NCBI RefSeq assembly: GCF_000612545.2
Contig: NZ_CP097800.1
Coordinates: forward strand, 5,406,501 to 5,470,500
Origin: Streptomyces sp. PCS3-D2
GTDB taxonomy: Bacteria; Actinomycetota; Actinomycetes; Streptomycetales; Streptomycetaceae
Length of the DNA stretch: 64,000 nucleotides
Direction: 5' to 3'
The notes below the pieces were generated by a model. That model saw nothing but the letters and a program-made list of their open reading frames with translations, had not been told where the DNA came from and did not search any database. Shown piece by piece: positions 1 through 64,000 of this stretch; position 1 is the stretch's first letter; each line of letters starts with the position of its first letter. A program made the translations under genes and the position numbers.

Positions 1-164
1 TGGCGCTCGAACTGCTCGGGCCGGCGGGCGCGGTGCAGGAGGGGGCGGGGGAGCGGGCGGTGCACGCCATGCTCATGTCCCGCTGCCTGACCATCGCCGG
101 GGGCACCACGCAGGTCCAGCTCAACGTCGTCGCCGAGCGGATTCTCGGCCTTCCGAGGGACTGA
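1..164 (+). CDS. Acyl-CoA dehydrogenase, C-terminal end (partial)
   Basis: The reading frame is open from the window edge and ends at TGA 162-164. The visible 53 residues carry a TIAGGTTQVQLNVVAERILG-type tail, which is the usual end of acyl-CoA dehydrogenases: the flavin-contacting GGTxQ segment and last helix. The family catalyses alpha,beta-dehydrogenation of acyl-CoA thioesters with FAD. The thiolase-type gene starts 15 bases downstream on the same strand, so the two are probably one beta-oxidation operon. The 5' part lies outside the window, so substrate class cannot be judged. Confidence 0.85.
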   Translation, partial: ALELLGPAGAVQEGAGERAVHAMLMSRCLTIAGGTTQVQLNVVAERILGLPRD

Positions 165-179
165 AGGGACACCAGGGGC

Positions 180-1367
180 ATGAAGTCGTACATCGTGGGC
201 GTCGGCATGACGAAGTTCGAGAAGCCCGAGTCGCGGGACCGGCAGTACTGGGACATGGCGAAGGAGGCCGGGACCGCGGCGCTCGCGGACGCGGGCGTGG
301 ACTACGGGCTGGTGCAGCAGGTGCCGGTGGGCTACTGCTTCCAGGCCTCCACCGCCGGCCAGCGCGCGGCGTACGAGCTGGGGCTGAGCGGGGTGCCGGT
401 CTACAACGTCAACAACAACTGCGCGACGGGATCGACGGCGCTGATGATGGCGCGGCAGTTCGTGGAGGGCGGACTGAGCGACTGCGTGCTGGCGCTGGGC
501 TTCGAGAAGATGAAGCGGGGCGCGCTGGGCGGGGGCGCTGACGGAGGGGACTTCAAGACGTCGCCGGTGGCCCGGCACTACGCGATCATGGCGGCGGGCC
601 ACGGCTTCGAGATGTCTCCGCCCACGGCGCAGATCTTCGGCAACGCGGCGCGCGAGCACATGGAGCGGTACGGGACCACGCCCGCGCAGCTCGCGGCGGT
701 CGGCGCGAAGAACCACCGGCACTCGGCGGACAACCCGAACGCGCAGTTCCAGGACGTGTACTCGGTCGAGGAGATCCTGGCGGCGAAGGAGATCCACGCA
801 CCGCTGACGAAACTCCAGTGCTCCCCGACCTCGGACGGGGCGGCGGCGGCCCTGGTGGTGTCCGAGCGGTTCCTGGTGGCGCACGGGCTGCACGACAAGG
901 CGGTGGAGATCGTCGGACAGGCCATGACGACGGACACGGAGGAGTCGTTCGCGTCGGGCTCCTGCATCGACGTGGTCGGCAAGCCGATGAGCGCGGCGGC
1001 GGCCCGGCAGGCGTACGAGGCGTCCGGGCTCGGCATCGAGGACGTGGACGTGGTGGAGCTGCACGACTGCTTCTCGATCAACGAGCTGCTGACGTACGAG
1101 GCGCTGGGCATGTGCGAGGACGGGGCCGCGGGCAAGCTGGTGGAGAGCGGGGCCACGACGTACGGGGGGCGGTGGGTGGTGAATCCCTCGGGCGGGCTCA
1201 TCTCCAAGGGCCACCCGCTGGGCGCGACGGGGCTGGCGCAGGCGGCGGAACTGGTCTGGCAGCTGCGGGGCGAGGCGGGTGCGCGGCAGGTCGCGGGCGC
1301 ACGCGTCGGCCTGGCCCACAACATCGGCCTGGGCGGGGCGGCGGTCGTCACGCTGCTGCGCCGCTGA
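180..1367 (+). CDS. SCP2-type thiolase / lipid-transfer protein
   Basis: This 395-residue protein has the thiolase fold of the SCP2/lipid-transfer group. The motif [11 protein letters not shown] near residue 80 holds the nucleophilic Cys, HDCFS lies near residue 295, and a GHPLGATG glycine-rich segment near residue 345 carries the C-terminal active-site His. Classical thiolases end with a CxG motif, which is replaced here by HNIGLGG, as is usual in lipid-transfer proteins that act as aldolase- or thiolase-type enzymes on acyl-CoA chains, often sterol side chains. The ATG start follows a GAAGGGA-type ribosome site. It directly follows the acyl-CoA dehydrogenase, which supports a beta-oxidation role. 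The exact substrate is unknown. Confidence 0.85.
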
Positions 1368-1472
1368 CCGCGCCCCCACCGCCCCGCCGCAGCCGCACCC
1401 CGGGGCCCGGCCTCGGACACCCCGTTGCCCCCAGACCGACGGGACCCGGCCCCCGGACCAGGCTCCGGGCAC

Positions 1473-1655
1473 TCAACCGGGGATGTGCCACACCGCCACC
1501 AGCTGGGCACCCTCCGTCGCGGTGCCCTCCCGGAGGGCGAACGGAGCGTCCGGGCCGGCGAGCGCGAACAGGGCGGCCCGGAGCTCGGCGGCGGGGAGCG
1601 GCGGCGTACCGGGTTCGGGGTGCCGGGTGCCGGTCAGTCGGTCGAAGAGGCCCAT
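1473..1655 (-). CDS. Short 60-residue protein, possible N-terminal fragment of a longer family
   Basis: The ORF begins MGLFDRLTGTRHPEPG and ends after VAVWHIPG at a clean TGA. It lies 9 bases after the cysteine-containing membrane protein gene on the same strand, so it may be the last cistron of the sigma factor operon. From memory, the start resembles the N-terminus of a conserved streptomycete family of about 150 residues, and the sequence beyond the stop shows no continuation in any frame. It may therefore be a truncated relic or a naturally short protein. Function is unknown. Confidence 0.45.
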   Translation of the reverse strand: MGLFDRLTGTRHPEPGTPPLPAAELRAALFALAGPDAPFALREGTATEGAQLVAVWHIPG

Positions 1656-1664
1656 CGGGCAAGC

Positions 1665-2003
1665 CTACGAAATCCCCTTCCCGGCCCAGGACTTCCGTGC
1701 AGCCGGTTTCAGTTCGCAGCGGCCGTCGGTGCACTGCCTGCGGAGGCGGCCCCGGGAGACGGTCTCGGCCAGCCCGATCGCCCAGCACATCGGGCAGCCG
1801 CGCAGCGCGACCAGCCCGACCGGCGCGAGGAGCAGGGTGGCCGGGCCGAAGACCGGGATGAGGGCGAAGGCCGCGATCAGCGCGCCGAAGCCCACTGCGC
1901 CCCGCGCCAGGTGCCGCGGCACGGACGCGCTCGCGAAGCCGGATCCGGAGGATCGGGAGGATCGGGAGGATCGGGAGGGAGTCGCGGTGTCAGTGGTGGG
2001 CAC
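1665..2003 (-). CDS. Small membrane protein with paired cysteines, coupled to the ECF sigma factor
   Basis: The proposed GTG start at 2003 overlaps the end of the sigma factor gene, giving a 112-residue protein. The N-terminus is Ser/Arg-rich and encoded by a 9-bp repeat. One or two hydrophobic segments follow (GAVGFGALIAAFALIPVFG and TLLLAPVGLVALRG). After them come GCPMCWAIGLAETVS and CTDGRCELK, that is a CPMC pair and a CxxxxC pair. Overlap with the sigma gene suggests a functional link, such as an anti-sigma or redox sensor, but no known anti-sigma domain is visible. An upstream in-frame ATG at 2036 would lengthen it inside the sigma gene and is less likely. Confidence 0.65.
   Translation of the reverse strand: MPTTDTATPSRSSRSSRSSGSGFASASVPRHLARGAVGFGALIAAFALIPVFGPATLLLAPVGLVALRGCPMCWAIGLAETVSRGRLRRQCTDGRCELKPAARKSWAGKGIS
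1942..1977. repeat. 9-bp tandem repeat, GATCGGGAG units
   Basis: There are three perfect copies of GATCGGGAG (1951-1977), preceded by one imperfect copy (1942-1950). They lie inside the 5' part of the minus-strand membrane protein gene. Since the unit is a multiple of three, copy-number change would lengthen the Ser/Arg stretch without frameshift. Confidence 0.8.
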
Positions 2004-2535
2004 GGGTGTCCCCCAGGGTGTGCTGGAGTGCCGCACGGGCGCGGTGGAGTCGCGACTTCATCGCGGCGGTGCTCAAGCCCAGGGCCTCGGCGGCGGTCCG
2101 CCCGCTGTGCCCCTGGACGTCCCGCATGATCAGCACGCTCCGTTGGTCCGCCGGCAGCGCGGCGATGGCCTCCGCCACCCGTCCCGCCTCCAGGCGCCGC
2201 AGCACCTCGTCCTCGGCGGACATGACGGCCGTGTCCGGCAGCGGCGGGCGCTCCCTCGGCATCAGCCGGGCGCGGCGCAGGCACTCGTTGCGCACGATGC
2301 GGAACATCCACGACGCCAGCGCCCCGGAAGCCCTGAGCAAGCCGACCCTGCGGTACAGGATGATCAGCGCTTCCTGGGCCGCGTCCTCGGCGTCCTCGCG
2401 CGATGCGCACAAGGAGTGCGCGAAGCGGCGTACGTTCGGATGCGACCCGGCGACCAGCGCAGTGAGCGAATCGAGGTCACCGGCCTGCGCGGCGACCACC
2501 AGCGCCTCGCCCGGCCAGTCGGTACGGTCAGCCAC
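1990..2535 (-). CDS. ECF-type RNA polymerase sigma factor
   Basis: This 181-residue protein has region 2 near residues 25-95 (EDAEDAAQEALIILYRRV, then SWMFRIVRNECLRRAR) and region 4 near residues 115-175 (LPADQRSVLIMRDVQGHSG, then ALGLSTAAMKSRLHRAR). This is the normal ECF layout with no extra domain. It would direct RNA polymerase to a small stress or envelope regulon. The GTG start at 2535 overlaps the stop of a 30-codon upstream peptide by 8 bases. Its own stop lies inside the next, cysteine-containing membrane gene, so all three appear translationally coupled. No classical anti-sigma (zinc ASD) gene is present. Confidence 0.9.
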   Translation of the reverse strand: MADRTDWPGEALVVAAQAGDLDSLTALVAGSHPNVRRFAHSLCASREDAEDAAQEALIILYRRVGLLRASGALASWMFRIVRNECLRRARLMPRERPPLPDTAVMSAEDEVLRRLEAGRVAEAIAALPADQRSVLIMRDVQGHSGRTAAEALGLSTAAMKSRLHRARAALQHTLGDTRAHH

Positions 2536-2620
2536 GGGCCCGGCCCCGCTTGCGCAGAACGGCGACGGTGCACGCGCAGAGCAGGGCGGCCGCGCCGGCG
2601 ACGGCGAGAGCAGTGATCAC
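2528..2620 (-). CDS. Predicted 30-residue membrane peptide upstream of the ECF sigma gene
   Basis: A GTG start at 2620 is preceded at good spacing by GGAGG. The 30 codons encode a hydrophobic stretch (ITALAVAGAAALLCACTVAV) followed by a basic tail (LRKRGRAR), which is a single-pass membrane peptide pattern. The TGA overlaps the GTG start of the sigma gene by 8 bases. Such an arrangement fits translational coupling or a tiny regulatory subunit. It is visible only from ribosome site, composition and overlap, with no homology recognised. Confidence 0.55.
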   Translation of the reverse strand: MITALAVAGAAALLCACTVAVLRKRGRARG

Positions 2621-2692
2621 GACAACCTCCAGGTCAGGTGCCGACCTCGGCGTCGGCGACATACACAAGAGGCATGGGCACGTCGAAAGGAT

Positions 2693-3046
2693 TCACCCCA
2701 GGGCCGGATCGATCACCGTCTCGCCCGTCGAGGCCCGGCGGATCGCCTCCGCCAGGGCCTCCACCCGGTCGTCCCGCAGGACCAGCCCCGCCGCGCCGGC
2801 GGCGAGCGCGGCCTCCCGCAGGCCCGGGCGCGCCGAGCCCGTCAGGACCAGGATCCGGCACTCCGGATCGTCCTCCAGCAGGGCGGTCACCGCCGCGAGA
2901 TCCTCCACCAGAGCCACCTCGGGGCGGGCCGCCGCGTCCCGTACGACGTCGATGTCCGGCTGGAGGCCGAGCTGGAGCGCCAGAGCCGGATTGTGCGGTT
3001 CCAGGAGGACCCGCAGGGTGCGGGTCCGGCGGTGTTCCACGGGCAT
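2693..3046 (-). CDS. Stand-alone degenerate response-regulator receiver protein
   Basis: The 117-residue product (ATG at 3046 after GGTGGAC) aligns by eye with NarL/FixJ-type receiver domains. It has LRVLLEPHNPALALQL at the start, VALVED where the phosphoacceptor strand lies, RILVLTGSARPG for the Thr/Ser strand and GAAGLVLRDD for the Lys strand. The expected Asp is Glu and the conserved Lys is Arg, so it is probably not phosphorylated. No helix-turn-helix follows; the protein ends after ETVIDPALG. It is divergent from the MaoC operon, sharing its upstream region. Partner and role are unknown. Confidence 0.6.
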   Translation of the reverse strand: MPVEHRRTRTLRVLLEPHNPALALQLGLQPDIDVVRDAAARPEVALVEDLAAVTALLEDDPECRILVLTGSARPGLREAALAAGAAGLVLRDDRVEALAEAIRRASTGETVIDPALG

Positions 3047-3136
3047 TTCGTCCACCTGCAAAGCCTATCTGACGGGCAGTCAAGAGTCTTCCCAAGTGCC
3101 GGGGCGTGCGTTATACATTCCCTCACCGGCCGAGCC

Positions 3137-3150
3137 TAGAACGCGTTCTA
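3137..3150. promoter_or_regulatory. KstR-like operator upstream of the MaoC operon
   Basis: TAGAACGCGTTCTA is a perfect 14-bp palindrome. It fits TnnAACnnGTTnnA, the motif bound by the TetR-family sterol repressor KstR in mycobacteria and rhodococci. It begins about 20 bp downstream of a possible -10 element TATACA (3112-3117) and 113 bp before the MaoC start, a good position for repression. No kstR gene is in the window. Confidence 0.65.
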
Positions 3151-3263
3151 GAACCGGTCGCCCCGCAAACGACCTCGGTGCGGCCGACGGTGCGGACGGC
3201 CGCGCCGAGGTCTTCCAGGGCAGCGATTTTCCCGCCACACCGACGACAGGGAGCCGCATCCTC

Positions 3264-4118
3264 ATGCCGATCGACGCCGCCAGGGCACTCGCCGCAGACC
3301 CCCGTCAGGGGGACATCGGCTGGGACCACAAGGACATCCAGCTCTACCACCTCGGCCTCGGCGCGGGCCTGCCGGCCACCGACCCGGAGGAGCTGCGCTA
3401 CACCCTCGAATCCAAGCTCCACGTCCTGCCCAGCTTCGCGACCGTCGCCGGAGCCGGCATGGCCATGCTCGGCGGCCTCGCCGCCCCCGGCATCGAGGTC
3501 GACCTCGCCCACGTCCTGCACGGCGGCCACTCCATCGAGCTGCACCGGCCCATTCCCGTCACGGGGCGGGCCACCTCCAGCTCCAAGGTCGCCGCCGTCT
3601 ACGACAAGGGCAAGGCGGCCGTGATCGTGCTGCGCTCCGAGGTCGCCGACGCCGACGGACCGCTGTGGACCAGTGACGCGCAGATCTTCGTACGCGGAGA
3701 GGGCGGCTTCGGCGGCGAGCGCGGGCCCTCCGTCAAGGGGGAGCTGCCCGGGCGGGACCCCGACCGGGTCGAGGAGCGGCACGTCCGCGAGGACCAGGGC
3801 CTGCTCTACCGCCTCTCCGGCGACTGGAACCCCCTGCACGCCGATCCCGAGTTCGCCAAGCTCGCCGGCTTCGACAGGCCGATCCTGCACGGCCTGTGCT
3901 CGTACGGCATGACCCTCAAGGCCGTCGTCGACACGGCCCTCGGCGGGGACGTCTCCCGGGTCCGCACCTACCGCACGCGCTTCGCCGGGATCGTCTTCCC
4001 GGGCGAGACGCTGCGCATCCGGATGTGGCAGGAGACCGGCCGCGTCCTGGTGTCGGTGACCGCCGTCGAACGGGACGACGCGCCGGTCCTCGCCGACACC
4101 GTCGTCGAACACTCGTAG
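3264..4118 (+). CDS. MaoC-family (R)-specific enoyl-CoA hydratase
   Basis: The product has 284 residues with a double hot-dog layout: an N-terminal degenerate half (residues 10-140) and a C-terminal catalytic half. The C-terminal half carries YRLSGDWNPLHADPEFAKL and GFDRPILHG, the hydratase 2 signature with its Asp/His pair. It should hydrate trans-2-enoyl-CoA to (R)-3-hydroxyacyl-CoA. The size and layout match the hydratase half of eukaryotic multifunctional enzyme type 2 and mycobacterial sterol hydratases. The ATG at 3264 was chosen because conserved sequence starts there; the frame stays open upstream only by GC bias. It is the first gene of a three-gene operon behind the KstR-like box. 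Confidence 0.9.
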   Translation: MPIDAARALAADPRQGDIGWDHKDIQLYHLGLGAGLPATDPEELRYTLESKLHVLPSFATVAGAGMAMLGGLAAPGIEVDLAHVLHGGHSIELHRPIPVTGRATSSSKVAAVYDKGKAAVIVLRSEVADADGPLWTSDAQIFVRGEGGFGGERGPSVKGELPGRDPDRVEERHVREDQGLLYRLSGDWNPLHADPEFAKLAGFDRPILHGLCSYGMTLKAVVDTALGGDVSRVRTYRTRFAGIVFPGETLRIRMWQETGRVLVSVTAVERDDAPVLADTVVEHS

Positions 4119-4139
4119 CACCCACTAAGGAGCCGCACC

Positions 4140-5216
4140 GTGCGCGCAGCACTGCAGAGCGAGATCGGCCAGGACAAGCTGGAAGTCGTCGACGACATGG
4201 AAGCCGTGGGCTTCGGCCCCGGCAAGGTCAGGATCCGGGTCAGGGCCACCGGCCTGTGCCACTCGGACCTGTCCGCCATGAGCGGTGTCCTGCCGCAGCC
4301 CGCCCCCTTCGTCCCGGGTCACGAGGGATCCGGCGTGATCACCGACGTCGGCGACGGTGTCACCGGCCACGCGATCGGCGACCGCGTCCTCGTCTGCTGG
4401 CTGCCGCCCTGCGGTCACTGTCCCTCCTGCAGGCGCGGCCAGGGCCACCTGTGCCTGGAGGCGTTCGGGAACGTCGCCACCCCCAACTTCAAGCGGGCCG
4501 CGGGCGACGTCTTCGGCTTCGCCGGCACCGGCACCTTCTCCGAAGAGATGGTGGTCCCCGCCGCCTGCGCGATCCCGATCCCCGACGACCTCCCCTTCGA
4601 CATCGCGGCACTGATCGGCTGTGGCGTCACCACCGGCCTCGGAGCGGCCGTCAACACCGCCAGGGTGGAGGCCGGCTCCTGCGTCGCCGTCATCGGCTGC
4701 GGCGGCGTCGGCATATCCGTCATCCAGGGAGCCAAGGTGCAGGGCGCCGCCCAGATCATCGCCGTGGACCCGGTCGAGTCCCGCCGCGAGGCGGCCCTGC
4801 GCTTCGGAGCCACCGAGGCGGTCGCCCCGGAGGAGTTCGCCGACGCCAGGCACCGGATCACCGCCGGCGAGGGCTTCGACTACGTCTTCGAGGTCGTCGG
4901 CAAGTCCGCGACGGTGCAGAAGGCGTACGAGATGACACGGCGCGGCGGGTCGGTCGTCGTGGTCGGGGCCGGCGCCCTCGACGACGACTTCCGGATCAAC
5001 ATGTTCTCGCTCTTCTTCGACGAGAAGAAGATCCTGCCGTCGATGTACGGCGGCGGTGACGTGCTGCGCTCCTACGAGCGCACCATCTCCCTGTGGCGGG
5101 CCGGCCGCATCGACCTGGCCAACCTGATCACGCACCGGGTGAGCCTGGCGGAGGTCAACGACGCCCTGGACCAGATGCGCACCGGCGTCGCCCTGCGCAC
5201 CTGTATCGAACTCTGA
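4140..5216 (+). CDS. Zinc-dependent alcohol dehydrogenase
   Basis: This 358-residue MDR enzyme keeps the catalytic zinc residues (GLCHSD near residue 38, GHEGSG near 61). The structural zinc lobe PPCGHCPSCRRGQGHLC lies near residues 86-102, and the GCGGVGISV dinucleotide loop near 180. It should oxidise a primary or secondary alcohol, or an acyl-chain hydroxyl, with NAD(P). The GTG start follows AAGGAG by a few bases, and the gene begins 21 bases after the hydratase stop. Its place between hydratase and short-chain dehydrogenase suggests oxidation of a lipid or sterol side-chain alcohol. The substrate is not determined by the sequence. Confidence 0.9.
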   Translation: MRAALQSEIGQDKLEVVDDMEAVGFGPGKVRIRVRATGLCHSDLSAMSGVLPQPAPFVPGHEGSGVITDVGDGVTGHAIGDRVLVCWLPPCGHCPSCRRGQGHLCLEAFGNVATPNFKRAAGDVFGFAGTGTFSEEMVVPAACAIPIPDDLPFDIAALIGCGVTTGLGAAVNTARVEAGSCVAVIGCGGVGISVIQGAKVQGAAQIIAVDPVESRREAALRFGATEAVAPEEFADARHRITAGEGFDYVFEVVGKSATVQKAYEMTRRGGSVVVVGAGALDDDFRINMFSLFFDEKKILPSMYGGGDVLRSYERTISLWRAGRIDLANLITHRVSLAEVNDALDQMRTGVALRTCIEL

Positions 5217-5306
5217 CCCGGCCGCCGGCCCTTCCCGGCCGCCCCGATCACCGACCCGTTCTGCAGGTCCGTTCCGCCGATCCGATCTCCGAGGGGAACC
5301 GTACGG

Positions 5307-6248
5307 ATGTCACTGCCACTTGAGGGACTCTCCGCCATCGTCACGGGGGCGGGCCGCGGGCTCGGCCGGGCCGAGGCGATCGAGCTCGCGCGGCTGGGTG
5401 CGAGCGTGGTCGTCAACGACTTCGGCCAGCCCGGCCGGGACGGCTCGGGGGAGGCCTCGGCCGCCCCGGCCCAGGAGGTGGCCGAGGAGATCCGCGCCGC
5501 GGGCGGGCGGGCCGTCGCCCATCTCGGCGACGTGGCCGACTTCGAGCAGGCCCGTGAGCTGGTCGAGCTGGCCGTCGACCGCTACGGGAAGCTCGACATC
5601 CTGGTCAACAACGCGGGCATCCTGCGCGACCGGATGGTCTTCTCGATGTCGGAGGAGGAATGGGACGCGGTGATCCGGGTCCACCTCAAGGGCCACTTCA
5701 ACACCACCCGCTTCGCGTCCGCCCACTGGCGCGAACGGTCCAAGGCGGCCGGCGGCCCGGTCTACGGCCGGATCGTCAACACCTCCTCCGAGGCCTTCCT
5801 CGGCGGCTCGGCCGGCCAGCCGAACTACGCCGCGGCCAAGGGCGGCATCGTGGGGCTGACGACCTCGACCGCCCTGGCCCTGGCCAAGTACGGGGTGACG
5901 GCCAACGCCATCTGCCCGCGTGCCCGCACCCGTATGACGGAGGACGTCTTCGCCGGCTTCGAGGTCCCCGAGGACGGCACGCTGGACGCCCTCGCCCCCG
6001 AGCACGTGGCCCCGCTCGTCGGCTACCTGGCCTCACCCGCCTCCGCCAGGGCCAACGGGCAGCTCTTCGTCGTGCACGGCGGCATCGTCGTCGTCATGGA
6101 ACGCCCCAGGGTGGCGGCGAAGTTCGACACGGGCAAGGAGTCCTTCTCCTACGAGGAGCTCGACCAGGCCCTCACCCCGTACTACGACTCCCGCCCGGCG
6201 AACGAGACCTTCGCCGCGCCGGAGGTCCTCGGCCTCAGGCACGGCTGA
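5307..6248 (+). CDS. Short-chain dehydrogenase, 17-beta-HSD4-like 3-hydroxyacyl-CoA dehydrogenase
   Basis: This 313-residue classical SDR has TGAGRGLG near residue 13, NNAG near 98, a catalytic Ser in NTSSEAF and YAAAK near 180. The insertion between the first strand and NNAG (VVNDFGQPGRDGSG) and the C-terminal extension of about 45 residues are typical of the dehydrogenase unit of multifunctional enzyme type 2 and of mycobacterial Hsd4A. It would oxidise 3-hydroxyacyl-CoA made by the MaoC hydratase two genes upstream. The ATG follows GAGGGGAAC. The gap of 90 bases after the alcohol dehydrogenase shows no terminator, so it is probably co-transcribed. Confidence 0.88.
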   Translation: MSLPLEGLSAIVTGAGRGLGRAEAIELARLGASVVVNDFGQPGRDGSGEASAAPAQEVAEEIRAAGGRAVAHLGDVADFEQARELVELAVDRYGKLDILVNNAGILRDRMVFSMSEEEWDAVIRVHLKGHFNTTRFASAHWRERSKAAGGPVYGRIVNTSSEAFLGGSAGQPNYAAAKGGIVGLTTSTALALAKYGVTANAICPRARTRMTEDVFAGFEVPEDGTLDALAPEHVAPLVGYLASPASARANGQLFVVHGGIVVVMERPRVAAKFDTGKESFSYEELDQALTPYYDSRPANETFAAPEVLGLRHG

Positions 6249-6268
6249 GCCGCCGCCGAACTTGCCGC

Positions 6269-7348
6269 CTACTGCCGCCCCGCCAGGGGGGCCTGCTGGA
6301 GCGGGACCGGGCGGGGCGACGGCGGGGGCTGCCGGTCCGGGCGGACCGGCGGGGGAGGGGAGGCGGGAAGGCTCATCCCGACGATCCCGCAGGGCGCCTC
6401 CGCTGTCGTGCACGGCAGGTGCAGGCGGCCCTGCGGGCTCCACATCCCCGCCCCGCCCAGCCACCCCGTCGGGGCGGCCAGCCGGAAGACACGCCGGTCG
6501 GCGGGACGCCACAGGCCGATGTCCCCCTCGGGCAGCCACAGCGCCACCCCGCAGCTCTCCGGCATCAGGGCCTGGCCGGGCTGGAGCGCGAAGGGCAGTG
6601 CTTCCCCGAGCCGCAGACACTCCGGGAAGCGGACGGGGCGGGAGCTGCCCAGCACCCCCCAGCCCAGGCGCGGTTCGCCCGGGGCGTCGGAGCGGATCAG
6701 CAGCAGCCCGCTGTCGGGCTCGGCCCGCAGCAGCCGGTCGTCGCTGTCCTCGGTGATCTGGAGCAGCGGTGAGACCTCTCCGTCACGTCCCAGGTCCACG
6801 GCGACGGCTTTGACGGTGCCGTCCAGCTCGCGGTCCAGCGCCAGCAGCCGGCCCGTCCGGTCGAGCCACACGCCACCCGAGCAGCGTCCCGGGATCCGGG
6901 CCACCGGCTGCGGCCCGAACGCGCACCCGGCCACCTGCCACAGCGTGGTCACGGTGTCCGACGCGGCCACGGCGAAGGCACTGGAGCCGTCCGGGGCCGG
7001 CGGGAGCAGGAAGACCCGTACGCCCTCCTCCGCGTCCACCCCGCCCAGCCGGAGCTCCCCGGTGCGCGGCCCGGCCGCGGCGCCCGTCGGGTAGAGCAGG
7101 GAGAAGGCGTGGCGGTCCGCGACCCGCCGGTGGATCAGCACGCGCCCGTCGGACAGCGGGAGGAGCCCGCTGTCGGCCTCCTCGGGCTGGGCGAGGGGCA
7201 GCGGCACCGCGTACGGCTCGGGACCGGCCAGGGTCCAGCGTTCCGCGTAGCGCGCCTCGCCCTCTCCGGCGAGCCGGGCGGCGTACGACCCGTCCGCGGA
7301 GATCGCGAACGGGGCCGTGGTCGTCATCTCGATGGCACAGACAGTCAT
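6269..7348 (-). CDS. Hypothetical protein, possible beta-propeller
   Basis: No family was recognised in this 359-residue protein. It contains repeating short segments of the type DGRVLIHRR, DRTGRLLALDREL, EGDIGLWRPADRRVF and SPQGRLHLP, at roughly 40-60 residue spacing, which suggests propeller blades. The C-terminus is Pro-rich. No signal peptide is seen, so it is probably cytoplasmic. The ATG at 7348 is preferred because GGAGG lies about 10 bases upstream; a GTG at 7360 overlaps that site. It converges with the SDR gene, 20 bases away. The role is unknown. Confidence 0.6.
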   Translation of the reverse strand: MTVCAIEMTTTAPFAISADGSYAARLAGEGEARYAERWTLAGPEPYAVPLPLAQPEEADSGLLPLSDGRVLIHRRVADRHAFSLLYPTGAAAGPRTGELRLGGVDAEEGVRVFLLPPAPDGSSAFAVAASDTVTTLWQVAGCAFGPQPVARIPGRCSGGVWLDRTGRLLALDRELDGTVKAVAVDLGRDGEVSPLLQITEDSDDRLLRAEPDSGLLLIRSDAPGEPRLGWGVLGSSRPVRFPECLRLGEALPFALQPGQALMPESCGVALWLPEGDIGLWRPADRRVFRLAAPTGWLGGAGMWSPQGRLHLPCTTAEAPCGIVGMSLPASPPPPVRPDRQPPPSPRPVPLQQAPLAGRQ

Positions 7349-7572
7349 CCGGGCCGTCACCTCCGGTGAGGAAGCTAGTTTTCGGGATTCCTGCCGAACA
7401 ACACGACCAAGGCGGCTTCACACGTAAGGGTGTCCGGGCGGCGATTCGTCGGTGAGGGGCGGCGCGATTGTGCTGTCCGACATCGAAAGGCAGGCACCGC
7501 GGCCGTCCGGCGGGCAGCTCCACCAGGACCGGCGCTGACCGGGCCGGGCGCCACGGACGGTAGCCTTGGCCC

Positions 7573-8439
7573 GTGCCCCGTCTCTCTGAAGTCATCGCCG
7601 CGCTGGACGCTCTCTGGCCCCCCTCGCGGGCCGAGCAGTGGGACGCGGTCGGAACCGTATGCGGCGAACCCGAAGCCGAGGTCACCCGGGTCCTGTTCGC
7701 GGTGGACCCCGTCCAGGAGATCGCCGACGAAGCCGTGGAGCTGGGGGCCGACCTGATCGTCACCCACCACCCCCTGTACCTGCGCGGTACCACCACGGTC
7801 GAGGCCGGCACCTTCAAGGGCCGCGTCGTGCACACGCTGATCAAGAACGACATCGCGCTGCACGTCGCCCACACCAACGCCGACACCGCCGACCCGGGCG
7901 TCTCCGACGCCCTCGCCGGCGCCCTGGACCTGCGGATCACCGGTCCGCTGGTGCCGGACCCGACCGACCCGGAGGGCCGCCGAGGCCTCGGCCGGATCTG
8001 CGAGCTGGACCGCCCCGAGCCCCTGCGCGAGTTCGCCGCCCGCTGCGCCGCGTGGCTGCCGCCGACCGCCCAGGGCATCCGGGTCGCCGGCGACCCGGAC
8101 GCCATGATCCGGCGCGTCGCCGTCAGCGGCGGCTCCGGCGACAGCCTCCTCGCCGAGGTCCGCGCCGCCGGCGTGGACGCCTTCGTGACCGCCGACCTGC
8201 GTCACCACCCGGTGTCCGAGGCCCGCGAGCAGAGCCCGCTGGCCCTCGTCGACGCCGCTCACTGGGCCACCGAGTGGCCCTGGTGCGAGCAGGCCGCCGC
8301 GCAGCTCGACGCGATCTCCGAGCGCCACGGCTGGGGTCTGCGCACCCACGTCTCGCGCACGGTCACCGACCCGTGGACGGCGCACGCGCCGTCCGTCGTC
8401 TCTTCAACTCCCTCATCTATCTCAGGAGCCCCCAACTGA
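7573..8439 (+). CDS. Nif3-like dinuclear metal center protein
   Basis: The 288-residue product has the Nif3/YbgI pattern: an N-terminal WDAVGTVCGEP, DLIVTHHPLYLRG with metal-binding His residues near 60-65, HVAHTNADTA near 95, and a C-terminal half with FVTADLRHHPVSEA and LVDAAHWATEW. Family members form toroidal hexamers with two metals per subunit, and their biochemical role is unsettled. The GTG at 7573 is the start that gives the conserved N-terminus (LSEVIAALD). It is the first gene of an operon with the zinc-ribbon protein and the RNase H-phosphatase, an order conserved in actinobacteria. Its stop overlaps the next start. Confidence 0.9.
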   Translation: MPRLSEVIAALDALWPPSRAEQWDAVGTVCGEPEAEVTRVLFAVDPVQEIADEAVELGADLIVTHHPLYLRGTTTVEAGTFKGRVVHTLIKNDIALHVAHTNADTADPGVSDALAGALDLRITGPLVPDPTDPEGRRGLGRICELDRPEPLREFAARCAAWLPPTAQGIRVAGDPDAMIRRVAVSGGSGDSLLAEVRAAGVDAFVTADLRHHPVSEAREQSPLALVDAAHWATEWPWCEQAAAQLDAISERHGWGLRTHVSRTVTDPWTAHAPSVVSSTPSSISGAPN

Positions 8440-9179
8440 ACGCCGAGCCCGCCGACCAGATCCGACTTCTCGATGTCCAGGCGCTGGACGTCCGGCTGTC
8501 TCAGCTCGCCCACAAGCGCACGTCGCTGCCCGAGCACGCCGAGCTCGACACGCTCACCAAGGACCTGACGCAGCAGCGCGACCTGCTGGTCGCCGCCCAG
8601 ACCCAGGCGAGCGACACGGCACGCGAGCAGACCAAGGCGGAGCAGGACGTCGACCAGGTGCGCCAGCGCGCGGTCCGCGACCAGCAGCGGCTGGACTCCG
8701 GCGTGGGCATCTCGGCCCGGGACCTGGCGAACCTGCAGAGCGAGGTCGTCTCCCTCGCCAAGCGCCAGGGCGACCTGGAGGACGTGGTCCTGGAGGTCAT
8801 GGAGCGGCTGGAGGCCGCGCAGGAGCGCGTCTCCGAGCTCACCGGACGGGTCTCCGCGCTGGAGGCCAAGGTGGCCGACGCCACCGCCCGCCGTGACGCG
8901 GCCACCGCCGAGATCGACACCGAGGCCGCCAAGGTCACCAAGGACCGCGAGGTGATCGTCACCTCGATGCCGGGCGACCTGATGGCCCTGTACGAGAAGA
9001 TCCGCGTCAAGCAGGGCGGGGTGGGCGCCGCGCGCCTCTACCAGCGCCGCTGCGAAGGCTGCCGGCTGGAGCTCGACATGGCCGAGGTCAACGAGATCAA
9101 GGCCGCGGCCCGCGACCAGGTCGTCCGGCACGAGAACTGCGGCCGCATCCTGGTCCGTACGGCCGACTCGGGCATCTGA
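8436..9179 (+). CDS. C4-type zinc-ribbon coiled-coil protein with a CTG start
   Basis: This 247-residue protein has a long coiled coil (about residues 30-175, rich in Glu, Gln, Arg and Ala) followed by a zinc ribbon. The ribbon is CEGC near residue 205 and HENC near 235, so one usual Cys is His. The best start is CTG at 8436. It follows AGGAG (8424-8428) at good spacing and gives the family N-terminus NAEPADQIRLLDVQALD. No ATG, GTG or TTG is nearby in frame. The CTG overlaps the Nif3 stop as CTGA, and the stop overlaps the next ATG as TGATG, so the three genes are tightly coupled. Function is unknown. Confidence 0.85.
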   Translation: MNAEPADQIRLLDVQALDVRLSQLAHKRTSLPEHAELDTLTKDLTQQRDLLVAAQTQASDTAREQTKAEQDVDQVRQRAVRDQQRLDSGVGISARDLANLQSEVVSLAKRQGDLEDVVLEVMERLEAAQERVSELTGRVSALEAKVADATARRDAATAEIDTEAAKVTKDREVIVTSMPGDLMALYEKIRVKQGGVGAARLYQRRCEGCRLELDMAEVNEIKAAARDQVVRHENCGRILVRTADSGI

Positions 9180-10510
9180 TGCCGCGTTTCGTCGTCGAGG
9201 CCGACGGCGGGTCCCGGGGCAACCCGGGGCCGGCCGGCTACGGCGCCGTCGTCCTCGACCCGGCCTCGGGCGAGACGCTGGCCGAGCGCGCCGAGTTCAT
9301 CGGCGTCGCGACGAACAACGTGGCGGAGTACAAGGGCCTGATCGCCGGGCTCACGGCCGCCCGTGACCTCGCGTCCGACGCGGTGGTCCTGGTCCGGATG
9401 GACTCCAAACTCGTCGTCGAGCAGATGTCGGGCCGCTGGAAGATCAAGCACCCGGACATGAAGCCGCTCGCGGCCGAGGCCGCGCGGATCCTGCCCCGCG
9501 CGCAGGTGACGTACGAGTGGATCCCGCGCGAGCGGAACAAGCACGCGGACCGGCTCGCCAACGAGGCGATGGACGCGGGCAATCGCGGCGGGCAGTGGGA
9601 GCCGTCGGCCTCCTCCGCCGCCCTCGACGCGTCCGCCGCCCGGTCCCTGGCCACCCCGCCGCCGTCCGGCCCGCCCGGGGACGCCGCCGCGGGCGCCGCA
9701 GCGGCGCGCGCCGCCCTGGCGGCCTCCCGGGGCGGCACGGACACCGCCGCCGCGCCCGCTTCCTCCTCTGTGCCGGTCGCCGTGTCGGCGCCCGCGGAGG
9801 CCGGCGCCGACACGGGCGGACCGCTCGTCGCGACGGCACCGCCCGCCGCCGCGCCCGCGGGCGGCCAGGGCTGGGCGCCCGACACGGGCGCCCCGGCCAC
9901 CTTCGTGCTGCTGCGCCACGGCGAGACCGCGCTCACCCCCCAGAAGCGGTTCTCCGGAAGCGGGGGGAGCGACCCCGAGCTGTCCCCGGCCGGCCGTCGC
10001 CAGGCGGCGGCCGTCGCGGAGGCGCTTGCCGCCCGTGGCACCGTGCAGGCGGTCGTCAGCTCCCCGCTGCTCCGCTGCCGCGAGACCGCCCGGGCCGTCG
10101 CCGACCGCCTCGGACTCGACGTGAGCGTCGAACAGGGCCTGCGCGAGGTGGACTTCGGTGCCTGGGAGGGCCTGACCTTCGCCGAGGTGCAGGAACGCTT
10201 CCCGGAGGACCTCCAGGCCTGGCTGGACTCCCCGAAGGCCGCCCCCACCGGCGGCGGGGAGAGCTTCGCGGCCGCCGCCCGCAGGATCTCGGCCACCCGT
10301 GACCGGCTGCTGGCCGCCCACGCGGGGCGGACCGTCCTGCTGGTCACCCATGTGACCCCGGTCAAAACCCTGGTCCGCCTGGCCCTCGGGGCACCGCCGG
10401 AGTCGCTGTTCCGGATGGAGCTCTCGGCGGCCTCCCTCTCGGCGGTGGCCTACTACGCCGACGGCAACGCCTCGGTCCGCCTGCTGAACGACACCTCGCA
10501 CCTGCGGTAG
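9179..10510 (+). CDS. Bifunctional RNase HI / alpha-ribazole-type acid phosphatase
   Basis: The 443 residues hold two enzymes. Residues 1-135 are a type I RNase H (VEADGGSRGNPGPAGYGAVV, NNVAEYKGL, then NKHADRLAN), which cleaves RNA in RNA-DNA hybrids. An Ala/Pro/Gly-rich linker spans about residues 140-240. Residues 245-443 are a histidine phosphatase of the CobC group (VLLRHGETALTPQKRFSG, then EVDFGAWEGLTF and VTHVTPVKTLVR). The same fusion is known in M. tuberculosis Rv2228c and S. coelicolor SCO2299. It could serve R-loop or primer removal and late cobalamin assembly. The ATG overlaps the zinc-ribbon stop by one base. Confidence 0.95.
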   Translation: MPRFVVEADGGSRGNPGPAGYGAVVLDPASGETLAERAEFIGVATNNVAEYKGLIAGLTAARDLASDAVVLVRMDSKLVVEQMSGRWKIKHPDMKPLAAEAARILPRAQVTYEWIPRERNKHADRLANEAMDAGNRGGQWEPSASSAALDASAARSLATPPPSGPPGDAAAGAAAARAALAASRGGTDTAAAPASSSVPVAVSAPAEAGADTGGPLVATAPPAAAPAGGQGWAPDTGAPATFVLLRHGETALTPQKRFSGSGGSDPELSPAGRRQAAAVAEALAARGTVQAVVSSPLLRCRETARAVADRLGLDVSVEQGLREVDFGAWEGLTFAEVQERFPEDLQAWLDSPKAAPTGGGESFAAAARRISATRDRLLAAHAGRTVLLVTHVTPVKTLVRLALGAPPESLFRMELSAASLSAVAYYADGNASVRLLNDTSHLR

Positions 10511-10563
10511 GCCCGGCCGACGGATCCCGCCCCGCCGGGCCCCCGGCCGGGCCGGATCCTTGC

Positions 10564-10617
10564 GGTGCGGGTGGTGCGGGTGGTGCGGGTGGTGCGGGTG
10601 GTGCGGGTGGTGCGGGT
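10564..10617. repeat. Six perfect GGTGCGGGT tandem copies
   Basis: The 9-bp unit GGTGCGGGT occurs six times without change, followed by a degenerate GGTGAAGGC. The array lies in the 258-bp gap between the RNase H-phosphatase gene and the 3' end of the RNase P RNA gene. No gene is supported in this gap. The same unit closes the variable array in hmuV (25498-25506). Confidence 0.9.
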
Positions 10618-10768
10618 GGTGAAGGCGGTGCGCGGTGCCACCGAGGAGACATTCCGGCGGGGCACCGCCGGAACCTGGCGGGTGCCGTCCCACGGCAGCC
10701 GGCAACCCCGGCGGGAGCCGAAGGGTGCGGGTCGAGAACCGCGTCCCCGAACGGGAGCGGAAGCGGCA

Positions 10769-11170
10769 GACGAGCCGGCCTGTACGCCGGGTTCTGTCGC
10801 CCGGAGACCTCGCGGTCGCCGGGGAGACGGCCATCCATCTAGGACCGGCGTTGCCGCCGGCCTCGTGCGGTCTACCCGCGAACTCGGGCGGGCAGCCCTC
10901 AAGCGTTCGCGCAGACCCGTCCGGGGACGGATCCTCTTGACCTTGCTCCAGGTGGGGTTTACCTAGCCGCCTGGGTCACCCCAGGCGCTGGTGGTCTCTT
11001 ACACCACCGTTTCACCCTTACCGGGGGCCGAAGCCCCTGGCGGTCTGTTTTCTGTGGCACTGTCCCGCGGGTCACCCCGGGTGGGCGTTACCCACCACCC
11101 TGCCCTGTGGAGCCCGGACGTTCCTCGGCGGGATCCGAAGATCCCGACGCGGCCGCCCGGCCGACTCGTC
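10769..11170 (-). ncRNA. rnpB: RNase P RNA (bacterial class A)
   Basis: Read on the minus strand, the sequence contains the diagnostic RNase P RNA segments. These are GAGGAACGTCCGGGCTCC followed by ACAGGGCAGGGTGGTGGGTA near the 5' end, CCACAGAAAACAGACCGCC in the middle, AAGGGTGAAACGGTGGTGTA, and GACAGAACCCGGCGTACAGG near the 3' end. The ends were set by helix P1: GACGAGTCGGCC at 11170-11159 pairs with GGCCGGCTCGTC at 10780-10769, with one G-U pair. This gives about 402 nt, the usual actinobacterial size. It is the catalytic RNA for tRNA 5' maturation. A possible -10 element TACCAT lies at 11189-11184. Exact ends may differ by several bases. Confidence 0.95.
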
Positions 11171-11208
11171 TGCCGTGGCGACCATGGTACCGGCTGTGTC
11201 ATCGCCGC

Positions 11209-11239
11209 TTGACCTTGCCGCGACGGCAAGGTTTCTACT
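11209..11239 (+). promoter_or_regulatory. MerR-type promoter with 19-bp spacer and perfect operator
   Basis: The -35 TTGACC (11209-11214) and -10 TCTACT (11234-11239) are 19 bp apart, the long spacer typical of MerR-controlled promoters. The spacer carries the perfect inverted repeat CCTTGCCG-CGA-CGGCAAGG (11213-11231). The ATG of the MerR gene is at 11246, so the transcript should be leaderless or nearly so. This points to autoregulation by DNA twisting when the effector is bound. Confidence 0.85.
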
Positions 11240-11245
11240 GGGGTC

Positions 11246-11980
11246 ATGCGGATCGGAGAGATCGCCGCGGTCGTCGGGGTCACCACCCGGGCGATCCGGC
11301 ACTACCACCATGTCGGGCTGCTCCCGGAACCGGAGCGGCGCCCCAATGGCTACCGGGCCTACACCGTCCGGGACGCCGTCCTGCTGGCCCGCGTACGGCG
11401 GCTCACCGAGCTCGGCCTCAGCCTCGACGAGGTGCGCGACGTCCTCGCGGACGACGCCGGGCGCGACCTGGCGGACGTCCTGGAGGAGCTCGACGCCGAC
11501 CTCGCCCGGCAGGAGTCCGAGATCAAGGAGCGGCGGCGACGGCTCGCGGTGCTCCTGGCCGCCCGGCCGGGGGAGGGCGAGCCGATGTCGCCCGCGCTCG
11601 CCGGGCTGCTGGCGAAGGCGCCGCGCACGACCTCGCCGTCCGCGGCGAAGGACCGCGAACACCTGACGCTCCTCGACGCGTCGGGCGCGGGCGGCGAGGA
11701 GGTCTACGCCGCGCTCGGACCGCTGGCCGCCGACCCCGGGGTGCTCGCCCTGTACGAGCGGCTGGACGAACTCGCCGACGCCTGCGCGGACGACCCGCGG
11801 ATCCCGGGCCTGGCCGCGGAGCTGGTGGCCGTGGTCCCCGACGAGGTGTTCGCCGCGATCCCCCGGAACGGGGCGGTCGTGGCCGGGTTCCAGGAGGCGC
11901 TGCTCGCCGAGTACGCGCCCGCGCAGGCGGAGGTCGTCCGCCGCGTCATGCAGGCCTTCATCGAGCGGGGGCGCCGATGA
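11246..11980 (+). CDS. MerR-family transcriptional regulator
   Basis: The 244-residue protein starts with the MerR winged helix (MRIGEIAAVVGVTTRAIRHY, then GLLPEPERRPNGYRAY), followed by the dimerisation helix near residues 80-105. A long C-terminal domain from about residue 120 to the end has an all-helical look and no metal-binding cysteines. It is probably a ligand- or stress-sensing domain rather than a metal sensor. It should bind the 19-bp-spacer promoter directly upstream and activate its own operon with the membrane protein downstream. The effector cannot be read from sequence. Its stop overlaps the next start as ATGA. Confidence 0.9.
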   Translation: MRIGEIAAVVGVTTRAIRHYHHVGLLPEPERRPNGYRAYTVRDAVLLARVRRLTELGLSLDEVRDVLADDAGRDLADVLEELDADLARQESEIKERRRRLAVLLAARPGEGEPMSPALAGLLAKAPRTTSPSAAKDREHLTLLDASGAGGEEVYAALGPLAADPGVLALYERLDELADACADDPRIPGLAAELVAVVPDEVFAAIPRNGAVVAGFQEALLAEYAPAQAEVVRRVMQAFIERGRR

Positions 11981-12807
11981 TCCGCGCCGCACGGGCGGCG
12001 CGGATCGCGGCGGCCGCTGTCCTGCCGGCCGAGCTGGTGCTCGTGGTGTGCCGGGCGGCCGGGGTGCGGCTGCCCACGCCGGCCCTGGCCGCGGCCGGAG
12101 CCGGCGTGTTCGCGATGCTCCTGCTCCAGATAGGGGTGCTGCGCGGGCTGTACGCCGCCGCCCGGGCCGCCGGCGGGGAACCCCGGGCCGCCCTGCGGAC
12201 GGCGGTCCGGGCCATGGTCCCGGTCCAGGTGCGGCGGCTGCTGCGGCACGAGCTGCGCGCCGGAGCCTCCCTCGGCCGGTGGGTCCTGCGCAGGAAGCAC
12301 GGGGTGCGGCACGGCGACCTCGCCGCCGCGTACACCGGGCCGCAGACGGCCATGATGTACGGGATGGTCTTCGTGTCGGTGGTCGAGACCGTGGCGCTGG
12401 CCCTCCTCATCCCCTGGCCGGCGGTCCACCGGGCGGTGCTCGTGCTGGACGTGTACGGGATCGTGCTGGTGATCGCCCTGCACGCCGCCTGCGTCACCCG
12501 GCCGCACGTGGTCGGTGCCGACGGCTCGTTGCGGATCCGCTACGGCGCCCTCTTCGACCTCGTCGTCCCGCCGGACGCGGTGGCCTCGGTACGGGTGGAG
12601 CGCCGCTATCCGGAGGGGCGGCTGGTCACGGTCTCCGACGACGGGGTGCTCGACCTCATCGTCGGCAGTCAGACCACGGTGACCCTGGAGCTGAGCCGCC
12701 CGCTCGCCTTCACCCGCCCGCTCGGCGCCCGCGGATCGGCCACCACCGTCCGCTTCCACGCGGACGACCCCGGCACCCTGGTCTCGGCCCTGCGCCGGCC
12801 GGCATAG
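11977..12807 (+). CDS. Integral membrane protein coupled to the MerR regulator
   Basis: This 276-residue protein has hydrophobic segments near residues 8-25 (AAAAVLPAELVLVVC), 33-52, 125-145 (MYGMVFVSVVETVALALLI) and 150-170 (LDVYGIVLVIALHAACV). A soluble C-terminal region of about 100 residues follows, rich in beta-type segments (YGALFDLVVPPDAVASV). The ATG overlaps the MerR stop, so it is very likely the regulated target. No transporter motif is recognised, so function is unknown. A role in envelope or drug response is only an inference from the MerR partner. Confidence 0.75.
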   Translation: MIRAARAARIAAAAVLPAELVLVVCRAAGVRLPTPALAAAGAGVFAMLLLQIGVLRGLYAAARAAGGEPRAALRTAVRAMVPVQVRRLLRHELRAGASLGRWVLRRKHGVRHGDLAAAYTGPQTAMMYGMVFVSVVETVALALLIPWPAVHRAVLVLDVYGIVLVIALHAACVTRPHVVGADGSLRIRYGALFDLVVPPDAVASVRVERRYPEGRLVTVSDDGVLDLIVGSQTTVTLELSRPLAFTRPLGARGSATTVRFHADDPGTLVSALRRPA

Positions 12808-12887
12808 GGCGGGGCGGGACCGGCGGGCGTCTACCCTGGCCGGGGGGCCGCACCCCCTGTGCCGTGCCGTACTGAAGGAGAACCACC

Positions 12888-13691
12888 GTGCTCGTGCTGC
12901 TGCCGCCCTCCGAGGGAAAGGCCGCCGGAGGCTCCGGCGCACCGCTGGAGCCGCAGGAGCTGTCGCTGCCGGGTCTGGCGCAGGCCCGGGCGGCGGTGCT
13001 GGCGGAGCTCGTCGACCTGTGCTCGGGCGACGAGCTGAAGGCCCGTGAGGTGCTGGGCCTGAGCGAGGGCCTGCGGGGCGAGGTCGCGAAGAACGCGGAG
13101 CTGCGCTCGGCGGCGGCCCGCCCGGCGGGGGAGGTCTACACCGGCGTGCTCTACGACGCGCTGGGCCTGGCCGACCTGCCGGCGCCGGCGCGGGCGATGG
13201 CCGAGGACACGCTGCTCGTCTTCTCCGGGCTGTGGGGCGCGGTGCGCGTCACCGACCGCATCCCCTCCTACCGCTGCTCGATGGGCGTGAAGCTCCCGGG
13301 GCTGGGGGCGCTCGGCGCGTACTGGCGCGCGCCGATGGCGGAGGTGCTGCCCGCCGCCGCCGGGGACGGGCTCGTACTGGACCTTCGTTCGGCGGCGTAC
13401 GCGACGGCGTGGAAGCCCAGGGGCGAGGTCGCGGGTCGGACCGCGACGGTGCGGGTGCTGCACGCGCAGACGGTCGACGGCGTGGAGAAGCGGTCCGTGG
13501 TGAGCCACTTCAACAAGGCCACGAAGGGCCGGCTGGTCCGGGACCTGCTGGTGGCGGGTGCCGTGCCCGGTTCGCCCGCCGAGTTGGTGACGGCCCTGCG
13601 GGACCTGGGGTACGTCGTCGAGGCGGAAGCCCCCGCGAAGGCGGGCCGGGCCTGGTCCCTCGACGTGGTCGTGACGCAGATCCACCACTGA
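12888..13691 (+). CDS. yaaA: YaaA-family peroxide stress protein
   Basis: The 267-residue product begins MLVLLPPSEGKAAG, the YaaA/DUF328 start, and keeps YTGVLYDALG, LLVFSGLWGAVRVTDRIPSY and KRSVVSHFNKATKGRLVRDL. In E. coli, YaaA lowers free intracellular iron under peroxide stress and binds DNA. Whether this homolog does so is not known. The GTG start at 12888 follows AAGGAG. It stands alone between the MerR operon and a convergent primase-polymerase-like gene. Confidence 0.9.
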   Translation: MLVLLPPSEGKAAGGSGAPLEPQELSLPGLAQARAAVLAELVDLCSGDELKAREVLGLSEGLRGEVAKNAELRSAAARPAGEVYTGVLYDALGLADLPAPARAMAEDTLLVFSGLWGAVRVTDRIPSYRCSMGVKLPGLGALGAYWRAPMAEVLPAAAGDGLVLDLRSAAYATAWKPRGEVAGRTATVRVLHAQTVDGVEKRSVVSHFNKATKGRLVRDLLVAGAVPGSPAELVTALRDLGYVVEAEAPAKAGRAWSLDVVVTQIHH

Positions 13692-13714
13692 CGCGCGGCG
13701 GCCGCTGCCGCTCC

Positions 13715-14464
13715 TCAGCGGCCGAGCGGCCAGGCCACCGTCGCCGGCGTGCGGTCGGAGGTGTCGGCGTACGCGGCGCAGGCGTCCGTCAGGGTCTCCA
13801 GGAGGGTCAGCGGGTCCGGGAGGGGGTGTTCCATGCCGCGGATCCAGCTCACCGCATGGTCGCCGGGGAGGGCCGCCGGCGGGACCAGGACGTAGCTGCC
13901 GCGGCAGTGCCAGCGCAGGCCCGGGTGCTCGTCCATGGTCTCGGGCTGGCAGTCCAGCGCGCACGGCCACCACTCGTCTTCGTCCTCGGGGGTGCCGCGG
14001 GTGGCGGTGAAGAAGAGCATCCGGGCCTGGTCGCCGGTGCCGCCCGATTCGGCGACGGGGCCGACCTTGACGCCGGCCTCCAGGAGCCGTGCCAGGGCGG
14101 CGGCGCCGGCTTCCAGCGGGACGTCGAGCACGTCGTGGACCATGCCGGTCGCGGTGATGAAGTTGGCCTCGGGCTGGTTGCGGGCCCACCGCTCGATCTG
14201 CGCGCGGTCGGTGGTCGACTGGGTCTGCCAGGCGAAGGAGACCGGATGCCGTGCCGGGGTCGGACAGCCGATGCGGTCGCACGAGCACCGGTATTCGGCG
14301 GGATGGGCCGCGGGGGCGAGGGGAAGACCGGCGGCGGCAACGGCCACGAGGAGCGCCTCGCGGTCCCGTGCGGGGTCCTCGGCGGTGGGTTTCTGCCGCC
14401 GGCGCAGCCACTGGGAAATCCTGCTCTGCTCGCCGCGTTTGACGCGGCCGGACTCAGACCCCAT
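13715..14464 (-). CDS. Stand-alone bifunctional DNA primase/polymerase-like protein
   Basis: The 249-residue protein resembles the N-terminal prim-pol domain of archaeo-eukaryotic-type primases found on actinobacterial plasmids and chromosomes. It has AAAGLPLAPAAHP, YRCSCDRIGCPTPARHP near residue 60, RWARNQPEANFITATG and DVLDVPLEAG with acidic residues near 115. It lacks a helicase domain. The ATG at 14464 follows GGTGAGGGG. The usual second catalytic acidic pair is not obvious, so activity is uncertain. Streptomycetes often carry such short members, whose role is unknown; repair or plasmid origin are possible. Confidence 0.75.
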   Translation of the reverse strand: MGSESGRVKRGEQSRISQWLRRRQKPTAEDPARDREALLVAVAAAGLPLAPAAHPAEYRCSCDRIGCPTPARHPVSFAWQTQSTTDRAQIERWARNQPEANFITATGMVHDVLDVPLEAGAAALARLLEAGVKVGPVAESGGTGDQARMLFFTATRGTPEDEDEWWPCALDCQPETMDEHPGLRWHCRGSYVLVPPAALPGDHAVSWIRGMEHPLPDPLTLLETLTDACAAYADTSDRTPATVAWPLGR

Positions 14465-14634
14465 CGATCCCCTCACCTCACCGTTACCCCGGCAGACCTT
14501 CACATGGTCCCACCATCCTGCGCCCAGGGTGACCGCTCTTCGAGACCGGGGGGCCGTGGACGGGTGACCGCAAATACCTGCATACCAGCAGAATCGGTGC
14601 AAACATGCCCGGGTGAACGCAGGGGGTCGGGCGT

Positions 14635-15246
14635 CTAGCGGGCGGTGACGTTTGCCACCCCGCCGAGCACCCGGTCCACCAGCGCGTCGGTGTACGCGTG
14701 CGTGAGCGGCGCGGTGCGCATCAACCAGCGGTAGGTCAGCGGCCCCACCAGCATCTCGACCGTGAGCCGCAGATCGGTGTCCGGCGCGAGCTGGCCGGCC
14801 TCGCGGGCCGTGCGCAACCGGGCCTCGTAGAGGGCGAGCTGGGGCTCCAGGAGCTGCTCGGTGAACCGGGCGCCGAGCTCGGGGTCGCTGGCGCCGGCCG
14901 CCGTCAGGGCGCGCACGGGGGCCTCGTACTTCTCGTCGTTGAACTCGTCGACCGTCGCCCGCATCACGTGCTTCAGGTCGGCGGCGAGGTCCCCGGTGTC
15001 GGGGAAGCCGGTCCACCCGGCGTCCGTCTCCGCGTCCCCGGCGAGGGCGAGGGAGGCCTCCAGGAGGACGGCGGCCTTCGAGGGCCACCACCGGTAGATG
15101 GTCTGCTTGCCGACGCCGGCCCGGGCGGCGATGGCCTCGATGGTCAGCTTGTTGTAGCCGACCTCCCCGACCAGGGCGAGCGCGGCATCGAGGATGGCGC
15201 GCCGGGAGCGGTCGCTGCGGCGCGCGGCGTCAGGGGTCTTGGGCAT
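14635..15246 (-). CDS. TetR-family transcriptional repressor
   Basis: This 203-residue protein has an N-terminal TetR helix-turn-helix (RRAILDAALALVGEVGYNKL, then GVGKQTIYRWWPSKAAVLLE near residues 45-65). The C-terminal ligand domain contains LKHVMRATVDEFNDEKYEAP and LRLTVEMLVGPLTYRWLM, the TetR_C_11-like pattern. A palindrome with flanking GTCTC repeats lies 18 bases upstream of its ATG, consistent with autorepression. The divergent neighbour is the dimethylargininase gene 157 bp away, which could be a shared target. The ligand is unknown. Confidence 0.92.
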   Translation of the reverse strand: MPKTPDAARRSDRSRRAILDAALALVGEVGYNKLTIEAIAARAGVGKQTIYRWWPSKAAVLLEASLALAGDAETDAGWTGFPDTGDLAADLKHVMRATVDEFNDEKYEAPVRALTAAGASDPELGARFTEQLLEPQLALYEARLRTAREAGQLAPDTDLRLTVEMLVGPLTYRWLMRTAPLTHAYTDALVDRVLGGVANVTAR

Positions 15247-15263
15247 GCCCCGAAGCTATCAAG

Positions 15264-15275
15264 CGAGACGTCTCG
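15264..15275. promoter_or_regulatory. Probable TetR operator
   Basis: CGAGACGTCTCG is a perfect 12-bp palindrome 18 bp upstream of the TetR start. It is followed on the plus strand by two more GTCTC copies within 15 bp. Position and symmetry fit the autoregulatory site of the adjacent TetR regulator, possibly also repressing the divergent gene. Confidence 0.65.
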
Positions 15276-15403
15276 TCTCTTCGTCTCTCCGGCTCTCATC
15301 GTTTCGGTAAACCACCCCATCGGTCCACTGCGCCGTCCCGGTCGAGGAGGCACGATTCTCTCCAGCACTCGTCCCGAGTCGTGAAAGTCGTGAGGAGCCT
15401 TCT

Positions 15404-16213
15404 TTGCGCAGAGACGCCACACCCCGGCGCTACCTGATGTGCCCACCTGCACACTTCAAGGTCACGTACTCCATCAATCCGTGGATGGATCCCACGAAAC
15501 CGGTGGACCTGCCCCTCGCCCTGACCCAGTGGGAGGACCTCAGGGACCGCTACCTGTCCCTCGGCCACGCCGTGGAGACGCTCGTACCCGATCCCGCGCT
15601 GCCCGACATGGTGTTCGCGGCGAACGGGGCCCTGGTGGTCGACGGCCGGGTCCTCGGGGCCCGGTTCGCCCACCGGGAAAGGGGCCCCGAGGCCGACATC
15701 CACCTCGACTGGTTCCGCGGACACGGATACCGGGACATCCACGAGCCCGCCCACGTCAACGAGGGCGAGGGCGACTTCGCCGTCACGGCGAGCTTCATCC
15801 TCGCCGGGCGCGGCTTCCGATCCAGCCCGCTCTCGCATGACGAGGCCCAGGAGTTCTTCGGCCGCCCCGTCATCGGCCTCGACCTGGTGGACCCGCGCTA
15901 CTACCACCTCGACACGGCGCTCAGCGTCCTCGACGGCGACGAGGTCATGTACTACCCGGAGGCCTTCTCGCCCGGCAGCAGGGGCGTGCTCCGCAGGCTC
16001 TTCCCCGACGCGCTGATCGCCGACGGCAGGGACGCGGCCGCCCTCGGCCTGAACGCGGTGTCCGACGGCCGGCACGTCCTGCTCCCGCAGGCGGCCACCG
16101 GGCTGTTCGGCCCGCTGCGCGACCGGGGCTTCGAGCCGATCCCGATGGACCTGGGAGAACTGCTCAAGGGCGGCGGCAGCGTGAAGTGCTGCACCCAGGA
16201 GCTGCGCCCGTAG
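15404..16213 (+). CDS. ddaH: Dimethylargininase / arginine-deiminase-fold amidinohydrolase
   Basis: The 269-residue product belongs to the guanidino-modifying superfamily. It has MCPPAHFKVTYSINPWMDP at the start, DMVFAANGALV near residue 65, YYHLDTALSVL with the catalytic His near 165, and KCCTQELRP at the end holding the nucleophilic Cys. It would hydrolyse N-dimethylarginine to citrulline and dimethylamine, or act on a related guanidino compound. The TTG start at 15404 follows GAGGAG. The two adjacent cysteines make the exact nucleophile uncertain by eye. It is divergent from the TetR gene. Confidence 0.85.
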   Translation: MRRDATPRRYLMCPPAHFKVTYSINPWMDPTKPVDLPLALTQWEDLRDRYLSLGHAVETLVPDPALPDMVFAANGALVVDGRVLGARFAHRERGPEADIHLDWFRGHGYRDIHEPAHVNEGEGDFAVTASFILAGRGFRSSPLSHDEAQEFFGRPVIGLDLVDPRYYHLDTALSVLDGDEVMYYPEAFSPGSRGVLRRLFPDALIADGRDAAALGLNAVSDGRHVLLPQAATGLFGPLRDRGFEPIPMDLGELLKGGGSVKCCTQELRP

Positions 16214-16226
16214 GACCAGGCACTGC

Positions 16227-17240
16227 CTAGTCCGCCGAGGGCGGCGGCCAGGCCCGGCCCCAGTCGGCGTCCCGTGCGGCCCTGTAGAGGTCGCCGTGGC
16301 GCTTGGTCACGTTGACCCGGGTCAGGCCCGCGCCGTCGCCCTCCTCGGGGCCGCACAGCTCCAACAGCACCAGCCCCTTGCGGATCTGCGGCCTGCGCGT
16401 GATCCGGAAGGCGGCCGGCTCCACGGGGAAGCGGGTCGCGGCGACGTAGCTGAACTTCTCGTCCTCGTACGGGAGCGAGCCGCCCTTGACCTGGCGGTGC
16501 AGGGAGGAGCGGCTGACCCGCGCCGAGAAGTGGCACCAGTCCTTGCCCACCTCGATGGGACAGGTCCCGTCGTGCGGGCAGGGGGCGGCCACCTTCAGCC
16601 CGGCCGCGATCAGCTGGTCGCGGGCCTCGCGGATGCGCAGGTACCCCTCGGGCGTGCCCGGCTCGATCAGCACCACGGCCCGGCCGGCCCGCGCCGCCTC
16701 GGCGACGACGGCCGTGCGGGCCTGCCCGGTCAGCTCGCCGAGCACGTACGACACCGTCACCAGGTCGGCGTCGGGGACCGACAGCCCTGAGCCGATGACG
16801 GCCCGCCGCCACTCGGCGCCGCGCAGCACGGGCGAGCCGGAGGCCGCCGCCAGCTCCCGGCCGAGGGCCAGGGCCGGCTCGGCCCAGTCCAGCACGGTGG
16901 TGCGCCGCGGGCCGTCCCAGGTGGCGTCCACCGCCCAGGCCGCCGCCCCCGTACCGCCGCCGATGTCCACGTGCGAGGCGGGCGCCCAGCCGGGTGCCGC
17001 CGCGGCCAGCCCGTGCAGGGCGGCCCGTACGGCCTCGAAGGTGGCGGGCATGCGGTAGGCCGCGTACGCCGCGACGTCCGAGCGGTCGCGCAGTACGGGC
17101 GCGTCCGTGGGGGTCCGCCCCCGGTAGTTGGCGATGAGCCGCTCGACGGCGGCGGAGGCCTGCTTGGGCGGGAGCCCGTCGAGCAGCCCGCCGAGCGTGC
17201 TGCGGAGGGACTCGGCGGTGGTGGGGGCGGAGGCGTTCAC
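16227..17240 (-). CDS. Rsm22-family small-subunit ribosomal methyltransferase-like protein
   Basis: The 337-residue protein has a Rossmann methyltransferase core (HVDIGGGTGAAAWAVD near residue 90, VSYVLGELT near 170). A Cys-rich insertion follows near residues 217-235 (CPHDGTC and then WCHFSARV), with a fourth Cys in LLELCGPEEG near 296. Human METTL17 and yeast Rsm22, the mitochondrial members of this family, use four such cysteines for an iron-sulfur cluster and assist small-subunit assembly. By analogy this may act on the 30S subunit, though bacterial members are little studied. The ATG start is at 17240. It converges with the dimethylargininase gene. Confidence 0.85.
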   Translation of the reverse strand: MNASAPTTAESLRSTLGGLLDGLPPKQASAAVERLIANYRGRTPTDAPVLRDRSDVAAYAAYRMPATFEAVRAALHGLAAAAPGWAPASHVDIGGGTGAAAWAVDATWDGPRRTTVLDWAEPALALGRELAAASGSPVLRGAEWRRAVIGSGLSVPDADLVTVSYVLGELTGQARTAVVAEAARAGRAVVLIEPGTPEGYLRIREARDQLIAAGLKVAAPCPHDGTCPIEVGKDWCHFSARVSRSSLHRQVKGGSLPYEDEKFSYVAATRFPVEPAAFRITRRPQIRKGLVLLELCGPEEGDGAGLTRVNVTKRHGDLYRAARDADWGRAWPPPSAD

Positions 17241-17309
17241 CTGCCGAGTTTACGGCGGTCCGGGGCCGGGACCGCCCTCGGGGCCCGGCCCCGGATCGGG
17301 CCGCCCGGT

Positions 17310-18629
17310 TCAGTCCCCGGCCGGGGCGGGCGCGGTCTGCTCGTCCCGCTGCCGCCAGGGCCGGCACAGGGCCAGGAAACAGCTGACCGACACCAGCGCG
17401 CACACCAGCTGCACCAGTGCCATCGGAACCGCGGTGCCCTCGCCCGCGACGCCGACCAGCGGCGAGGCGATCGCGCCGACCAGGAAGGACGAGGTGCCGA
17501 GCAGCGCGGAGGCCGATCCCGCCGCGTGCGGGGTCCGCATCAGCGCCTGCGCGTTGGTGTTCGGCAGCACGATGCCCATCGCCGACATCAGCACGAACAG
17601 CGCGGCGGCGACGGGGGTCAGCCCGACCTCGCCGAGGGCGCCCGTCGTCATCAGCAGCAGGGACACCGCGCAGGCCGTGACGACCGCGAGCCCGACGGCC
17701 AGCACCTTGTCCAGGCGGACCCGGCCGACCAGCAGCTTGCCGTTGATCTGGCCGACGAGGATCAAGCCGACCGAGTTCAGGCCGAAGAGCAGGGAGAAGG
17801 TCTGGGGCGAGGCCCCGTAGATCTCCTGCACCACGAAGGGGGAGGCGGAGATGTAGGAGAAGAGGACGGCGAAGGCGAAGCCGCCGGTCAGGGTGTAGCC
17901 GGTGAAGACCCGGTCGCCGAGCAGCCCGCGCATGGTCCGCAGCGCCGAGCCGACACCGCCGGTGTGCCGCAGCGCGGGCGGCAGGGTCTCGCCGAGACCG
18001 CGCCAGACCATCAGGGTGAGGACCGCGCCGACGCCGGTGAGGACGAGGAAGACCCCCCGCCAGTCGGCGAAGCGCAGCACCTGGCCTCCTATGAGGGGCG
18101 CGACGATCGGGGCGGCCCCGGATATGAGCATCAGCGTGGAGAAGAAGCGGGCCATCTCGTCGCCGTCGTACAGGTCGCGCACGACGGCACGCGCGATGAC
18201 GACGCCGGCGGACCCGGCCAGCCCCTGGAGCAGCCGGAAGGAGATCAGCAGCTCGGCGGTCGGGGCGAGGGCGCAGATCGCGGTGGCCAGGACGTAGACG
18301 ACCATGCCGGCGAGCAGCGGCCGGCGGCGGCCCCACCGGTCGCTCATCGGGCCGATGACGAGCTGGCCGAGGGCCATGCCGGCGAGGCACGCGGTGAGGG
18401 TCAGCTGGATCGTCGCGGCAGGGCTGCGGAGGGCGTCGGTGACCTGCGGCAGGGCCGGCAGGTACATGTCCATGGACAGCGGCGGGAGGGCGGTCAGACC
18501 ACCGAGTACGAAGGTGACGAGCAGGCTCGTGCGGCGGGCGCGCGCCAGGGACGCGGGTGCGGAGCGGGCGGAGGGCGAATCGGGCGACGAATCGTGCGAG
18601 GGTGCCGTCGCGGGGCCTCTCTCCGACAT
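17310..18629 (-). CDS. MFS multidrug exporter, Bcr/CflA type
   Basis: This 439-residue protein has twelve predicted transmembrane segments and the MFS motif A after segment 2 ([14 protein letters not shown]). Its start, [20 protein letters not shown], is typical of the Bcr/CflA drug-resistance group (bicyclomycin, chloramphenicol, sulfonamide efflux). It should work as a proton antiporter in the cytoplasmic membrane. The ATG at 18629 was preferred over one at 18650 because CTGGAG lies 7 bases upstream of it. A divergent SDR gene begins 110 bp away. Substrate cannot be assigned. Confidence 0.92.
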
Positions 18630-18738
18630 GCGGAACTCCAGTCTTCTCATCTGCTCTTGTGCACCCCTGACCGACCCATGTTCTCAGCAATCGGAACGTC
18701 CCGGGACCTGGGCGTGCTGTGACGTACCCTGCGGCCCC

Positions 18739-19500
18739 ATGGACGAACCTACGAAGAAGACCGCCGTGGTGACCGGTGCCGGCTCCGGGATCGGGCGTTC
18801 CGTGGCGCTGGCCCTGGCCGCGGCGGGATGGGCCGTGGCCCTGGCCGGCCGCCGGGTCGGACCGCTGGAGGAGACCGCCGCCGCGGCCGGGGCGGCGGCC
18901 GACGTCCTGTGCGTGCCGGCCGACGTCAGCGACCCGGACGACGTCACTCGGCTGTTCGAGTCAGTGCGGGCCCGGTACGGGCGCCTCGACCTGCTCTTCA
19001 ACAACGCGGGCACCTTCGGCCCCGGCGGCGTTCCGCTGGAGGACATCACCTACGACGCCTGGCGCTCGGTCGTCGACGTCAACCTGACCGGTGCCTTCCT
19101 GTGCGCGCAGGCCGCCTTCCGGCAGATGAAGGGGCAGGATCCGCAGGGCGGACGCATCATCAACAACGGCTCCATCTCCGCCCACGTGCCCCGCCCGAAC
19201 TCGATCGCCTACACCGCGACCAAGCACGCGATGACCGGCCTGACGAAGTCCCTGTCGCTCGACGGGCGGCCGTACCGCATCGCCTGCGGCCAGATCGACA
19301 TCGGCAACGCGGCGACCGAGATGACCGAGCGGATGCAGACCGGCATCCTCCAGGCCAACGGGCAGCTGGCCGTCGAGCCGGTCATGGACGCCGCCGACGT
19401 CGCCCGTACGGTCCGGCACATGGCCGAGCTCCCGCTGGAGGCGAACGTGCAGTTCGCGACGGTGATGGCCACCTCCATGCCGTACATCGGCCGCGGCTGA
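18739..19500 (+). CDS. Short-chain dehydrogenase/reductase
   Basis: This 253-residue classical SDR has TGAGSGIG near residue 13, NNAG near 89, a catalytic Ser in NNGSISAH and YTATK near 155. The first acidic residue after strand 2 is replaced by Arg (LAGRR), which favours NADPH. It would reduce or oxidise a keto/hydroxy group of an unknown substrate. The ATG start directly follows the promoter region shared with the MFS exporter. A PhzF-family gene begins 59 bases downstream on the same strand, so the two may be co-transcribed. Confidence 0.88.
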
Positions 19501-19559
19501 GCCGCCGGCCCGCCCGGCGCCCGTTGCCACGGCGCACCGACGGCGCCGATCATGACCGC

Positions 19560-20423
19560 ATGACCGATACCGAGGTACTGCGCTACACCGCGTTCTCCGG
19601 CGACCCGGACGGCGGCAACCCCGCCGGGGTCGTGCTCGACGCCTCCGGGCTGGACGAGGACGCGATGCTGGAGATCGCCGCCGGGCTGGGCTACAGCGAG
19701 ACGGCCTTCCTCACCGCCCCGCCCGAAGGGCTCGGCGGCCGGGAGGGCCGCTCCTTCACCGTGCGCTACTTCAGCCCGAAGGCGGAGGTTCCCTTCTGCG
19801 GCCACGCCACCGTCGCCACGGCCGTAGCGCTGGCGGAGCGGACCGGCCCCGGCGAACTGCTCCTCGCCACCCGCGCGGGAACCGTCCCGGTGTCCGTCAC
19901 CGCCGAGGACGGCCGCCTGCGGGCCACGCTGACCAGCGTCGAGCCGCACACCGAGGAGATCGGAGCCGCCGACCTCGCCGAGGCACTCGCCGCGCTGGAC
20001 TGGCCGCGGGCCGACCTCGACCCGGCGTTCCCGCCGCGGATCGCCTACGCCGGAGCCCGCCACCTGGTGCTCGGCGCCGCCACCCGGGCCCGGCTCGCGG
20101 ACCTCGACTACGACTTCGCCCGGCTGGAGGCGCTGATGCGGCGCCTGGACCTCACCACGGTCCAACTGGTGCACCGGACGGGTCCGCGGGAGTTCCACGT
20201 GCGCGACCCCTTCCCGGTCGGCGGCGTGGTCGAGGACCCGGCGACCGGGGCCGCGGCGGCCGCCTTCGGCGCCTACGCCCGAGAGCTCGGCCTCGTCCCG
20301 CAGGACGCCGTGCTGACCCTGCACCAGGGCGCGGACATGGGCCGCCCCGGAGTGCTCACGGTCGAACTGCGCGAAGGCGAGCGCCGCGTCCGCGTGGGCG
20401 GCACCGCGGTCCGCATCCCGTGA
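19560..20423 (+). CDS. PhzF-family isomerase
   Basis: The 287-residue protein has the two-fold diaminopimelate-epimerase-like PhzF fold. Visible motifs are RYTAFSGDPDGGNPAGVV, GYSETAFL with the catalytic Glu near residue 45, FSPKAEVPFCGHATVATAVA and VEDPATGAAAAAFGAYARE. PhzF itself isomerises a dihydrohydroxyanthranilate in phenazine synthesis. No other phenazine genes are present, so this is a member of unknown substrate. The stop overlaps the GNAT start as GTGA, suggesting coupled expression. Confidence 0.9.
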   Translation: MTDTEVLRYTAFSGDPDGGNPAGVVLDASGLDEDAMLEIAAGLGYSETAFLTAPPEGLGGREGRSFTVRYFSPKAEVPFCGHATVATAVALAERTGPGELLLATRAGTVPVSVTAEDGRLRATLTSVEPHTEEIGAADLAEALAALDWPRADLDPAFPPRIAYAGARHLVLGAATRARLADLDYDFARLEALMRRLDLTTVQLVHRTGPREFHVRDPFPVGGVVEDPATGAAAAAFGAYARELGLVPQDAVLTLHQGADMGRPGVLTVELREGERRVRVGGTAVRIP

Positions 20424-20995
20424 GCACGGCTCTGCGGGTGCTGGGGTTCGCCGAGCCGGACGTGCCCGGACGGCTGGCCCGCCAGGTGGCCGACCTGGAA
20501 GCAGAGGCCTGGCCCGGCTCCACCCCGGGGCACGACCCGGCGCTGGCGCCGCGCACCCTCCTCCTCGTCGACGACGAGGGGACGGTGGCCGCCGCGCTGG
20601 CGCTGCTGTACAAGGGGATCCCGCTCGCCGGCCGTACGTACCGGGCGGCCGGCCTCAGCTCCGTCGTGACCCGGAGCACGCGGCGCGGACAGGGGCTCGG
20701 CGGGCGGCTGGTGGCGGCCGCCCGCGCGGAACTCGCCGCCGACCCGGCCGTGGACCTGGCGCTGTTCAGCTGCGACCGGACCCTCGCGCCGTTCTACGAG
20801 GCGGCCGGCTTCGCACCGCTGCCCGGAACGGTCCTCGTGGGCGGCACCCCCGAGGACCCGCTGGCCACCGACGCCCCGGGCTTCGACAAGGTGGTGATGG
20901 CGGCGTTCTTCACCGGCGCCCGGGACGCGGACCGAGCGGCCTTCACCGCCGTGCGCGTCCCGCTCCACCCCGGGGGCGTCGACCGGCTCTGGTGA
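20420..20995 (+). CDS. GNAT-family N-acetyltransferase
   Basis: The 191-residue product shows the acetyl-CoA loop region VVTRSTRRGQGLGGRLV near residue 85, followed by DLALFSCDRTLAPFYEAAGF, the usual beta5-alpha4 end of GNAT enzymes. The GTG start overlaps the PhzF stop. It would transfer an acetyl group to an amine. The substrate is unknown, but coupling to PhzF suggests the same small-molecule pathway. It converges with efeU, with only 4 bases between the stops. Confidence 0.85.
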   Translation: MSTALRVLGFAEPDVPGRLARQVADLEAEAWPGSTPGHDPALAPRTLLLVDDEGTVAAALALLYKGIPLAGRTYRAAGLSSVVTRSTRRGQGLGGRLVAAARAELAADPAVDLALFSCDRTLAPFYEAAGFAPLPGTVLVGGTPEDPLATDAPGFDKVVMAAFFTGARDADRAAFTAVRVPLHPGGVDRLW

Positions 20996-20999
20996 CCCG

Positions 21000-21863
21000 T
21001 CAGCCGGCGGGCTCGCTGCCCGAGGGGGCGGAGGCCCGGGGCGGGGTGCCCGCCGGGCCGCCGCGCCCGCGCTCGGCGAAGAACAGGACCAGCACGGGGA
21101 CCAGGTACAGCGCCCACACCGTCAGCTGGAGGACGGTCGGGTCCGGCTGGAAGTTGAAGACGCCCTTGAGCAGCGTCCCGTACCAGCTGTCCGGCGGGAC
21201 GGCCGTGCTGACGTCGAAGGCCCTGTCGTTCAGACCGCCCAGGAAGCGGGCCTCCTGGAGGTCGTGGACGCCGTACGCGAGCACGCCGGCCGCCACCACC
21301 ACCAGCATCGCGCCGGTCCACCGGAAGAACTTGGCCAGGTTGATCCGCAGGGCGCCCCGGTAGAAGAGGTAGCCCAGCACGATCGCGGTCGCGATGCCCA
21401 GCAGCACCCCGATCAGCGGAGCCGAGGAGCCCTCGCCGCTGGCCCGTACCGACGCCCACACGAACAGGGCGGTCTCCAGGCCCTCCCGGCCGACCGCCAG
21501 GAAGGCCGTCGCGACGAGCGCGCCGGTGCCCATGGCGAGCGCGGTGTCGAGCTTGCCGTGCAGCTCGGCCTTCAGGTGCCGCGCGGTGCGCTTCATCCAG
21601 AAGACCATCCACGTCACCAGCCCCACCGAGATGATCGACAGGCTGCCGCCCAGCAGCTCCTGTGCCTCGAAGGTCAGCTCCTGGGAGCCGAATTCGAGCA
21701 GGGCGCCGAAGGCGAGCGAGAGCGCGCAGGCGATCCCGATGCCGAGCCACACGGGACGCAGGGCGTCCCGGCGGCCGGTCTTGACGAGGTACGCGACCAG
21801 GATGCAGACGACCAGGCTGGCCTCCAGCCCCTCGCGCAGGCCGATCAGATAGTTGCCGAACAC
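21000..21863 (-). CDS. efeU: Ferrous/ferric iron permease EfeU (FTR1 family)
   Basis: The 287-residue membrane protein has seven predicted hydrophobic segments and two REGLE iron-permeation motifs (REGLEASLVV near residue 10 and REGLETALFV near 143), the hallmark of FTR1/EfeU. The GTG start at 21863 was chosen because FGNYLIGLREG is the family N-terminus and GGAAGAA lies upstream. It is the last gene of an efeO-efeB-efeU operon, 26 bp after efeB. It should carry iron released at the outer face of the membrane. The C-terminus is Gly/Pro-rich and variable. Confidence 0.93.
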   Translation of the reverse strand: MFGNYLIGLREGLEASLVVCILVAYLVKTGRRDALRPVWLGIGIACALSLAFGALLEFGSQELTFEAQELLGGSLSIISVGLVTWMVFWMKRTARHLKAELHGKLDTALAMGTGALVATAFLAVGREGLETALFVWASVRASGEGSSAPLIGVLLGIATAIVLGYLFYRGALRINLAKFFRWTGAMLVVVAAGVLAYGVHDLQEARFLGGLNDRAFDVSTAVPPDSWYGTLLKGVFNFQPDPTVLQLTVWALYLVPVLVLFFAERGRGGPAGTPPRASAPSGSEPAG

Positions 21864-21889
21864 GGCGGTTCTTCCTCTCCGGCGGGGAC

Positions 21890-23182
21890 TCAGGCGAACA
21901 GCGCCCGACCCCACCAGTCGTCCTTGTCACGGACGCCCGGCGGGACGGCGAAGACGGCCGAACCCACGTGCTGGATGTATTCGTTGAGAACGTCGGACTT
22001 CGCCAGGTTGCGCTGGATCGGGACGAAGCCCGTGCGCACGTCGCGCTGGTAGGCCAGGAAGAACAGGCCCGCGTCGAGGCGGCCCAGGCCGTCCGTGCCG
22101 TCGGTGAAGGAGTAGCCGCGCCGCAGGATCGTCGCACCGTTGTTGGAGTCGGGGTGCGCGAGACGGACGTGGGAGTCCGGCTTCATCGCCTTCAGGAAGG
22201 GCTCGTCGCGTTCCCTGGACTTGCCCACGGGGGCTCCCTCGCCCTTGTCGCGGCCGAAGATGTCCTCCTGCTCCTGGAGCGGGGTCCGGTCCCAGGTCTC
22301 GATGTTCATCCGGATCCGGCGCGCCACCAGGTACGAGCCGCCCGTCAGCCAGTCGCTGCCGTCGCCCGCGCCGACCCACACGTGCCGGTCCAGGGCGGCC
22401 TGGTCGGTGCCCGAGACGTTTCGTGTGCCGTCCTTGAAGCCCATCATGTTGCGCGGGGTCTGCTCGTCGGGCGTCGTCGAGGACGTCTTGCCGAAGCCGA
22501 GCTGCGACCAGCGGACCGCGACCCGACCGAAGCCGATCCGGGCCAGCTGGCGGATGGCGTGCACCGCGACCTGCGGATCGTCGGCACACGCCTGGACACA
22601 GAGGTCGCCGCCGGAGCGGGCCGGGTCCAGGTTGTCGCCGGGGAACAGCTCCAGGTCCACCAGGGCCTCGGGGCGCCGGCCCTCCAGCCCGAACCGGTCC
22701 TTGGCGAACAGGCCCGGACCGAAGCCGACGGTCAGGGTGAGCCGGGAGGGCTTCAGGCCGAGGGCCTCGCCGGTGTCGGTCGGCGGCGCCTCCGGCCGGC
22801 CCTCGTACACGTCGCCGACCGGCAGGCCCGCCGTCATCAGACGGGCCGCGGCCGTCCACTCCTTGAGGAGTGCGACCAGCTCCGCGCGGTCCTTCGTCTT
22901 CACGTCGAAGGCCGCGAAGTGCAGGCGGTCCTGCACGGCGCTCGCGATCCCGGCCTGGTGCTCGCCGTGGAAGGGCACGGCCGCGCCGGCGGCCGACGCC
23001 GACACCATGTCGGTGCCGCCGCCGAAGGCCGCGGCGGCACCGCCGGCCGCGGCGGCGCCGAGCGCGAGCCCGGCACCACCCCAGCCGAGTACCGCGCGAC
23101 GGGAGGGCGCGGCCCCCGCTGCCGCCGAAGAGGCGTCGCCGTCGTGCTGCGGCTGCCCGGCGGCCGCTTGAGACTCGGTCAT
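21890..23182 (-). CDS. efeB: EfeB, Tat-exported DyP-type heme peroxidase / deferrochelatase
   Basis: This 430-residue protein starts with a twin-arginine signal (SRRAVLGWGGAGLALG near residue 28). The DyP signature GFKDGTRN lies near residue 250, and a probable proximal heme His in HVRLAHPDSNN near 345. EfeB oxidises ferrous iron or, as reported for some homologs, releases iron from heme while sparing the porphyrin. It works outside the membrane with EfeO and EfeU. It begins 28 bp after efeO, so it is in the same transcript. Its position next to the heme import genes makes a role in heme iron plausible. Confidence 0.93.
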   Translation of the reverse strand: MTESQAAAGQPQHDGDASSAAAGAAPSRRAVLGWGGAGLALGAAAAGGAAAAFGGGTDMVSASAAGAAVPFHGEHQAGIASAVQDRLHFAAFDVKTKDRAELVALLKEWTAAARLMTAGLPVGDVYEGRPEAPPTDTGEALGLKPSRLTLTVGFGPGLFAKDRFGLEGRRPEALVDLELFPGDNLDPARSGGDLCVQACADDPQVAVHAIRQLARIGFGRVAVRWSQLGFGKTSSTTPDEQTPRNMMGFKDGTRNVSGTDQAALDRHVWVGAGDGSDWLTGGSYLVARRIRMNIETWDRTPLQEQEDIFGRDKGEGAPVGKSRERDEPFLKAMKPDSHVRLAHPDSNNGATILRRGYSFTDGTDGLGRLDAGLFFLAYQRDVRTGFVPIQRNLAKSDVLNEYIQHVGSAVFAVPPGVRDKDDWWGRALFA

Positions 23183-23210
23183 CGTCTACTCCCGTCCGGT
23201 TCCGTTCCCG

Positions 23211-24362
23211 CTACTTCGCGACCGCGGCGGCGAGCTTGGACAGCGGCTCGGCGAGCGCGTTGACGCCGTCCGAGAGCTCCTTGCGCTCCGCCTCGCCGAC
23301 CTTGTCGTACGAGGTGAACTCGTAGGAGGTCTGGTCGGCGCGGTACTTGTCCAGAAGGGTGTTCAGGGCCGCGAACTGGGTGTCGAGCTGCTTGGACAGC
23401 TCCGGGTCGTTCTTCTCGGCGATCGGCTTGAGCAGCTCGTACGCCTTCTGCGCGCCCTCGACGTTGGCCTTGAAGTCGACCAGGTCGGTGTGGGAGTAGC
23501 GCTCCTCCTCGCCGGTGACCTTGCCGGTGGCGACCTCGTCGAGGAGCTCCTTGGCGCCGTTGGCGATCGAGGTGGGCGTGATCTCCGCCTCGCCGACCTT
23601 CTTCCGCCACTCGTTCAGGTCCGCGATCAGGGTGTCGGCGAGCTTCTTGTCGTTGTCGTCGATCTTGTTCTCGGCCCACAGGGACTTCTCCAGGCGGTGC
23701 CAGCCCGTCCAGTCCTTCGCCGGGTCCTGGCCGGCCTCCAGGCCGTCCTCGCGGACGTCGACCTTCGGGTCGATGTCGCCGAAGGACTCCGCGACCGGCT
23801 CGGTGCGCTCCCAGCCGATGCGGGAGGGGGCGTAGGCCTTCTTGGCGGCCTCGACATCGCCGGCCTTGACCGCGTCCACGAAGGCCTGTGCCTTGGGGAG
23901 GGTCTCCTCGGCCTGTGCGACGACGTACGCGCGGTACGCGGTGACGGCGGCGTCCGCCTCCGGGCTGCGCTTCTCCTCGGCGGCACCCTGGGCGCCGGTC
24001 GCCTTGACCTTCTGGGCGATGCCGTCGCCCTTCATGCCGGGCTTGCAGACGATCTCGTAGTCGCCCGCCTTGATCTCGGCGGTGATGGACGCCTTGGTGC
24101 CCGGGCCGATGTTCTCGCGCTCGGTGACGATGCGGGCGTCCGGGAAGAGGACGTAGACCTCGGTGACCTTGGAGCCCTTGTTCTCGACGTCGATCTGCAC
24201 CTTGCCGGCCGGGAACTCCGTCTTCGACACCTCGCAGGCGCTGTCGGAGGCCGCCACGCGGATCGCGTCGTCGCCCCCGGTGCTCTTCTGGGAGCAGCCG
24301 GTGGCGACGGTCAGGGCGGCCGCCACGGAGGCGGCGGCGACGGTGAGGCGGGCGGGGCGCAT
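23211..24362 (-). CDS. efeO: EfeO, iron-binding lipoprotein with cupredoxin and imelysin domains
   Basis: The 383-residue protein has a lipoprotein-like signal (VAAALTVATGC, acylated Cys near residue 23). An N-terminal cupredoxin-like domain (about 35-130) is followed by a C-terminal imelysin/M75 domain containing the HxxE-type metal motif GWHRLEKSLW near residue 235. It delivers extracytoplasmic iron to EfeB and EfeU. The ATG at 24362 follows CAGGAG; a start further upstream would add non-conserved residues. It is the first gene of the operon, and an iron-box-like sequence lies 50 bp upstream, fitting control by a DmdR/DtxR-type repressor. Confidence 0.93.
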   Translation of the reverse strand: MRPARLTVAAASVAAALTVATGCSQKSTGGDDAIRVAASDSACEVSKTEFPAGKVQIDVENKGSKVTEVYVLFPDARIVTERENIGPGTKASITAEIKAGDYEIVCKPGMKGDGIAQKVKATGAQGAAEEKRSPEADAAVTAYRAYVVAQAEETLPKAQAFVDAVKAGDVEAAKKAYAPSRIGWERTEPVAESFGDIDPKVDVREDGLEAGQDPAKDWTGWHRLEKSLWAENKIDDNDKKLADTLIADLNEWRKKVGEAEITPTSIANGAKELLDEVATGKVTGEEERYSHTDLVDFKANVEGAQKAYELLKPIAEKNDPELSKQLDTQFAALNTLLDKYRADQTSYEFTSYDKVGEAERKELSDGVNALAEPLSKLAAAVAK

Positions 24363-24413
24363 AGGGGGCTCCTGGGCGTCGGGCGAGGGCCGTCCCAAGG
24401 GGGGAGAGGCCGG

Positions 24414-24432
24414 TGAGGCGGACCTAACTTAA
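24414..24432 (-). promoter_or_regulatory. Iron-box-like site upstream of efeO
   Basis: On the minus strand TTAAGTTAGGTCCGCCTCA matches the DmdR/IdeR consensus (TTAGGTTAGGCTNACCTAA) at about 13 of 19 positions, with the left half better kept. It ends 52 bp before the efeO start. This is a weak but well-placed candidate for iron-dependent repression. Confidence 0.5.
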
Positions 24433-24549
24433 CCGAGCCTTACTTCACCTATGAACCCGCGTGCAGTGATTCAGATCTCACGTTTCGGCCAGGGAAACGA
24501 GGCCGTCACGGACGTCCCACGGCAGACCCATGACAGGGTCAAGCGGAGG

Positions 24550-25509
24550 TCAAGAGGGCAGACCGCTCGGTATGCCGCCGGGCTCCGCGGCCCGTACGGG
24601 GACCACCAGCGGCGCTCCCGTGCGCGGGTGCCGGAGCACCTCTACGGGCTGCCGGTAGACCCGGCTGAGGAGGGTGGGCTCGAACACCTCGGCGGGCGGG
24701 CCGTGCGCGGCGATCCGCCCGTCGTGCAGCACGGCGGCCCGGTCCGCGTAGGCGGCGGCCAGTCCCAGGTCGTGCAGGACGACGACGACCGCGTCACCGG
24801 CCCGGGCCCGCTCCCGGCAGACGCGCAGGACGAGTTCCTGGTGGCGCAGGTCGAGGGCGGCGGTGGGCTCGTCGAGCAGCAGCAGCGGGGTCCGCTGGGC
24901 CAGTATGCGGGCCAGCGCGACCCGGGCCCGCTCGCCGCCGGAGAGCGCGGAGAACGGGCGCGCGGCGAACGCGGTGACCTCGGCCGCGGCCATCGCGGTG
25001 ACGACGGCTTCCTCGTCCGCCGCGGCGAAGAGGGTGCCGGCCCAGGGGGCGCGTCCCATCCGCACGACGTCCTCCACCGGGAAGGGGAAGGACAGTGTGG
25101 CGGACTGGGGCAGGACCGAGCGGCGCAGTGCGAGGTCCGGGGCGCTCCAGTCGCCCGCCGGGCGGCCGTCGATGCGGACTTCGCCGGAGGAGGCCGGCAG
25201 GTCGGCGGCGAGGGCGCCGAGGAGGGTGGACTTGCCCGCGCCGTTGGGGCCGATGAGGGCGAGCACCTCCCCGGACCGGGCGGACAGCCCGATGCCGGCG
25301 AGCACCTCCCGCCCGCCGAGCCGGACGTGCAGGTCCACGGCTTCGGCGAGCACCGCACCCAGCGGCGGCCGGGCCGGGACGGCGCGGCGGCCGCGCGCGA
25401 ACAGGCGGGCCAGCGGGCCCGGCCTGGTGGCGGTGGTCTCCGTGGTGACGCTGGTGTCCTTGGTGTCCTTGGTGACGGTGGTGACGGTGGTGACGGTGGT
25501 GCGGGTCAC
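24550..25509 (-). CDS. hmuV: Heme ABC transporter ATP-binding protein HmuV
   Basis: This 319-residue ABC ATPase has Walker A GPNGAGKST near residue 95, signature LSGGERARVALARI, Walker B PLLLLDEPTAAL and the H-loop VVLHDLG. These place it with FecE/HmuV ATPases that power siderophore or heme import. The GTG at 25509 overlaps the hmuU stop as GTGA. The first 30 residues are a Thr/Val-rich tail (TTVTTVTTVTKDTKDT) encoded by a 9-bp repeat array and absent from typical members, which makes the array a coding minisatellite. The gene ends the hmuTUV operon. Confidence 0.92.
   Translation of the reverse strand: MTRTTVTTVTTVTKDTKDTSVTTETTATRPGPLARLFARGRRAVPARPPLGAVLAEAVDLHVRLGGREVLAGIGLSARSGEVLALIGPNGAGKSTLLGALAADLPASSGEVRIDGRPAGDWSAPDLALRRSVLPQSATLSFPFPVEDVVRMGRAPWAGTLFAAADEEAVVTAMAAAEVTAFAARPFSALSGGERARVALARILAQRTPLLLLDEPTAALDLRHQELVLRVCRERARAGDAVVVVLHDLGLAAAYADRAAVLHDGRIAAHGPPAEVFEPTLLSRVYRQPVEVLRHPRTGAPLVVPVRAAEPGGIPSGLPS
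25435..25506. repeat. Array of eight 9-bp GGT-headed units
   Basis: Read on the plus strand, the units are GGTCTCCGT, GGTGACGCT, GGTGTCCTT twice, GGTGACGGT three times and GGTGCGGGT once. The array encodes the Thr-rich N-terminal tail of HmuV. The last unit equals the one in the 10564-10617 array. Unit length keeps the frame whatever the copy number. Confidence 0.85.
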
Positions 25510-26669
25510 GCCCAGCCTCCTTGTCTGCGGCGGGTGCGGCGCAGTAGCCAGAAGAAGAACGGGCTGCCGATCAGGGCGGTCAGTACCCCGAGCGGTAGCT
25601 CGGCGGGCTGGGCGAGGGTCCGGGCGGCGAGGTCGCCCGCGACCAGGACCACGGCGCCGGCCAGGGCGCTGCCCGGGATCAGGAAGCGGTGGCCGGGGCC
25701 GTTGGTCATGCGCAGCAGGTGCGGGACGAGCAGGCCGATGAAGGTGATGACGCCGGCGACGGCCACGGCGGCCGCGGTGAGCAGGGCGACGACCAGGATG
25801 AGGGCCAGGCGCAGCCGTTCGACGTCGATGCCGAGGTGGCGGGCGGGCCGTTCGCCGAGCGAGAGCAGATCGAGCCGGCGGGCGTAGCAGGGGGCGATGA
25901 GCAGGCCGGCGAGGGCACAGGGCAGGACCGCGAGCACCTTGGGCCAGGTGGCCTGGGCGAGGGAGCCGAGCTGCCAGAAGGTGATCTGGTTGACCTGGCC
26001 GCTGTCCGCGAAGAACACGAACAGGCCGATGAGGGCGCCGGCGAAGGCGTTGACCGCGATGCCGGTGAGGATGAGCGTGACGACCTCCGTCTTCCCGCCG
26101 TTGCGGGAGAGGAGGTAGACGGCGCTGACGGTGGCCAGGCCCGAGCCGAACGCGCAGACGGTGACGGTCCAGTTGCCGAGGAAGCCCAGGCCGAGGGCGA
26201 TGGCGGCGACCGCGCCGACGGCGGCGCCCGCCGAGATGCCGATGACGCCGGGCTCGGCGAGCGGGTTGCCGAAGACGCCCTGCATGAGCGCGCCCGCGCA
26301 GCCGAGGCCGGCGCCGACGAGCAGCGCGAGCACGATCCGGGGGAGGCGGACGTTCCACAGCACGCTTTCGGCGACCCGGTCGAGCGGTGCTCCGCCGAGG
26401 CCCAGGCGGTGCTGGGCGGAGGCGAGCACGTCCGCGGTGGGGATGCGGTAGGCGCCGGTTCCGGCGGAGATCAGGGCGAGGAGGAACAGGGTGGCGACGA
26501 GGGCGGCGGTGAGGAGCAGGGCCCGTCGGCCGCCGCGGCCGCCCGGGCCGCCCGCGCCGGGTTCGGCCGGTTCGGTGCGGGTGGGCGCGCCGGCGGAGTG
26601 CCCGGCGGCCTGCGGGGACCGCCCCTGACCGGTGGGTGCCGTCGTGCCGGTGTCGTGGGGGAGCGGCAT
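25506..26669 (-). CDS. hmuU: Heme ABC transporter permease HmuU (FecCD family)
   Basis: This 387-residue protein has a Pro/Gly-rich cytoplasmic N-terminus of about 50 residues, then about nine to ten hydrophobic segments. It carries FecCD family marks: VRLPRIVLALLVGAGLGCAG, NPLAEPGVIGISAGA and the coupling-helix region LGERPARHLGIDVERLR. It ends with LPLGVLTALIGSPFFFWLL. It forms the membrane channel for heme with HmuV and HmuT. The ATG lies 1 base after the hmuT stop, and its TGA overlaps the hmuV GTG, so expression is tightly coupled. Confidence 0.92.
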   Translation of the reverse strand: MPLPHDTGTTAPTGQGRSPQAAGHSAGAPTRTEPAEPGAGGPGGRGGRRALLLTAALVATLFLLALISAGTGAYRIPTADVLASAQHRLGLGGAPLDRVAESVLWNVRLPRIVLALLVGAGLGCAGALMQGVFGNPLAEPGVIGISAGAAVGAVAAIALGLGFLGNWTVTVCAFGSGLATVSAVYLLSRNGGKTEVVTLILTGIAVNAFAGALIGLFVFFADSGQVNQITFWQLGSLAQATWPKVLAVLPCALAGLLIAPCYARRLDLLSLGERPARHLGIDVERLRLALILVVALLTAAAVAVAGVITFIGLLVPHLLRMTNGPGHRFLIPGSALAGAVVLVAGDLAARTLAQPAELPLGVLTALIGSPFFFWLLRRTRRRQGGWA

Positions 26670-26670
26670 C

Positions 26671-27741
26671 TCAGCCCTTGCCGTGGAGCTGGGTGATCAG
26701 GGAGGAGAGCACCTGGTCCGTGCGGGGACCGTAGTTGAGGAGGACGCCGTCGTCGACGGTGACCACGCGGCGGTCCATGCCGGCCGGGGTCTGTGCGACG
26801 CCCGGGATCTTCACCAGGCCGTCGATGCCGCCGACCGATTCGAGTCCCTTGGCCATGACCAGGATCGCGTCGGGGGCGGCGGCCGCCAGGGCCTCGCTGG
26901 TGATCGGGGTGAAGTCCTTGCCGAGGCCGGACTCCTTGCCGGTGTCGACCGCCCCGGCCGCCTCCAGGAGGGAGGCCGCGCCGGAATCCGAACCGCCCAG
27001 CAGATAGACGGAGGCGGTCCCCCGCAGGTAGAGGAAGGCCACTCGGGGCCGCTTGCCCGCGGCTGCGGGAACGTCCCTGCGGGCGGCGGCGATCCGGTCG
27101 GCGGTGCGCCGGTTCAGCTCCGCGCCGGCCTCCGTGACGCCGAGGGCCGCGGCCACGGCGTCGATTCGCTTCGGTACGTCCTCCAGCGCCTTGGCCGGGG
27201 CGACCACGAGGACCGGGATCCCGGCGTCGCGGATCTGCTGGACCGCCTCCGCCGGGCCGGTGGTGGTCTCCGCCAGCACCAGGGTGGGGCGCAGCGAGAG
27301 CACGCTCTCGGCGGAGACGTCGTGGCCGCGCGTCACCACCGGCAGCCGGGCGGCCTGTTCGAAGGTGGCCGTGACGTCCCGCGCGACGACCTGCTCGCCG
27401 AGACCGAGTGTGTGGACGATCTCGTTGAGGCTGCCGGTCAGCGGGATCACCCGCTCCGCGGAGGTGACGGTGACCTGTGTGCCGTCGGCGGAGGGCACGG
27501 TCGCCGGGAGGGCGGGCCGCGGTGTCGCGGCGAGCGGCTCCACCCGGTCCGCGGCGGTGGCTGCGGCGGGGGTGGACGGGCCCGGGGGAGCGGTCGTACC
27601 CCCGCAGCCCGCCAGTGCGAGTGCCAGTGCCAGTGCCGCCACGGCAACTGCGCTACGGGAGAAGCGGTGTGACGGGGGCGTGGGCACGAAGGCACCGTCC
27701 TGATCGTCCGACGGAGGTTCTGGGGACCGGGGTGTTTTCAT
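26671..27741 (-). CDS. hmuT: Heme ABC transporter substrate-binding lipoprotein HmuT
   Basis: This 356-residue protein has a lipoprotein signal (VAVAALALALALAGCGG, Cys near residue 46). A class III periplasmic-binding fold follows, with RVIPLTGSLNEIVHTLGLG, VLSLRPTLVLAETTTGP, and a C-terminal lobe with DAILVMAKGLESVGG. It captures heme outside the membrane and passes it to HmuU. It is divergent from the first htaA gene, and an almost perfect iron box lies between the two starts. It is the first gene of hmuTUV. Hemin rather than a siderophore is inferred from the flanking HtaA genes and the heme oxygenase. Confidence 0.92.
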   Translation of the reverse strand: MKTPRSPEPPSDDQDGAFVPTPPSHRFSRSAVAVAALALALALAGCGGTTAPPGPSTPAAATAADRVEPLAATPRPALPATVPSADGTQVTVTSAERVIPLTGSLNEIVHTLGLGEQVVARDVTATFEQAARLPVVTRGHDVSAESVLSLRPTLVLAETTTGPAEAVQQIRDAGIPVLVVAPAKALEDVPKRIDAVAAALGVTEAGAELNRRTADRIAAARRDVPAAAGKRPRVAFLYLRGTASVYLLGGSDSGAASLLEAAGAVDTGKESGLGKDFTPITSEALAAAAPDAILVMAKGLESVGGIDGLVKIPGVAQTPAGMDRRVVTVDDGVLLNYGPRTDQVLSSLITQLHGKG

Positions 27742-27757
27742 CCGCCCCGGACTTAGC

Positions 27758-27776
27758 TTAGGTTAGCCTAACCTTG
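27758..27776. promoter_or_regulatory. Iron box between hmuT and htaA
   Basis: TTAGGTTAGCCTAACCTTG matches the DmdR/IdeR iron-box consensus at about 16 of 19 positions. Its core AGGTTAG-C-CTAACCT is a perfect inverted repeat. It lies 17 bp from the hmuT start and 27 bp from the htaA start, so one repressor dimer pair could control both directions. Confidence 0.85.
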
Positions 27777-27802
27777 CCCGCCAGACCCTGGAGGGGGCGT
27801 CC

Positions 27803-29335
27803 ATGCCCGCGAGACCCGTCCGTACGCTCACCATCGCCCTGTTGGCGGGCCTGTTGGGGGCTCTGCTTCCGGCGACCGCCGCTCGCGCGGGCACCGTGCA
27901 GGGGGGTCGGCTCGACTGGGGCATCAAGTCGTCCTTCCAGAGTTATGTCACCGGCCCGGTGGCGAAAGGCGGTTTCACGCTGAAGGGCGGCGCCGCCACG
28001 GTCGGCGGGAGCCTGTTCCGCTTCCACTCGGCGACCGGCTCGTACGACCCCGGCACGGGCGCGTTCGAAGCCTCGTACTCCGGCGGGGTGGCCTTCCAGG
28101 GCCACCGGAGGCCCGACGGTGTGCACGAGCTGGACCTGACCGTCGGCAACCCCACCGTCAGGATCGGCGGCGGCAGCGGGACGCTGTACGCGGACGTGAC
28201 CAGCAGGGCCAAGGACACCGGCGCGGTCAGCAGCCACCGTCAGGTGCCCTTCGCGACGCTCGGCGTCGGCGGGATCGACATGAAGGGCGGCACCACCCCG
28301 CTGACCCTCGCGAACATCCCGGTCACCCTGACCCCCCAGGGCGCCCAGGCGTTCGCCGGCTACTACCAGGCCGGCGCGCGGCTCGACCCCCTCTCGCTCT
28401 CCGCCGACGTGAGGACGGCCCCGGCGGCGGAGCCCCCGCAGCAGCCGTCCGCGCAGCCGGGCGCCACGGTCCGGGCGCCGCGGGCGCCGGGTGCCTTCGC
28501 CGACGCCGCCGTCGACTGGGGGGTGCGGCGTACCTTCCGCGAGTACGTCACCGGTGCGGTCGGCCAAGGCGGGTGGACCCTGGCCGAGGGGGCCCGGGAC
28601 GGCGGCGCGCTGTTCCGCTTCCCGCAGGGCAAGGGCACCTATGACGGCCGGAACGGCACCCTTGACGCGGCCTTCGCCGGCACGGTGCGGTTCACCGGAG
28701 CCCACCTGGACCTGACGTTCGGCACCGTGGTCGTGAAGGTGGAGAACGGCAGGGGCGTGCTGTCCGCGGACGTCACCACGGCGGGGGCGACGCAGAACGC
28801 CGTCCCGCTGGTCGAGTTCGACGCCGCGGCCCTGAAGGCCGAGGGTGCGCTGGTCACTCTGACCGAGGCCCCGGCCACCCTCACCGAGGGCGGCTCCCGG
28901 GCCTTCAACTCCATGTACAAGGCCGGTACGGAGATGGATCCGGTCTCGCTGGCCGTCGCCCTCGACGCCACGGCGCAGCTGCCGGCCCTGCCCGACCTCG
29001 GCTCCACGGCCCCGCCCCCGGCGGCTCCCACTCCCGCACCGACGGCCGCCGCCCCTGCCGCGGAGTCGGGGGGATCGTCGAACACCGGGCTCTACGCGGG
29101 CCTCGCCGCGGCCGCCCTCCTGTCGGCCGCCGCCGGAGCCTTCCTGGTGGCGCGCAAGCGCCGCGCGGACGCGTCTGCCGCCGCTGCCGAGGACTCCCCG
29201 GCTCCGGCCCAGCCGCCCGCGATGCCGTCGGCCGCCGGGCCGGCAGCGGCTCCGCCCGCCGATGCCGCGCCCGCCGATGCCGCGCCCGCCGATGCCGCGC
29301 CCGCCGATGCCGCGCCCGGCGACGACGCCCCGTAG
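27803..29335 (+). CDS. htaA: HtaA-domain heme-binding surface protein, membrane-anchored
   Basis: The 510 residues begin with a Sec signal (LTIALLAGLLGALLPATAARA). Two HtaA domains follow, each opening with a DWG motif: GRLDWGIKSSFQSYVTG near residue 35 and AAVDWGVRRTFREYVTG near 235. A Pro/Ala linker, one C-terminal transmembrane helix (LYAGLAAAALLSAAAGAFLV) and a basic stop-transfer then lead to a cytoplasmic tail built of ADAAP repeats. In corynebacteria HtaA binds heme and hands it to HmuT. There is no sortase motif, so it is anchored by the helix. It is the first gene divergent from hmuT, behind the iron box. Confidence 0.9.
   Translation: MPARPVRTLTIALLAGLLGALLPATAARAGTVQGGRLDWGIKSSFQSYVTGPVAKGGFTLKGGAATVGGSLFRFHSATGSYDPGTGAFEASYSGGVAFQGHRRPDGVHELDLTVGNPTVRIGGGSGTLYADVTSRAKDTGAVSSHRQVPFATLGVGGIDMKGGTTPLTLANIPVTLTPQGAQAFAGYYQAGARLDPLSLSADVRTAPAAEPPQQPSAQPGATVRAPRAPGAFADAAVDWGVRRTFREYVTGAVGQGGWTLAEGARDGGALFRFPQGKGTYDGRNGTLDAAFAGTVRFTGAHLDLTFGTVVVKVENGRGVLSADVTTAGATQNAVPLVEFDAAALKAEGALVTLTEAPATLTEGGSRAFNSMYKAGTEMDPVSLAVALDATAQLPALPDLGSTAPPPAAPTPAPTAAAPAAESGGSSNTGLYAGLAAAALLSAAAGAFLVARKRRADASAAAAEDSPAPAQPPAMPSAAGPAAAPPADAAPADAAPADAAPADAAPGDDAP
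29258..29317 (+). repeat. Four perfect 15-bp copies encoding ADAAP
   Basis: GCCGATGCCGCGCCC occurs four times in tandem at the 3' end of htaA. It encodes the Ala/Asp/Pro cytoplasmic tail after the transmembrane helix. Perfect identity suggests recent expansion, and copy change would not shift the frame. Confidence 0.9.
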
Positions 29336-29406
29336 CGACCCGCCCCTGACCTCGCCCCGTTTCCCTTCCCTTCCCTCCCCTTCCCGTCTCTCAGGAGTCC
29401 ACCGCC

Positions 29407-30897
29407 ATGTCGTCCATCCGCCGCCGGATCACCCTCGCGGCCGCCGCCCTGACCGCCGCCGCGCTCGGCGCCACCGCCTTCTGTCCGCCGGCCACCGCCG
29501 CGGGAAGCCCACCGGCCGGGCCGGTGAAGATCGTCGGCGGCACCCTCGACTGGGGCGTACTCGCCGGCTACCGCGCCTATGTCACCGGCATGGCCAAGGG
29601 CGCCGTCACCGTGGCCGACGGCGCCCGGCAGAACGCCGACGGCACCCTCCGCTTCGTCGAGCCGACCGGCCAGTACGACCCGGCCGGCGGCCACGTGGTG
29701 AAGGCGGCCTTCAAGGGCAGCGTCACCTTCTCCTCGCCCGCCCCGCCGGCCGGCCACGGTTTCGAGGTCACGCTCTCGGACCTCCGCATCGACACGGGCA
29801 CCAGGAAGCTGACCGCGGACGTCACCAAGTCCGGTACCACCGCCCAGGACGTGCCGCTGGCCACGGTCGCCTTCGCCGGCCGGTCGATGACCGGGCTGGC
29901 GACGACGCTCACCAAGGAGGCCGCGGACGCGTTCGGTTCGCCCGGGTACGAGAACAGGGCCGGTGACCCGCTCACCGCGAGCCTGGCGTTCGAGGAACCC
30001 GCTCCCGAGCCGACCCCGACGAAGCCGACGCCCACCAAGGACCCGACGCCCACCAAGGACCCGACCCCCACCAAGGACCCGACCCCCACGGGGAGCCCCA
30101 CCCCCACCACCAAGGACCCCGCCCCGTCGGCCGACGGCCCGCGGAAGATCCTGAACGGCAGGCTCACCTGGGGTGTGAAGGAGTCCTTCCGCCGGTACGT
30201 GCTGAGCGCGGGCTCGATCACCCCGGCCGGCGGCGCCACCGGGAACGGCGAGCTCTTCGACTTCTCCGCGGGCAAGGGCGAGCTGGACGGGGAGAAGCGG
30301 AGGCTGGACGCCTCCTTCGAGGGCGAGCTCCGCTTCCGGTATGCGGCCCACGGCATCGACATGACCTTCGCCGCACCCCGCGTCGAAGCCGCCGGCGCGA
30401 CCGGCGTCCTGTACGTCGACGTCCAGAACGCCGCCGGCAGCCGCAAGGGCGTCGCCTTCGCCACGCTCGACCTGTCGAAGGCCGACTACCGGACCAGGAA
30501 CGGCGTGCTGGCACTGGACCGCGTACCCGCCGCCTTCACCGCCGAGGGCGCTGCCGCCTTCGCCAACGACACCACCGGCTCGATGTACAAGGCGGGCGAC
30601 CCGATCGACCCGCTCACCCTGTCCGTGGCCGTGGACAAGGACGCCGCCCTGCCGCAACCCGCGGGCGGCACCACCACGGGCGGTTCGCCGGGTGCCACCT
30701 CCGGCGGTACGGGCACCACCGCGGGCGGCGGCTCGGTCGGCGGCGGCTCGGCCGTCGGCGGTTCCGTCGGCGGCAACCTCGCCGCCACCGGTGCCGAGAT
30801 CCCGGCCGGGGCGCTGCTCTCCCTCTCCGGCGCCGTCGTCGCGGTGGGCGCGGGTGCGGTCCTCCTCGCGCGCAGGCGCCGTACGGCCCGGTTCTGA
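29407..30897 (+). CDS. HtaA-domain heme-binding protein with LAATG sortase signal
   Basis: The 496 residues start with a Sec signal (ITLAAAALTAAALGATAFC). Two HtaA domains follow, GTLDWGVLAGYRAYVTG near residue 45 and GRLTWGVKESFRRYVL near 250, joined by a TPTKDP repeat linker. The end is Gly/Ser/Thr-rich, then NLAATGAEIP, a hydrophobic helix and RRRR. LAATG fits the LAXTG motif of class E sortases, which attach proteins to the cell wall in streptomycetes. The gene follows the first htaA by 71 bp with CAGGAG before its ATG, and is probably co-regulated by iron. It would be the outermost heme receptor of the set. Confidence 0.9.
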   Translation: MSSIRRRITLAAAALTAAALGATAFCPPATAAGSPPAGPVKIVGGTLDWGVLAGYRAYVTGMAKGAVTVADGARQNADGTLRFVEPTGQYDPAGGHVVKAAFKGSVTFSSPAPPAGHGFEVTLSDLRIDTGTRKLTADVTKSGTTAQDVPLATVAFAGRSMTGLATTLTKEAADAFGSPGYENRAGDPLTASLAFEEPAPEPTPTKPTPTKDPTPTKDPTPTKDPTPTGSPTPTTKDPAPSADGPRKILNGRLTWGVKESFRRYVLSAGSITPAGGATGNGELFDFSAGKGELDGEKRRLDASFEGELRFRYAAHGIDMTFAAPRVEAAGATGVLYVDVQNAAGSRKGVAFATLDLSKADYRTRNGVLALDRVPAAFTAEGAAAFANDTTGSMYKAGDPIDPLTLSVAVDKDAALPQPAGGTTTGGSPGATSGGTGTTAGGGSVGGGSAVGGSVGGNLAATGAEIPAGALLSLSGAVVAVGAGAVLLARRRRTARF

Positions 30898-30916
30898 ACC
30901 GTGTTTGAATTCCCGG

Positions 30917-31582
30917 GTGAACGATCTCGATGTGCTGAGGGTCTTCTGCGCGGGTGACGGCCGCTACGGCAACCTGCTCGGTGTCGTGCGCGACGGCCGG
31001 ACCTGCCCCGACGACGCGTCGCGGCAGGCCCTGGCCGCCGAACTCGGCTACAGCGAGACGGTGTTCGTCGACGACCCCGAGCGCGGGATCGTCGACATCC
31101 GCACCCCGGGCACGCGGATGTCCTTCGCGGGACACCCGCTGGTCGGGGTCGCGTGGTTGCTGGACATCGAGGAGCTCCAGCCGCCCGCCGGATCCGTATG
31201 GGCCCGTGACGACGGGGAGTTCACCTGGATCACGGCCCGGCCGGAGTGGGTCGAGGGCAAGCACACCCGGCAGTACGAGAGCGTCGCCGAGGTCGAGGCG
31301 CTGCCGGCGCCGCCGCCGGGCGAGGGCTGGCTGTACGCCTGGGCGTGGGAGGACGAGGCCGCCGGCCGCGTCCGGGCCCGGGGCTTCCCGCGCCGCCCCG
31401 ACGGCGTCATCGCCGAGGACGAGGCCACCGGCTCGGCCGCGATCCTCCTGACGGCCCAGCTGGACCGTGCCCTGAACATCACCCAGGGCGCCGGTTCCCA
31501 GATCCTCACCGCGCCCGGCGCCGACGGCACGATCGAGGTGGGCGGACGCGTCCGCTTCGCTCCGCCCGCGGGTCCCGCGTAG
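30917..31582 (+). CDS. Short PhzF-family protein
   Basis: This 221-residue protein keeps GYSETVFVDDPERG with the catalytic Glu near residue 45, TPGTRMSFAGHPLVGVAWLL and a C-terminal IAEDEATGSAAILLTAQL, so it belongs to the PhzF/diaminopimelate-epimerase-like fold. It is about 60 residues shorter than typical members. The GTG at 30917 was chosen from the conserved N-terminus NDLDVLRVFCAGDG; the ribosome site is weak. It stands between the HtaA genes and the convergent heme oxygenase gene, but no link to heme is evident. Substrate unknown. Confidence 0.8.
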   Translation: MNDLDVLRVFCAGDGRYGNLLGVVRDGRTCPDDASRQALAAELGYSETVFVDDPERGIVDIRTPGTRMSFAGHPLVGVAWLLDIEELQPPAGSVWARDDGEFTWITARPEWVEGKHTRQYESVAEVEALPAPPPGEGWLYAWAWEDEAAGRVRARGFPRRPDGVIAEDEATGSAAILLTAQLDRALNITQGAGSQILTAPGADGTIEVGGRVRFAPPAGPA

Positions 31583-31648
31583 GAGCTACCGCGGCGGCCG
31601 GGCGGGGTGCGGTGTGCACCCGCCCCCGCCCCCGCACCCGGCCACGGG

Positions 31649-32296
31649 TCACGCGGTGAGGCGGAACTCCTCGCCCAGTTCGCGGAAGACCGCGCCGTTG
31701 AAGTCGAAGGCGCGCCTGCACTCCTCGATGATGCGCTGCTTCTCCAGATCGTCCGCGGCGATCGCGTCCAGCAGCTCGCGGTAGGTCCGCTTGAAGGCCG
31801 CAGGGTTGGAGATGTCGGCGAAGACGTAGAAGCGGACGCCGTCGCCCTTGCGCGCGAAGCCCCAGGTGCGTTCCGCCTTGTCGCGGATGATCTGCCCGCC
31901 GGAGAGGTCGCCCAGGTAGCGGGTGTAGTGGTGGGCGACGTACCCGCCCGGCCACTCGGCCGCGCACTGGGCCACCCGTGCGGCGTAGGCCTCGGTCGAG
32001 GGCAGCGCCACCGCCTTCTCGCGCCACCGCGGGCCCAGCAGGTGCGCGAGGTCCCGCTCTATCTCCGCGACGCGCATCAGTTCGGGCCGGATGAACGGTC
32101 CCGCGACCGGGTCGTCCTTCAGGGAGTCGGCCGCCTCCTCCAGGGCCCGGTACACGAACCACAGCTGTTCGGTGTAGCGCGCGTACGCGTCCACTCCGAG
32201 CCGCCCGCCCAGCAGGTCGCTCATGAAGGTCGACGACTCGGCCTCGGTGTGCTGCTCGTGCGACGCGACGCGGATGACCGTAGAGAAGGCGTCCAA
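31649..32296 (-). CDS. hmuO: Biliverdin-producing heme oxygenase HmuO
   Basis: This 215-residue protein has the heme oxygenase pattern. SHEQHTEAESSTFM near residues 12-25 contains the proximal His (His16 by alignment to C. diphtheriae HmuO), and YLGDLSGGQIIRD near 128 is the distal glycine-rich helix. It would use oxygen and reducing power to open heme to biliverdin, CO and ferrous iron in the cytoplasm, completing the import path of the neighbouring hmuTUV and HtaA proteins. The TTG start at 32296 follows GGAGG. A symmetric element in its promoter suggests iron control. Confidence 0.93.
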   Translation of the reverse strand: MDAFSTVIRVASHEQHTEAESSTFMSDLLGGRLGVDAYARYTEQLWFVYRALEEAADSLKDDPVAGPFIRPELMRVAEIERDLAHLLGPRWREKAVALPSTEAYAARVAQCAAEWPGGYVAHHYTRYLGDLSGGQIIRDKAERTWGFARKGDGVRFYVFADISNPAAFKRTYRELLDAIAADDLEKQRIIEECRRAFDFNGAVFRELGEEFRLTA

Positions 32297-32349
32297 GGCG
32301 GACCTCCAGGAAAGAGGAAACGGGCGCGGCAGCAGTGCCGCCGTGCCCG

Positions 32350-32378
32350 ATACTCCTACTTAGGTTTACCTAAGTCAA
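32350..32378 (-). promoter_or_regulatory. Heme oxygenase promoter with symmetric iron-box-like element
   Basis: On the minus strand the -35 TTGACT (32378-32373) and the -10 GAGTAT (32355-32350) are separated by 17 bp. ACTTAGGT-TT-ACCTAAGT (32358-32375) is a perfect 8-2-8 inverted repeat filling this spacer. The halves equal the outer parts of the iron box (TTAGGT/ACCTAA), but their spacing is 5 bp shorter than in the 19-bp consensus. Confidence 0.7.
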
Positions 32379-32426
32379 TGGGTTCCCGACGCCTTGTCGG
32401 TAAAGAGCCTCCGGCCCGGCCGCCGC

Positions 32427-33284
32427 CTACGGGAGGGTGAGGATGTCCGCCCCGGAGTCCGTCACCACCAGCGTGTGCTCGAACTGGGCGGTGCGCTTGC
32501 GGTCCTTCGTGACGACCGTCCAGCCGTCGTCCCACATGTCGTAGTCGTGGGTGCCGAGGGTCAGCATCGGCTCGATGGTGAAGGTCATTCCCGGCTCGAT
32601 GACCGTGGTCGCGTGCGGGCTGTCGTAGTGCGGGATGATCAGGCCGGAGTGGAAGGACGAGTTGATGCCGTGGCCGGTGAAGTCCCGGACCACGCCGTAG
32701 CCGAAGCGCTTCGCGTACGACTCGATGACCCGGCCGATGACGTTGATCTGGCGGCCCGGCTTGACGGCCTTGATCGCCCGGTTCAGCGCCTCACGGGTGC
32801 GCTCCACCAGCAGCCGCGACTCCTCGTCCACGTCACCGCACAGGTAGGTGGCGTTGTTGTCGCCGTGCACCCCGCCGATGTACGCCGTCACGTCGAGGTT
32901 CACGATGTCGCCGTCGCGCAGCACGGTGGAATCGGGGATGCCGTGGCAGATGACCTCGTTGACCGAGGAACACAGCGACTTCGGGTAGCCGCGGTAGCCG
33001 AGCGTCGAGGGGTAGGCGCCGTGGTCGCACATGTACTCGTGGGCGACCTTGTCGAGCTCGTCGGTGGTCACCCCCGGCGCGATCAGCTTGGCCGCCTCCT
33101 CCATCGCCTGGGCGGCGATCCGGCCGGCGATGCGCATGGCCTCGATGGTCTCGGCCGACTGCACCTCCGGTCCGGTGTACGGAGTGGGCGCGGGCTTGCC
33201 CACGTACTCGGGCCGGCGGATGTTACCGGGAACGGAACGGGCGGGGGAGAGCTCGCCTGGTACGAGCAGCGACTGACCGGACAT
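32427..33284 (-). CDS. map: Methionine aminopeptidase type I
   Basis: This 285-residue protein has the five metal ligands in order: [20 protein letters not shown] (two Asp near 135-146), [11 protein letters not shown] (His near 210), TIEPMLT (Glu near 243) and QFEHTLVVT (Glu near 274). It removes the initiator Met from nascent proteins. The N-terminal extension of about 40 residues ([20 protein letters not shown]) is typical of the longer actinobacterial MetAP. The ATG at 33284 gives the conserved start, and longer versions only follow GC-driven open frame. It is transcribed away from the small gene at 33378. Confidence 0.95.
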
Positions 33285-33377
33285 GCAAGCGAGTGTATCC
33301 AGCGGGGATGGGGCAGCATGGCGGGATAGAGCGGCACACAGCGGCTTGCGGAGGCATCGAGAGGAGCCTGGACGGCG

Positions 33378-33626
33378 ATGGCCCTGTTCAAGAAGCGCCA
33401 GGTGGGCAAACCCGGCGAGTGGTACTACTGCCTGGTCCACCACAAGGTCGAGGAAGGCCCCGAGTGCCCGGCGAAGGACCGGTTCGGCCCGTACGGAACG
33501 CCCGAGGAGGCCGCCCACGCCATGGAGACGGCACAGGAGCGCAACCTCGAGTGGCAGAACGACCCCCAGTGGAACGACCGGACCCGCGAGGACGAAGAAG
33601 GCACGGGCACGGGCACGTCCGGCTGA
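33378..33626 (+). CDS. Conserved small acidic protein, unknown function
   Basis: The 82-residue product reads [20 protein letters not shown] at the start, continues with [20 protein letters not shown], and ends in an acidic Gly/Thr tail. [16 protein letters not shown] with its two Cys, and the RFGPY segment, look like a small folded domain. From memory, similar short proteins are common in streptomycetes and unnamed. There is a purine-rich ribosome site (GAGGAGCC) about 13 bases before the ATG. The function is unknown. Confidence 0.75.
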
Positions 33627-33641
33627 CGAGCCGGCGGAGGC

Positions 33642-34247
33642 CTACCAGCGGCTCGGCGGCGGAGCGGTCAGTCGGTCGGCCAGCCCCGCCAGCCGGTCCC
33701 GCAGCCGGCGGGACCCGCGCTGTGCCGGCAGGCCGTTCTCCCCGGCTGCCGCGCTGACCAGGTGCTGCACGGTGTCCAGGTCCAGCCCGGGGCCGCCGTC
33801 CGGCACCGACAGCGCGTCGTGCGCGAGCGTGCCCAGATCCCGGTCCCCGCCGTCCAGGGACAGTACGGTCGCCCCCGCGCGTCGGGCGTCGTGCACGCGC
33901 TCCAGCAGTTCCTCGCCGGGCTCCCGCGGTGCCACCACCAGCACCGTGTGTCCCCGCCCGGCCGCCGCCAGCCGGCCCAGCCCCACCGACAGGTGCGGCG
34001 GCGCCCCGGGCCGCACCCGGTGGCGCACGAGCGTCGGCGCCAGCTCCGGCCGGCCCGACCAGGCGGCCTCGTCGACCAGGTGGGCCGCCATGTGCCAGGG
34101 CTCGTACACCTCGGTCCCCACCAGCAGCAGCTTCCCGCCGACCGCGGCGACGGACCGGCGCAGCGAGCCGGCGAAGCGGCGCGCCTCGCCCGGCCACTGC
34201 GTACCGGCGAGCACCTCGCGCAGCAGGGCGACCCTGACGGCATCCAT
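33642..34247 (-). CDS. Hypothetical protein, possible SIS-like sugar-phosphate fold
   Basis: The 201-residue product contains GGKLLLVGTEVYEPWHMAAHLVD near residue 37, VLVVAPREPGEELLERVHDA near 100, GATVLSLDGGDRDLGTLAHD and DLDTVQHLVSAAAGE. Alternating hydrophobic strands followed by glycines suggest a Rossmann-like or SIS-type fold. Catalytic residues cannot be named. The ATG at 34247 was chosen with AGGATGCGGGC upstream; an ATG at 34277 is an alternative. It converges with the small gene at 33378 and is divergent from the F420 reductase gene. Function unknown. Confidence 0.65.
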   Translation of the reverse strand: MDAVRVALLREVLAGTQWPGEARRFAGSLRRSVAAVGGKLLLVGTEVYEPWHMAAHLVDEAAWSGRPELAPTLVRHRVRPGAPPHLSVGLGRLAAAGRGHTVLVVAPREPGEELLERVHDARRAGATVLSLDGGDRDLGTLAHDALSVPDGGPGLDLDTVQHLVSAAAGENGLPAQRGSRRLRDRLAGLADRLTAPPPSRW

Positions 34248-34331
34248 GCCCGCATCCTGCCGCATCGAAGCCGACACGGGGGCCGTTCCCGGCTCTTCGG
34301 CTGCGGGCTACCCGGCAGTACGCTCGCCCCC

Positions 34332-35036
34332 ATGACTTCCTCAGACAATCCGCAGAAGCCGCAGGCCAAGGACCCCTGGGACCTGCCCGACGTGTCCGGC
34401 CTGGTCGTCGGCGTCCTCGGCGGCACCGGCGACCAGGGCCGCGGCCTCGCCTACCGGCTCGCCCGCGCCGGCCAGAAGGTGATCATCGGCTCGCGCGCCG
34501 CCGACCGCGCGCACACCGCCGCCGAGGAACTGGGGCTCGGCGTGGAGGGCGCGGACAACGCCGAGTGCGCGCGCCGCAGCGACATCGTCATCGTCGCGGT
34601 GCCGTGGGAGGGCCACGCCAAGACCCTGGAGGCGCTGCGCGAGGACCTCGCGGGCAAGCTCGTCGTCGACTGCGTCAACCCGCTCGGCTTCGACAAGCAG
34701 GGCGCCTACGCCCTGCGGGTCGAGGAGGGCAGCGCCGCCCAGCAGGCCGCCGCCCTGCTCCCGGACTCCCGGGTCACGGCCGCCTTCCACCACCTCTCGG
34801 CGGTCCTCCTCCAGGACGGGTCGATCGACGAGATCGACACCGACGTCATGGTCCTCGGCGAATCCCGCGCCGACACCGACATCGTCCAGGCCCTGGCCGC
34901 CCGCATCCCGGGCATGCGCGGCATCTTCGCCGGCCGCCTGCGCAACGCCCACCAGGTCGAGGCCCTCGTGGCGAACCTGATCTCCACCAACCGCCGCTAC
35001 AAGGCCCACGCGGGCCTGCGCACGACGGACGTCTGA
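34332..35036 (+). CDS. npdG: F420H2:NADP oxidoreductase (NADPH-dependent F420 reductase)
   Basis: The 234-residue protein has an N-terminal NADP-binding loop GVLGGTGDQGRGLAYRLA near residue 28, then VIIGSRAADRA, DIVIVAVPWEGH, VVDCVNPLGFD and a C-terminal IPGMRGIFAGRLRNAHQVEA. This is the Fno/NpdG pattern. The enzyme moves hydride between NADPH and the deazaflavin F420, which supplies F420-dependent reductases in secondary metabolism and detoxification. The ATG at 34332 begins a charged N-terminal extension of about 25 residues, also seen in other actinobacterial forms. Confidence 0.92.
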   Translation: MTSSDNPQKPQAKDPWDLPDVSGLVVGVLGGTGDQGRGLAYRLARAGQKVIIGSRAADRAHTAAEELGLGVEGADNAECARRSDIVIVAVPWEGHAKTLEALREDLAGKLVVDCVNPLGFDKQGAYALRVEEGSAAQQAAALLPDSRVTAAFHHLSAVLLQDGSIDEIDTDVMVLGESRADTDIVQALAARIPGMRGIFAGRLRNAHQVEALVANLISTNRRYKAHAGLRTTDV

Positions 35037-35094
35037 CCGCCCCGCCCGGCGGTCCGGTCCCGGACCGGACCGGACCACCGGGCGCGTGCCGTGC

Positions 35095-37158
35095 TCAGCC
35101 CCGCCGGGCGGTACGGGCCTCGACGGCGCCCAGGTGGGCCACCACCCCGTGGTAGAAGCGGTCGACGGCCTCGTCGACGCTGCGGATGAAACCCGACTCG
35201 GTGTTGCCGCGGCTGTTGCCCATCCCCTTGATGAGGGTCAGACGGAAGCCTGCGATCGCGGCGCCGTCCTGCGGCAGCAGATCACCCGGCTCGGGCCGCA
35301 GGCGCTCCAGAGTGCCGCGCGGCCCGTTCTCGTCCTCCACCAGACTCTGCACGTGCAGATCCGCCGGCGCCTCGGCGAGCATGCGGATCAGCCGTTTCGC
35401 CGCCGCCAGCGGATAGGCCCCCTCGGCGGCCGGGACGTCCACGGAGGTGCGCACCTTCATCGTGCGCAGATCGGCGACGACTCCGATGACCGAGCGCGTC
35501 CCGTCGATGCGCAGTTCGGCGGCGAGCCGGCCCTCGGCGCACAGCGTCCGGGCGGCCGCCTCGCGCCTCGCCCGCGGATCGCTGCTGCGCCGGGCCCGCT
35601 GGACCGGCAGGGCCTTCTGCCCGAGTTCCCCGCCGAGGCGCAGGCACACCTGGCGGATGAGGCGCTCCCAGCTCTCCACCACGTCGACGGCCCGGACGTC
35701 GCCGATGCCGATGGTCTCGTCGTCGATGCCGTTGCGCACCGGCACCCATGCGGGACCCATGTTCTGGAACCCGTGGCAACCGGAGTGCTCGTGCTGCAAG
35801 TACTCCAGGAGTTCCTGCAGGAGCCAGGCGTGGGCGGCATTGCCGACCCCTTCGTGGCGGATCAGCATCTGCGCCTGGTGGGCGACTTCGGCCCACGACA
35901 GGTGCCACAGGCTGACCTTGTGCTTGCGCCGTCCGTCGATCTTGACATCCACCATGGGGGCCCCTTCGAGGGCCACGTCGTTGGAGAGCGTGATCACGGC
36001 CTCGTAGCCGCGGCGCGCCGCGATGTCCATGTACTGCTGGACCTGTTCGGCCTTGAGCGGATTGCCGTTCGTCTTCGTCTCCACCAACGCGGTCCACAGC
36101 TTTCCGGCCCGCTCCACCCTGATGACTCCGTCAGGGCGCTTCGGGGCGTCACCATGGGGCAGTGGCACCTCGGTGAACGTCTGCATGCGACCGGCGGGCG
36201 CACCGAACGCCGCGGTGAGGCGGCGTCCGAACTCCGGGACCTGGGCCATCACCGACAGCAGGACGGAGGTGGCCCGCACCTCGCGCTCCTTGTCGCTCTT
36301 GAGGGACGGGACCGGGAACAGCCGGGCGGTACGCCAGGAGTCGTTCTCGGCGAGCGACTTCTTGGCCACCCTGGGGAGGGTGACCTTCTTCCGCGTCGTA
36401 CGGGGGCTGCGGCCCCGCGACTGGGTCGGTACGGGGGAGGCGCCGGGAGCGGGCTCCCCCGCGGCGGGCGGTGCGGGTGCGCCTGCCGTATCGGCCGGTG
36501 CACCCGCCGGGACCGGAGCGCCGGTGCCAGGTGCTGCCGCCTGCGCGGGAGCTCCGGACACACCGGACTGCTCCGCAGCGGCGGGAGCCTCCGCGGCCTC
36601 CGGTTCGTCGGCCTCCCCGTCGACGTCGATGCCGAAGTCCGTGGCGAGACCGGCCAGGCCGGTCTCGTAACCCTGCCCCACGGCACGGAACTTCCACTCC
36701 CCGCCCCGTCGGTAGAGCTCACCGAAGATGAAGGCCGTCTCCGCGCCCGCGCCCTCGATGGAGAATCCGACGAGGGCTTCGCCGGACCGGTCCGCGACCG
36801 TCATCCGCAGGTCGTCCAGGTCCCCGAACCTGGCGCCGCCGTACTGGCTCGCCGCCACCACGATCCGTGCGACGTCTTCCGGGACCGCGGTCAGGTCCAC
36901 GCTGATGCGGTCCTCGTCGCCGTGGTCGGTCGGGGTCTTGCCGAGGAGCTGCACGCTTCCGTCGGCCGCCGCGGGGTTGTTGTAGAAGTAGAAGTCGTTC
37001 TCGCTGCGGACCTTGCCGTTCTCGTCCAGGAGCAGCACGGAGACATCGGCGTCACCGGCCCCCGAGGCACTGGTCCAGCTCAGGCTGACGACCACCGAGC
37101 CGGCGTCCTCGCTGAGCCCGGCCAGGCTGACGTTCGCGCCCTTTGAGATCTCCTGCAT
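35095..37158 (-). CDS. TerD-domain protein fused to a PD-(D/E)XK nuclease-like domain
   Basis: Residues 1-165 of this 687-residue protein form a TerD domain (ISKGANVSLAGLSEDAG, DADVSVLLLDENGKV, DRISVDLTAVPEDV, FIFGELYRRGGEWKFRAVGQ), a calcium-binding fold of the tellurite/stress system. A Pro/Ala/Gly linker follows (about 178-245). Residues 250-450 contain RPDGVIRV and ALVETKTNG, giving Asp343, Glu360 and Lys362, the D-x16-ExK core of PD-(D/E)XK nucleases. A helical C-terminal region follows, with one more conserved-looking segment (RTLCAEGRLAAELRIDGTRS). The ATG at 37158 has a GGGGGA site. No other ter genes are nearby. It may link stress sensing to DNA or RNA cleavage. Confidence 0.75.
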   Translation of the reverse strand: MQEISKGANVSLAGLSEDAGSVVVSLSWTSASGAGDADVSVLLLDENGKVRSENDFYFYNNPAAADGSVQLLGKTPTDHGDEDRISVDLTAVPEDVARIVVAASQYGGARFGDLDDLRMTVADRSGEALVGFSIEGAGAETAFIFGELYRRGGEWKFRAVGQGYETGLAGLATDFGIDVDGEADEPEAAEAPAAAEQSGVSGAPAQAAAPGTGAPVPAGAPADTAGAPAPPAAGEPAPGASPVPTQSRGRSPRTTRKKVTLPRVAKKSLAENDSWRTARLFPVPSLKSDKEREVRATSVLLSVMAQVPEFGRRLTAAFGAPAGRMQTFTEVPLPHGDAPKRPDGVIRVERAGKLWTALVETKTNGNPLKAEQVQQYMDIAARRGYEAVITLSNDVALEGAPMVDVKIDGRRKHKVSLWHLSWAEVAHQAQMLIRHEGVGNAAHAWLLQELLEYLQHEHSGCHGFQNMGPAWVPVRNGIDDETIGIGDVRAVDVVESWERLIRQVCLRLGGELGQKALPVQRARRSSDPRARREAAARTLCAEGRLAAELRIDGTRSVIGVVADLRTMKVRTSVDVPAAEGAYPLAAAKRLIRMLAEAPADLHVQSLVEDENGPRGTLERLRPEPGDLLPQDGAAIAGFRLTLIKGMGNSRGNTESGFIRSVDEAVDRFYHGVVAHLGAVEARTARRG

Positions 37159-37398
37159 GCGGCATCCCCCCACCTGCCCGGCGGCAGCCGTCGCGGGCGG
37201 CGCGGCCGGGCTGTTCTTTCTTTCGCGCTCCGGATGCGGCGCGTCACGGGCGAACGCTAACGCTGCGGGGGAGAGGGGGTCAGGCAAAGCCGGAAATGTA
37301 TCGGAAGCCGCTGCGCGCGGCCCTTACGGCAGCACTGCGGGGCATGGGGGACACTGGAGGGGCTCTACCGCCTTCCGTGTCCCCGAGGAGCTCTTCCC

Positions 37399-37587
37399 AT
37401 GCCCCGCCTTGCCGTCTTCGCCGTTGTCGTGTGCGTCCTTGCTGTGGCCGCGGCGGTCGTCGCCTTCGTGGAGGGCAGCTTCCTCGGGATCGTGTGGGTG
37501 CTGCTGGCGGGCCTCACGTCCAACATGGCCTGGTACTACATGCGCAAGGCCAAGGCCGAGAAGGCCGCCACCGCGCGCAACGTCTGA
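37399..37587 (+). CDS. Small two-helix membrane protein
   Basis: The 62-residue product has two hydrophobic helices (LAVFAVVVCVLAVAAAVVAF and SFLGIVWVLLAGLTSNMAWY) and a basic C-terminus (MRKAKAEKAATARNV). GAGGAG lies upstream of the ATG at suitable distance. It faces away from the TerD fusion gene, which starts 240 bp upstream in the other direction. The gap between them holds nothing recognised. The function is unknown. Confidence 0.7.
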   Translation: MPRLAVFAVVVCVLAVAAAVVAFVEGSFLGIVWVLLAGLTSNMAWYYMRKAKAEKAATARNV

Positions 37588-37591
37588 GCCG

Positions 37592-37738
37592 TCAGCACCC
37601 GGCGGCCGCCCGGGCGGCCGCCAGGGCCGTATCGAGCGCCTGATCCGCCGGAACCGGGACGTCGGGGACGACGCCGACGCCCTACCCTGCGCCGATCCGC
37701 TCAAGGGCCCGCTCGATGATCTCGTCGTGTGTCTGCAC
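37592..37738 (-). pseudogene. Relic of an S41-like peptidase C-terminus
   Basis: On the minus strand one frame reads VQTHDEIIERALERIGAG, an amber stop (37684-37682), then GVGVVPDVPVPADQAL and an Ala-rich end with TGA at 37592. The VGVVPDVPVPADQALD segment is like the extreme C-terminus of tricorn/C-terminal-processing proteases of family S41. Only this tail remains, with an internal stop, so it is read as a decayed fragment. The 220-bp gap between the small membrane gene and the site-2 protease gene contains nothing else. Confidence 0.4.
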
Positions 37739-37808
37739 GGCGGGCCATGCCAGGTGCCGGCCGGGCCGGCGGTGAAAGGATTCTCCGCCGCCGGTCCGGG
37801 CCGCGCGG

Positions 37809-38609
37809 CTAGTCCTGCGGGACCTCGCAGATGCCGCTGCCCTCCTGCCAGAAGCGGTACAGCTCGCGGCCGCAGTACGTCTCCAGGTCCGACACGCCCA
37901 ACGCCGACAGCACGCCGTCCACCGTGTCGAAGAAGACGACGTTGACCTGCGGGATCCACAGCAGCGCGAAGACGGCGATCAGGCCGAACGGCGCCAGCGG
38001 CGCCATCTCGCGCCGCACCCGGTACGACAGCCACGGTTCGATCACCCCGTAGCCGTCGAGGCCCGGCACCGGCAGGAAGTTCAGGATCGCCGCCGTCACC
38101 TGGAGCATCGCAAGGAAAGCGAGCGCGTAGCGGAAGGCCGGCGGTACCCCGTCCAGGGCGTCCAGCCAGAACGGGGCCGTGCAGACGACGGCGAAGGCCA
38201 CGTTCGTCAGCGGTCCGGCCGCCGAGATCAGACTGTGCTTTCCGCGCCCCCGGATCCGGTCGCGCTCGATGAAGACCGCGCCGCCCGGCAGACCGATCCC
38301 GCCCAGGATCACGAAGACCACCGGCAGGACGATGCTGAGCAGCGGGTGGCTGTACTTGAGCGGGTCCAGCGTCAGGTAGCCCTTGGCGCCGACGGTGAGG
38401 TCGCCGCCGTGCAGGGCGGTCCGGGCGTGTGCGTACTCGTGCAGGCAGAGCGAGACGATCCACGCCGACGTCACGAAGAGGAACACGGCGAGGCCGGTGC
38501 TGGTCGAGTACCCCGTCCACACCGCCCAGGCCGTGATCGCCATGACGGCGAAGACGCCGAGGAATACCGAACTGATCCGCCGCTCGTGGCGCGTGCCCTG
38601 ATGACCCAT
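37809..38609 (-). CDS. Site-2-protease-type membrane metalloprotease
   Basis: The 266-residue protein has about six hydrophobic segments, the zinc motif HEYAH near residue 62 (LCLHEYAHARTALHGGD) and the second motif NFLPVPGLDGYG near residue 183, which supplies the third metal ligand Asp. Such M50 proteases cleave transmembrane substrates. It has no PDZ or CBS domain, so it belongs to the short group seen in many actinobacteria. The ATG at 38609 was chosen over upstream GC-driven extension. It is divergent from the SARP regulator gene, 73 bp away. Confidence 0.9.
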   Translation of the reverse strand: MGHQGTRHERRISSVFLGVFAVMAITAWAVWTGYSTSTGLAVFLFVTSAWIVSLCLHEYAHARTALHGGDLTVGAKGYLTLDPLKYSHPLLSIVLPVVFVILGGIGLPGGAVFIERDRIRGRGKHSLISAAGPLTNVAFAVVCTAPFWLDALDGVPPAFRYALAFLAMLQVTAAILNFLPVPGLDGYGVIEPWLSYRVRREMAPLAPFGLIAVFALLWIPQVNVVFFDTVDGVLSALGVSDLETYCGRELYRFWQEGSGICEVPQD

Positions 38610-38682
38610 GCCGGGAAACCTATCCCGGGCCATGCGGGGAAAACGGTTCGGGGCCGGGCCGGGCACCGGGGACAATGGGCCG

Positions 38683-41600
38683 GTGCGCTACGCGATTCTC
38701 GGCCCCGCCCAGGTCCTTCGCGACGACGGGACCCCCGTGGCCGTCGGCGGTGCCCGGCTGCGCGCGCTCCTGACCGCGCTCGCGCTGCGCCCGGGACGGG
38801 TGGTGCCGACCCGGCTGCTGGTCGAGCAGGTGTGGGACGGCGATCCGCCGGCCGACGCCGTCGCCGCCCTGCAGGCCCTGGTGGCCCGGCTGCGTCGGGC
38901 GCTGGGACACACCGCCGTGCTGTCCGCCGACGGCGGCTACCGGCTGGTCGCCGAGCGCGAGGACGTCGACCTGTACCGCTTCGAAGCGCTGGTCCGGGCC
39001 GGCGCCGGGGCGCGGGATCCGGCCGAGGCCGCCGCCTCGTACGGGGAGGCCCTCGCCCTGTGGCGCGGACCCGCCCTCGTGGACCTGCCCGATCCGGCCG
39101 TGGAAGCCGCGCGCTGGGACGCCGTACGGATGGACGCGCGCCGGGGCCGGCTCGCGGCGGCCCTGGCCCTCGGCGAGGCCGAGCGCTCCCTGCCGGAGCT
39201 GACCGCGCTGTGCGCACGGCAGCCGCTGGACGAGCCGCTGCAGGCGCTGCGGATCCTGGCCCTGCGCGACGCGGGCCGCCCGGCGGAGGCCCTGTCCGCC
39301 TACGACGAGGTCCGCCGCGATCTTGCCGAACGGCTCGGCACGGACCCCGGCCCGGCCCTGCGCGCCCTGCACGCGGAACTCCTGGCGCCTGCGGAATCCG
39401 GTCCGGGCACCGGGCCCGCGGCCGCCGTTCCGAGGTCCTCGCCCCCGGCCGGCGCCGAGCACCCGCCCCACGCCCCGGCCCCGTACGGCACCCCGGCCCC
39501 GCCCCAGCTCCGGGCCACGGCTCCGGTTCACGCCCCGGGCGGTGCCGCGGTCACGGCTGCGGACCCGGCCCGGCCCGGGGCCGCCGTCCCGCCCGCGCCC
39601 GCCGCCACCCCCGCTCCGCCCGGCCGGGGCACCGGCAACCTGCGGGCCCGGCTGACCACCTTCGTCGGCCGGGAGGACGACATCCGCGTCATCGGCGACG
39701 ATCTTGCGCGGGCCCGGCTCGTCACGCTCCTCGGGCCCGGCGGCGCCGGCAAGACCCGGCTCTCGCAGGAGGCTGCCGAGGCGCACGAGCCGCGCGGCGG
39801 ATGGCCCGACGGCGTGTGGCTCGTCGAGCTGGCCCCCGTCGACGACCCCGAGGACGTCGCCGAGGCCACGCTGACCGCCGTCGGCGCACGGGAGACCACG
39901 CTGCGCGGCGCCGCCGCCGAGGAACTGCGGGCGCTGACCGATCGCGGCGACGACCCCCTCGACCGGCTCGTGGAGCACTGTGCGCACCGCCGTCTGCTGC
40001 TGGTGTTGGACAACTGTGAGCACGTTGTCGAAGCTGCTGCGGCGCTTGCTGAACGCCTCCTTACGCATTGCCCTGGTGTTCAGGTCTTGGCCACCAGCCG
40101 CGAACCCCTCGGTGTGCCTGGGGAGATGGTTCGTCCGGTGGAACCGCTGCCCGACCCGATTGCGCTGCGGTTGCTGGGCGACCGTGGGGCGGCGGCCCGT
40201 GCCGGGTTTGCGGTGGAGGAGGATCCGGTCGCCGCTGCGGAGATCTGCCGTCGTCTCGATGGGCTGCCGTTGGCGATCGAGTTGGCGGCGGCGCGGCTGC
40301 GGCTGTTGACCCCGCGGCAGATCGCGGATCGGTTGGACGATCGGTTCCGGCTGTTGACCGGTGGTTCCCGTACGGTCCTGCCGCGTCAGCAGACCCTGCG
40401 TGCGGTCGTCGACTGGTCTTGGGACCTGCTTGACGAGGCCGAGCGCACGGTCCTGCGTCGGCTGTCGGTCTTCGCGGGCGGCTGTGACCTCGCTGCCGCC
40501 GAGGCCGTGTGCTCCGATCCGGCCGGGGACGGCGTCGCGGACGTCGCCGACACCCTCGGCTCCCTGGTCGACAAGTCCCTCGTGGTCGCCGCCCCCGCCC
40601 CCGACGGCACCGCCATGCGCTACCGACTCCTGGAGACGGTCGGCGAATACGCCGCGGAGCGCCTCGCCGAGGCCGACGACGAACGGGAGGAGACCACCGG
40701 CCGCCACCTCGTCCACTACCGCGAGCTCGCCCGGACCAGCGAGCCCCTGCTCCGCGGCCACCGCCAGCGCGAGGCGGCCGAGCGGCTCGCCACCGAGTAC
40801 GAGAACCTCCGTACCGCGCTGCGCCGGGCCGTCGCCACCCGCGACGCGGACGAGGCGCTCTGCCTCGTCCACTCCCTGGGCTGGTACTGGCACCTGCACG
40901 ACCAGCGCGCCGAGTCCCGGCACTGGGCGGAAGCGGTCGCGACGCTCGGCCCCAACCCGTTCGCGGCGCCCGTCGTCCCCGCGGAGCCGGTGTACGGGCA
41001 GCTCGTGGACTCGCCGCCGCCCTACGGCGGAGAGGTGCTCACCGAGGCCTGGCGCGCCCTGCACCTGCTCCGGCTGGTGGCCCGGGACCAGACCAGCAAG
41101 GACTGGGACGATCCCGAGGTCCGGTCGCTGATCGACGGGGTGATCGCCGCCTACCGGCCCGGGCTCCCGCAGACCTGCCGCATGCCGGGCTCCCTGTGGA
41201 TCTACGCCGTCATGATCGCGGGCAATGCCGAGCTGCTCAAGCAGGTCGTCGACGCGACCGTGGCCACCGCCCGCACGCTCGGCCGGAACTGGGAGCTCGC
41301 ATCCGCCCTCCAGTTGCGCGCCAACATCCTCGCCAACCGCGCCGACTGGGCGGGCGACGCCTCCCGCGACGCGGACGAGAGCCTGGAGCTGTTCCGGGAC
41401 CTCGGTGACGACTGGGGCTGCGCGGAGGCGCTCTCCGCCCGCGCGGAGTCCCGCGAGCGGCGGGGCGAGTACGCCCTGGCCGCCCGCGACTACCGCGAGG
41501 CGATCGCCTACGCCGAACGTCTCGGCGCGAAGGCGCAGGTGACGGTGTTGCGTGTGCGGATGGCCGGCATGCTCACCGAGAACGCCGAGATCGCGGAGGC

Positions 41601-42162
41601 GGAGCGGATCCTGACCGACATCACCACCTCGGTGCAGCAGTCCGGCAGCGAGGCGATGCCCGCCGCCCGGATGTTCCTCGCGGGCATCCTCGGCCGCACC
41701 GGCCGGATCCCCGAGGCCCGCGTCCAGATCCAGGTGCTGCGCGAGGAGTTCGCCTTCGGCGCGTACGCCGTCTTCAACGTCTTCCTGCTCGCCACGACGG
41801 CTTGGCTGGACAACCAGGACGGCTGTTTCGAGGACGCCCTGCAGGGGATTCGCGACGCCACGTCCGCCTTCCTGCATCCGCTGGCGCTGATGGTCGCCCC
41901 GCACCTGCCCGCGACGTTCCTCCTGACGGCCGCCGTCTCGCTGGTGTCGCCCGGCGGACCGCAGCGGGAGTACGACGGCGCGCGGCTGCTCGGCGCCTAT
42001 CACGCGCTGCTGCCGCCCGACCACTTCCCCGTGACCACCGAGCGCGAGGACTTCGCCTTCGCCGAGAAGCAGGCGCGGTCGGTGCTCGGCGACACGGCCT
42101 ACCGAGCGGCGTACGCCGAAGGCGGCGGCCTCACGCTGGAGGAGGCCACCGCCCTGGTCTGA
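38683..42162 (+). CDS. AfsR/SARP-type regulator with NB-ARC-like ATPase and TPR-like tail
   Basis: Residues 1-95 of the 1159 form an OmpR-type winged helix (RYAILGPAQVLRDDG, LRALLTALALRPGRVVPTRL). Residues 95-245 are the bacterial transcriptional activation domain (VDLYRFEALV, ALWRGPALVDLP). A Pro/Ala linker follows (250-335). The ATPase has Walker A LLGPGGAGKTRLS near 350 and Walker B RLLLVLDNCEHV near 443. From about 640 to the end the sequence is helical and TPR-like. SARPs activate antibiotic or export genes by binding heptamer direct repeats. The GTG at 38683 gives the family N-terminus. Codon use is unusual between about 39979 and 40500. It converges with an ABC exporter whose upstream region holds such repeats. 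Confidence 0.92.
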   Translation: MRYAILGPAQVLRDDGTPVAVGGARLRALLTALALRPGRVVPTRLLVEQVWDGDPPADAVAALQALVARLRRALGHTAVLSADGGYRLVAEREDVDLYRFEALVRAGAGARDPAEAAASYGEALALWRGPALVDLPDPAVEAARWDAVRMDARRGRLAAALALGEAERSLPELTALCARQPLDEPLQALRILALRDAGRPAEALSAYDEVRRDLAERLGTDPGPALRALHAELLAPAESGPGTGPAAAVPRSSPPAGAEHPPHAPAPYGTPAPPQLRATAPVHAPGGAAVTAADPARPGAAVPPAPAATPAPPGRGTGNLRARLTTFVGREDDIRVIGDDLARARLVTLLGPGGAGKTRLSQEAAEAHEPRGGWPDGVWLVELAPVDDPEDVAEATLTAVGARETTLRGAAAEELRALTDRGDDPLDRLVEHCAHRRLLLVLDNCEHVVEAAAALAERLLTHCPGVQVLATSREPLGVPGEMVRPVEPLPDPIALRLLGDRGAAARAGFAVEEDPVAAAEICRRLDGLPLAIELAAARLRLLTPRQIADRLDDRFRLLTGGSRTVLPRQQTLRAVVDWSWDLLDEAERTVLRRLSVFAGGCDLAAAEAVCSDPAGDGVADVADTLGSLVDKSLVVAAPAPDGTAMRYRLLETVGEYAAERLAEADDEREETTGRHLVHYRELARTSEPLLRGHRQREAAERLATEYENLRTALRRAVATRDADEALCLVHSLGWYWHLHDQRAESRHWAEAVATLGPNPFAAPVVPAEPVYGQLVDSPPPYGGEVLTEAWRALHLLRLVARDQTSKDWDDPEVRSLIDGVIAAYRPGLPQTCRMPGSLWIYAVMIAGNAELLKQVVDATVATARTLGRNWELASALQLRANILANRADWAGDASRDADESLELFRDLGDDWGCAEALSARAESRERRGEYALAARDYREAIAYAERLGAKAQVTVLRVRMAGMLTENAEIAEAERILTDITTSVQQSGSEAMPAARMFLAGILGRTGRIPEARVQIQVLREEFAFGAYAVFNVFLLATTAWLDNQDGCFEDALQGIRDATSAFLHPLALMVAPHLPATFLLTAAVSLVSPGGPQREYDGARLLGAYHALLPPDHFPVTTEREDFAFAEKQARSVLGDTAYRAAYAEGGGLTLEEATALV

Positions 42163-42218
42163 CCCGTCCCCCGACCGGGGCCCGTCCGGGACGCGATCCG
42201 GAGCAGGCCGGCCGCGGG

Positions 42219-43066
42219 TCAGGTCTTCTGGCGGAACTTGCGGACCGCGAGCGGCATGGTGACCGCCGTGATGGCCAGCGACCAGAGCAGTGTCATCCAC
42301 ACCGAGTCGCCGACGGGGGTGCCGTTGATCAGGGCGCGGGCGGCGTCCGCCAGGTTCGACAGCGGGTTGTAGTCCGTGAAGGACTGCAGCCAGCCCGGCA
42401 TCGTGGACGGCGGGGCGAAGATCGAGCTGCCGAACTGCAGCGGCATCAGGACCAGCATCGCCATGCCCTGGACGGCCTGGGCGGTCTTCATGGTGAGACC
42501 GAGCAGGATGAAGATCCACATCAGGGCGCTGCCGAAGACGGCCGACAGCCCGACGGCGAGGAGCAGGTCCAGCATCGAGGACTTGATCGACAGGCCGAGC
42601 AGGAAGCCCACGCCCAGCAGGATCGTGATGGCCACCAGCATCCGGCCGAGCTCGACGACGATCTTGGCGAGGAGCACGGACGACCGGGCGATCGGCATGG
42701 ACCGGAACCGGTCCATCACGCCCTTCTTGAAGTCGTCGTTGACCCCGGTCCCCACCGCCATCGCGATGTTCATGCCCATCATGGCCATCAGGCCGGGGAC
42801 CACGTAGTTCACGTAGTCGGCCTGGTTCCCCTTGCCGGAGATCGCGCCGCCGAAGACGAACACGAACAGCAGCGTGAAGATGATCGGCATGAACAGGACG
42901 TCGAACATCGACTCAGGGTCCTGCTTGATCTGCAGGGCGTTGCGGCGCACCAGGGCGCCGATGTGCCGCAGGTTGGCCCGCAGGCCGATCCGTCCCTCGC
43001 CGTGCCCGGCCAACGCCCGGGCCGGACCGGGGGCGGTGGGAGCCGGCTTCGTCGTGGTGGCGGCGC

Positions 43067-43070
<4 letters not shown>
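42219..43070 (-). CDS. DrrB-like ABC-2 exporter permease
   Basis: This 283-residue protein has about six transmembrane segments and the ABC-2 pattern of daunorubicin-resistance permeases: HIGALVRRNALQIKQDPESM, then FMPIIFTLLFVFVFGGAI, FKKGVMDRFRSMPIARSSVL and GWLQSFTDYNPLSNLADAAR. It should form an export channel with the adjacent ATPase. The ATG at 43070 overlaps the ATPase stop as ATGA. It converges with the SARP gene, and 56 bp separate the stops. The cargo is unknown; drug or lipid-like molecules are usual. Confidence 0.92.
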
Positions 43071-44080
<1,010 letters not shown>

Positions 44081-44102
44081 GCCCACCATGGGACCAGGGG
44101 CC

Positions 44103-44153
44103 ACTGACAAAGCACCGACAGGCGACCGACAAAGGTACGACAGACATACGACA
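44103..44153 (-). promoter_or_regulatory. Five heptamer direct repeats at 11-bp period, probable SARP site
   Basis: In the plus-strand reading the heptamers are ACTGACA (44103), ACCGACA (44114), ACCGACA (44125), TACGACA (44136) and TACGACA (44147). Each is followed by a 4-bp spacer, so the period is exactly 11 bp. In the direction of the exporter gene they read TGTCGTA, TGTCGTA, TGTCGGT, TGTCGGT and TGTCAGT. SARP regulators bind such same-face heptamers. They end about 22 bp before the exporter start. A clear -10 is not seen. Confidence 0.75.
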
Positions 44154-44188
44154 GCCCGCCGACGCGCCGGTAGGCGGTCGGCGGGCTG
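44152..44188. terminator. Hairpin after panB
   Basis: CAGCCCGCCGAC (44152-44163) and GTCGGCGGGCTG (44177-44188) form a perfect 12-bp stem with a 13-nt loop, 38 bp after the panB stop. No T-tract follows, as is usual in streptomycetes. It would separate panB from the exporter operon, and its end touches the heptamer array. Confidence 0.75.
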
Positions 44189-44226
44189 CCGGAGCGGGTC
44201 ACCTCACGTCAGCGGGCGCGTCCGGG

Positions 44227-45096
44227 TCAGTGGAAGGCGTGCTGCTCCTGCGGGAACGCCCCGCCGACGACGTCCTCGGCGAAGGCCTTCGCCGCGTCCG
44301 TCATGGTTTCGCGGAGCTTCGCGTACTGCTTGACGAACTTCGGCATCCTCCCGCCGGTCAGGCCCATCATGTCGGTCCACACCAGGACCTGGGCGTCGCA
44401 CTCCGCGCCCGCGCCGATACCGACCGTCGGGATGTGCAGGGACCGGGTGACCTCGGCGGCCAGTTCGGCCGGAACGAGCTCCAGCACCACCGCGAACGCA
44501 CCCGCGTCCTGCGCCGCCTTCGCGTCGCGCAGCAGCTGGTGCGCGGCTTCGTCGCCGCGGCCCTGCACCCGGTAGCCCATGGCGTTGACCGACTGCGGGG
44601 TCAGGCCCAGGTGGGACATGACGGGGATGCCCGACTGCACGATCAGCTCCGTCTGGGCCAGCGAACGCTCGCCGCCCTCCAGCTTCACGGCGCCCACTCC
44701 GGCCTCCTTGACCAGGCGGGTCGCGCTGCGGAGCGCCTGCACGGCGCCCTCCTGGTACGAGCCGAACGGCATGTCGCCGATGACCAGCGCGCGGCTGGTG
44801 CCGCGTACGACGGCCGCCGAGAGCATGGTCATGTGGTCCATCGTCACCGGGACGGTGGAGTCGAAGCCGAGGTGGCAATTGCCCATCGAGTCGCCGACGA
44901 GGATGACCGGGATGCCGGACTCGTCGAAGACGGACGCGGTCATCGCGTCGTAGGCGGTGAGCATGGGCCACTTCTCGCCGCGTTCCTTGGCGAGGGTCAG
45001 GTCGCGGACGGTGATGCGCCGGGTGCCCGTGCCTCCGTACAGGGTGGGGGAGGCCGCGGCTGCGGGTTCGCGGGCAGGCGAAACGGCATGCGTCAT
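44227..45096 (-). CDS. panB: 3-methyl-2-oxobutanoate hydroxymethyltransferase
   Basis: The 289-residue enzyme has the PanB pattern: WPMLTAYDAMTASVFDESG, ILVGDSMGNCHLG with the magnesium Asp near residue 65, GDMPFGSYQ, AVKLEGGER, PVMSHLGLTPQSV and ELVPAELA. It makes ketopantoate from ketoisovalerate with methylenetetrahydrofolate, the first step to pantothenate and CoA. The ATG at 45096 follows AAGGAG; an ATG at 45117 would skip that site. It is monocistronic, ended by a strong hairpin. The N-terminal Ala/Pro extension of about 20 residues is common in actinobacteria. Confidence 0.95.
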   Translation of the reverse strand: MTHAVSPAREPAAAASPTLYGGTGTRRITVRDLTLAKERGEKWPMLTAYDAMTASVFDESGIPVILVGDSMGNCHLGFDSTVPVTMDHMTMLSAAVVRGTSRALVIGDMPFGSYQEGAVQALRSATRLVKEAGVGAVKLEGGERSLAQTELIVQSGIPVMSHLGLTPQSVNAMGYRVQGRGDEAAHQLLRDAKAAQDAGAFAVVLELVPAELAAEVTRSLHIPTVGIGAGAECDAQVLVWTDMMGLTGGRMPKFVKQYAKLRETMTDAAKAFAEDVVGGAFPQEQHAFH

Positions 45097-45259
45097 TGCA
45101 ACTGCTCCTTGTGTCATCTCGAGGCACCCTCACGGTGTCCCCGGACTCACCCACCATGGTGGCATCCCCGGGGCCGTGGGCGGAAGTGGTGCGCCGGGCA
45201 CGCCACGCCGGGCACGCCAATGTGCGCGTTTCGTGACAAGCGGAACCCGCTGCGTACGG

Positions 45260-45299
45260 CCGTTCGTCCTTCCGGACGTGCGACCGCGACGAACGGTCG
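45260..45299. other. Nested inverted repeats in the panB-EEP gap
   Basis: CCGTTCGTC (45260-45268) is repeated in inverse as GACGAACGG (45288-45296). Inside the right arm CGACCG (45281-45286) pairs with CGGTCG (45294-45299). The 288-bp gap between panB and the next gene holds no coding region. The repeats could be an operator for the plus-strand gene or an attenuator-like structure. Confidence 0.4.
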
Positions 45300-45384
45300 T
45301 GATGTACGGCACGGAAGGCTCCGCTTCATCGCCTAGGGTCAGGAGGCGGGGACGGAGCGCGAGCACGGCAGTGAGGGCAGCGGC

Positions 45385-46413
45385 ATGGCACAGGCGTACA
45401 GGACGGAACCGGGGAGCGGCGGCTCGGAGCGCGAGCCCTCCGGGTCCCGTTTCCGGCGCCGGCTGGCCGGTCTGAGCAGGGATCCGGGGATCTGGCGGCG
45501 GGGACGGGTCCTCGCCGCGATCGCCGTGCTGCTGTCACTGGTCATGATCTTCCATGCCGAGCTGCCCAACGACGTGGGCAACCTCGGCAGCCTCACCGAG
45601 ACGTTCCTGCCGTGGCTGGGCCTGGCGGTTCCGTTTCTGCTGGGGGGCGCGTTCTTCCGCCGGTCGGCGACCGCTCTGGTCGCGGCCCTGCTGCCCGCCG
45701 TGGTCTGGCTGAATCTTTTTGGCGGCCTGGTCTTCGACAAGTCCGGCACCGGCGGCGACCTCGTCGTCGCCACCCACAACGTCGACGCCGACAATCCCGA
45801 CCCGGGCGGCACCGCCGCCTCGGTCGCCCGCTCCGGGGCCGACGTCCTGGCCCTCACCGAGCTCAAGGGCAGCGTCGTCCCCGTCTACGAGAAGGCCCTG
45901 GCGGGCACGTACAAGTACCACGCGGTCGAGGGCACGGTCGGCCTGTGGAGCAAGTATCCGCTGAGCGGCAGCGCGCCCGTGGACATCCGGATGGGCTGGA
46001 CGCGGGCCATGCGGGCCACCGTGGCCACCCCGCAGGGCGAGGTCGCGGCGTTCGTCGCCCACCTGCCCTCGGTCCGCGTCAAGCTGAACGCGGGCTTCAC
46101 CGCCAACCAGCGCGACAACAGCGCCGACGCGCTGGGCGCCGCGCTCGCCGCCGAACCCCTGAAGAAGGTCGTCCTCCTCGGCGACCTGAACGGCACCATG
46201 AACGACCGCGCGCTGTCCGAGGTCACCTCGCAGATGCGCTCCACCCAGGGCGCGGCGGGCGACGGCTTCGGCTTCAGCTGGCCGGCACAGTTCCCGATGG
46301 CCCGCATCGACCAGATCCTGGTCCGCGGGATCCGGCCCGAGGCCTCCTGGACCCTGCCCCGCACGGGGAGCGACCACCTGCCGGTCGCCGCGCGGCTGAC
46401 GGTCGGCACGTAG
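45385..46413 (+). CDS. Membrane-anchored endonuclease/exonuclease/phosphatase-family protein
   Basis: This 342-residue protein has a cytoplasmic basic N-terminus and three hydrophobic segments (VLAAIAVLLSLVMIF, LPWLGLAVPFLLGGAFF, TALVAALLPAVVWLNLFGG). A C-terminal EEP domain contains ATHNVDADN near residue 130, ALTELKGS near 157 (catalytic Glu), GDLNGTMND near 270 and GSDHLPVAARL at the end. The family cleaves phosphodiesters or phosphate esters using magnesium. The domain is predicted to face outside. The substrate could be DNA, lipid or sugar phosphate. The start ATG is 5 codons before the charged segment. Confidence 0.88.
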   Translation: MAQAYRTEPGSGGSEREPSGSRFRRRLAGLSRDPGIWRRGRVLAAIAVLLSLVMIFHAELPNDVGNLGSLTETFLPWLGLAVPFLLGGAFFRRSATALVAALLPAVVWLNLFGGLVFDKSGTGGDLVVATHNVDADNPDPGGTAASVARSGADVLALTELKGSVVPVYEKALAGTYKYHAVEGTVGLWSKYPLSGSAPVDIRMGWTRAMRATVATPQGEVAAFVAHLPSVRVKLNAGFTANQRDNSADALGAALAAEPLKKVVLLGDLNGTMNDRALSEVTSQMRSTQGAAGDGFGFSWPAQFPMARIDQILVRGIRPEASWTLPRTGSDHLPVAARLTVGT

Positions 46414-46488
46414 CGGCGCGGGCACGGCGGCGCGCGGGGTCCCGCCGGCGGGCGCCGGTCCGGGGCCCCGCCCGCGGCGCCGCGCCCC

Positions 46489-48243
46489 CTACGCCCGCTC
46501 GCGCCAGCCGTTCGTGATCGGCAGCCGGCGGTCCTTGCCGAAGCCCTTCGCGGAGATCTTCGTGCCCGGCGGGTACTGGCGGCGCTTGTACTCGGCCGTG
46601 TCGACCATCCGCAGGATCTTCGCGACCAGCTCGGCGTCGAAGCCGGAGGCCACGATCTCCTCCAGACCCTGGTCCCGGTCCACGTACAGGGCGAGGATCG
46701 CGTCGAGTACCGGGTAGTCCGGCAGCGAATCGGTGTCCACCTGCCCCGGACGCAGCTCGGCGCTCGGCGGCTTCACGATCGAGTTCTCCGGGATCGGCGG
46801 GGTCTCGCCGCGCTCGGCCGCGGCCCGGTTGCGGTAGCGGGCGAGCCGGAAGACGTCGCTCTTGTAGAGGTCCTTGATCGGGCCGTAGGCGCCGACCGAG
46901 TCGCCGTACAGGGTGGAGTAGCCGACGGCCAGCTCCGACTTGTTGCCGGGGGCCAGCACGATGTGGCCCTCCTGGTTTGAGACGGCCATCAGCAGGGTGC
47001 CGCGCAGCCTGGACTGCAGGTTCTCCTCGGCCAGGCCGGTCAGGCCCAGCGAGTCCATGTAGGCGTCGAACATCGGCTCGATCGGCACGGTGCGGAAGTT
47101 CAGGCCGGTGCGCTCGGCCAGGTCGGCCGCGTCGCCCCGGGAGTGGTCCGAGGAGTACTTCGAGGGCATCGAGACGCCGTACACGTTCTGCGCGCCGACG
47201 GCGTCGCAGGCCAGCGCGGCGACGAGCGCGGAGTCGATGCCTCCGGAGAGTCCGACCAGGACGGAGCGGAATCCGTTCTTCTTCACGTACGCGCGCAGGC
47301 CCACCACCAGCGCGTCGTAGACCTCCTCGTCGTCGTCGAGCCGGTCGGCGTAGCCACCGGTCACGACCGGCTCGTACGGCTCCACCGGATCCTCGGACAG
47401 GACGACGCGGTCGATGCGCAGGCCGTCGTCCACCAGGCCCTCGGGGGCGTCGGCGCGCGCGGCGGGCAGATCGAGGTCGACCAGGACGCAGCCCTCGGAG
47501 AACTGCGGGGCGCGGGCGATGACCTCTCCGTCGGCGCCGACGACGATCGAGTCGCCGTCGAAGACCAGCTCGTCCTGGCCGCCGATCATCGCCAGGTAGG
47601 CGAGGGTGCACCCGGCCTCCTGGGCGCGCTTGCGCACCAGTTCGAGGCGCAGGTCGTCCTTGTTGCGCTCGTAAGGGGAGGCGTTGATCGAGACCATCAG
47701 CCCGGCCCCGGCGGACCGGGTGGCCGGAACCCGGCCGCCCTCCTGCCAGAGGTCCTCGCAGATGGCCAGGGCCACGTCGACGCCGCGCACCCGGATCACC
47801 GGCTGGGTGTCGCCCGGCACGAAGTAGCGGAACTCGTCGAACACGCCGTAGTTGGGCAGGTGGTGCTTGGCGAAGCGCAGCACCACCCGGCCGCGGTGCA
47901 GGACGGCCGCCGCGTTCTCCGGGGAGCCTGCCGGGCGCCCGAGGCGGGGCGTCGCCCTCTCGGTCCGGTCGAGGTAGCCGACGACGACGGGCAGTTCGCC
48001 GAACCCTTCGTCGGCCAGTCGTTCCGCGAGTGCGTGCAGGGCGCCGCGGGAGGCCTCGACGAAGGAGCCGCGCAGGGCGAGGTCCTCGACGGGGTACCCG
48101 GTCAGCACCATCTCCGGGAACGCCACCAGGTGGGCGCCCTGCTCGGCGGAGTGCCGGGTCCAGTGGACGACCGAGTCGGCGTTGGCGGCGATGTCGCCGA
48201 CGTGCGAGTCGATCTGATTCAGAGCGAGGCGTAGTTGAGGCAC
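46489..48243 (-). CDS. nadE: Glutamine-hydrolysing NAD+ synthetase
   Basis: The 584 residues join an N-terminal nitrilase-type glutaminase (VAFPEMVLTGYP with the catalytic Glu near 45, KHHLPNYGVFDEFRYF with Lys near 120, ALAICEDLWQEG with Cys near 157) to an ATP-PPase synthetase with SGGIDSAL near residue 310. The C-terminus ends with PPGTKISAKGFGKDRRLPIT. It makes NAD+ from deamido-NAD using ammonia from glutamine. The GTG at 48243 gives the family start PQLRLALNQ; the longer upstream open frame is GC-driven. It converges with the EEP gene, 75 bp apart. Confidence 0.95.
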   Translation of the reverse strand: MPQLRLALNQIDSHVGDIAANADSVVHWTRHSAEQGAHLVAFPEMVLTGYPVEDLALRGSFVEASRGALHALAERLADEGFGELPVVVGYLDRTERATPRLGRPAGSPENAAAVLHRGRVVLRFAKHHLPNYGVFDEFRYFVPGDTQPVIRVRGVDVALAICEDLWQEGGRVPATRSAGAGLMVSINASPYERNKDDLRLELVRKRAQEAGCTLAYLAMIGGQDELVFDGDSIVVGADGEVIARAPQFSEGCVLVDLDLPAARADAPEGLVDDGLRIDRVVLSEDPVEPYEPVVTGGYADRLDDDEEVYDALVVGLRAYVKKNGFRSVLVGLSGGIDSALVAALACDAVGAQNVYGVSMPSKYSSDHSRGDAADLAERTGLNFRTVPIEPMFDAYMDSLGLTGLAEENLQSRLRGTLLMAVSNQEGHIVLAPGNKSELAVGYSTLYGDSVGAYGPIKDLYKSDVFRLARYRNRAAAERGETPPIPENSIVKPPSAELRPGQVDTDSLPDYPVLDAILALYVDRDQGLEEIVASGFDAELVAKILRMVDTAEYKRRQYPPGTKISAKGFGKDRRLPITNGWRERA

Positions 48244-48305
48244 GGGGCCCAGTCTAATCGTCTTTCTGACGCGATGTCCTGGGCCCCGCCTTCCACGAGG
48301 CCGCG

Positions 48306-49541
48306 TCAGCCGACGGGGCCGGCGAACCTCACGTCGTCGAGGAGGGTTCCGGCGGCGATGTCGGCGGTGATGCTCCTGGTGCCCTCGGGGAGCTCGAACG
48401 CCACCACACCGCTGGCGGATTCGCCCGGCAGGATGGTTCCCTTGACCATCTTCGGGACGGTGGTGCCGCCGCCGATGTCGAAGACCATCTCCGCGGTCAT
48501 GCCCTTGTCGTCGCGGACGTCGGGCACCGCGTAGATCACCTCGTGCGGCGCGGTCGAGCCGTTGGTGATGGTGATGGTGATCTGGACCGCGTTCTTGACC
48601 TGCTCGCGGGCGATGATGCCCTTCGGCTCGTACTTCGTGGGCTTCGAGAGGCTCACCTTGATGCCGTTGGAGTGGGTGAAGGTCTCGCCGAACGGCAGCG
48701 CGCTGGTCAGGCCCGGAACCTGGGAGGGCGACGCGGACGGCCAGGGCTCGCCGCTCGGGTACAGGCCGTCCAGGTCCAGGTCGTCCTCGTCGATGCCCTC
48801 CTCGATGCGGCTGACGGCCTGCTCGGCGACGGAGACGGTCAGGAAGCCGCCGCCGACCGAGGCGACGATGCCCAGACCGGCGAGGACGGTCCCGATGACG
48901 GCCATGGACTTGTTCGGGCCGCCCTTGTTGGCGCGCACGATGGCGCCGGTGCCCAGGCCCAGGCCGGTCAGGGCACAGATGCCGCCGAGCCAGAACAGGA
49001 ACGGCACGACGCCCAGGACGATGGCGAAACCACCGAGGATCAGGGCGGCGACGGCCAGGCCGTTGGTGGCCGGAACGGCCTGCGGGTAGCCGCCGTGCGG
49101 GACGGATCCGTAGCCGTGAACGGGCTGCGCCCACAGGTCGGCGGGGCCGCCGGGAGCCCCGGGAGCGCCGAACGGCGGGGCCGGGACGGGGGTGGGCGGG
49201 GCGAACGCCGGGGGTGCCGGGGCCGGTTCCGCGGCGGGTGCCTGGGGAGCCTCGGCGGCGGGCGCCGCGGGCGCGCCGGGAGCCTCCGGGGCCACCGCAG
49301 CGCAGGGGGCCTCGGCGGCCGACGCCGCCTCCGACGCCGCCTCCGACGCCGTCTCCGGGGCTTCCCGGGCCGGTTCCGCGGCAGGCTCGGGCGTGGCCGG
49401 GGGCTGGTCGGTGGCCGGGGCCTTGTCGAGGGAGAGCGGCTGGGCGGCCGCCGGTATCGGGGCCGTCTCGGGATCGGGCGTCCGCGCCGGTTCCGTCGGC
49501 GGGCCGGAGGGGGAGCTGGGCGGGTTCGGCGGGGTGGTCAT
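48306..49541 (-). CDS. Pro/Ala-rich membrane protein with DUF4190-like and DUF4352-like parts
   Basis: Residues 1-155 of this 411-residue protein are low-complexity Pro/Ala/Glu. Two hydrophobic segments follow (LAVAALILGGFAIVLGVVPF and VIGTVLAGLGIVASVGGGFL) around GLGTGAIVRANKGG, typical of DUF4190. The rest is an extracytoplasmic beta-rich domain (GIKVSLSKPTKYEPKGIIAR, VQITITITNGS, PGESASGVVAFELPEG) like DUF4352. The long N-terminus lies in the cytoplasm. Similar proteins are abundant in streptomycetes and lack known function. It is on the same strand as nadE, 62 bp upstream of it. Confidence 0.85.
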   Translation of the reverse strand: MTTPPNPPSSPSGPPTEPARTPDPETAPIPAAAQPLSLDKAPATDQPPATPEPAAEPAREAPETASEAASEAASAAEAPCAAVAPEAPGAPAAPAAEAPQAPAAEPAPAPPAFAPPTPVPAPPFGAPGAPGGPADLWAQPVHGYGSVPHGGYPQAVPATNGLAVAALILGGFAIVLGVVPFLFWLGGICALTGLGLGTGAIVRANKGGPNKSMAVIGTVLAGLGIVASVGGGFLTVSVAEQAVSRIEEGIDEDDLDLDGLYPSGEPWPSASPSQVPGLTSALPFGETFTHSNGIKVSLSKPTKYEPKGIIAREQVKNAVQITITITNGSTAPHEVIYAVPDVRDDKGMTAEMVFDIGGGTTVPKMVKGTILPGESASGVVAFELPEGTRSITADIAAGTLLDDVRFAGPVG

Positions 49542-49653
49542 ACCGGCGGAAGCGTCCTTTGTCGCGGCTGTCGTGATCAGAGCAAGGGTGCCATGCCGGT
49601 GGCGAACGTCCTTCCGAATTCCCGCCCGCCCCCTCCCGCGGGAGGTCCCGGAC

Positions 49654-51234
49654 CTACAGCCGGTAGCCGATCACCGTCATCATCCCGGACTCCGAGTGGT
49701 AGACGTTGTGGCAGTGCGTCATCCACAGCCCCGGGTTGTCGGCGTCGAAGTCCGCCGTCAGACGCCCGCCCGGCAGGACGATCGCGGTGTCCTTGCGCGC
49801 CCCGCCCGGCTCCGAGCCCAGCGCGAAGCTGTGCCCGTGCAGGTGCACCGGATGCCACATCGGGGTGGCGTTGCGGAACTCCAGTCGGACCCGCTCGCCC
49901 GCCGTGACCGGATGCCGCTGGTCCGGCGTGTACGGGGTGCCGTCGAAGGCCCAGTCGTAGCGGGTCATGGAACCGGTCAGCCGGATCTGCACCGTACGGT
50001 CCGGCTCCCGGGCCGCCAGCACGGCCGGACCGGCGGCCCGCAGCGCGTCCGCCATCAGCGGCCGCGACTCCAGCTCGGCGGGCCGGGTCGCCGCCGTGGG
50101 GGCGGTTCCCGTCCCGGTGCGCAGGACCGCCAGCGCCGACCCGTCCTTGCCCTCCGCGAGCGCGGTGAGCGGGAACACCCCGTCCCCGGCGGTGACCAGG
50201 ACGTCGTAGCGCTCGCCCATGCCCAGCAGCAGCGAACGCGCCGTGGTGTGCTCGACCGGGAAGCCGTCGGTATGGGTGACCGTCAGCTCGTGCCCGCCGA
50301 GGGCGATCCGGAAGGCCGTGTCCCCGCCGGCGTTCACGATGCGCAGCCGGATCCGGTCCCCGGGGCGGGCGGTGAACACGGACGGGTCCTCCGGCACCCG
50401 GCCGTTGACCAGGTAGTGCGGGTAGACGACGTCGCCCGCGTCCTTGCCGAGGACATCGCTCTCGCCGCCCGTGCGGACGTGGGCGTGCCCGTGGGCGCCG
50501 CCCGTGGACTGCGCGCCCATGCCCTTGCGGAGCTCGGCGAGGACGGCGTCCGGGGTGGCCCCGTCCACCCCGTCGATCCAGTCGTCGAGGACCACCACCC
50601 ACTCCTTGTCGTAGGAGAGCGGCTCCTTCGGGTCCTCGACGATGAGCGGCGCGTACAGGCCGCGGTCCTGCTGGACACCGGTGTGCGGATGGAACCAGTA
50701 GGTCCCCGGGTGCATGACGGCGAACTTGTAGGCGAACGACCCGCCCGGGGCGATGTCCCGCTGGGTCAGCCCCGGGACCCCGTCCATGTCGTTGCGCAGC
50801 GCGAGGCCGTGCCAGTGCACGGAGGTGGCCTCGGGGAGGTTGTTGGCCAGGGTGAGGGCCAGGGTGCCGCCCGCGGTGGCGCGGACCTCCTGGCCCGGCA
50901 GCCGGTCGCCGTACGCCCAGGAGCGCACCGTGCGCCCGCCCCCGAGGTCCAGCGTGGTGGCGGTGGCGGTCACCTTGACCTCGGTGAGCGGGCCGGTGGC
51001 GTCGCGGGCGGCCTCGGCGGCCCGGACCTCGGGCCCGGACGGGTCGACGTACCCCTCGGGCCCGTCGGCCCGCGGGCCGCCGTGGTGCACGGAACCGTGG
51101 CCCGCACGGGATTCCGCGGCAGAGCCCTGGGGTCCGGCGGAGCCCGGAGCCGTGGAGCAGGCGGCGAGCAGCCCGGAGCCTGCCGCGGCCGCGGCGGCGC
51201 CGAGTACGGAGCGACGGGTGGGGAGACAGCGCAA
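49654..51234 (-). CDS. Multicopper oxidase, Tat-exported lipoprotein
   Basis: The 526 residues begin with RRSVLGAAAAAAGSGLLAAC, a twin-arginine signal with a lipobox Cys near residue 26. Copper motifs are complete: HWHGLAL near 140, YWFHPHTGVQ near 180, HPVHLHGHSF near 458 and THCHNVYHSESGMM near 505, the last holding the type 1 copper Cys, His and Met. It should oxidise copper(I) or phenolic/metal substrates outside the cell. It probably works with the copper-linked DUF305 protein farther downstream. The ATG is preceded by an RBS-like AGGTGC region. Confidence 0.93.
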   Translation of the reverse strand: MRCLPTRRSVLGAAAAAAGSGLLAACSTAPGSAGPQGSAAESRAGHGSVHHGGPRADGPEGYVDPSGPEVRAAEAARDATGPLTEVKVTATATTLDLGGGRTVRSWAYGDRLPGQEVRATAGGTLALTLANNLPEATSVHWHGLALRNDMDGVPGLTQRDIAPGGSFAYKFAVMHPGTYWFHPHTGVQQDRGLYAPLIVEDPKEPLSYDKEWVVVLDDWIDGVDGATPDAVLAELRKGMGAQSTGGAHGHAHVRTGGESDVLGKDAGDVVYPHYLVNGRVPEDPSVFTARPGDRIRLRIVNAGGDTAFRIALGGHELTVTHTDGFPVEHTTARSLLLGMGERYDVLVTAGDGVFPLTALAEGKDGSALAVLRTGTGTAPTAATRPAELESRPLMADALRAAGPAVLAAREPDRTVQIRLTGSMTRYDWAFDGTPYTPDQRHPVTAGERVRLEFRNATPMWHPVHLHGHSFALGSEPGGARKDTAIVLPGGRLTADFDADNPGLWMTHCHNVYHSESGMMTVIGYRL

Positions 51235-51281
51235 GGGAGCACCTCGGGGTGTGGGGTGACGGGTTCACGGGCACGGTCCGG

Positions 51282-51309
51282 CGGCACGGCACGGCACGGC
51301 ACGGCACGG
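51282..51309. repeat. 5-bp CGGCA tandem repeat
   Basis: CGGCA is repeated five times with a partial sixth unit in the 152-bp gap upstream of the multicopper oxidase gene. A 5-bp unit there could change promoter or leader spacing on slippage. Confidence 0.8.
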
Positions 51310-51386
51310 AGGACCGCGGGCCCGGCGGTACGGCTGCGGCGCCGGGGACCGGGCGCCGGGGTCGAGCGCCGGGGGCCGGGCCGGGC

Positions 51387-51764
51387 CTATATCCGGCGTA
51401 CCGCCGGCCGGGCGAGGAGGCAGCGGGCGGCCTCGGCGGGAACGGCGCGGCGGACCGCGGGCCCGGGGTGGCCGGTTCCGGTCCCGGCCGGCACCGCCCG
51501 CCGGGGGGCCCGCGCCGGCTCCGCGGCCGCCTCCTGGGCCGCGCCGCGCGCCTGCGGTGGCGCGGCAGGGATGTGGTGAGCGCCACCGCGCGTCGTGGCG
51601 CCGGAGGCCCCCGCCGAGGCAACGCACCGGGCCGGGGACACGTCCTCCATGGTGCGGGGCTCAGCAGGACGGCCCGGGAAGAGCAGGGCGACGGCGCCCA
51701 GCAGCAGCGCGGCCAGCAGGAGGAGCCGGGACCCCGGGGCGGCTCGCCGAGCACTGCGCGTCAT
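51387..51764 (-). CDS. Hypothetical membrane-anchored protein upstream of the multicopper oxidase
   Basis: The 125-residue ORF starts MTRSARRAAPGSRLLLLAAL with one hydrophobic helix (LLLLAALLLGAVALLFPG). An Ala/Arg/Pro-rich tail follows, with a Cys near residue 47 and HHIPAAPPQARG near 65. It could be an exported small protein. It lies 152 bp upstream of the multicopper oxidase on the same strand. The low-complexity composition weakens confidence that all of it is coding. Confidence 0.5.
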   Translation of the reverse strand: MTRSARRAAPGSRLLLLAALLLGAVALLFPGRPAEPRTMEDVSPARCVASAGASGATTRGGAHHIPAAPPQARGAAQEAAAEPARAPRRAVPAGTGTGHPGPAVRRAVPAEAARCLLARPAVRRI

Positions 51765-51839
51765 GGCCGGAACCCTACCCGGGGTGGGTATCCGATCGGC
51801 GGAGGAGCGACCCCGAGCTTGATGAGGATCAGTCACACC

Positions 51840-52541
51840 ATGTCCACACATCGGCCCTCTTCGCGCACCGCCTGGCCGGTCGCCCTCCTGATCGGCCTCG
51901 CCGGGGCGGCCTACACCGCATGGGTCCTCGAAGTCGTCCTCTCGACGGGCCTGAACCCCATCGAGACGTACGTGAGCGAGCTCGCCGCCCAGGACCAGCC
52001 GCTCGGCGGCCTCTTCCGGGCCACCGACTTCATCGCCGGGACGCTCGCCTTCGCCGGCGGCCTGCTCGCGCTGGTACGGCTGCTGAAGCACGCCGAGTCC
52101 CGCCGCCCCTGGGCGGTGGCCGGCTGGGCCGGCGTCACCCTCTTCGGAGCGGCCACCGCGGCCGACGCCTGGCTGCCGCTGAGCTGCACGCCCACCGCGG
52201 ACCCCGAATGCGCCGCCCGGGAGACCGCCGGACTCGTCCCCGCCACCCACCAGGCCCACGCCGTCAGCAGTACCCTCGCCATGACCGGGGCCCTCGTGGG
52301 ACTCGTGGCCCTGACCGTCGCCGCCCGCCGCTACGGCTGGTTCGCCCCGCTCGCCCGCTACGGCCCCGCGCTGGTCGCCCTGGAGCTGCTCGCCACGACC
52401 TGGACCCTGTCCGCCATCGCGATGTTCACGGCCGGACGCGGCACCTGGGCGCTCGGCGCCGGCCAGCGGCTCCAGGTCCTGCTCGTGGCGATCTGGCTGG
52501 GCCTGCTCGCCCACTCCGTCCACAAGGAGCACCGCACATGA
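51840..52541 (+). CDS. DUF998-family integral membrane protein
   Basis: This 233-residue protein has about six hydrophobic segments (WPVALLIGLAGAAYTAWVLE, FIAGTLAFAGGLLALVRLL, VAGWAGVTLFGAATAADAWL and others). It carries the DUF998 features NPIETYVSELAAQDQPLGGLFRATDF and DAWLPLSCTPTADPEC. No biochemical function is known for DUF998 proteins. The ATG at 51840 was preferred, with GAGGAT upstream; an in-frame ATG at 51822 is possible. Its stop overlaps the next start as ATGA, coupling it to an alpha/beta hydrolase. Confidence 0.85.
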   Translation: MSTHRPSSRTAWPVALLIGLAGAAYTAWVLEVVLSTGLNPIETYVSELAAQDQPLGGLFRATDFIAGTLAFAGGLLALVRLLKHAESRRPWAVAGWAGVTLFGAATAADAWLPLSCTPTADPECAARETAGLVPATHQAHAVSSTLAMTGALVGLVALTVAARRYGWFAPLARYGPALVALELLATTWTLSAIAMFTAGRGTWALGAGQRLQVLLVAIWLGLLAHSVHKEHRT

Positions 52542-53461
52542 CCGTCCCCCAGGGGCCGTCGCCCGGAGAGACCCGCAGCCCGGGCACGGGCCTCTTCCTG
52601 AACGTCGACGGGACCGCGCTGCACGTCGTCGTCGAAGGCCGGGGACCGGTGTGCGTGCTCAGCGCCGGACTCGCCATGGCCTGGTTCGACTGGGACGCCG
52701 TCGCCGCGCTGCTCGTCGCCCACGGCCGCACCGTCGTCCGCTTCGACCGTCCCGGACACGGCCTGAGTGCCCCCGCGACCGCACCGCCGACCACCGCCGG
52801 GGAGGCCCGCCGGATCGCGGGCCTCCTCGACGCCCTGGGCCGCGGCGGCCCCACCGCCGCCCCGGTCACCGTCGTCGGGCACTCGATCGCCGCCTTCCAC
52901 ACCGAGGCCTTCGCCCGGCTGTACCCGGAGCGCACCGCCGCCCTGGTCCTCGTTGACGCCAGCACCGAGGAGGACGCCCGTACGGTCCTGCCCGCCGCGC
53001 TGCGCACCGCCGCCGCCCGCCTCCTCGGCCGGGCCGTGACCGCCGCCGGACTGCCGGCCGCGCTGGGCCCGGCGGCCCGGCGCGTCACCGTAGGGGCCTC
53101 CCGGACGGGCGGCGGCGACCCGGCCGCGCCGGACCTCGTACGCCGCTGCTACCGCACCGGCCGCGTCTGGCGCGGCGCCCTCCTGGAGAACTCCCGCTAC
53201 CTGGACATGGCCGCCGAACTGGCGGCGCTGCGCCGGACCCGGCGGCTGACCGCCCCCACCACCGTCCTGGCCGCTCACGACGGGACGTCCGGCCGCGGTG
53301 CGCTGCGCTGGATGGGCCGCCAGGCCGACCTCGCCGACCGGCTCGGTGCCCGCTTCGAGGTCGCCGAGCCCGCCGGACACCTGGTCATGCTCGACCGTCC
53401 GGACCAGGTGGCCCGGACGGTCGTGGAGACGAGTGGGCGTGGCCGGCGCGACGGATTCTGA
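52538..53461 (+). CDS. Alpha/beta hydrolase coupled to the DUF998 gene
   Basis: The 307 residues contain FDRPGHGLSAPA near 70, the nucleophile elbow VVGHSIAAFH near 112, YPERTAALVLVDAS near 133, and a C-terminal AEPAGHLVMLDRPDQVA with the catalytic His near 285. It would hydrolyse an ester or amide of unknown type in the cytoplasm. The start overlaps the DUF998 stop, so the pair is probably a functional unit. It converges with the CBS protein gene. Confidence 0.88.
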   Translation: MTVPQGPSPGETRSPGTGLFLNVDGTALHVVVEGRGPVCVLSAGLAMAWFDWDAVAALLVAHGRTVVRFDRPGHGLSAPATAPPTTAGEARRIAGLLDALGRGGPTAAPVTVVGHSIAAFHTEAFARLYPERTAALVLVDASTEEDARTVLPAALRTAAARLLGRAVTAAGLPAALGPAARRVTVGASRTGGGDPAAPDLVRRCYRTGRVWRGALLENSRYLDMAAELAALRRTRRLTAPTTVLAAHDGTSGRGALRWMGRQADLADRLGARFEVAEPAGHLVMLDRPDQVARTVVETSGRGRRDGF

Positions 53462-53480
53462 CGGGCCGGCCGCCCCGTCA

Positions 53481-53897
53481 CTACCGGGCGTAGACCTTCT
53501 CGACGAAGCCCGCCAGCTGGTCCTCGGACAGGTGCTGGGCCAGATCGGCCTCACTGATCATGCCGACCAGCTTCTTGTCCCTGATCACGGGCAGCCGCTT
53601 GATCTGGTGGCTTTCCATCTCGTCCAGCACGGCGGACACGTCCGCACCGGCGTCGATCCAGCGCGGAGTGCCCTGGGCCACGTCCCCGCACGTCATCTTG
53701 GAAGGGTCCAGGCCCTTGGCCACACAGTTCACGACGATGTCGCGGTCGGTGACGATCCCGCACAAACGTTCTTCGGTGTCGCTGATGGGCAGCGCACCCA
53801 CATTGAGCCGGGCCATCAGCTCGGCGGCACGGTCAAGGGTCTCGTGCGCCGGGATCCACCGGGCCCCGGGGTGCATGATGTCTGCGGCGGTGGTCAT
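53481..53897 (-). CDS. Stand-alone two-CBS-domain protein
   Basis: The 138-residue protein consists of two CBS domains: TAADIMHPGARWIPAHETL to CGIVTDRDIVVN, and MTCGDVAQGTPRWI to LVGMISEADLAQ. It would form a Bateman module that senses adenine nucleotides. An AGGAGG site lies 8 bases before the ATG. It has no fused enzyme, so its partner is unknown; such proteins are often expressed in stationary phase or stress in actinobacteria. Confidence 0.92.
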   Translation of the reverse strand: MTTAADIMHPGARWIPAHETLDRAAELMARLNVGALPISDTEERLCGIVTDRDIVVNCVAKGLDPSKMTCGDVAQGTPRWIDAGADVSAVLDEMESHQIKRLPVIRDKKLVGMISEADLAQHLSEDQLAGFVEKVYAR

Positions 53898-54070
53898 TGC
53901 TGAACCTCCTGAGCACGCCGTTCACGGCCGGGTACGGACGCACCCGGCGCGGCGTCCCCATCGGGATGCGGCCGTTCGGCCCATCCGACGACCCCCGAAC
54001 GGCGGAGCACACGGAGCACACGCCCGTACGGGTGAGAGGGCGCCTCCCCCCACCGTACGAGCGTGTCCCG

Positions 54071-54766
54071 TCACCCGCGCGGTGTGGCTCCGCGCTGCTT
54101 GAGCATGTCCGCCATCAGGGTGAGCTCCGAGCGCTGCGCGTCGACCATGCCCTGCGCCAGCTGCCGCTCGACGGGCGTCACGCACTGCTGCGCACACCCC
54201 TCGGCCATCGTCACACCGCCCTTGTGGTGGTCGGTCATCAGCTGGAGGAAGAGCACCTCCGCGTCCCGCCCCGAGGCGGCGCCGAGCTGCTCCAGCTCCT
54301 CCCTGGTGGCCATGCCGGGCATCAACGCACCGGGCTTGGCGGACCCGTGCCCGGCGTGTCCGCCGTGGCCCGCCGAGCCGCCCATCCACGCCATCGGCGG
54401 CTCGCCGGCCACCACCTTCGGCAGCCCCCACAGGTCCAGCCAGCCGAGCAGCATCCCGCGCTGGTTCGCCTGGGTGTTGGCGATGTCGAAGGCGAGGGTG
54501 CGCACCGCCTCGTCCTGCGTGCGGTCCCGCACGAGGAAGGACATTTCCACCGCCTGCTGGTGATGGACTGCCATGTCCCGGGCGAAGCCGGCGTCGGCGG
54601 AGCGCAGCCCCGGCGTACCGGGCTCCGTGCGGGCCGCCGGAGCACCCGAAGCGGACCCGGTCCCGCCGCCGCTCGCGGCGGCGACCGTGGCCGCCGCCGC
54701 GAACAGCAGCGCCAGCAGGACGGCCGTGCCAGCGGCCCAGTAGGTACGGGGGATCGGGCGGCTCAC
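54071..54766 (-). CDS. DUF305 protein, probably copper-binding and extracytoplasmic
   Basis: This 231-residue protein has a single N-terminal hydrophobic segment (AGTAVLLALLFAAAATVAAA), then a DUF305 ferritin-like helical fold with MAVHHQQAVEMSFLVRDRTQ near residue 65 and LMTDHHKGGVTMAEGC near 178. The middle is Gly/His/Met-rich (MGGSAGHGGHAGHGS). The His/Met pattern suggests copper. The GTG at 54766 overlaps the stop of the DUF3105 gene as GTGA. DUF305 genes often lie beside copper oxidases, and one is 3 kb away. Confidence 0.9.
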   Translation of the reverse strand: MSRPIPRTYWAAGTAVLLALLFAAAATVAAASGGGTGSASGAPAARTEPGTPGLRSADAGFARDMAVHHQQAVEMSFLVRDRTQDEAVRTLAFDIANTQANQRGMLLGWLDLWGLPKVVAGEPPMAWMGGSAGHGGHAGHGSAKPGALMPGMATREELEQLGAASGRDAEVLFLQLMTDHHKGGVTMAEGCAQQCVTPVERQLAQGMVDAQRSELTLMADMLKQRGATPRG

Positions 54767-55470
54767 GAGCCGGCCACCCCGCTCGTGCAGGCCGCGCCGG
54801 GCTCCGGCGTCTGCTCACCCTGCACGTACTTGGTGAAGAACTGCGCCACCCGCGGATCGTCCGCGCTCTCGACGGTCAGCTGCTTGCCCCACGCGCTGAG
54901 CATGATCGTGCCGGTCTGCGCCCCGACCGGGCTCATCAGCGTGTACGGGGTCTTGCTCACGGTCGCGGCGAGCTTGTCCACATCGGCCGGGGCGGCCTTG
55001 TCGTTGTAGGTCACCCAGACCGCGCCGTGCTCCAGCGAGTGGACGGCGTTCACCTCGGGCACCGGGTTCTTGTAGACGTCGCCGTTGCAGTTCATCCAGC
55101 GAGGGTGGTGGTCACCGCCGACCGGCGGGTTCATCTCGTACTTCACCGGCGTCTCGACGTGGTTGCGGCCGAGCTTCTTCACGTCCCAGAGCTGCTCGCC
55201 CTCGACCGGCTTCCTGCGGATCTCCTCCGCCTCCCTGCGGAGCTTCTCCGCGGCGGCCGCCTCGCGCTTCTCCTCCTGCTTCTGCTCGATCAGCACCCAG
55301 GTGCCGAAACCGACGAGGCCGACGACGACCGCCGACGAGACGGTGATCGCGATCGCCTTGTTGCGCCGCTCGCGCGCCTTCTCGATGCGGCGCATCTCGG
55401 CTATCCGCGCCTGGCGGGAGTTCGGGTCGGTGTGCTGGGGGTGGGGGGTCCTGCCGGACGTGCTGGCCAT
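54763..55470 (-). CDS. DUF3105 membrane-anchored protein
   Basis: This 235-residue protein has a basic cytoplasmic start (RIAEMRRIEKARERRNKAIA), one helix (ITVSSAVVVGLVGFGTWVLI), a charged coiled-coil stretch (EQKQEEKREAAAAEKLRREA) and a C-terminal DUF3105 domain. That domain contains YEMNPPVGGDHHPRWMNC, HSLEHGAVWVTY and ILMLSAW-like strand patterns. The His/Cys residues suggest a metal site, and function is not established. It is the second gene of an operon with a small Cys-rich protein upstream and DUF305 downstream. The ATG at 55470 has AGGAACC before it. Confidence 0.88.
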   Translation of the reverse strand: MASTSGRTPHPQHTDPNSRQARIAEMRRIEKARERRNKAIAITVSSAVVVGLVGFGTWVLIEQKQEEKREAAAAEKLRREAEEIRRKPVEGEQLWDVKKLGRNHVETPVKYEMNPPVGGDHHPRWMNCNGDVYKNPVPEVNAVHSLEHGAVWVTYNDKAAPADVDKLAATVSKTPYTLMSPVGAQTGTIMLSAWGKQLTVESADDPRVAQFFTKYVQGEQTPEPGAACTSGVAGS

Positions 55471-55526
55471 GTGCCCTGGTTCCTTCGTGTGAAGAGGGGG
55501 GTGGACGGAACGCGAAACCGGACCCG

Positions 55527-55901
55527 TCAGGTCCGCAGCACCTGGAGAACATGCAGGTCGGGGGCGCGTGCCAGCGTCTCGGGCGGCCGGACCCGCCCCG
55601 CCGCCGTCGCGTACGAGCACGGCGGCGTGCCGCCGCCCGTCACGGCCACGGCGGGCGGCGGCACGGGCAGCACGGCAGGGGGCACGTGGGCGCGGGAGGA
55701 ACAGCCGGGCAGCTCGTACGGGGACACGCAGACGGCGTGCTCCGTACCGTGCGCTCGCACCTCGGAGGCGGCGGGCGACTCGCCCGAGCGGGCGCAGAGG
55801 AGCCACGCGCCGGCCAGCGCGCCGAGGACCGTCAGCAGGACGGCGCGCCGGAGCGCGGAACGTCCACGACGTCCCTGCTGCGTGTGCTCCCGGCCCCCCA
55901 T
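55527..55901 (-). CDS. Small membrane-anchored Cys-containing protein
   Basis: The 124-residue ORF starts MGGREHTQQGRRGRSALRRA with one helix (VLLTVLGALAGAWLLCARSG). A Pro-rich outer part follows with paired cysteines (HAVCVSPYELPGCSS and TPPCSY). It lies 56 bp upstream of the DUF3105 gene on the same strand and 172 bp from glnA2 in the other direction. It is probably the first cistron of the DUF3105-DUF305 operon. Function unknown. Confidence 0.6.
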   Translation of the reverse strand: MGGREHTQQGRRGRSALRRAVLLTVLGALAGAWLLCARSGESPAASEVRAHGTEHAVCVSPYELPGCSSRAHVPPAVLPVPPPAVAVTGGGTPPCSYATAAGRVRPPETLARAPDLHVLQVLRT

Positions 55902-55970
55902 GGGCGCAGATGGTAATGCTCAGGGCTGTGCCGAGGTCAGTGCGGGGGTGCCGCGAGCTTTCGCGGGTGC

Positions 55971-55986
55971 GTAATGTGGCGGAAAC
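55971..55986 (+). promoter_or_regulatory. GlnR-like half element upstream of glnA2
   Basis: GTAAT-GTGGCG-GAAAC fits the GlnR a/b-site pattern gTnAC-n6-GaAAC with one mismatch. It lies about 90 bp upstream of the glnA2 start and about 10 bp upstream of a possible -10 GATACT (55997-56002). A full four-site array is not seen. Confidence 0.35.
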
Positions 55987-56073
55987 CACCACTGGCGATA
56001 CTGGGCCGGCCCGCGTGCGCCGCGACCTTCGAGGCGGTGGTGCACAGGCCGTCTGAACTGCGAGGATGAAGGC

Positions 56074-57435
56074 ATGGACAAGCAGCAGGAATTCGTCCTC
56101 CGGACGCTTGAGGAGCGCGACATCCGCTTCGTGCGCCTGTGGTTCACCGACGTACTGGGCTTCCTCAAGTCCGTCGCGGTCGCCCCCGCGGAGCTGGAGC
56201 AGGCCTTCGACGAGGGCATCGGCTTCGACGGCTCCGCCATCGAGGGCTTCGCACGGGTCTACGAGTCCGACATGATCGCCAAGCCGGACCCGGGCACGTT
56301 CCAGATACTGCCGTGGCGCGCCGAGGCCCCCGGGACCGCCCGGATGTTCTGCGACATCCTCATGCCGGACGGCTCCCCGTCCTTCGCGGACCCGCGCTAC
56401 GTCCTCAAGCGCATCCTCGCCAAGACCTCCGACCTGGGCTTCACCTTCTACACCCACCCGGAGATCGAGTTCTTCCTGCTGAAGGACAAGCCGCTGGACG
56501 GCACCCGCCCGGTTCCGGCCGACAACTCCGGCTACTTCGACCACACCCCGCAGAACGTGGGCATGGACTTCCGCCGCCAGGCCATCACCATGCTCGAATC
56601 GATGGGCATCTCGGTCGAGTTCAGCCACCACGAGGGCGCCCCGGGCCAGCAGGAGATCGACCTGCGCTACGCCGACGCGCTCTCCACGGCGGACAACATC
56701 ATGACGTTCCGCCTGGTCATGAAGCAGGTGGCCCTCGAACAGGGCGTGCAGGCCACCTTCATGCCGAAGCCGTTCTCGGAGTACCCGGGCTCGGGCATGC
56801 ACACCCACCTCTCGCTCTTCGAGGGCGACCGCAACGCCTTCTACGAGTCGGGCGCCGAATACCAGCTCTCCAAGGTCGGCCGTTCCTTCATCGCGGGCCT
56901 GCTGCGGCACGCCGCCGAGACGGCCGCGGTCACCAACCAGTGGGTCAACTCCTACAAGCGCATCTGGGGCGGCTCCTCGCGCAGCGCCGGCGCGGGCGGC
57001 GAGGCCCCCTCGTACATCTGCTGGGGCCACAACAACCGCTCCGCCCTGATCCGCGTCCCGATGTACAAGCCGGGCAAGATGGGCTCCTCGCGCATCGAGG
57101 TCCGCTCGATCGACTCGGGCGCCAACCCGTACCTCACGTACGCCGTCCTCCTGGCGGCCGGCCTCAAGGGCATCGAGGAGGGCTACGAGCTCCCGGCGGG
57201 CGCCGATGACGACGTCTGGGCCCTCTCCGACGCCGAGCGCCGCGCGATGGGCATCGAACCCCTCCCGCAGAACCTCGGCGAGGCCATCTCCCTGATGGAG
57301 CGCAGCGAGCTGGTGGCCGAAACCCTTGGCGAACACGTCTTCGATTTCTTCCTGCGCAACAAGAAGCAGGAGTGGGAGGAGTACCGCTCGGAGGTCTCCG
57401 CCTTCGAGCTGCGCAAGAACCTCCCGGTGCTGTAA
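56074..57435 (+). CDS. glnA2: Glutamine synthetase-like enzyme GlnA2
   Basis: The 453-residue enzyme has the type I glutamine synthetase core: GIGFDGSAIEGFARVYESDM near residue 50, HPEIEFFLL near 130, GQQEIDLRYADAL near 193, PSGMHTHL-type GSGMHTHLSLF near 243 and NRSALIRVPMY near 325. It lacks the NLYDLPPE adenylylation loop. It matches S. coelicolor GlnA2 (SCO2241) from memory. That protein was reported as a gamma-glutamylpolyamine synthetase, so the role may be polyamine detoxification rather than ammonium assimilation. The ATG is preceded by GAGGATGAAGGC, and a strong hairpin follows the gene. Confidence 0.93.
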   Translation: MDKQQEFVLRTLEERDIRFVRLWFTDVLGFLKSVAVAPAELEQAFDEGIGFDGSAIEGFARVYESDMIAKPDPGTFQILPWRAEAPGTARMFCDILMPDGSPSFADPRYVLKRILAKTSDLGFTFYTHPEIEFFLLKDKPLDGTRPVPADNSGYFDHTPQNVGMDFRRQAITMLESMGISVEFSHHEGAPGQQEIDLRYADALSTADNIMTFRLVMKQVALEQGVQATFMPKPFSEYPGSGMHTHLSLFEGDRNAFYESGAEYQLSKVGRSFIAGLLRHAAETAAVTNQWVNSYKRIWGGSSRSAGAGGEAPSYICWGHNNRSALIRVPMYKPGKMGSSRIEVRSIDSGANPYLTYAVLLAAGLKGIEEGYELPAGADDDVWALSDAERRAMGIEPLPQNLGEAISLMERSELVAETLGEHVFDFFLRNKKQEWEEYRSEVSAFELRKNLPVL

Positions 57436-57457
57436 CCGCAGGAGGAGAAGCAGCGGT

Positions 57458-57488
57458 CCGGGCCGGTGGCGGCGAGCCACCGGCCCGG
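57458..57488 (+). terminator. Strong hairpin after glnA2
   Basis: CCGGGCCGGTGGC (57458-57470) and GCCACCGGCCCGG (57476-57488) form a perfect 13-bp stem with a 5-nt loop, 23 bases after the glnA2 stop. No T-tract follows, as is common in GC-rich actinobacteria. Confidence 0.85.
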
Positions 57489-57553
57489 AGCCGTCCGGGA
57501 CCTAGGTCCAATGGCGCATGGCGGCGCTGGGCGGCGCTGGGCAGGGTGGGGGC

Positions 57554-58378
57554 GTGGAAGCTCTCGACGACGCCCGTACCGATGCCCGTACCGACGCCGG
57601 TACGGATGCCTACCTGCGCCGCCTGGGGGTGGCGCGCTCAGAAGGGGTCCGCAGCGGCTCGCTGCGCGAGCTGCACCTGCGGCATCTGCGGACTGTGCCG
57701 TTCGAGAACCTCGCGATCCACCTCGGCGAGGAGATCGTGCTCACCCCCGACGCTCTCCACGACAAGATCGTGACCGCCGGACGCGGTGGCATCTGCTACG
57801 AACTGAACGGCGCGTTCGCCGAGTTGCTGAGCGCCCTCGGCCACCGGGTGGAGCTCCTCCAGGCCCGGGTCCACGGCAAGGACGGCGTGCTGGGGGTCCC
57901 CTACGACCACCTCGCGCTGCGCGTCGACGGGCGCTGGCTCGCGGACGTGGGCTTCGGCGAGCACAGTGCGTACCCGCTCGACCTGGAGGAGCGGGGCGAG
58001 CAGCAGGACCCCGGCGGGGTGTTCCTCGTCAGGGCCGCGGCCGGGGACGCCGCTGTGGGGGATCTCGACGTGCTGCGCGACGGTGTGCCGGCGTACCGGC
58101 TGGAGGCGCGGCCGCGGGCGCTCGCGGACTTCCGGACCGGTGCCTGGTGGCACGCCACCAGCCCGGAGTCCGGTTTCACCCGGGGCCCGGTCTGTTCCCG
58201 GCTCACCGAGGACGGCGGCCGGATCACCCTGCGGGACCGGACCCTCATCAGCACCTCCGCGGACGGTGACCGCACCGAGGTGGAACTGGCGACGGAGGGG
58301 GAGGTGCTGGCCGCCTACCGCGCCGAGTTCGGCATCGTGCTCGACCGGCTGCCGGTGGCGCTCCACCCCCGGGACTGA
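57554..58378 (+). CDS. Arylamine N-acetyltransferase
   Basis: The 274-residue enzyme has the NAT catalytic triad: Cys in RGGICYELN near residue 81, His in YDHLALRVDG near 118 and Asp in WLADVGFGE near 133. It acetylates arylamines, hydrazines or arylhydroxylamines with acetyl-CoA. The GTG at 57554 after GGGTGGGGGC gives the normal family length; an ATG at 57518 would add 12 residues. An ARTD-type repeat (DARTDARTDAGTDA) lies near the N-terminus. It is separated from glnA2 by a terminator, so it has its own promoter. Confidence 0.92.
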   Translation: MEALDDARTDARTDAGTDAYLRRLGVARSEGVRSGSLRELHLRHLRTVPFENLAIHLGEEIVLTPDALHDKIVTAGRGGICYELNGAFAELLSALGHRVELLQARVHGKDGVLGVPYDHLALRVDGRWLADVGFGEHSAYPLDLEERGEQQDPGGVFLVRAAAGDAAVGDLDVLRDGVPAYRLEARPRALADFRTGAWWHATSPESGFTRGPVCSRLTEDGGRITLRDRTLISTSADGDRTEVELATEGEVLAAYRAEFGIVLDRLPVALHPRD

Positions 58379-58562
58379 CGACGCCCGGGCCGGCCGCACG
58401 CGGGGTTCATTCGGGGGGCGCGCATGGGGGGCGTGGAATGTCGAAACGATACAGCCGCTGGCATTGGAGTGAACTGCCGTTCCCGGCGGTGCCTCCGGGC
58501 GTTGGACCGGCCGACGCGCACATCGAGCGCGCGTCGTCGATCCACAGATCCTTAGGGGAGTC

Positions 58563-58817
58563 ATGCGTATTCGTTCTGCTGTCACCGCGTCTGTCCTGGC
58601 CGCCGGCATCCTGCTGGGCGGGGCCGGTGCCGCCCTGGCCAACGACGGGGTCGACATCGACTACTTCTCCGGCGGTCGCGCGGGCTACTCGTCGAACTGC
58701 TCCTCGCTCGCCGCGGTGCCCGCCAGCCGCCCGGCGTTCACGGGCCCGGTCTACACCTCCACCTGCCTCAAGGACGGCGAGGTCGAGTGGGCCAAGGGTC
58801 ACCACCTGGGTGCCTGA
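58563..58817 (+). CDS. Small secreted protein with two cysteines
   Basis: The 84-residue product has a Sec signal (AVTASVLAAGILLGGAGAAL, then ANDG cleavage near residue 26). A mature part of about 58 residues follows with two Cys (SSNCSSLAAVP and TSTCLKDGEVEW) that could form one disulfide. AGGGGAG lies just upstream of the ATG. It resembles no toxin, chaplin or lantibiotic that I recognise. Its function is unknown; a surface or signal role is possible. Confidence 0.75.
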   Translation: MRIRSAVTASVLAAGILLGGAGAALANDGVDIDYFSGGRAGYSSNCSSLAAVPASRPAFTGPVYTSTCLKDGEVEWAKGHHLGA

Positions 58818-59002
58818 TCCGGCGGCCCGCGCCGCGGGGACGAACCGACGGCGAGGTCGGCCGTCCCCGCGGCGTTCGCGGACCGGGGAGCGTGGGGCCA
58901 CCGGTTTTGGGCAGAACTTTGCCCGCCGGGCCGCATGAAGTCCGCCCGGCGCGTGCAGGCGCACGGGTGGAAACCGCACCGCGCAGCCCCGAGGACCCGT
59001 GC

Positions 59003-59668
59003 ATGGCCGTACACGCCGTTCGTCCGCTGATCCGGACGATCCCCGCCCCCGAGCGCGTCTGGTACGCCTCCTACGGCTCCAACATGCACACGGACCGCCT
59101 CGCCGCCTACATCGCCGGCGGCGTCCCGCCGGGGGCGACGCACGCGCACCCGGGCTGCCGTGACCGCCGGGCTCCCGAACGCTCCGTTCCGGTCGAGCTC
59201 GAAGGGCGCCTGTACTTCGCCACCGAGTCCCTGGTGTGGACCGGCGGCCGGGGCTACTACGACCCCACCGCCCCCGGCCGGCTCCGCGGGCGGGCCCACC
59301 TGGTGACCGCCGGCCAGCTGTCCGACATCGCCGCGCAGGAGATGGCCCGGGAACCGTGCGCCGACCTCGACCTCACGACCGTCCTGCGGGACGGCCGCCA
59401 CACCCTCGGCCCCGGCCGCTACGAGACCCTCGTCTGCCCGGGCACGATCGACGGGATCCCCGTGGTGACCTTCACCGCGCCGTGGACGCTCCGAGACGTC
59501 GAACTGCGCACCCCGTCCGCCGCCTACCTGCGCCACCTGGCAACCGGCCTCCTGGACTCCGGCCCCTGGACGCGACAGGACACCGCCGAGTACCTCTCCG
59601 GCTGCCCCGGCGCCGCCGGTGCCTGGACCCCCGACCGCATCCACGCCCTCCTGACGGCCGCCTCCTGA
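59003..59668 (+). CDS. Gamma-glutamylcyclotransferase-fold protein
   Basis: This 221-residue protein has the fold signature VWYASYGSNMHTDRLAAYI near residue 19, the YGSNM substrate loop. Members of this fold act on gamma-glutamyl amines or peptides (GGCT, BtrG), and are sometimes mis-annotated as histone deacetylases. The catalytic Glu cannot be placed with confidence. The ATG follows GAGGACC. It lies 3 kb from glnA2, a gamma-glutamylamine synthetase, so a link is imaginable but not shown. It converges with the PIG-L gene. Confidence 0.75.
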   Translation: MAVHAVRPLIRTIPAPERVWYASYGSNMHTDRLAAYIAGGVPPGATHAHPGCRDRRAPERSVPVELEGRLYFATESLVWTGGRGYYDPTAPGRLRGRAHLVTAGQLSDIAAQEMAREPCADLDLTTVLRDGRHTLGPGRYETLVCPGTIDGIPVVTFTAPWTLRDVELRTPSAAYLRHLATGLLDSGPWTRQDTAEYLSGCPGAAGAWTPDRIHALLTAAS

Positions 59669-59710
59669 CGGGCGCCTTCCGTCGGGCGCCTTCCGTCGGG
59701 CGCCTTCCGA
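59669..59710. repeat. Three 14-bp tandem copies between convergent genes
   Basis: CGGGCGCCTTCCGT occurs twice perfectly and a third time with the last base changed. The array sits between two convergent stops (59668 and 59723). Each copy contains the palindrome GGCGCC. It could be a transcription-termination aid or a slippage product. Confidence 0.8.
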
Positions 59711-59722
59711 CGGCGCCGCCGG

Positions 59723-61783
59723 TCAGCGGACCGCGCGGTGCCAGGCGGGCCGGGTGGGGGTGGAGGGGGTGGCGAAGGTGTGGAGTTCGGCGTCCAGGCC
59801 GAGGACCGTCGTGGTCGTCGTGCCGCCCTGTTCCCGGACGGCCGCCGGGGCGCCGGCGAAGAGCATGCGGGACTCCACCCAGGCCGGGGGGCCGCCGAGG
59901 CCGGAGGTGCTGACCGTGCCGCTGTGCGCGCGGCCCGCCACGTGACGGCCCGCGGCGCCGATCGCGCCGTAGCCGGCCCGGCCGCCCGCCTCGGTGACGC
60001 TGGAGACGTGCGGTCGGGGCGCGGGACCCGCCGTGACCACGGCGGTCCGCACCACCCCCGAGTCGGGGCGCCGGAAGTACAGGCGGACGCCCGCGCCGTC
60101 CGGGGCGGCCGTCAGCGGGACCGTCGTGGCCGGCAGACCCGTCGGCGAGGGGCCGCGGAGCGGGCCGTCCGGGTCCGCCTGCGTCCAGGCCAGCACCGAG
60201 GTTGTGGTCGCCGCGTACACGTGCCGCCGCCCGGCGGCGTCGACCGCCGTGGCCGGGTCGCTCTGCAGGTCCTCGCCGCCGAGCCGCTGCCAGGCGGAGA
60301 AGCCGCCGCCGGGCTGCTGGACGGCGGCGCGCAGGGTGCGCCGGGAGTCACGGAGGTAGACCGTGAGCAGGCCGCGGGCGTCCACCGCGGCCGCGGGGGC
60401 GCTGATCGCCGAGGTGCCGTCGGCGTCGCCCTTCTCGGGAGTGCCCAGTGACTGCCACGCGCCGAACGCCCCGTCGGGTGCGGTCTGGACGGCGTAGACG
60501 ACCTCGCGCCGGTAGTCCGAGGGGGCGGGGCCGAGGACGGTGCGGGTGGCGAGGACGGCGACGCGACCGTCGGGCAGCCGGGCGGCGGTCGCCCCCGGGT
60601 CGATGCCGGTGCCCGCGAGGAAGACCGGCCTCTCCCAGACCCCGGCGGCATCGCGCCGCCAGTAGGCCATGCGGCCGTCCAGCACGGTGAAGGCCCAGAG
60701 GCTGCCGGGCGTCCCCTCCGTCAGCCAGGAGGAGTTGTCGGCGCGGGTGTAGCGCAGCGACTGGGCCCAGTTGCGCCCGGTCGGGTTCCCGGCGACCTTG
60801 CGGTCGCCGCAGCCGGAGGGGCTTGCGCAGTAGTCCTGGTGGTCCTGCCAGGCGTAGGTCCGCAGGTAGTCGGTCTTGGTCTCGGCCGTCTGCGGGTCCA
60901 GCGAGTGCGGGAGGGTGCCGTTGTGGTAGCCGAGGTAGCTCTGCACCGAGAACTGTGGCCGTCGGTGGACCTGTTCGGCGTAGCCGGCGGTGGCGGCCTG
61001 CACGAAGCGGGCGCCGTACATGTGATCCTGGTGGTCGGTCAGGCGGCCGCTCTCCCGGTACCGGCCGGGCGTGGGGTCCTGCATCCGTATCGTCGTGGGC
61101 CGGTACCGCTCCAGGACCCCGGCTATCGCCTGTATCAGCTGGTCCTTGGTGTACGAGAAGCCCTGCTTGACCGGGGTCCCGGAGGTCAGTTGGGAGTCCA
61201 GCGCGGCTATCCGGCCGTTCCACAGGCCGCGCAGGCTGTCGGGGGTGTCCTGGCCGGTGCTGCGGGCCTCGCGCAGCATCAGCCACACCAGGTTGACCTG
61301 CGGCTTCGCGATGAGCACGTCGATCTCGGCGCTGCCGCCGCCCGCAGTGGGCATGACCGTGCGCCGCCACGCGCTGGTGCGGTCGCCGGTGGCCATCTCG
61401 GCGTAGGCGGAGCGGATGCCGTTCTGCCGGGCCTCCGCGTAGTGGGCGCGGTCGGCGGGCTGTTCGGGATCGTCGGCCGCGTGGCCGTGCGCCTCGTTGC
61501 GGCCGTCGGACTCGCCCGACGTGAGGTAGGCGGTGGTGACCTGGGTGCCGGCCCTCAGGGAGCGGCTGAGGTCGGGGTTCATGAAGAACAGGTCGTCGTC
61601 GGGGTGCGCGACGACCTGGATCACCGACCCGGAGGTGACGCTCGCGGGCAGGACGGCGGCCGGGTTCCTCCCCTGGTCGGCTCCGGCGGAGGTCTGCTGT
61701 CCGGAGGCCACGGAGAGGAGGCCGGTGGCGCCGGCGGTCAGCACGGTGAGCAGGACCGCGAAGCGGCGACGGGTCACGGGCAT
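59723..61783 (-). CDS. Secreted PIG-L-type deacetylase with a C-terminal propeller-like region
   Basis: This 686-residue protein starts with a twin-arginine-like signal (TRRRFAVLLTVLTAGATGLL). The PIG-L/LmbE domain carries VVAHPDDDLFFMNPDL near residue 55 and DHQDHMYGARFV near 255 with metal-binding residues. From about residue 350 to the end, repeats of the type SLGTPEKGDADGTSAISAPA, DARGLLTVYLRDSRR and DAAGRRHVYA resemble six or seven blades of a propeller or lectin. PIG-L enzymes remove acetyl from GlcNAc-type sugars, and the tail may bind a glycan. The ATG at 61783 was chosen with AAGG upstream. A second paralog lies directly upstream. Confidence 0.88.
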   Translation of the reverse strand: MPVTRRRFAVLLTVLTAGATGLLSVASGQQTSAGADQGRNPAAVLPASVTSGSVIQVVAHPDDDLFFMNPDLSRSLRAGTQVTTAYLTSGESDGRNEAHGHAADDPEQPADRAHYAEARQNGIRSAYAEMATGDRTSAWRRTVMPTAGGGSAEIDVLIAKPQVNLVWLMLREARSTGQDTPDSLRGLWNGRIAALDSQLTSGTPVKQGFSYTKDQLIQAIAGVLERYRPTTIRMQDPTPGRYRESGRLTDHQDHMYGARFVQAATAGYAEQVHRRPQFSVQSYLGYHNGTLPHSLDPQTAETKTDYLRTYAWQDHQDYCASPSGCGDRKVAGNPTGRNWAQSLRYTRADNSSWLTEGTPGSLWAFTVLDGRMAYWRRDAAGVWERPVFLAGTGIDPGATAARLPDGRVAVLATRTVLGPAPSDYRREVVYAVQTAPDGAFGAWQSLGTPEKGDADGTSAISAPAAAVDARGLLTVYLRDSRRTLRAAVQQPGGGFSAWQRLGGEDLQSDPATAVDAAGRRHVYAATTTSVLAWTQADPDGPLRGPSPTGLPATTVPLTAAPDGAGVRLYFRRPDSGVVRTAVVTAGPAPRPHVSSVTEAGGRAGYGAIGAAGRHVAGRAHSGTVSTSGLGGPPAWVESRMLFAGAPAAVREQGGTTTTTVLGLDAELHTFATPSTPTRPAWHRAVR

Positions 61784-62044
61784 CTGGGTACGCCTTGGGT
61801 TCGTTCCGGGCAGGACAAAACGCCGAGCAGTCAGAGAGAGGCCGAATCGGCGAACTTGGTTCACCGGACAGGCCGATGACTCCTGCCCTGCGGAGAAGAC
61901 CCGGGACGACGCACCGCCGCGACGGCGGGTGCCGTCCGGCTCCGATGCCGTCCGGTACGAGTTCTACGAGCCCCGGCGTTTCCGCCGTGTGCCCCACCGC
62001 ACCGGACGCCGCGACCCGGCAGGCCCCGGCGGTCACGGTGCGGG

Positions 62045-64000
62045 CTAGGGGGCGGCGTTGCGCGGGCCCACCGGCTGCCACGGCGCAAGGTACGCGTGCG
62101 GGGCGTCCGCCGACGAGGTCACGTACAGCCGCGCGTCGAGCCCCACCACCGCCAGGCTGACCATGTTGCTCCCGGTCATCGTGGAGGAGGGCGCGCCGAG
62201 GAACATCAGCGGCGAGCGCCCCCACGGCCGTCCCGGACCGACCTCCGCGCCCAGCTGCCCGCCCGCCGCGCGGCCCGCCAGCACGTGCCCGCTCGCCGTC
62301 ACCGAGCCGAAACCGTTCAGCCCGCCGAGGTCGGTCATGTTGTTGACCTTCAGGCCGTCGTCGGCCGTCATCAGGGCCGTACGGACGTTGCCCGAACCGG
62401 GTTTGCGGAACCACAGCCGCACCCCGCCCTCGCGGCCCTCCGCGGTCAGCGGGAGGGCGGTGTCCGGCAGCCCGGTGGCCGTGACCGGGCCCAGCGGGGC
62501 GCCCGGCTTCGGCTGCGCCCAGCCGACGACCGTCTTCGAGGTGGCCGCGAGGACCATGCGCCGCCCCGCGCCGTCGGTCGCGGTCACCGGGGCGCCGTGC
62601 AGGTCCGCGCCGCCGTACTTCTCCCAGGGGCCCCAACTGCCGTCCGCCTGCTGGACCCGGCCGCGCAGGCTGTGCGCACCGTCGCGGACGTACGCCGCCG
62701 GCTGCCCGGTGCCGTCGACCGAAACGGCCGGTGCGCTGATGTCGGAGGTCCAGGTCTGGTCCGCGGTCTCGGGAGTGCCGAGCGACTGCCACTCCCCGAA
62801 CCCGTCCGCCCCGGGCGCCGTCTGCACCGTGTAGACGACCTCGCGCCGGTAGTCGGCGGGCCGGGCCCCGAAGGAGGTGCGGGTGCCGAAGACGGCGATC
62901 CGGCCGTCCTTCAGCGTCACGGCGCCGGTGCCCGGGTCCATTCCGGTGCCGGGCAGCAGGTCCGGGCCGCGCCAGGGGCCGACCGGGCCGGGCCGATGCC
63001 AGACGGCGACCTGGCCGTCGAGCACCTTGAAGGCCCACAGGCCGTGGTCCCGGTCAGAGGTCAGCCAGTCGGTTCCGGTGCCACGGGCGTAGTTGACGGT
63101 GTCCGTCCAGCGGTTGCCCGCCGGATGCTCGGAGACCTTGAGGTCGCCGCAACCGGCTTCGCTGCCGCAGTGGTTCTGCCGGTCCAGCCAGGCGTAGGTG
63201 TCGAGGATGTCCAGCTTCTCCCGGGCCTCCTGCGGGCCCAGTGCGCTGGGGAGGAAGCCGTTGAAGTAGCCGACGTAGTTCTGCACCGCGAAGTGCGGCC
63301 GGTCCTTGACGTCCTGCGCGTAGGCGGCCGTGGCCATCTGGACGAAGCGGGCGCCGTAGAAGTGGTCCTGGTGGTCGGTGTACCGCTTGGTGTCGGGATA
63401 CCGGCCGGGGGTCGGGTCCTGGAAGCGGACGGCGGTCGGCCGGTACTGCTCCAGGACGCCCACGAGGGTCTGGACGACCTGGTCCTTGGAGTACGCGAAC
63501 CGCTGCTTGACCGGGGTGCCGGAGGAGAGCATCGACTCCAGCCGGGCGACCTTGCCGTCCCACAGGCCGTGCAGGCTGTCAGGCATGTCGGCGTAGCCGT
63601 GCCCGGCCTCGCGCATCTGCAGCCAGACCAGGTTGACCTGGGGTTTGGCGACGAGGACGTCGACTTCGGCGTGGCCGCCGCCCTTCGTCGGGACGACGGT
63701 GCGCTTCCAGGCGCTGGTGCGGTCGCCGGTGGCCATCCGGGCGTAGGCGGCCCGGATGCCGTTCTGGCGTGCCTCGGCGTAGGCGGGCTTGTCGGGGCGG
63801 GCGGTAGCCGCTTGGGCGGGGGCGGCGTTGACCCCGTCGGCCTCGCCCGCGGTCAGGTACACCGAGGTCACGGGGTGGCCGGCGGCTATGGAGTAACGCA
63901 GGTCCGGATTCATGAAGTACAGGTCGTCGTCGGGGTGCGCGACGATCTGGACCACCCGGCCCGGGTCGGGGACGGCGCCGGTGGCGACGGTGCCGGGCGG
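62045..64000 (-). CDS. PIG-L-type deacetylase paralog (5' end outside the window)
   Basis: The frame is open to the window edge, so 651 residues are visible and the signal peptide is missing. Motifs parallel the downstream gene: VQIVAHPDDDLYFMNPDL, DHQDHFYGARFV, DYRREVVYTVQTAP and WQSLGTPE, then a propeller-like tail. Identity with the neighbour looks close to half by eye, so they are an old tandem duplication. It should be an extracytoplasmic zinc deacetylase. A gap of 261 bp separates the two genes, where I see no gene. Confidence 0.87.
   Translation of the reverse strand, partial: PPGTVATGAVPDPGRVVQIVAHPDDDLYFMNPDLRYSIAAGHPVTSVYLTAGEADGVNAAPAQAATARPDKPAYAEARQNGIRAAYARMATGDRTSAWKRTVVPTKGGGHAEVDVLVAKPQVNLVWLQMREAGHGYADMPDSLHGLWDGKVARLESMLSSGTPVKQRFAYSKDQVVQTLVGVLEQYRPTAVRFQDPTPGRYPDTKRYTDHQDHFYGARFVQMATAAYAQDVKDRPHFAVQNYVGYFNGFLPSALGPQEAREKLDILDTYAWLDRQNHCGSEAGCGDLKVSEHPAGNRWTDTVNYARGTGTDWLTSDRDHGLWAFKVLDGQVAVWHRPGPVGPWRGPDLLPGTGMDPGTGAVTLKDGRIAVFGTRTSFGARPADYRREVVYTVQTAPGADGFGEWQSLGTPETADQTWTSDISAPAVSVDGTGQPAAYVRDGAHSLRGRVQQADGSWGPWEKYGGADLHGAPVTATDGAGRRMVLAATSKTVVGWAQPKPGAPLGPVTATGLPDTALPLTAEGREGGVRLWFRKPGSGNVRTALMTADDGLKVNNMTDLGGLNGFGSVTASGHVLAGRAAGGQLGAEVGPGRPWGRSPLMFLGAPSSTMTGSNMVSLAVVGLDARLYVTSSADAPHAYLAPWQPVGPRNAAP

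What the first reader, a model, noticed from the sequence alone, without database searches (positions are those of the whole stretch)
44103..44153. Five heptamers at exact 11-bp period upstream of a DrrAB-type exporter, next to a SARP gene
The heptamers (TGTCGTA twice, TGTCGGT twice, TGTCAGT) each have a 4-bp spacer, seen directly. Same-face heptamer direct repeats at 11 bp are the recognised binding signature of SARP regulators (ActII-ORF4, DnrI, AfsR). A 1159-residue SARP with ATPase and TPR parts lies less than 2 kb away and converges on the exporter. Five copies is more than most described sites. The inference is that this orphan SARP controls the exporter, forming a self-contained regulator/efflux unit without biosynthesis genes.
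Basis: partly seen in the sequence, partly recalled or inferred. Interest (0 to 1): 0.75.

Follow-up and report, generated by a model that had tools for sequence, protein, structure and literature searches.

The report
SARP regulator's operator controlling an exporter
Short DNA repeats in front of a Streptomyces drug-exporter operon look like the docking site of the regulator encoded next door; the regulator, the exporter and the repeats stay together across most of the genus, suggesting an uncharacterised efflux switch.

Summary
In detail: five TGTCNNN heptamers at exact 11-bp steps (minus strand, 44153-44103) precede a DrrAB-like exporter operon on which a 1159-residue SARP converges. The array is a conserved promoter element. 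Of 112 parsed exporter promoters from a genus sample, 110 have TGTC at -29/-28 from the ATG, 99 a unit at -40/-39, 92 at -51/-50; exact runs of three or more occur in 82 of 112 and in none of 20 shuffled sets. A -10-like hexamer ending in T follows at fixed distance in 110 of 110. If the mRNA is leaderless, the proximal units sit where AfsR's box sits on afsS. In 121 genomes, 111 have exporter and SARP adjacent and convergent, 8 have neither, 2 end at the exporter. Six SARP-paralogue loci with a convergent siderophore-interacting-protein gene carry similar repeats before that gene; 18 such genes without a neighbouring SARP do not. Five other paralogue loci have neither gene nor repeats. I conclude that the SARP activates the exporter through this array; binding, start site, signal and cargo are untested. 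It is a new variant of the known SARP theme.

The parts
44103..44153 (-). Operator array: five heptamers TGTCNNN at 11-bp period (unit starts 44153, 44142, 44131, 44120, 44109), i.e. -73, -62, -51, -40, -29 from ATG 44080
   Evidence: conserved in relatives
44088..44093 (-). Putative -10 element TCCCAT, 9 bp after the proximal heptamer
   Evidence: final T in 110 of 110 genus promoters with exact proximal TGTC; CACCGT, TCCCAT and CACTGT commonest
44080..44080 (-). Putative transcription start = A of start codon (leaderless mRNA), inferred
   Evidence: spacing from the -10-like hexamer and conserved ATGAC context; not measured
43067..44080 (-). DrrA-like ABC ATPase of the exporter
   Evidence: TIGR01188 drrA 374.1 bits, cut-off 312.45; PF00005
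42219..43070 (-). DrrB-like ABC-2 permease, overlapping the ATPase stop
   Evidence: PF01061, E 2.5e-31; TIGR00025 and TIGR01247 below their cut-offs
38683..42162 (+). Large SARP, 1159 aa: OmpR-type DNA-binding domain, BTAD, STAND/NB-ARC ATPase, long C-terminal region; convergent with the exporter
   Evidence: PF00486, PF03704, PF13191, PF00931; aligns to AfsR structures 8k60, 8jke, 8hvr. No TPR model was hit at E 0.001; TPR is by analogy with AfsR
38671..38676 (+). -10-like GACAAT before GTG 38683 of the SARP; similar hexamers in most relatives; no heptamer array there
44150..44195 (-). Terminator-like hairpin after panB (-39 kcal/mol); its 3' arm ends in the most distal TGTC of the array
44227..45117 (-). 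panB, upstream neighbour in the same direction
   Evidence: TIGR00222

Best explanation
The array is the operator of the adjacent large SARP. SARP protomers bind side by side, one per 11-bp unit, on one face of the DNA. The two proximal units (-40 to -19) lie over the -35 region, where the SARP stands in for a missing -35 element and recruits RNA polymerase to a weak -10 and a leaderless start at ATG 44080. This switches on the DrrAB-like exporter operon. Upstream units add cooperative binding. The panB hairpin just upstream would shield the operon from read-through, so expression should depend on the SARP. The STAND ATPase and C-terminal region presumably hold the SARP inactive until a signal, perhaps the exporter's cargo, is sensed. 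Shown by sequence: array, geometry, conservation, co-occurrence, similar repeats at the gene facing some SARP paralogues. Inferred: binding, activation, leaderless start, signal, cargo.
For: (1) Fixed place: proximal TGTC at -29/-28 in 80 of 81 (80 relatives plus window) and 110 of 112 (genus sample; the two sets overlap). (2) 11-bp steps: exact runs of three or more in 82 of 112, none in 20 shuffled sets; 11 is the commonest spacing. (3) Unit consensus TGTCGGTGGNN from 302 units. (4) Geometry: with the A of ATG as +1, the proximal units are -40..-30 and -29..-19, the positions of AfsR's repeats on afsS (PMC10936776); the -10-like hexamer follows at fixed distance (110 of 110 with final T), in 11 of 110 CACTGT as in afsS. 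(5) 121 genomes (own included): 111 with exporter and SARP adjacent and convergent, 8 with neither, 2 with the exporter at a contig end. (6) SIP-domain genes facing a SARP paralogue have TGT(C/A)G pairs 11 bp apart upstream in 6 of 6 loci; SIP genes with no SARP in the fetched stretch in 0 of 18. (7) DNA-contact residues: AfsR R92 kept in 60 of 60, T88 replaced by A in 59 of 59, in keeping with the kept T at unit position 3 and the changed base at position 5.
Against: No binding, expression or start-site data. Co-occurrence and conservation could reflect another regulator at the same promoter. 13 of 112 promoters have no two exact units in a row; 4 have one exact unit with degenerate neighbours. 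The heptamer-to-hexamer gap is 9 bp, not the published 8 (8 if the repeat is counted as the eight contacted bases). Of 11 SARP-paralogue loci, 5 (L232, L235-L238) have no SIP gene and no TGT(C/A)G pair in the fetched stretch, although three of these SARPs are 69-83% identical to the SARP of L233 in the C-terminal region: such SARPs can exist without a local target. In 4 of the 6 SIP loci the repeats are not at -29/-28 from a start codon. The widened pattern (C or A) was chosen after seeing two of these loci; with TGTCG alone the pair is in 3 of 5 against 0 of 18. No array at the SARP's own promoter.
Confidence: 0.83

Rival explanations
1. Another regulator with an OmpR-type winged helix (AfsR, PhoP or another SARP) binds the array; the neighbouring SARP has other targets.
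For: 11-bp direct repeats are also bound by AfsR and PhoP; the afsS box CGTT(T/C)ATCGNN is recognised by both (PMC10972967 passage). Some SARP paralogues lack any local target (5 of 11 loci).
Against: The unit TGTCGGTGGNN differs from the AfsR/PhoP repeat at five of nine defined positions. Exporter and SARP are present or absent together. SIP genes have the repeats beside a SARP paralogue (6 of 6) and not otherwise (0 of 18).
Confidence: 0.1
2. The SARP binds the array but mainly represses or only fine-tunes the exporter.
For: The SARP Atr32 is reported as a negative regulator (PMC10972967 passage); extra units and the overlap with the hairpin could serve other ends.
Against: The two proximal units lie where the activator AfsR binds on afsS, and the -10-like hexamers are weak.
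Confidence: 0.06
3. The repeats are a by-product of tandem duplication or terminator drift with no regulatory role.
For: Copy number varies between species and the distal unit overlaps the panB hairpin.
Against: Fixed distance to ATG and to the -10-like hexamer, variable spacers but constant TGTCGG, no such runs in shuffles.
Confidence: 0.01

Closest known systems
AfsR and the afs box of afsS (S. coelicolor)
   Same: Large SARP with DNA-binding domain, BTAD and nucleotide-binding part; 11-bp direct repeats at -40..-19; weak -10, poor -35 (PMC10936776 passages)
   Different: AfsR box has two repeats CGTT(T/C)ATCGNN and a different target; here TGTCGGTGGNN, usually three units, up to six exact in the genus sample and seven in the named relatives, before an exporter; P0001 scores 163.7 bits against the AfsR model cut-off of 1430
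PimR and the pimM operator (SARP-LAL)
   Same: Three heptamers with 4-bp spacers; at least two needed for binding; one target gene (PMC5930380 passages)
   Different: Heptamer CGGCAAG; site does not overlap the -35; belongs to an antibiotic pathway; target is a regulator gene
DnrI / ActII-ORF4 sites
   Same: Three heptamers at SARP-controlled promoters (PMC10972967 passage)
   Different: Small SARPs of antibiotic pathways; heptamer TCGAGC-like (recalled)
DrrAB / OtrC-type exporters
   Same: ATPase passes the TIGR01188 drrA cut-off
   Different: No cluster genes seen around it; cargo unknown; below the OtrC model cut-off

Membership tests
SARP regulators (P0001) | N-terminal OmpR-type winged helix followed by BTAD | tested here: met
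   PF00486 1.3e-7 and PF03704 9.1e-35, above cut-offs; AfsR alignment
Large SARPs | Central NB-ARC/STAND ATPase and C-terminal TPR region | tested here: inconclusive
   NB-ARC and AAA_16 above cut-off; no TPR model at E 0.001
AfsR orthologue | NCBIfam NF053617 equivalog cut-off 1430 bits | tested here: not met
   163.7 bits
SARP operator | Direct heptamer repeats with 11-bp period | tested here: met
SARP operator | 3' repeat 8 bp from the -10 and overlapping the -35 region | tested here: inconclusive
   9 bp from heptamer to the -10-like hexamer, constant in 110 of 110; -10 inferred, start site not mapped
SARP operator | Demonstrated binding by a SARP | not testable with these tools
   needs gel shift or ChIP
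DrrA-type ATPase | TIGR01188 cut-off 312.45 bits | tested here: met
   374.1 bits
DrrB-type permease | TIGR00025 / TIGR01247 cut-offs | tested here: not met
   90.0 of 146.9 and 58.9 of 223.05 bits; ABC2_membrane PF01061 is met

The most novel reading that the evidence does not exclude
A reusable regulatory cassette: a STAND-type SARP receptor dedicated to one convergent target through a TGTCGG array, kept across most of the genus outside antibiotic clusters and re-used with different effector genes (exporter; siderophore-interacting protein), with array length as an evolvable gain control and the receptor sensing the exporter's cargo.
Probability: 0.25. Interest if true: 0.7.

Novelty: new variant of a known kind. 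Interest (0 to 1): 0.55.

Why it matters
SARPs are known as switches of antibiotic clusters. Here one is a common Streptomyces gene (111 of 121 sampled genomes) that appears tied to an exporter operon with no cluster seen around it. That gives a simple system with over a hundred natural operator variants in which the signal sensed by a STAND-SARP and the role of repeat number can be tested directly, and a clear candidate motif (TGTCGGTGGNN) for an uncharacterised SARP subfamily.

Tried and rejected
A second possible target in the genome: a two-unit match at -40/-29 before a histidine-kinase-like gene (G000:C1:4548037, L245). The pair is present in 0 of 18 relatives, so I treat it as chance. 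Two-unit matches in the genome (6 in all, 2 of them in the array) equal the backward control (6).

Autoregulation: the SARP promoter was printed for the first 45 loci with a complete DNA-binding domain. None has a TGT(C/A)G pair at 11 bp, three have a single TGTCG, and most have a GACAAT/GAGAAT-like hexamer before GTG.

Terminator overlap as a general rule: a strict test (10-bp arm, one mismatch) found hairpin overlap with an in-register unit in 22 of 110 and 31 of 80, at various units: common, not universal.

The consensus promoter scan found none in 42000-45300 with 0.1 expected, so it says nothing. Structure prediction was not run: AfsR structures cover the DNA-binding part, and a model without DNA would not test binding. 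An order-level sample gave SARP matches in 166 of 197 genomes, all in one of six genera; the exporter was not searched there, so it is not in the co-occurrence count. Beyond GTDB's genus I have only the named genome-contig loci (Actinacidiphila, Streptantibioticus).

One search shows that L232, L235 and L236 are close relatives of the SIP-linked SARP (69-83% in the C-terminal region) without SIP gene or repeats downstream; they now stand as evidence against, and I lowered the best explanation from 0.85 to 0.83, raised the first rival from 0.08 to 0.10 and lowered the novel case from 0.30 to 0.25. The five positive SIP loci are the ones in which I first saw the repeats (L228-L231, L233); what adds is the 18 negatives, 13 of which are SIP genes of only 35-40% identity.

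Dropped rows: L227 (G057) from the 113 fetched promoters, because its ATPase gene is missing; L292 is the same gene as L272 and counted once. The S. coelicolor numbers SCO2257-2259 are a guess from gene order next to SCO2256 = panB (PMC2853524, one passage). No paper in the held library mentions SCO2257, SCO2258 or SCO2259. The other searches (lists of 63, 64 and 79 were capped at 15 of 19, 15 of 56 and 8 of 30) showed no title or abstract start that I recognised as describing this unit.

Full report
What is there. On the minus strand, 44153 to 44103, five TGTCNNN heptamers follow each other at exactly 11 bp. A three-unit pattern of this kind (one mismatch allowed) is expected 0.20 times per shuffled window and is found four times, in the array and running into the hairpin arm beside it. 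In the own genome (7.63 Mb; a Streptomyces by its relatives) the exact three-unit pattern occurs here and at one other place. The array starts at the foot of a strong hairpin after panB (-39 kcal/mol, z -7.06) and ends 22 bp before ATG 44080 of a DrrA-like ATPase gene. That gene (TIGR01188 cut-off met) overlaps a DrrB-like permease gene. A 1159-residue large SARP converges on the permease gene.

Conservation. Of 81 sequences (80 plus the window), 80 have TGTC at -29 or -28, 70 at -40 or -39, 69 at -51 or -50. In 77 of the 80 loci the SARP is found; the other three end within 0.5 kb of the permease. As a less biased sample I used 121 genomes of the genus and fetched 113 upstream regions; 112 could be parsed, the exception being G057, whose ATPase gene is gone. 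Of these, 110 have the proximal TGTC at -29 (83) or -28 (27), 99 have TGTC at -40/-39 and 92 at -51/-50. The longest exact 11-bp runs are 1 unit in 13, 2 in 17, 3 in 73, 4 in 6, 5 in 2 and 6 in 1. In 20 dinucleotide-shuffled copies of the set no run of three appeared, and runs of two averaged 1.5 per set. The unit consensus over 302 exact units is TGTCGGTGGNN. The two samples overlap and are not independent by descent; ATPase identity goes down to 70%.

Promoter geometry. In all 110 genus promoters with an exact proximal TGTC, a hexamer starting 16 bp after the TGTC start ends in T (83 of 83 and 27 of 27). The commonest are CACCGT, TCCCAT and CACTGT, and position 2 is A in 71 of 110. The distance from array to hexamer is constant, while 7 or 6 nt lie between the hexamer and the A of ATG, so the hexamer goes with the array. 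This fits a -10 element and a leaderless mRNA starting at ATG; leaderless mRNAs are 22.2% in S. avermitilis (PMC8780764, passages). With the A as +1 the proximal units occupy -40..-30 and -29..-19. The AfsR cryo-EM paper places the upstream repeat at -40 to -30 and the box at -40 to -19, describes a suboptimal -10 (CACTGT) and says that SARP sites have the 3' repeat 8 bp from the -10 (PMC10936776; abstract, outline, passages and section 7 read). Here the gap is 9 bp from the heptamer end, or 8 if the repeat is taken as the eight contacted bases.

The regulator. In the genus sample the C-terminal 324 residues of the SARP were found in 111 of 121 genomes, the own one included. All 111 also have an exporter orthologue (57% identity or more). 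By the coordinates, compared by eye, SARP and permease lie next to each other on opposite strands in all of them. Eight genomes (G030, G037, G043, G047, G050, G105, G113, G120) have no SARP match and only weaker permease matches (best E 1e-43 to 1e-60; 38-43% identity where listed); G050 is only 82% complete. In G028 and G112 the exporter lies at a contig end, so the SARP cannot be seen. G029 carries two exporter-SARP pairs, both with arrays (L145, L151). In G057 the ATPase gene and the array are lost, and the SARP and permease genes are broken. The DNA-binding domain keeps AfsR's R92 (60 of 60), which contacts the T at repeat position 3, while AfsR's T88, which contacts position 5, is alanine (59 of 59). 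Position 3 of the new unit is T and position 5 is G or A, against C or T in the AfsR repeat. This is consistent with a SARP of altered specificity, but is only an inference.

SARP paralogues. Eleven paralogue neighbourhoods were fetched. In six (L228-L231, L233, L239) the SARP converges on a siderophore-interacting-protein gene (PF04954, PF08021), and TGT(C/A)G repeats 11 bp apart lie upstream of it. In L229 they are at -50, -39 and -28 from ATG (the last with C for the first T), in L239 the proximal one is at -29; in the other four the distance differs. In the remaining five (L232, L235-L238) there is neither SIP gene nor such a pair in the fetched stretch; three of these SARPs are 69-83% identical to that of L233 in the C-terminal region. 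In a sample of 51 genomes, SIP genes beside a SARP have the pair within 160 bp upstream in 5 of 5 distinct loci (the same loci as five of the six above), while 0 of 18 SIP genes with no SARP in the fetched stretch have it. With TGTCG alone the figures are 3 of 5 and 0 of 18. Close relatives are among the five, so there are perhaps three independent cases. This separates the motif from the exporter and links it to SARP-neighboured genes, but it also shows that the SARP can stay where the SIP gene and its repeats are absent.

Against. There is no binding or expression evidence. The SARP's own promoter lacks the array (45 loci printed). A two-unit match before a kinase gene in the own genome has the same spacing but is not conserved (0 of 18), which shows that short matches of this kind occur by chance. 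TPR repeats were not recognised by Pfam. The five paralogue loci above do not show a dedicated local target.

Relation to the known. SARP sites with two or three heptamers are standard (PMC10972967, passages and section 4; PMC5930380, passages). What I found no description of, in the searches listed under Tried and rejected, is the heptamer, the variable array length, the exporter target outside a cluster and the pairing across most of the genus. Ten of the flanking ORFs between 32427 and 53461 show housekeeping or general domains and no cluster genes. I file it as a SARP-controlled promoter, a new variant of a known kind, with binding still to be shown.

Noticed in passing
window 44150-44195 (-): The panB hairpin and the distal operator unit share bases: the 3' arm of the stem ends in the first TGTC. 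Hairpin overlap with an in-register unit occurs in 22 of 110 and 31 of 80 relatives by a strict test.
   Followed up: partly
L228-L231, L233, L239: Paralogous large SARPs convergent with a siderophore-interacting-protein gene that carries TGT(C/A)G repeats: a second, uncharacterised SARP-target pair.
   Followed up: partly
L232, L235, L236: Close relatives of the SIP-linked SARP whose SIP gene and repeats are absent; in L235 an acyl-CoA-dehydrogenase-like gene (name recalled from sequence) follows instead. What these SARPs act on is open.
   Followed up: no
L227 (G057): A decayed unit: ATPase gene and array deleted, SARP and permease genes broken, panB present.
   Followed up: no
window 38671-38683 (+): The SARP gene has a GACAAT hexamer 6 bp before its GTG start, similar in most relatives, also suggesting a leaderless mRNA.
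   Followed up: partly
L037, L041, L042, L058 (Actinacidiphila) upstream of the ATPase: Inverted copies (CCGAC at 11-bp steps) precede the direct array, so array and inverted copies could form a long stem.
   Followed up: no
G029 C3 and C6 (L151, L145): One genome carries two exporter-SARP units, each with its own array.
   Followed up: no
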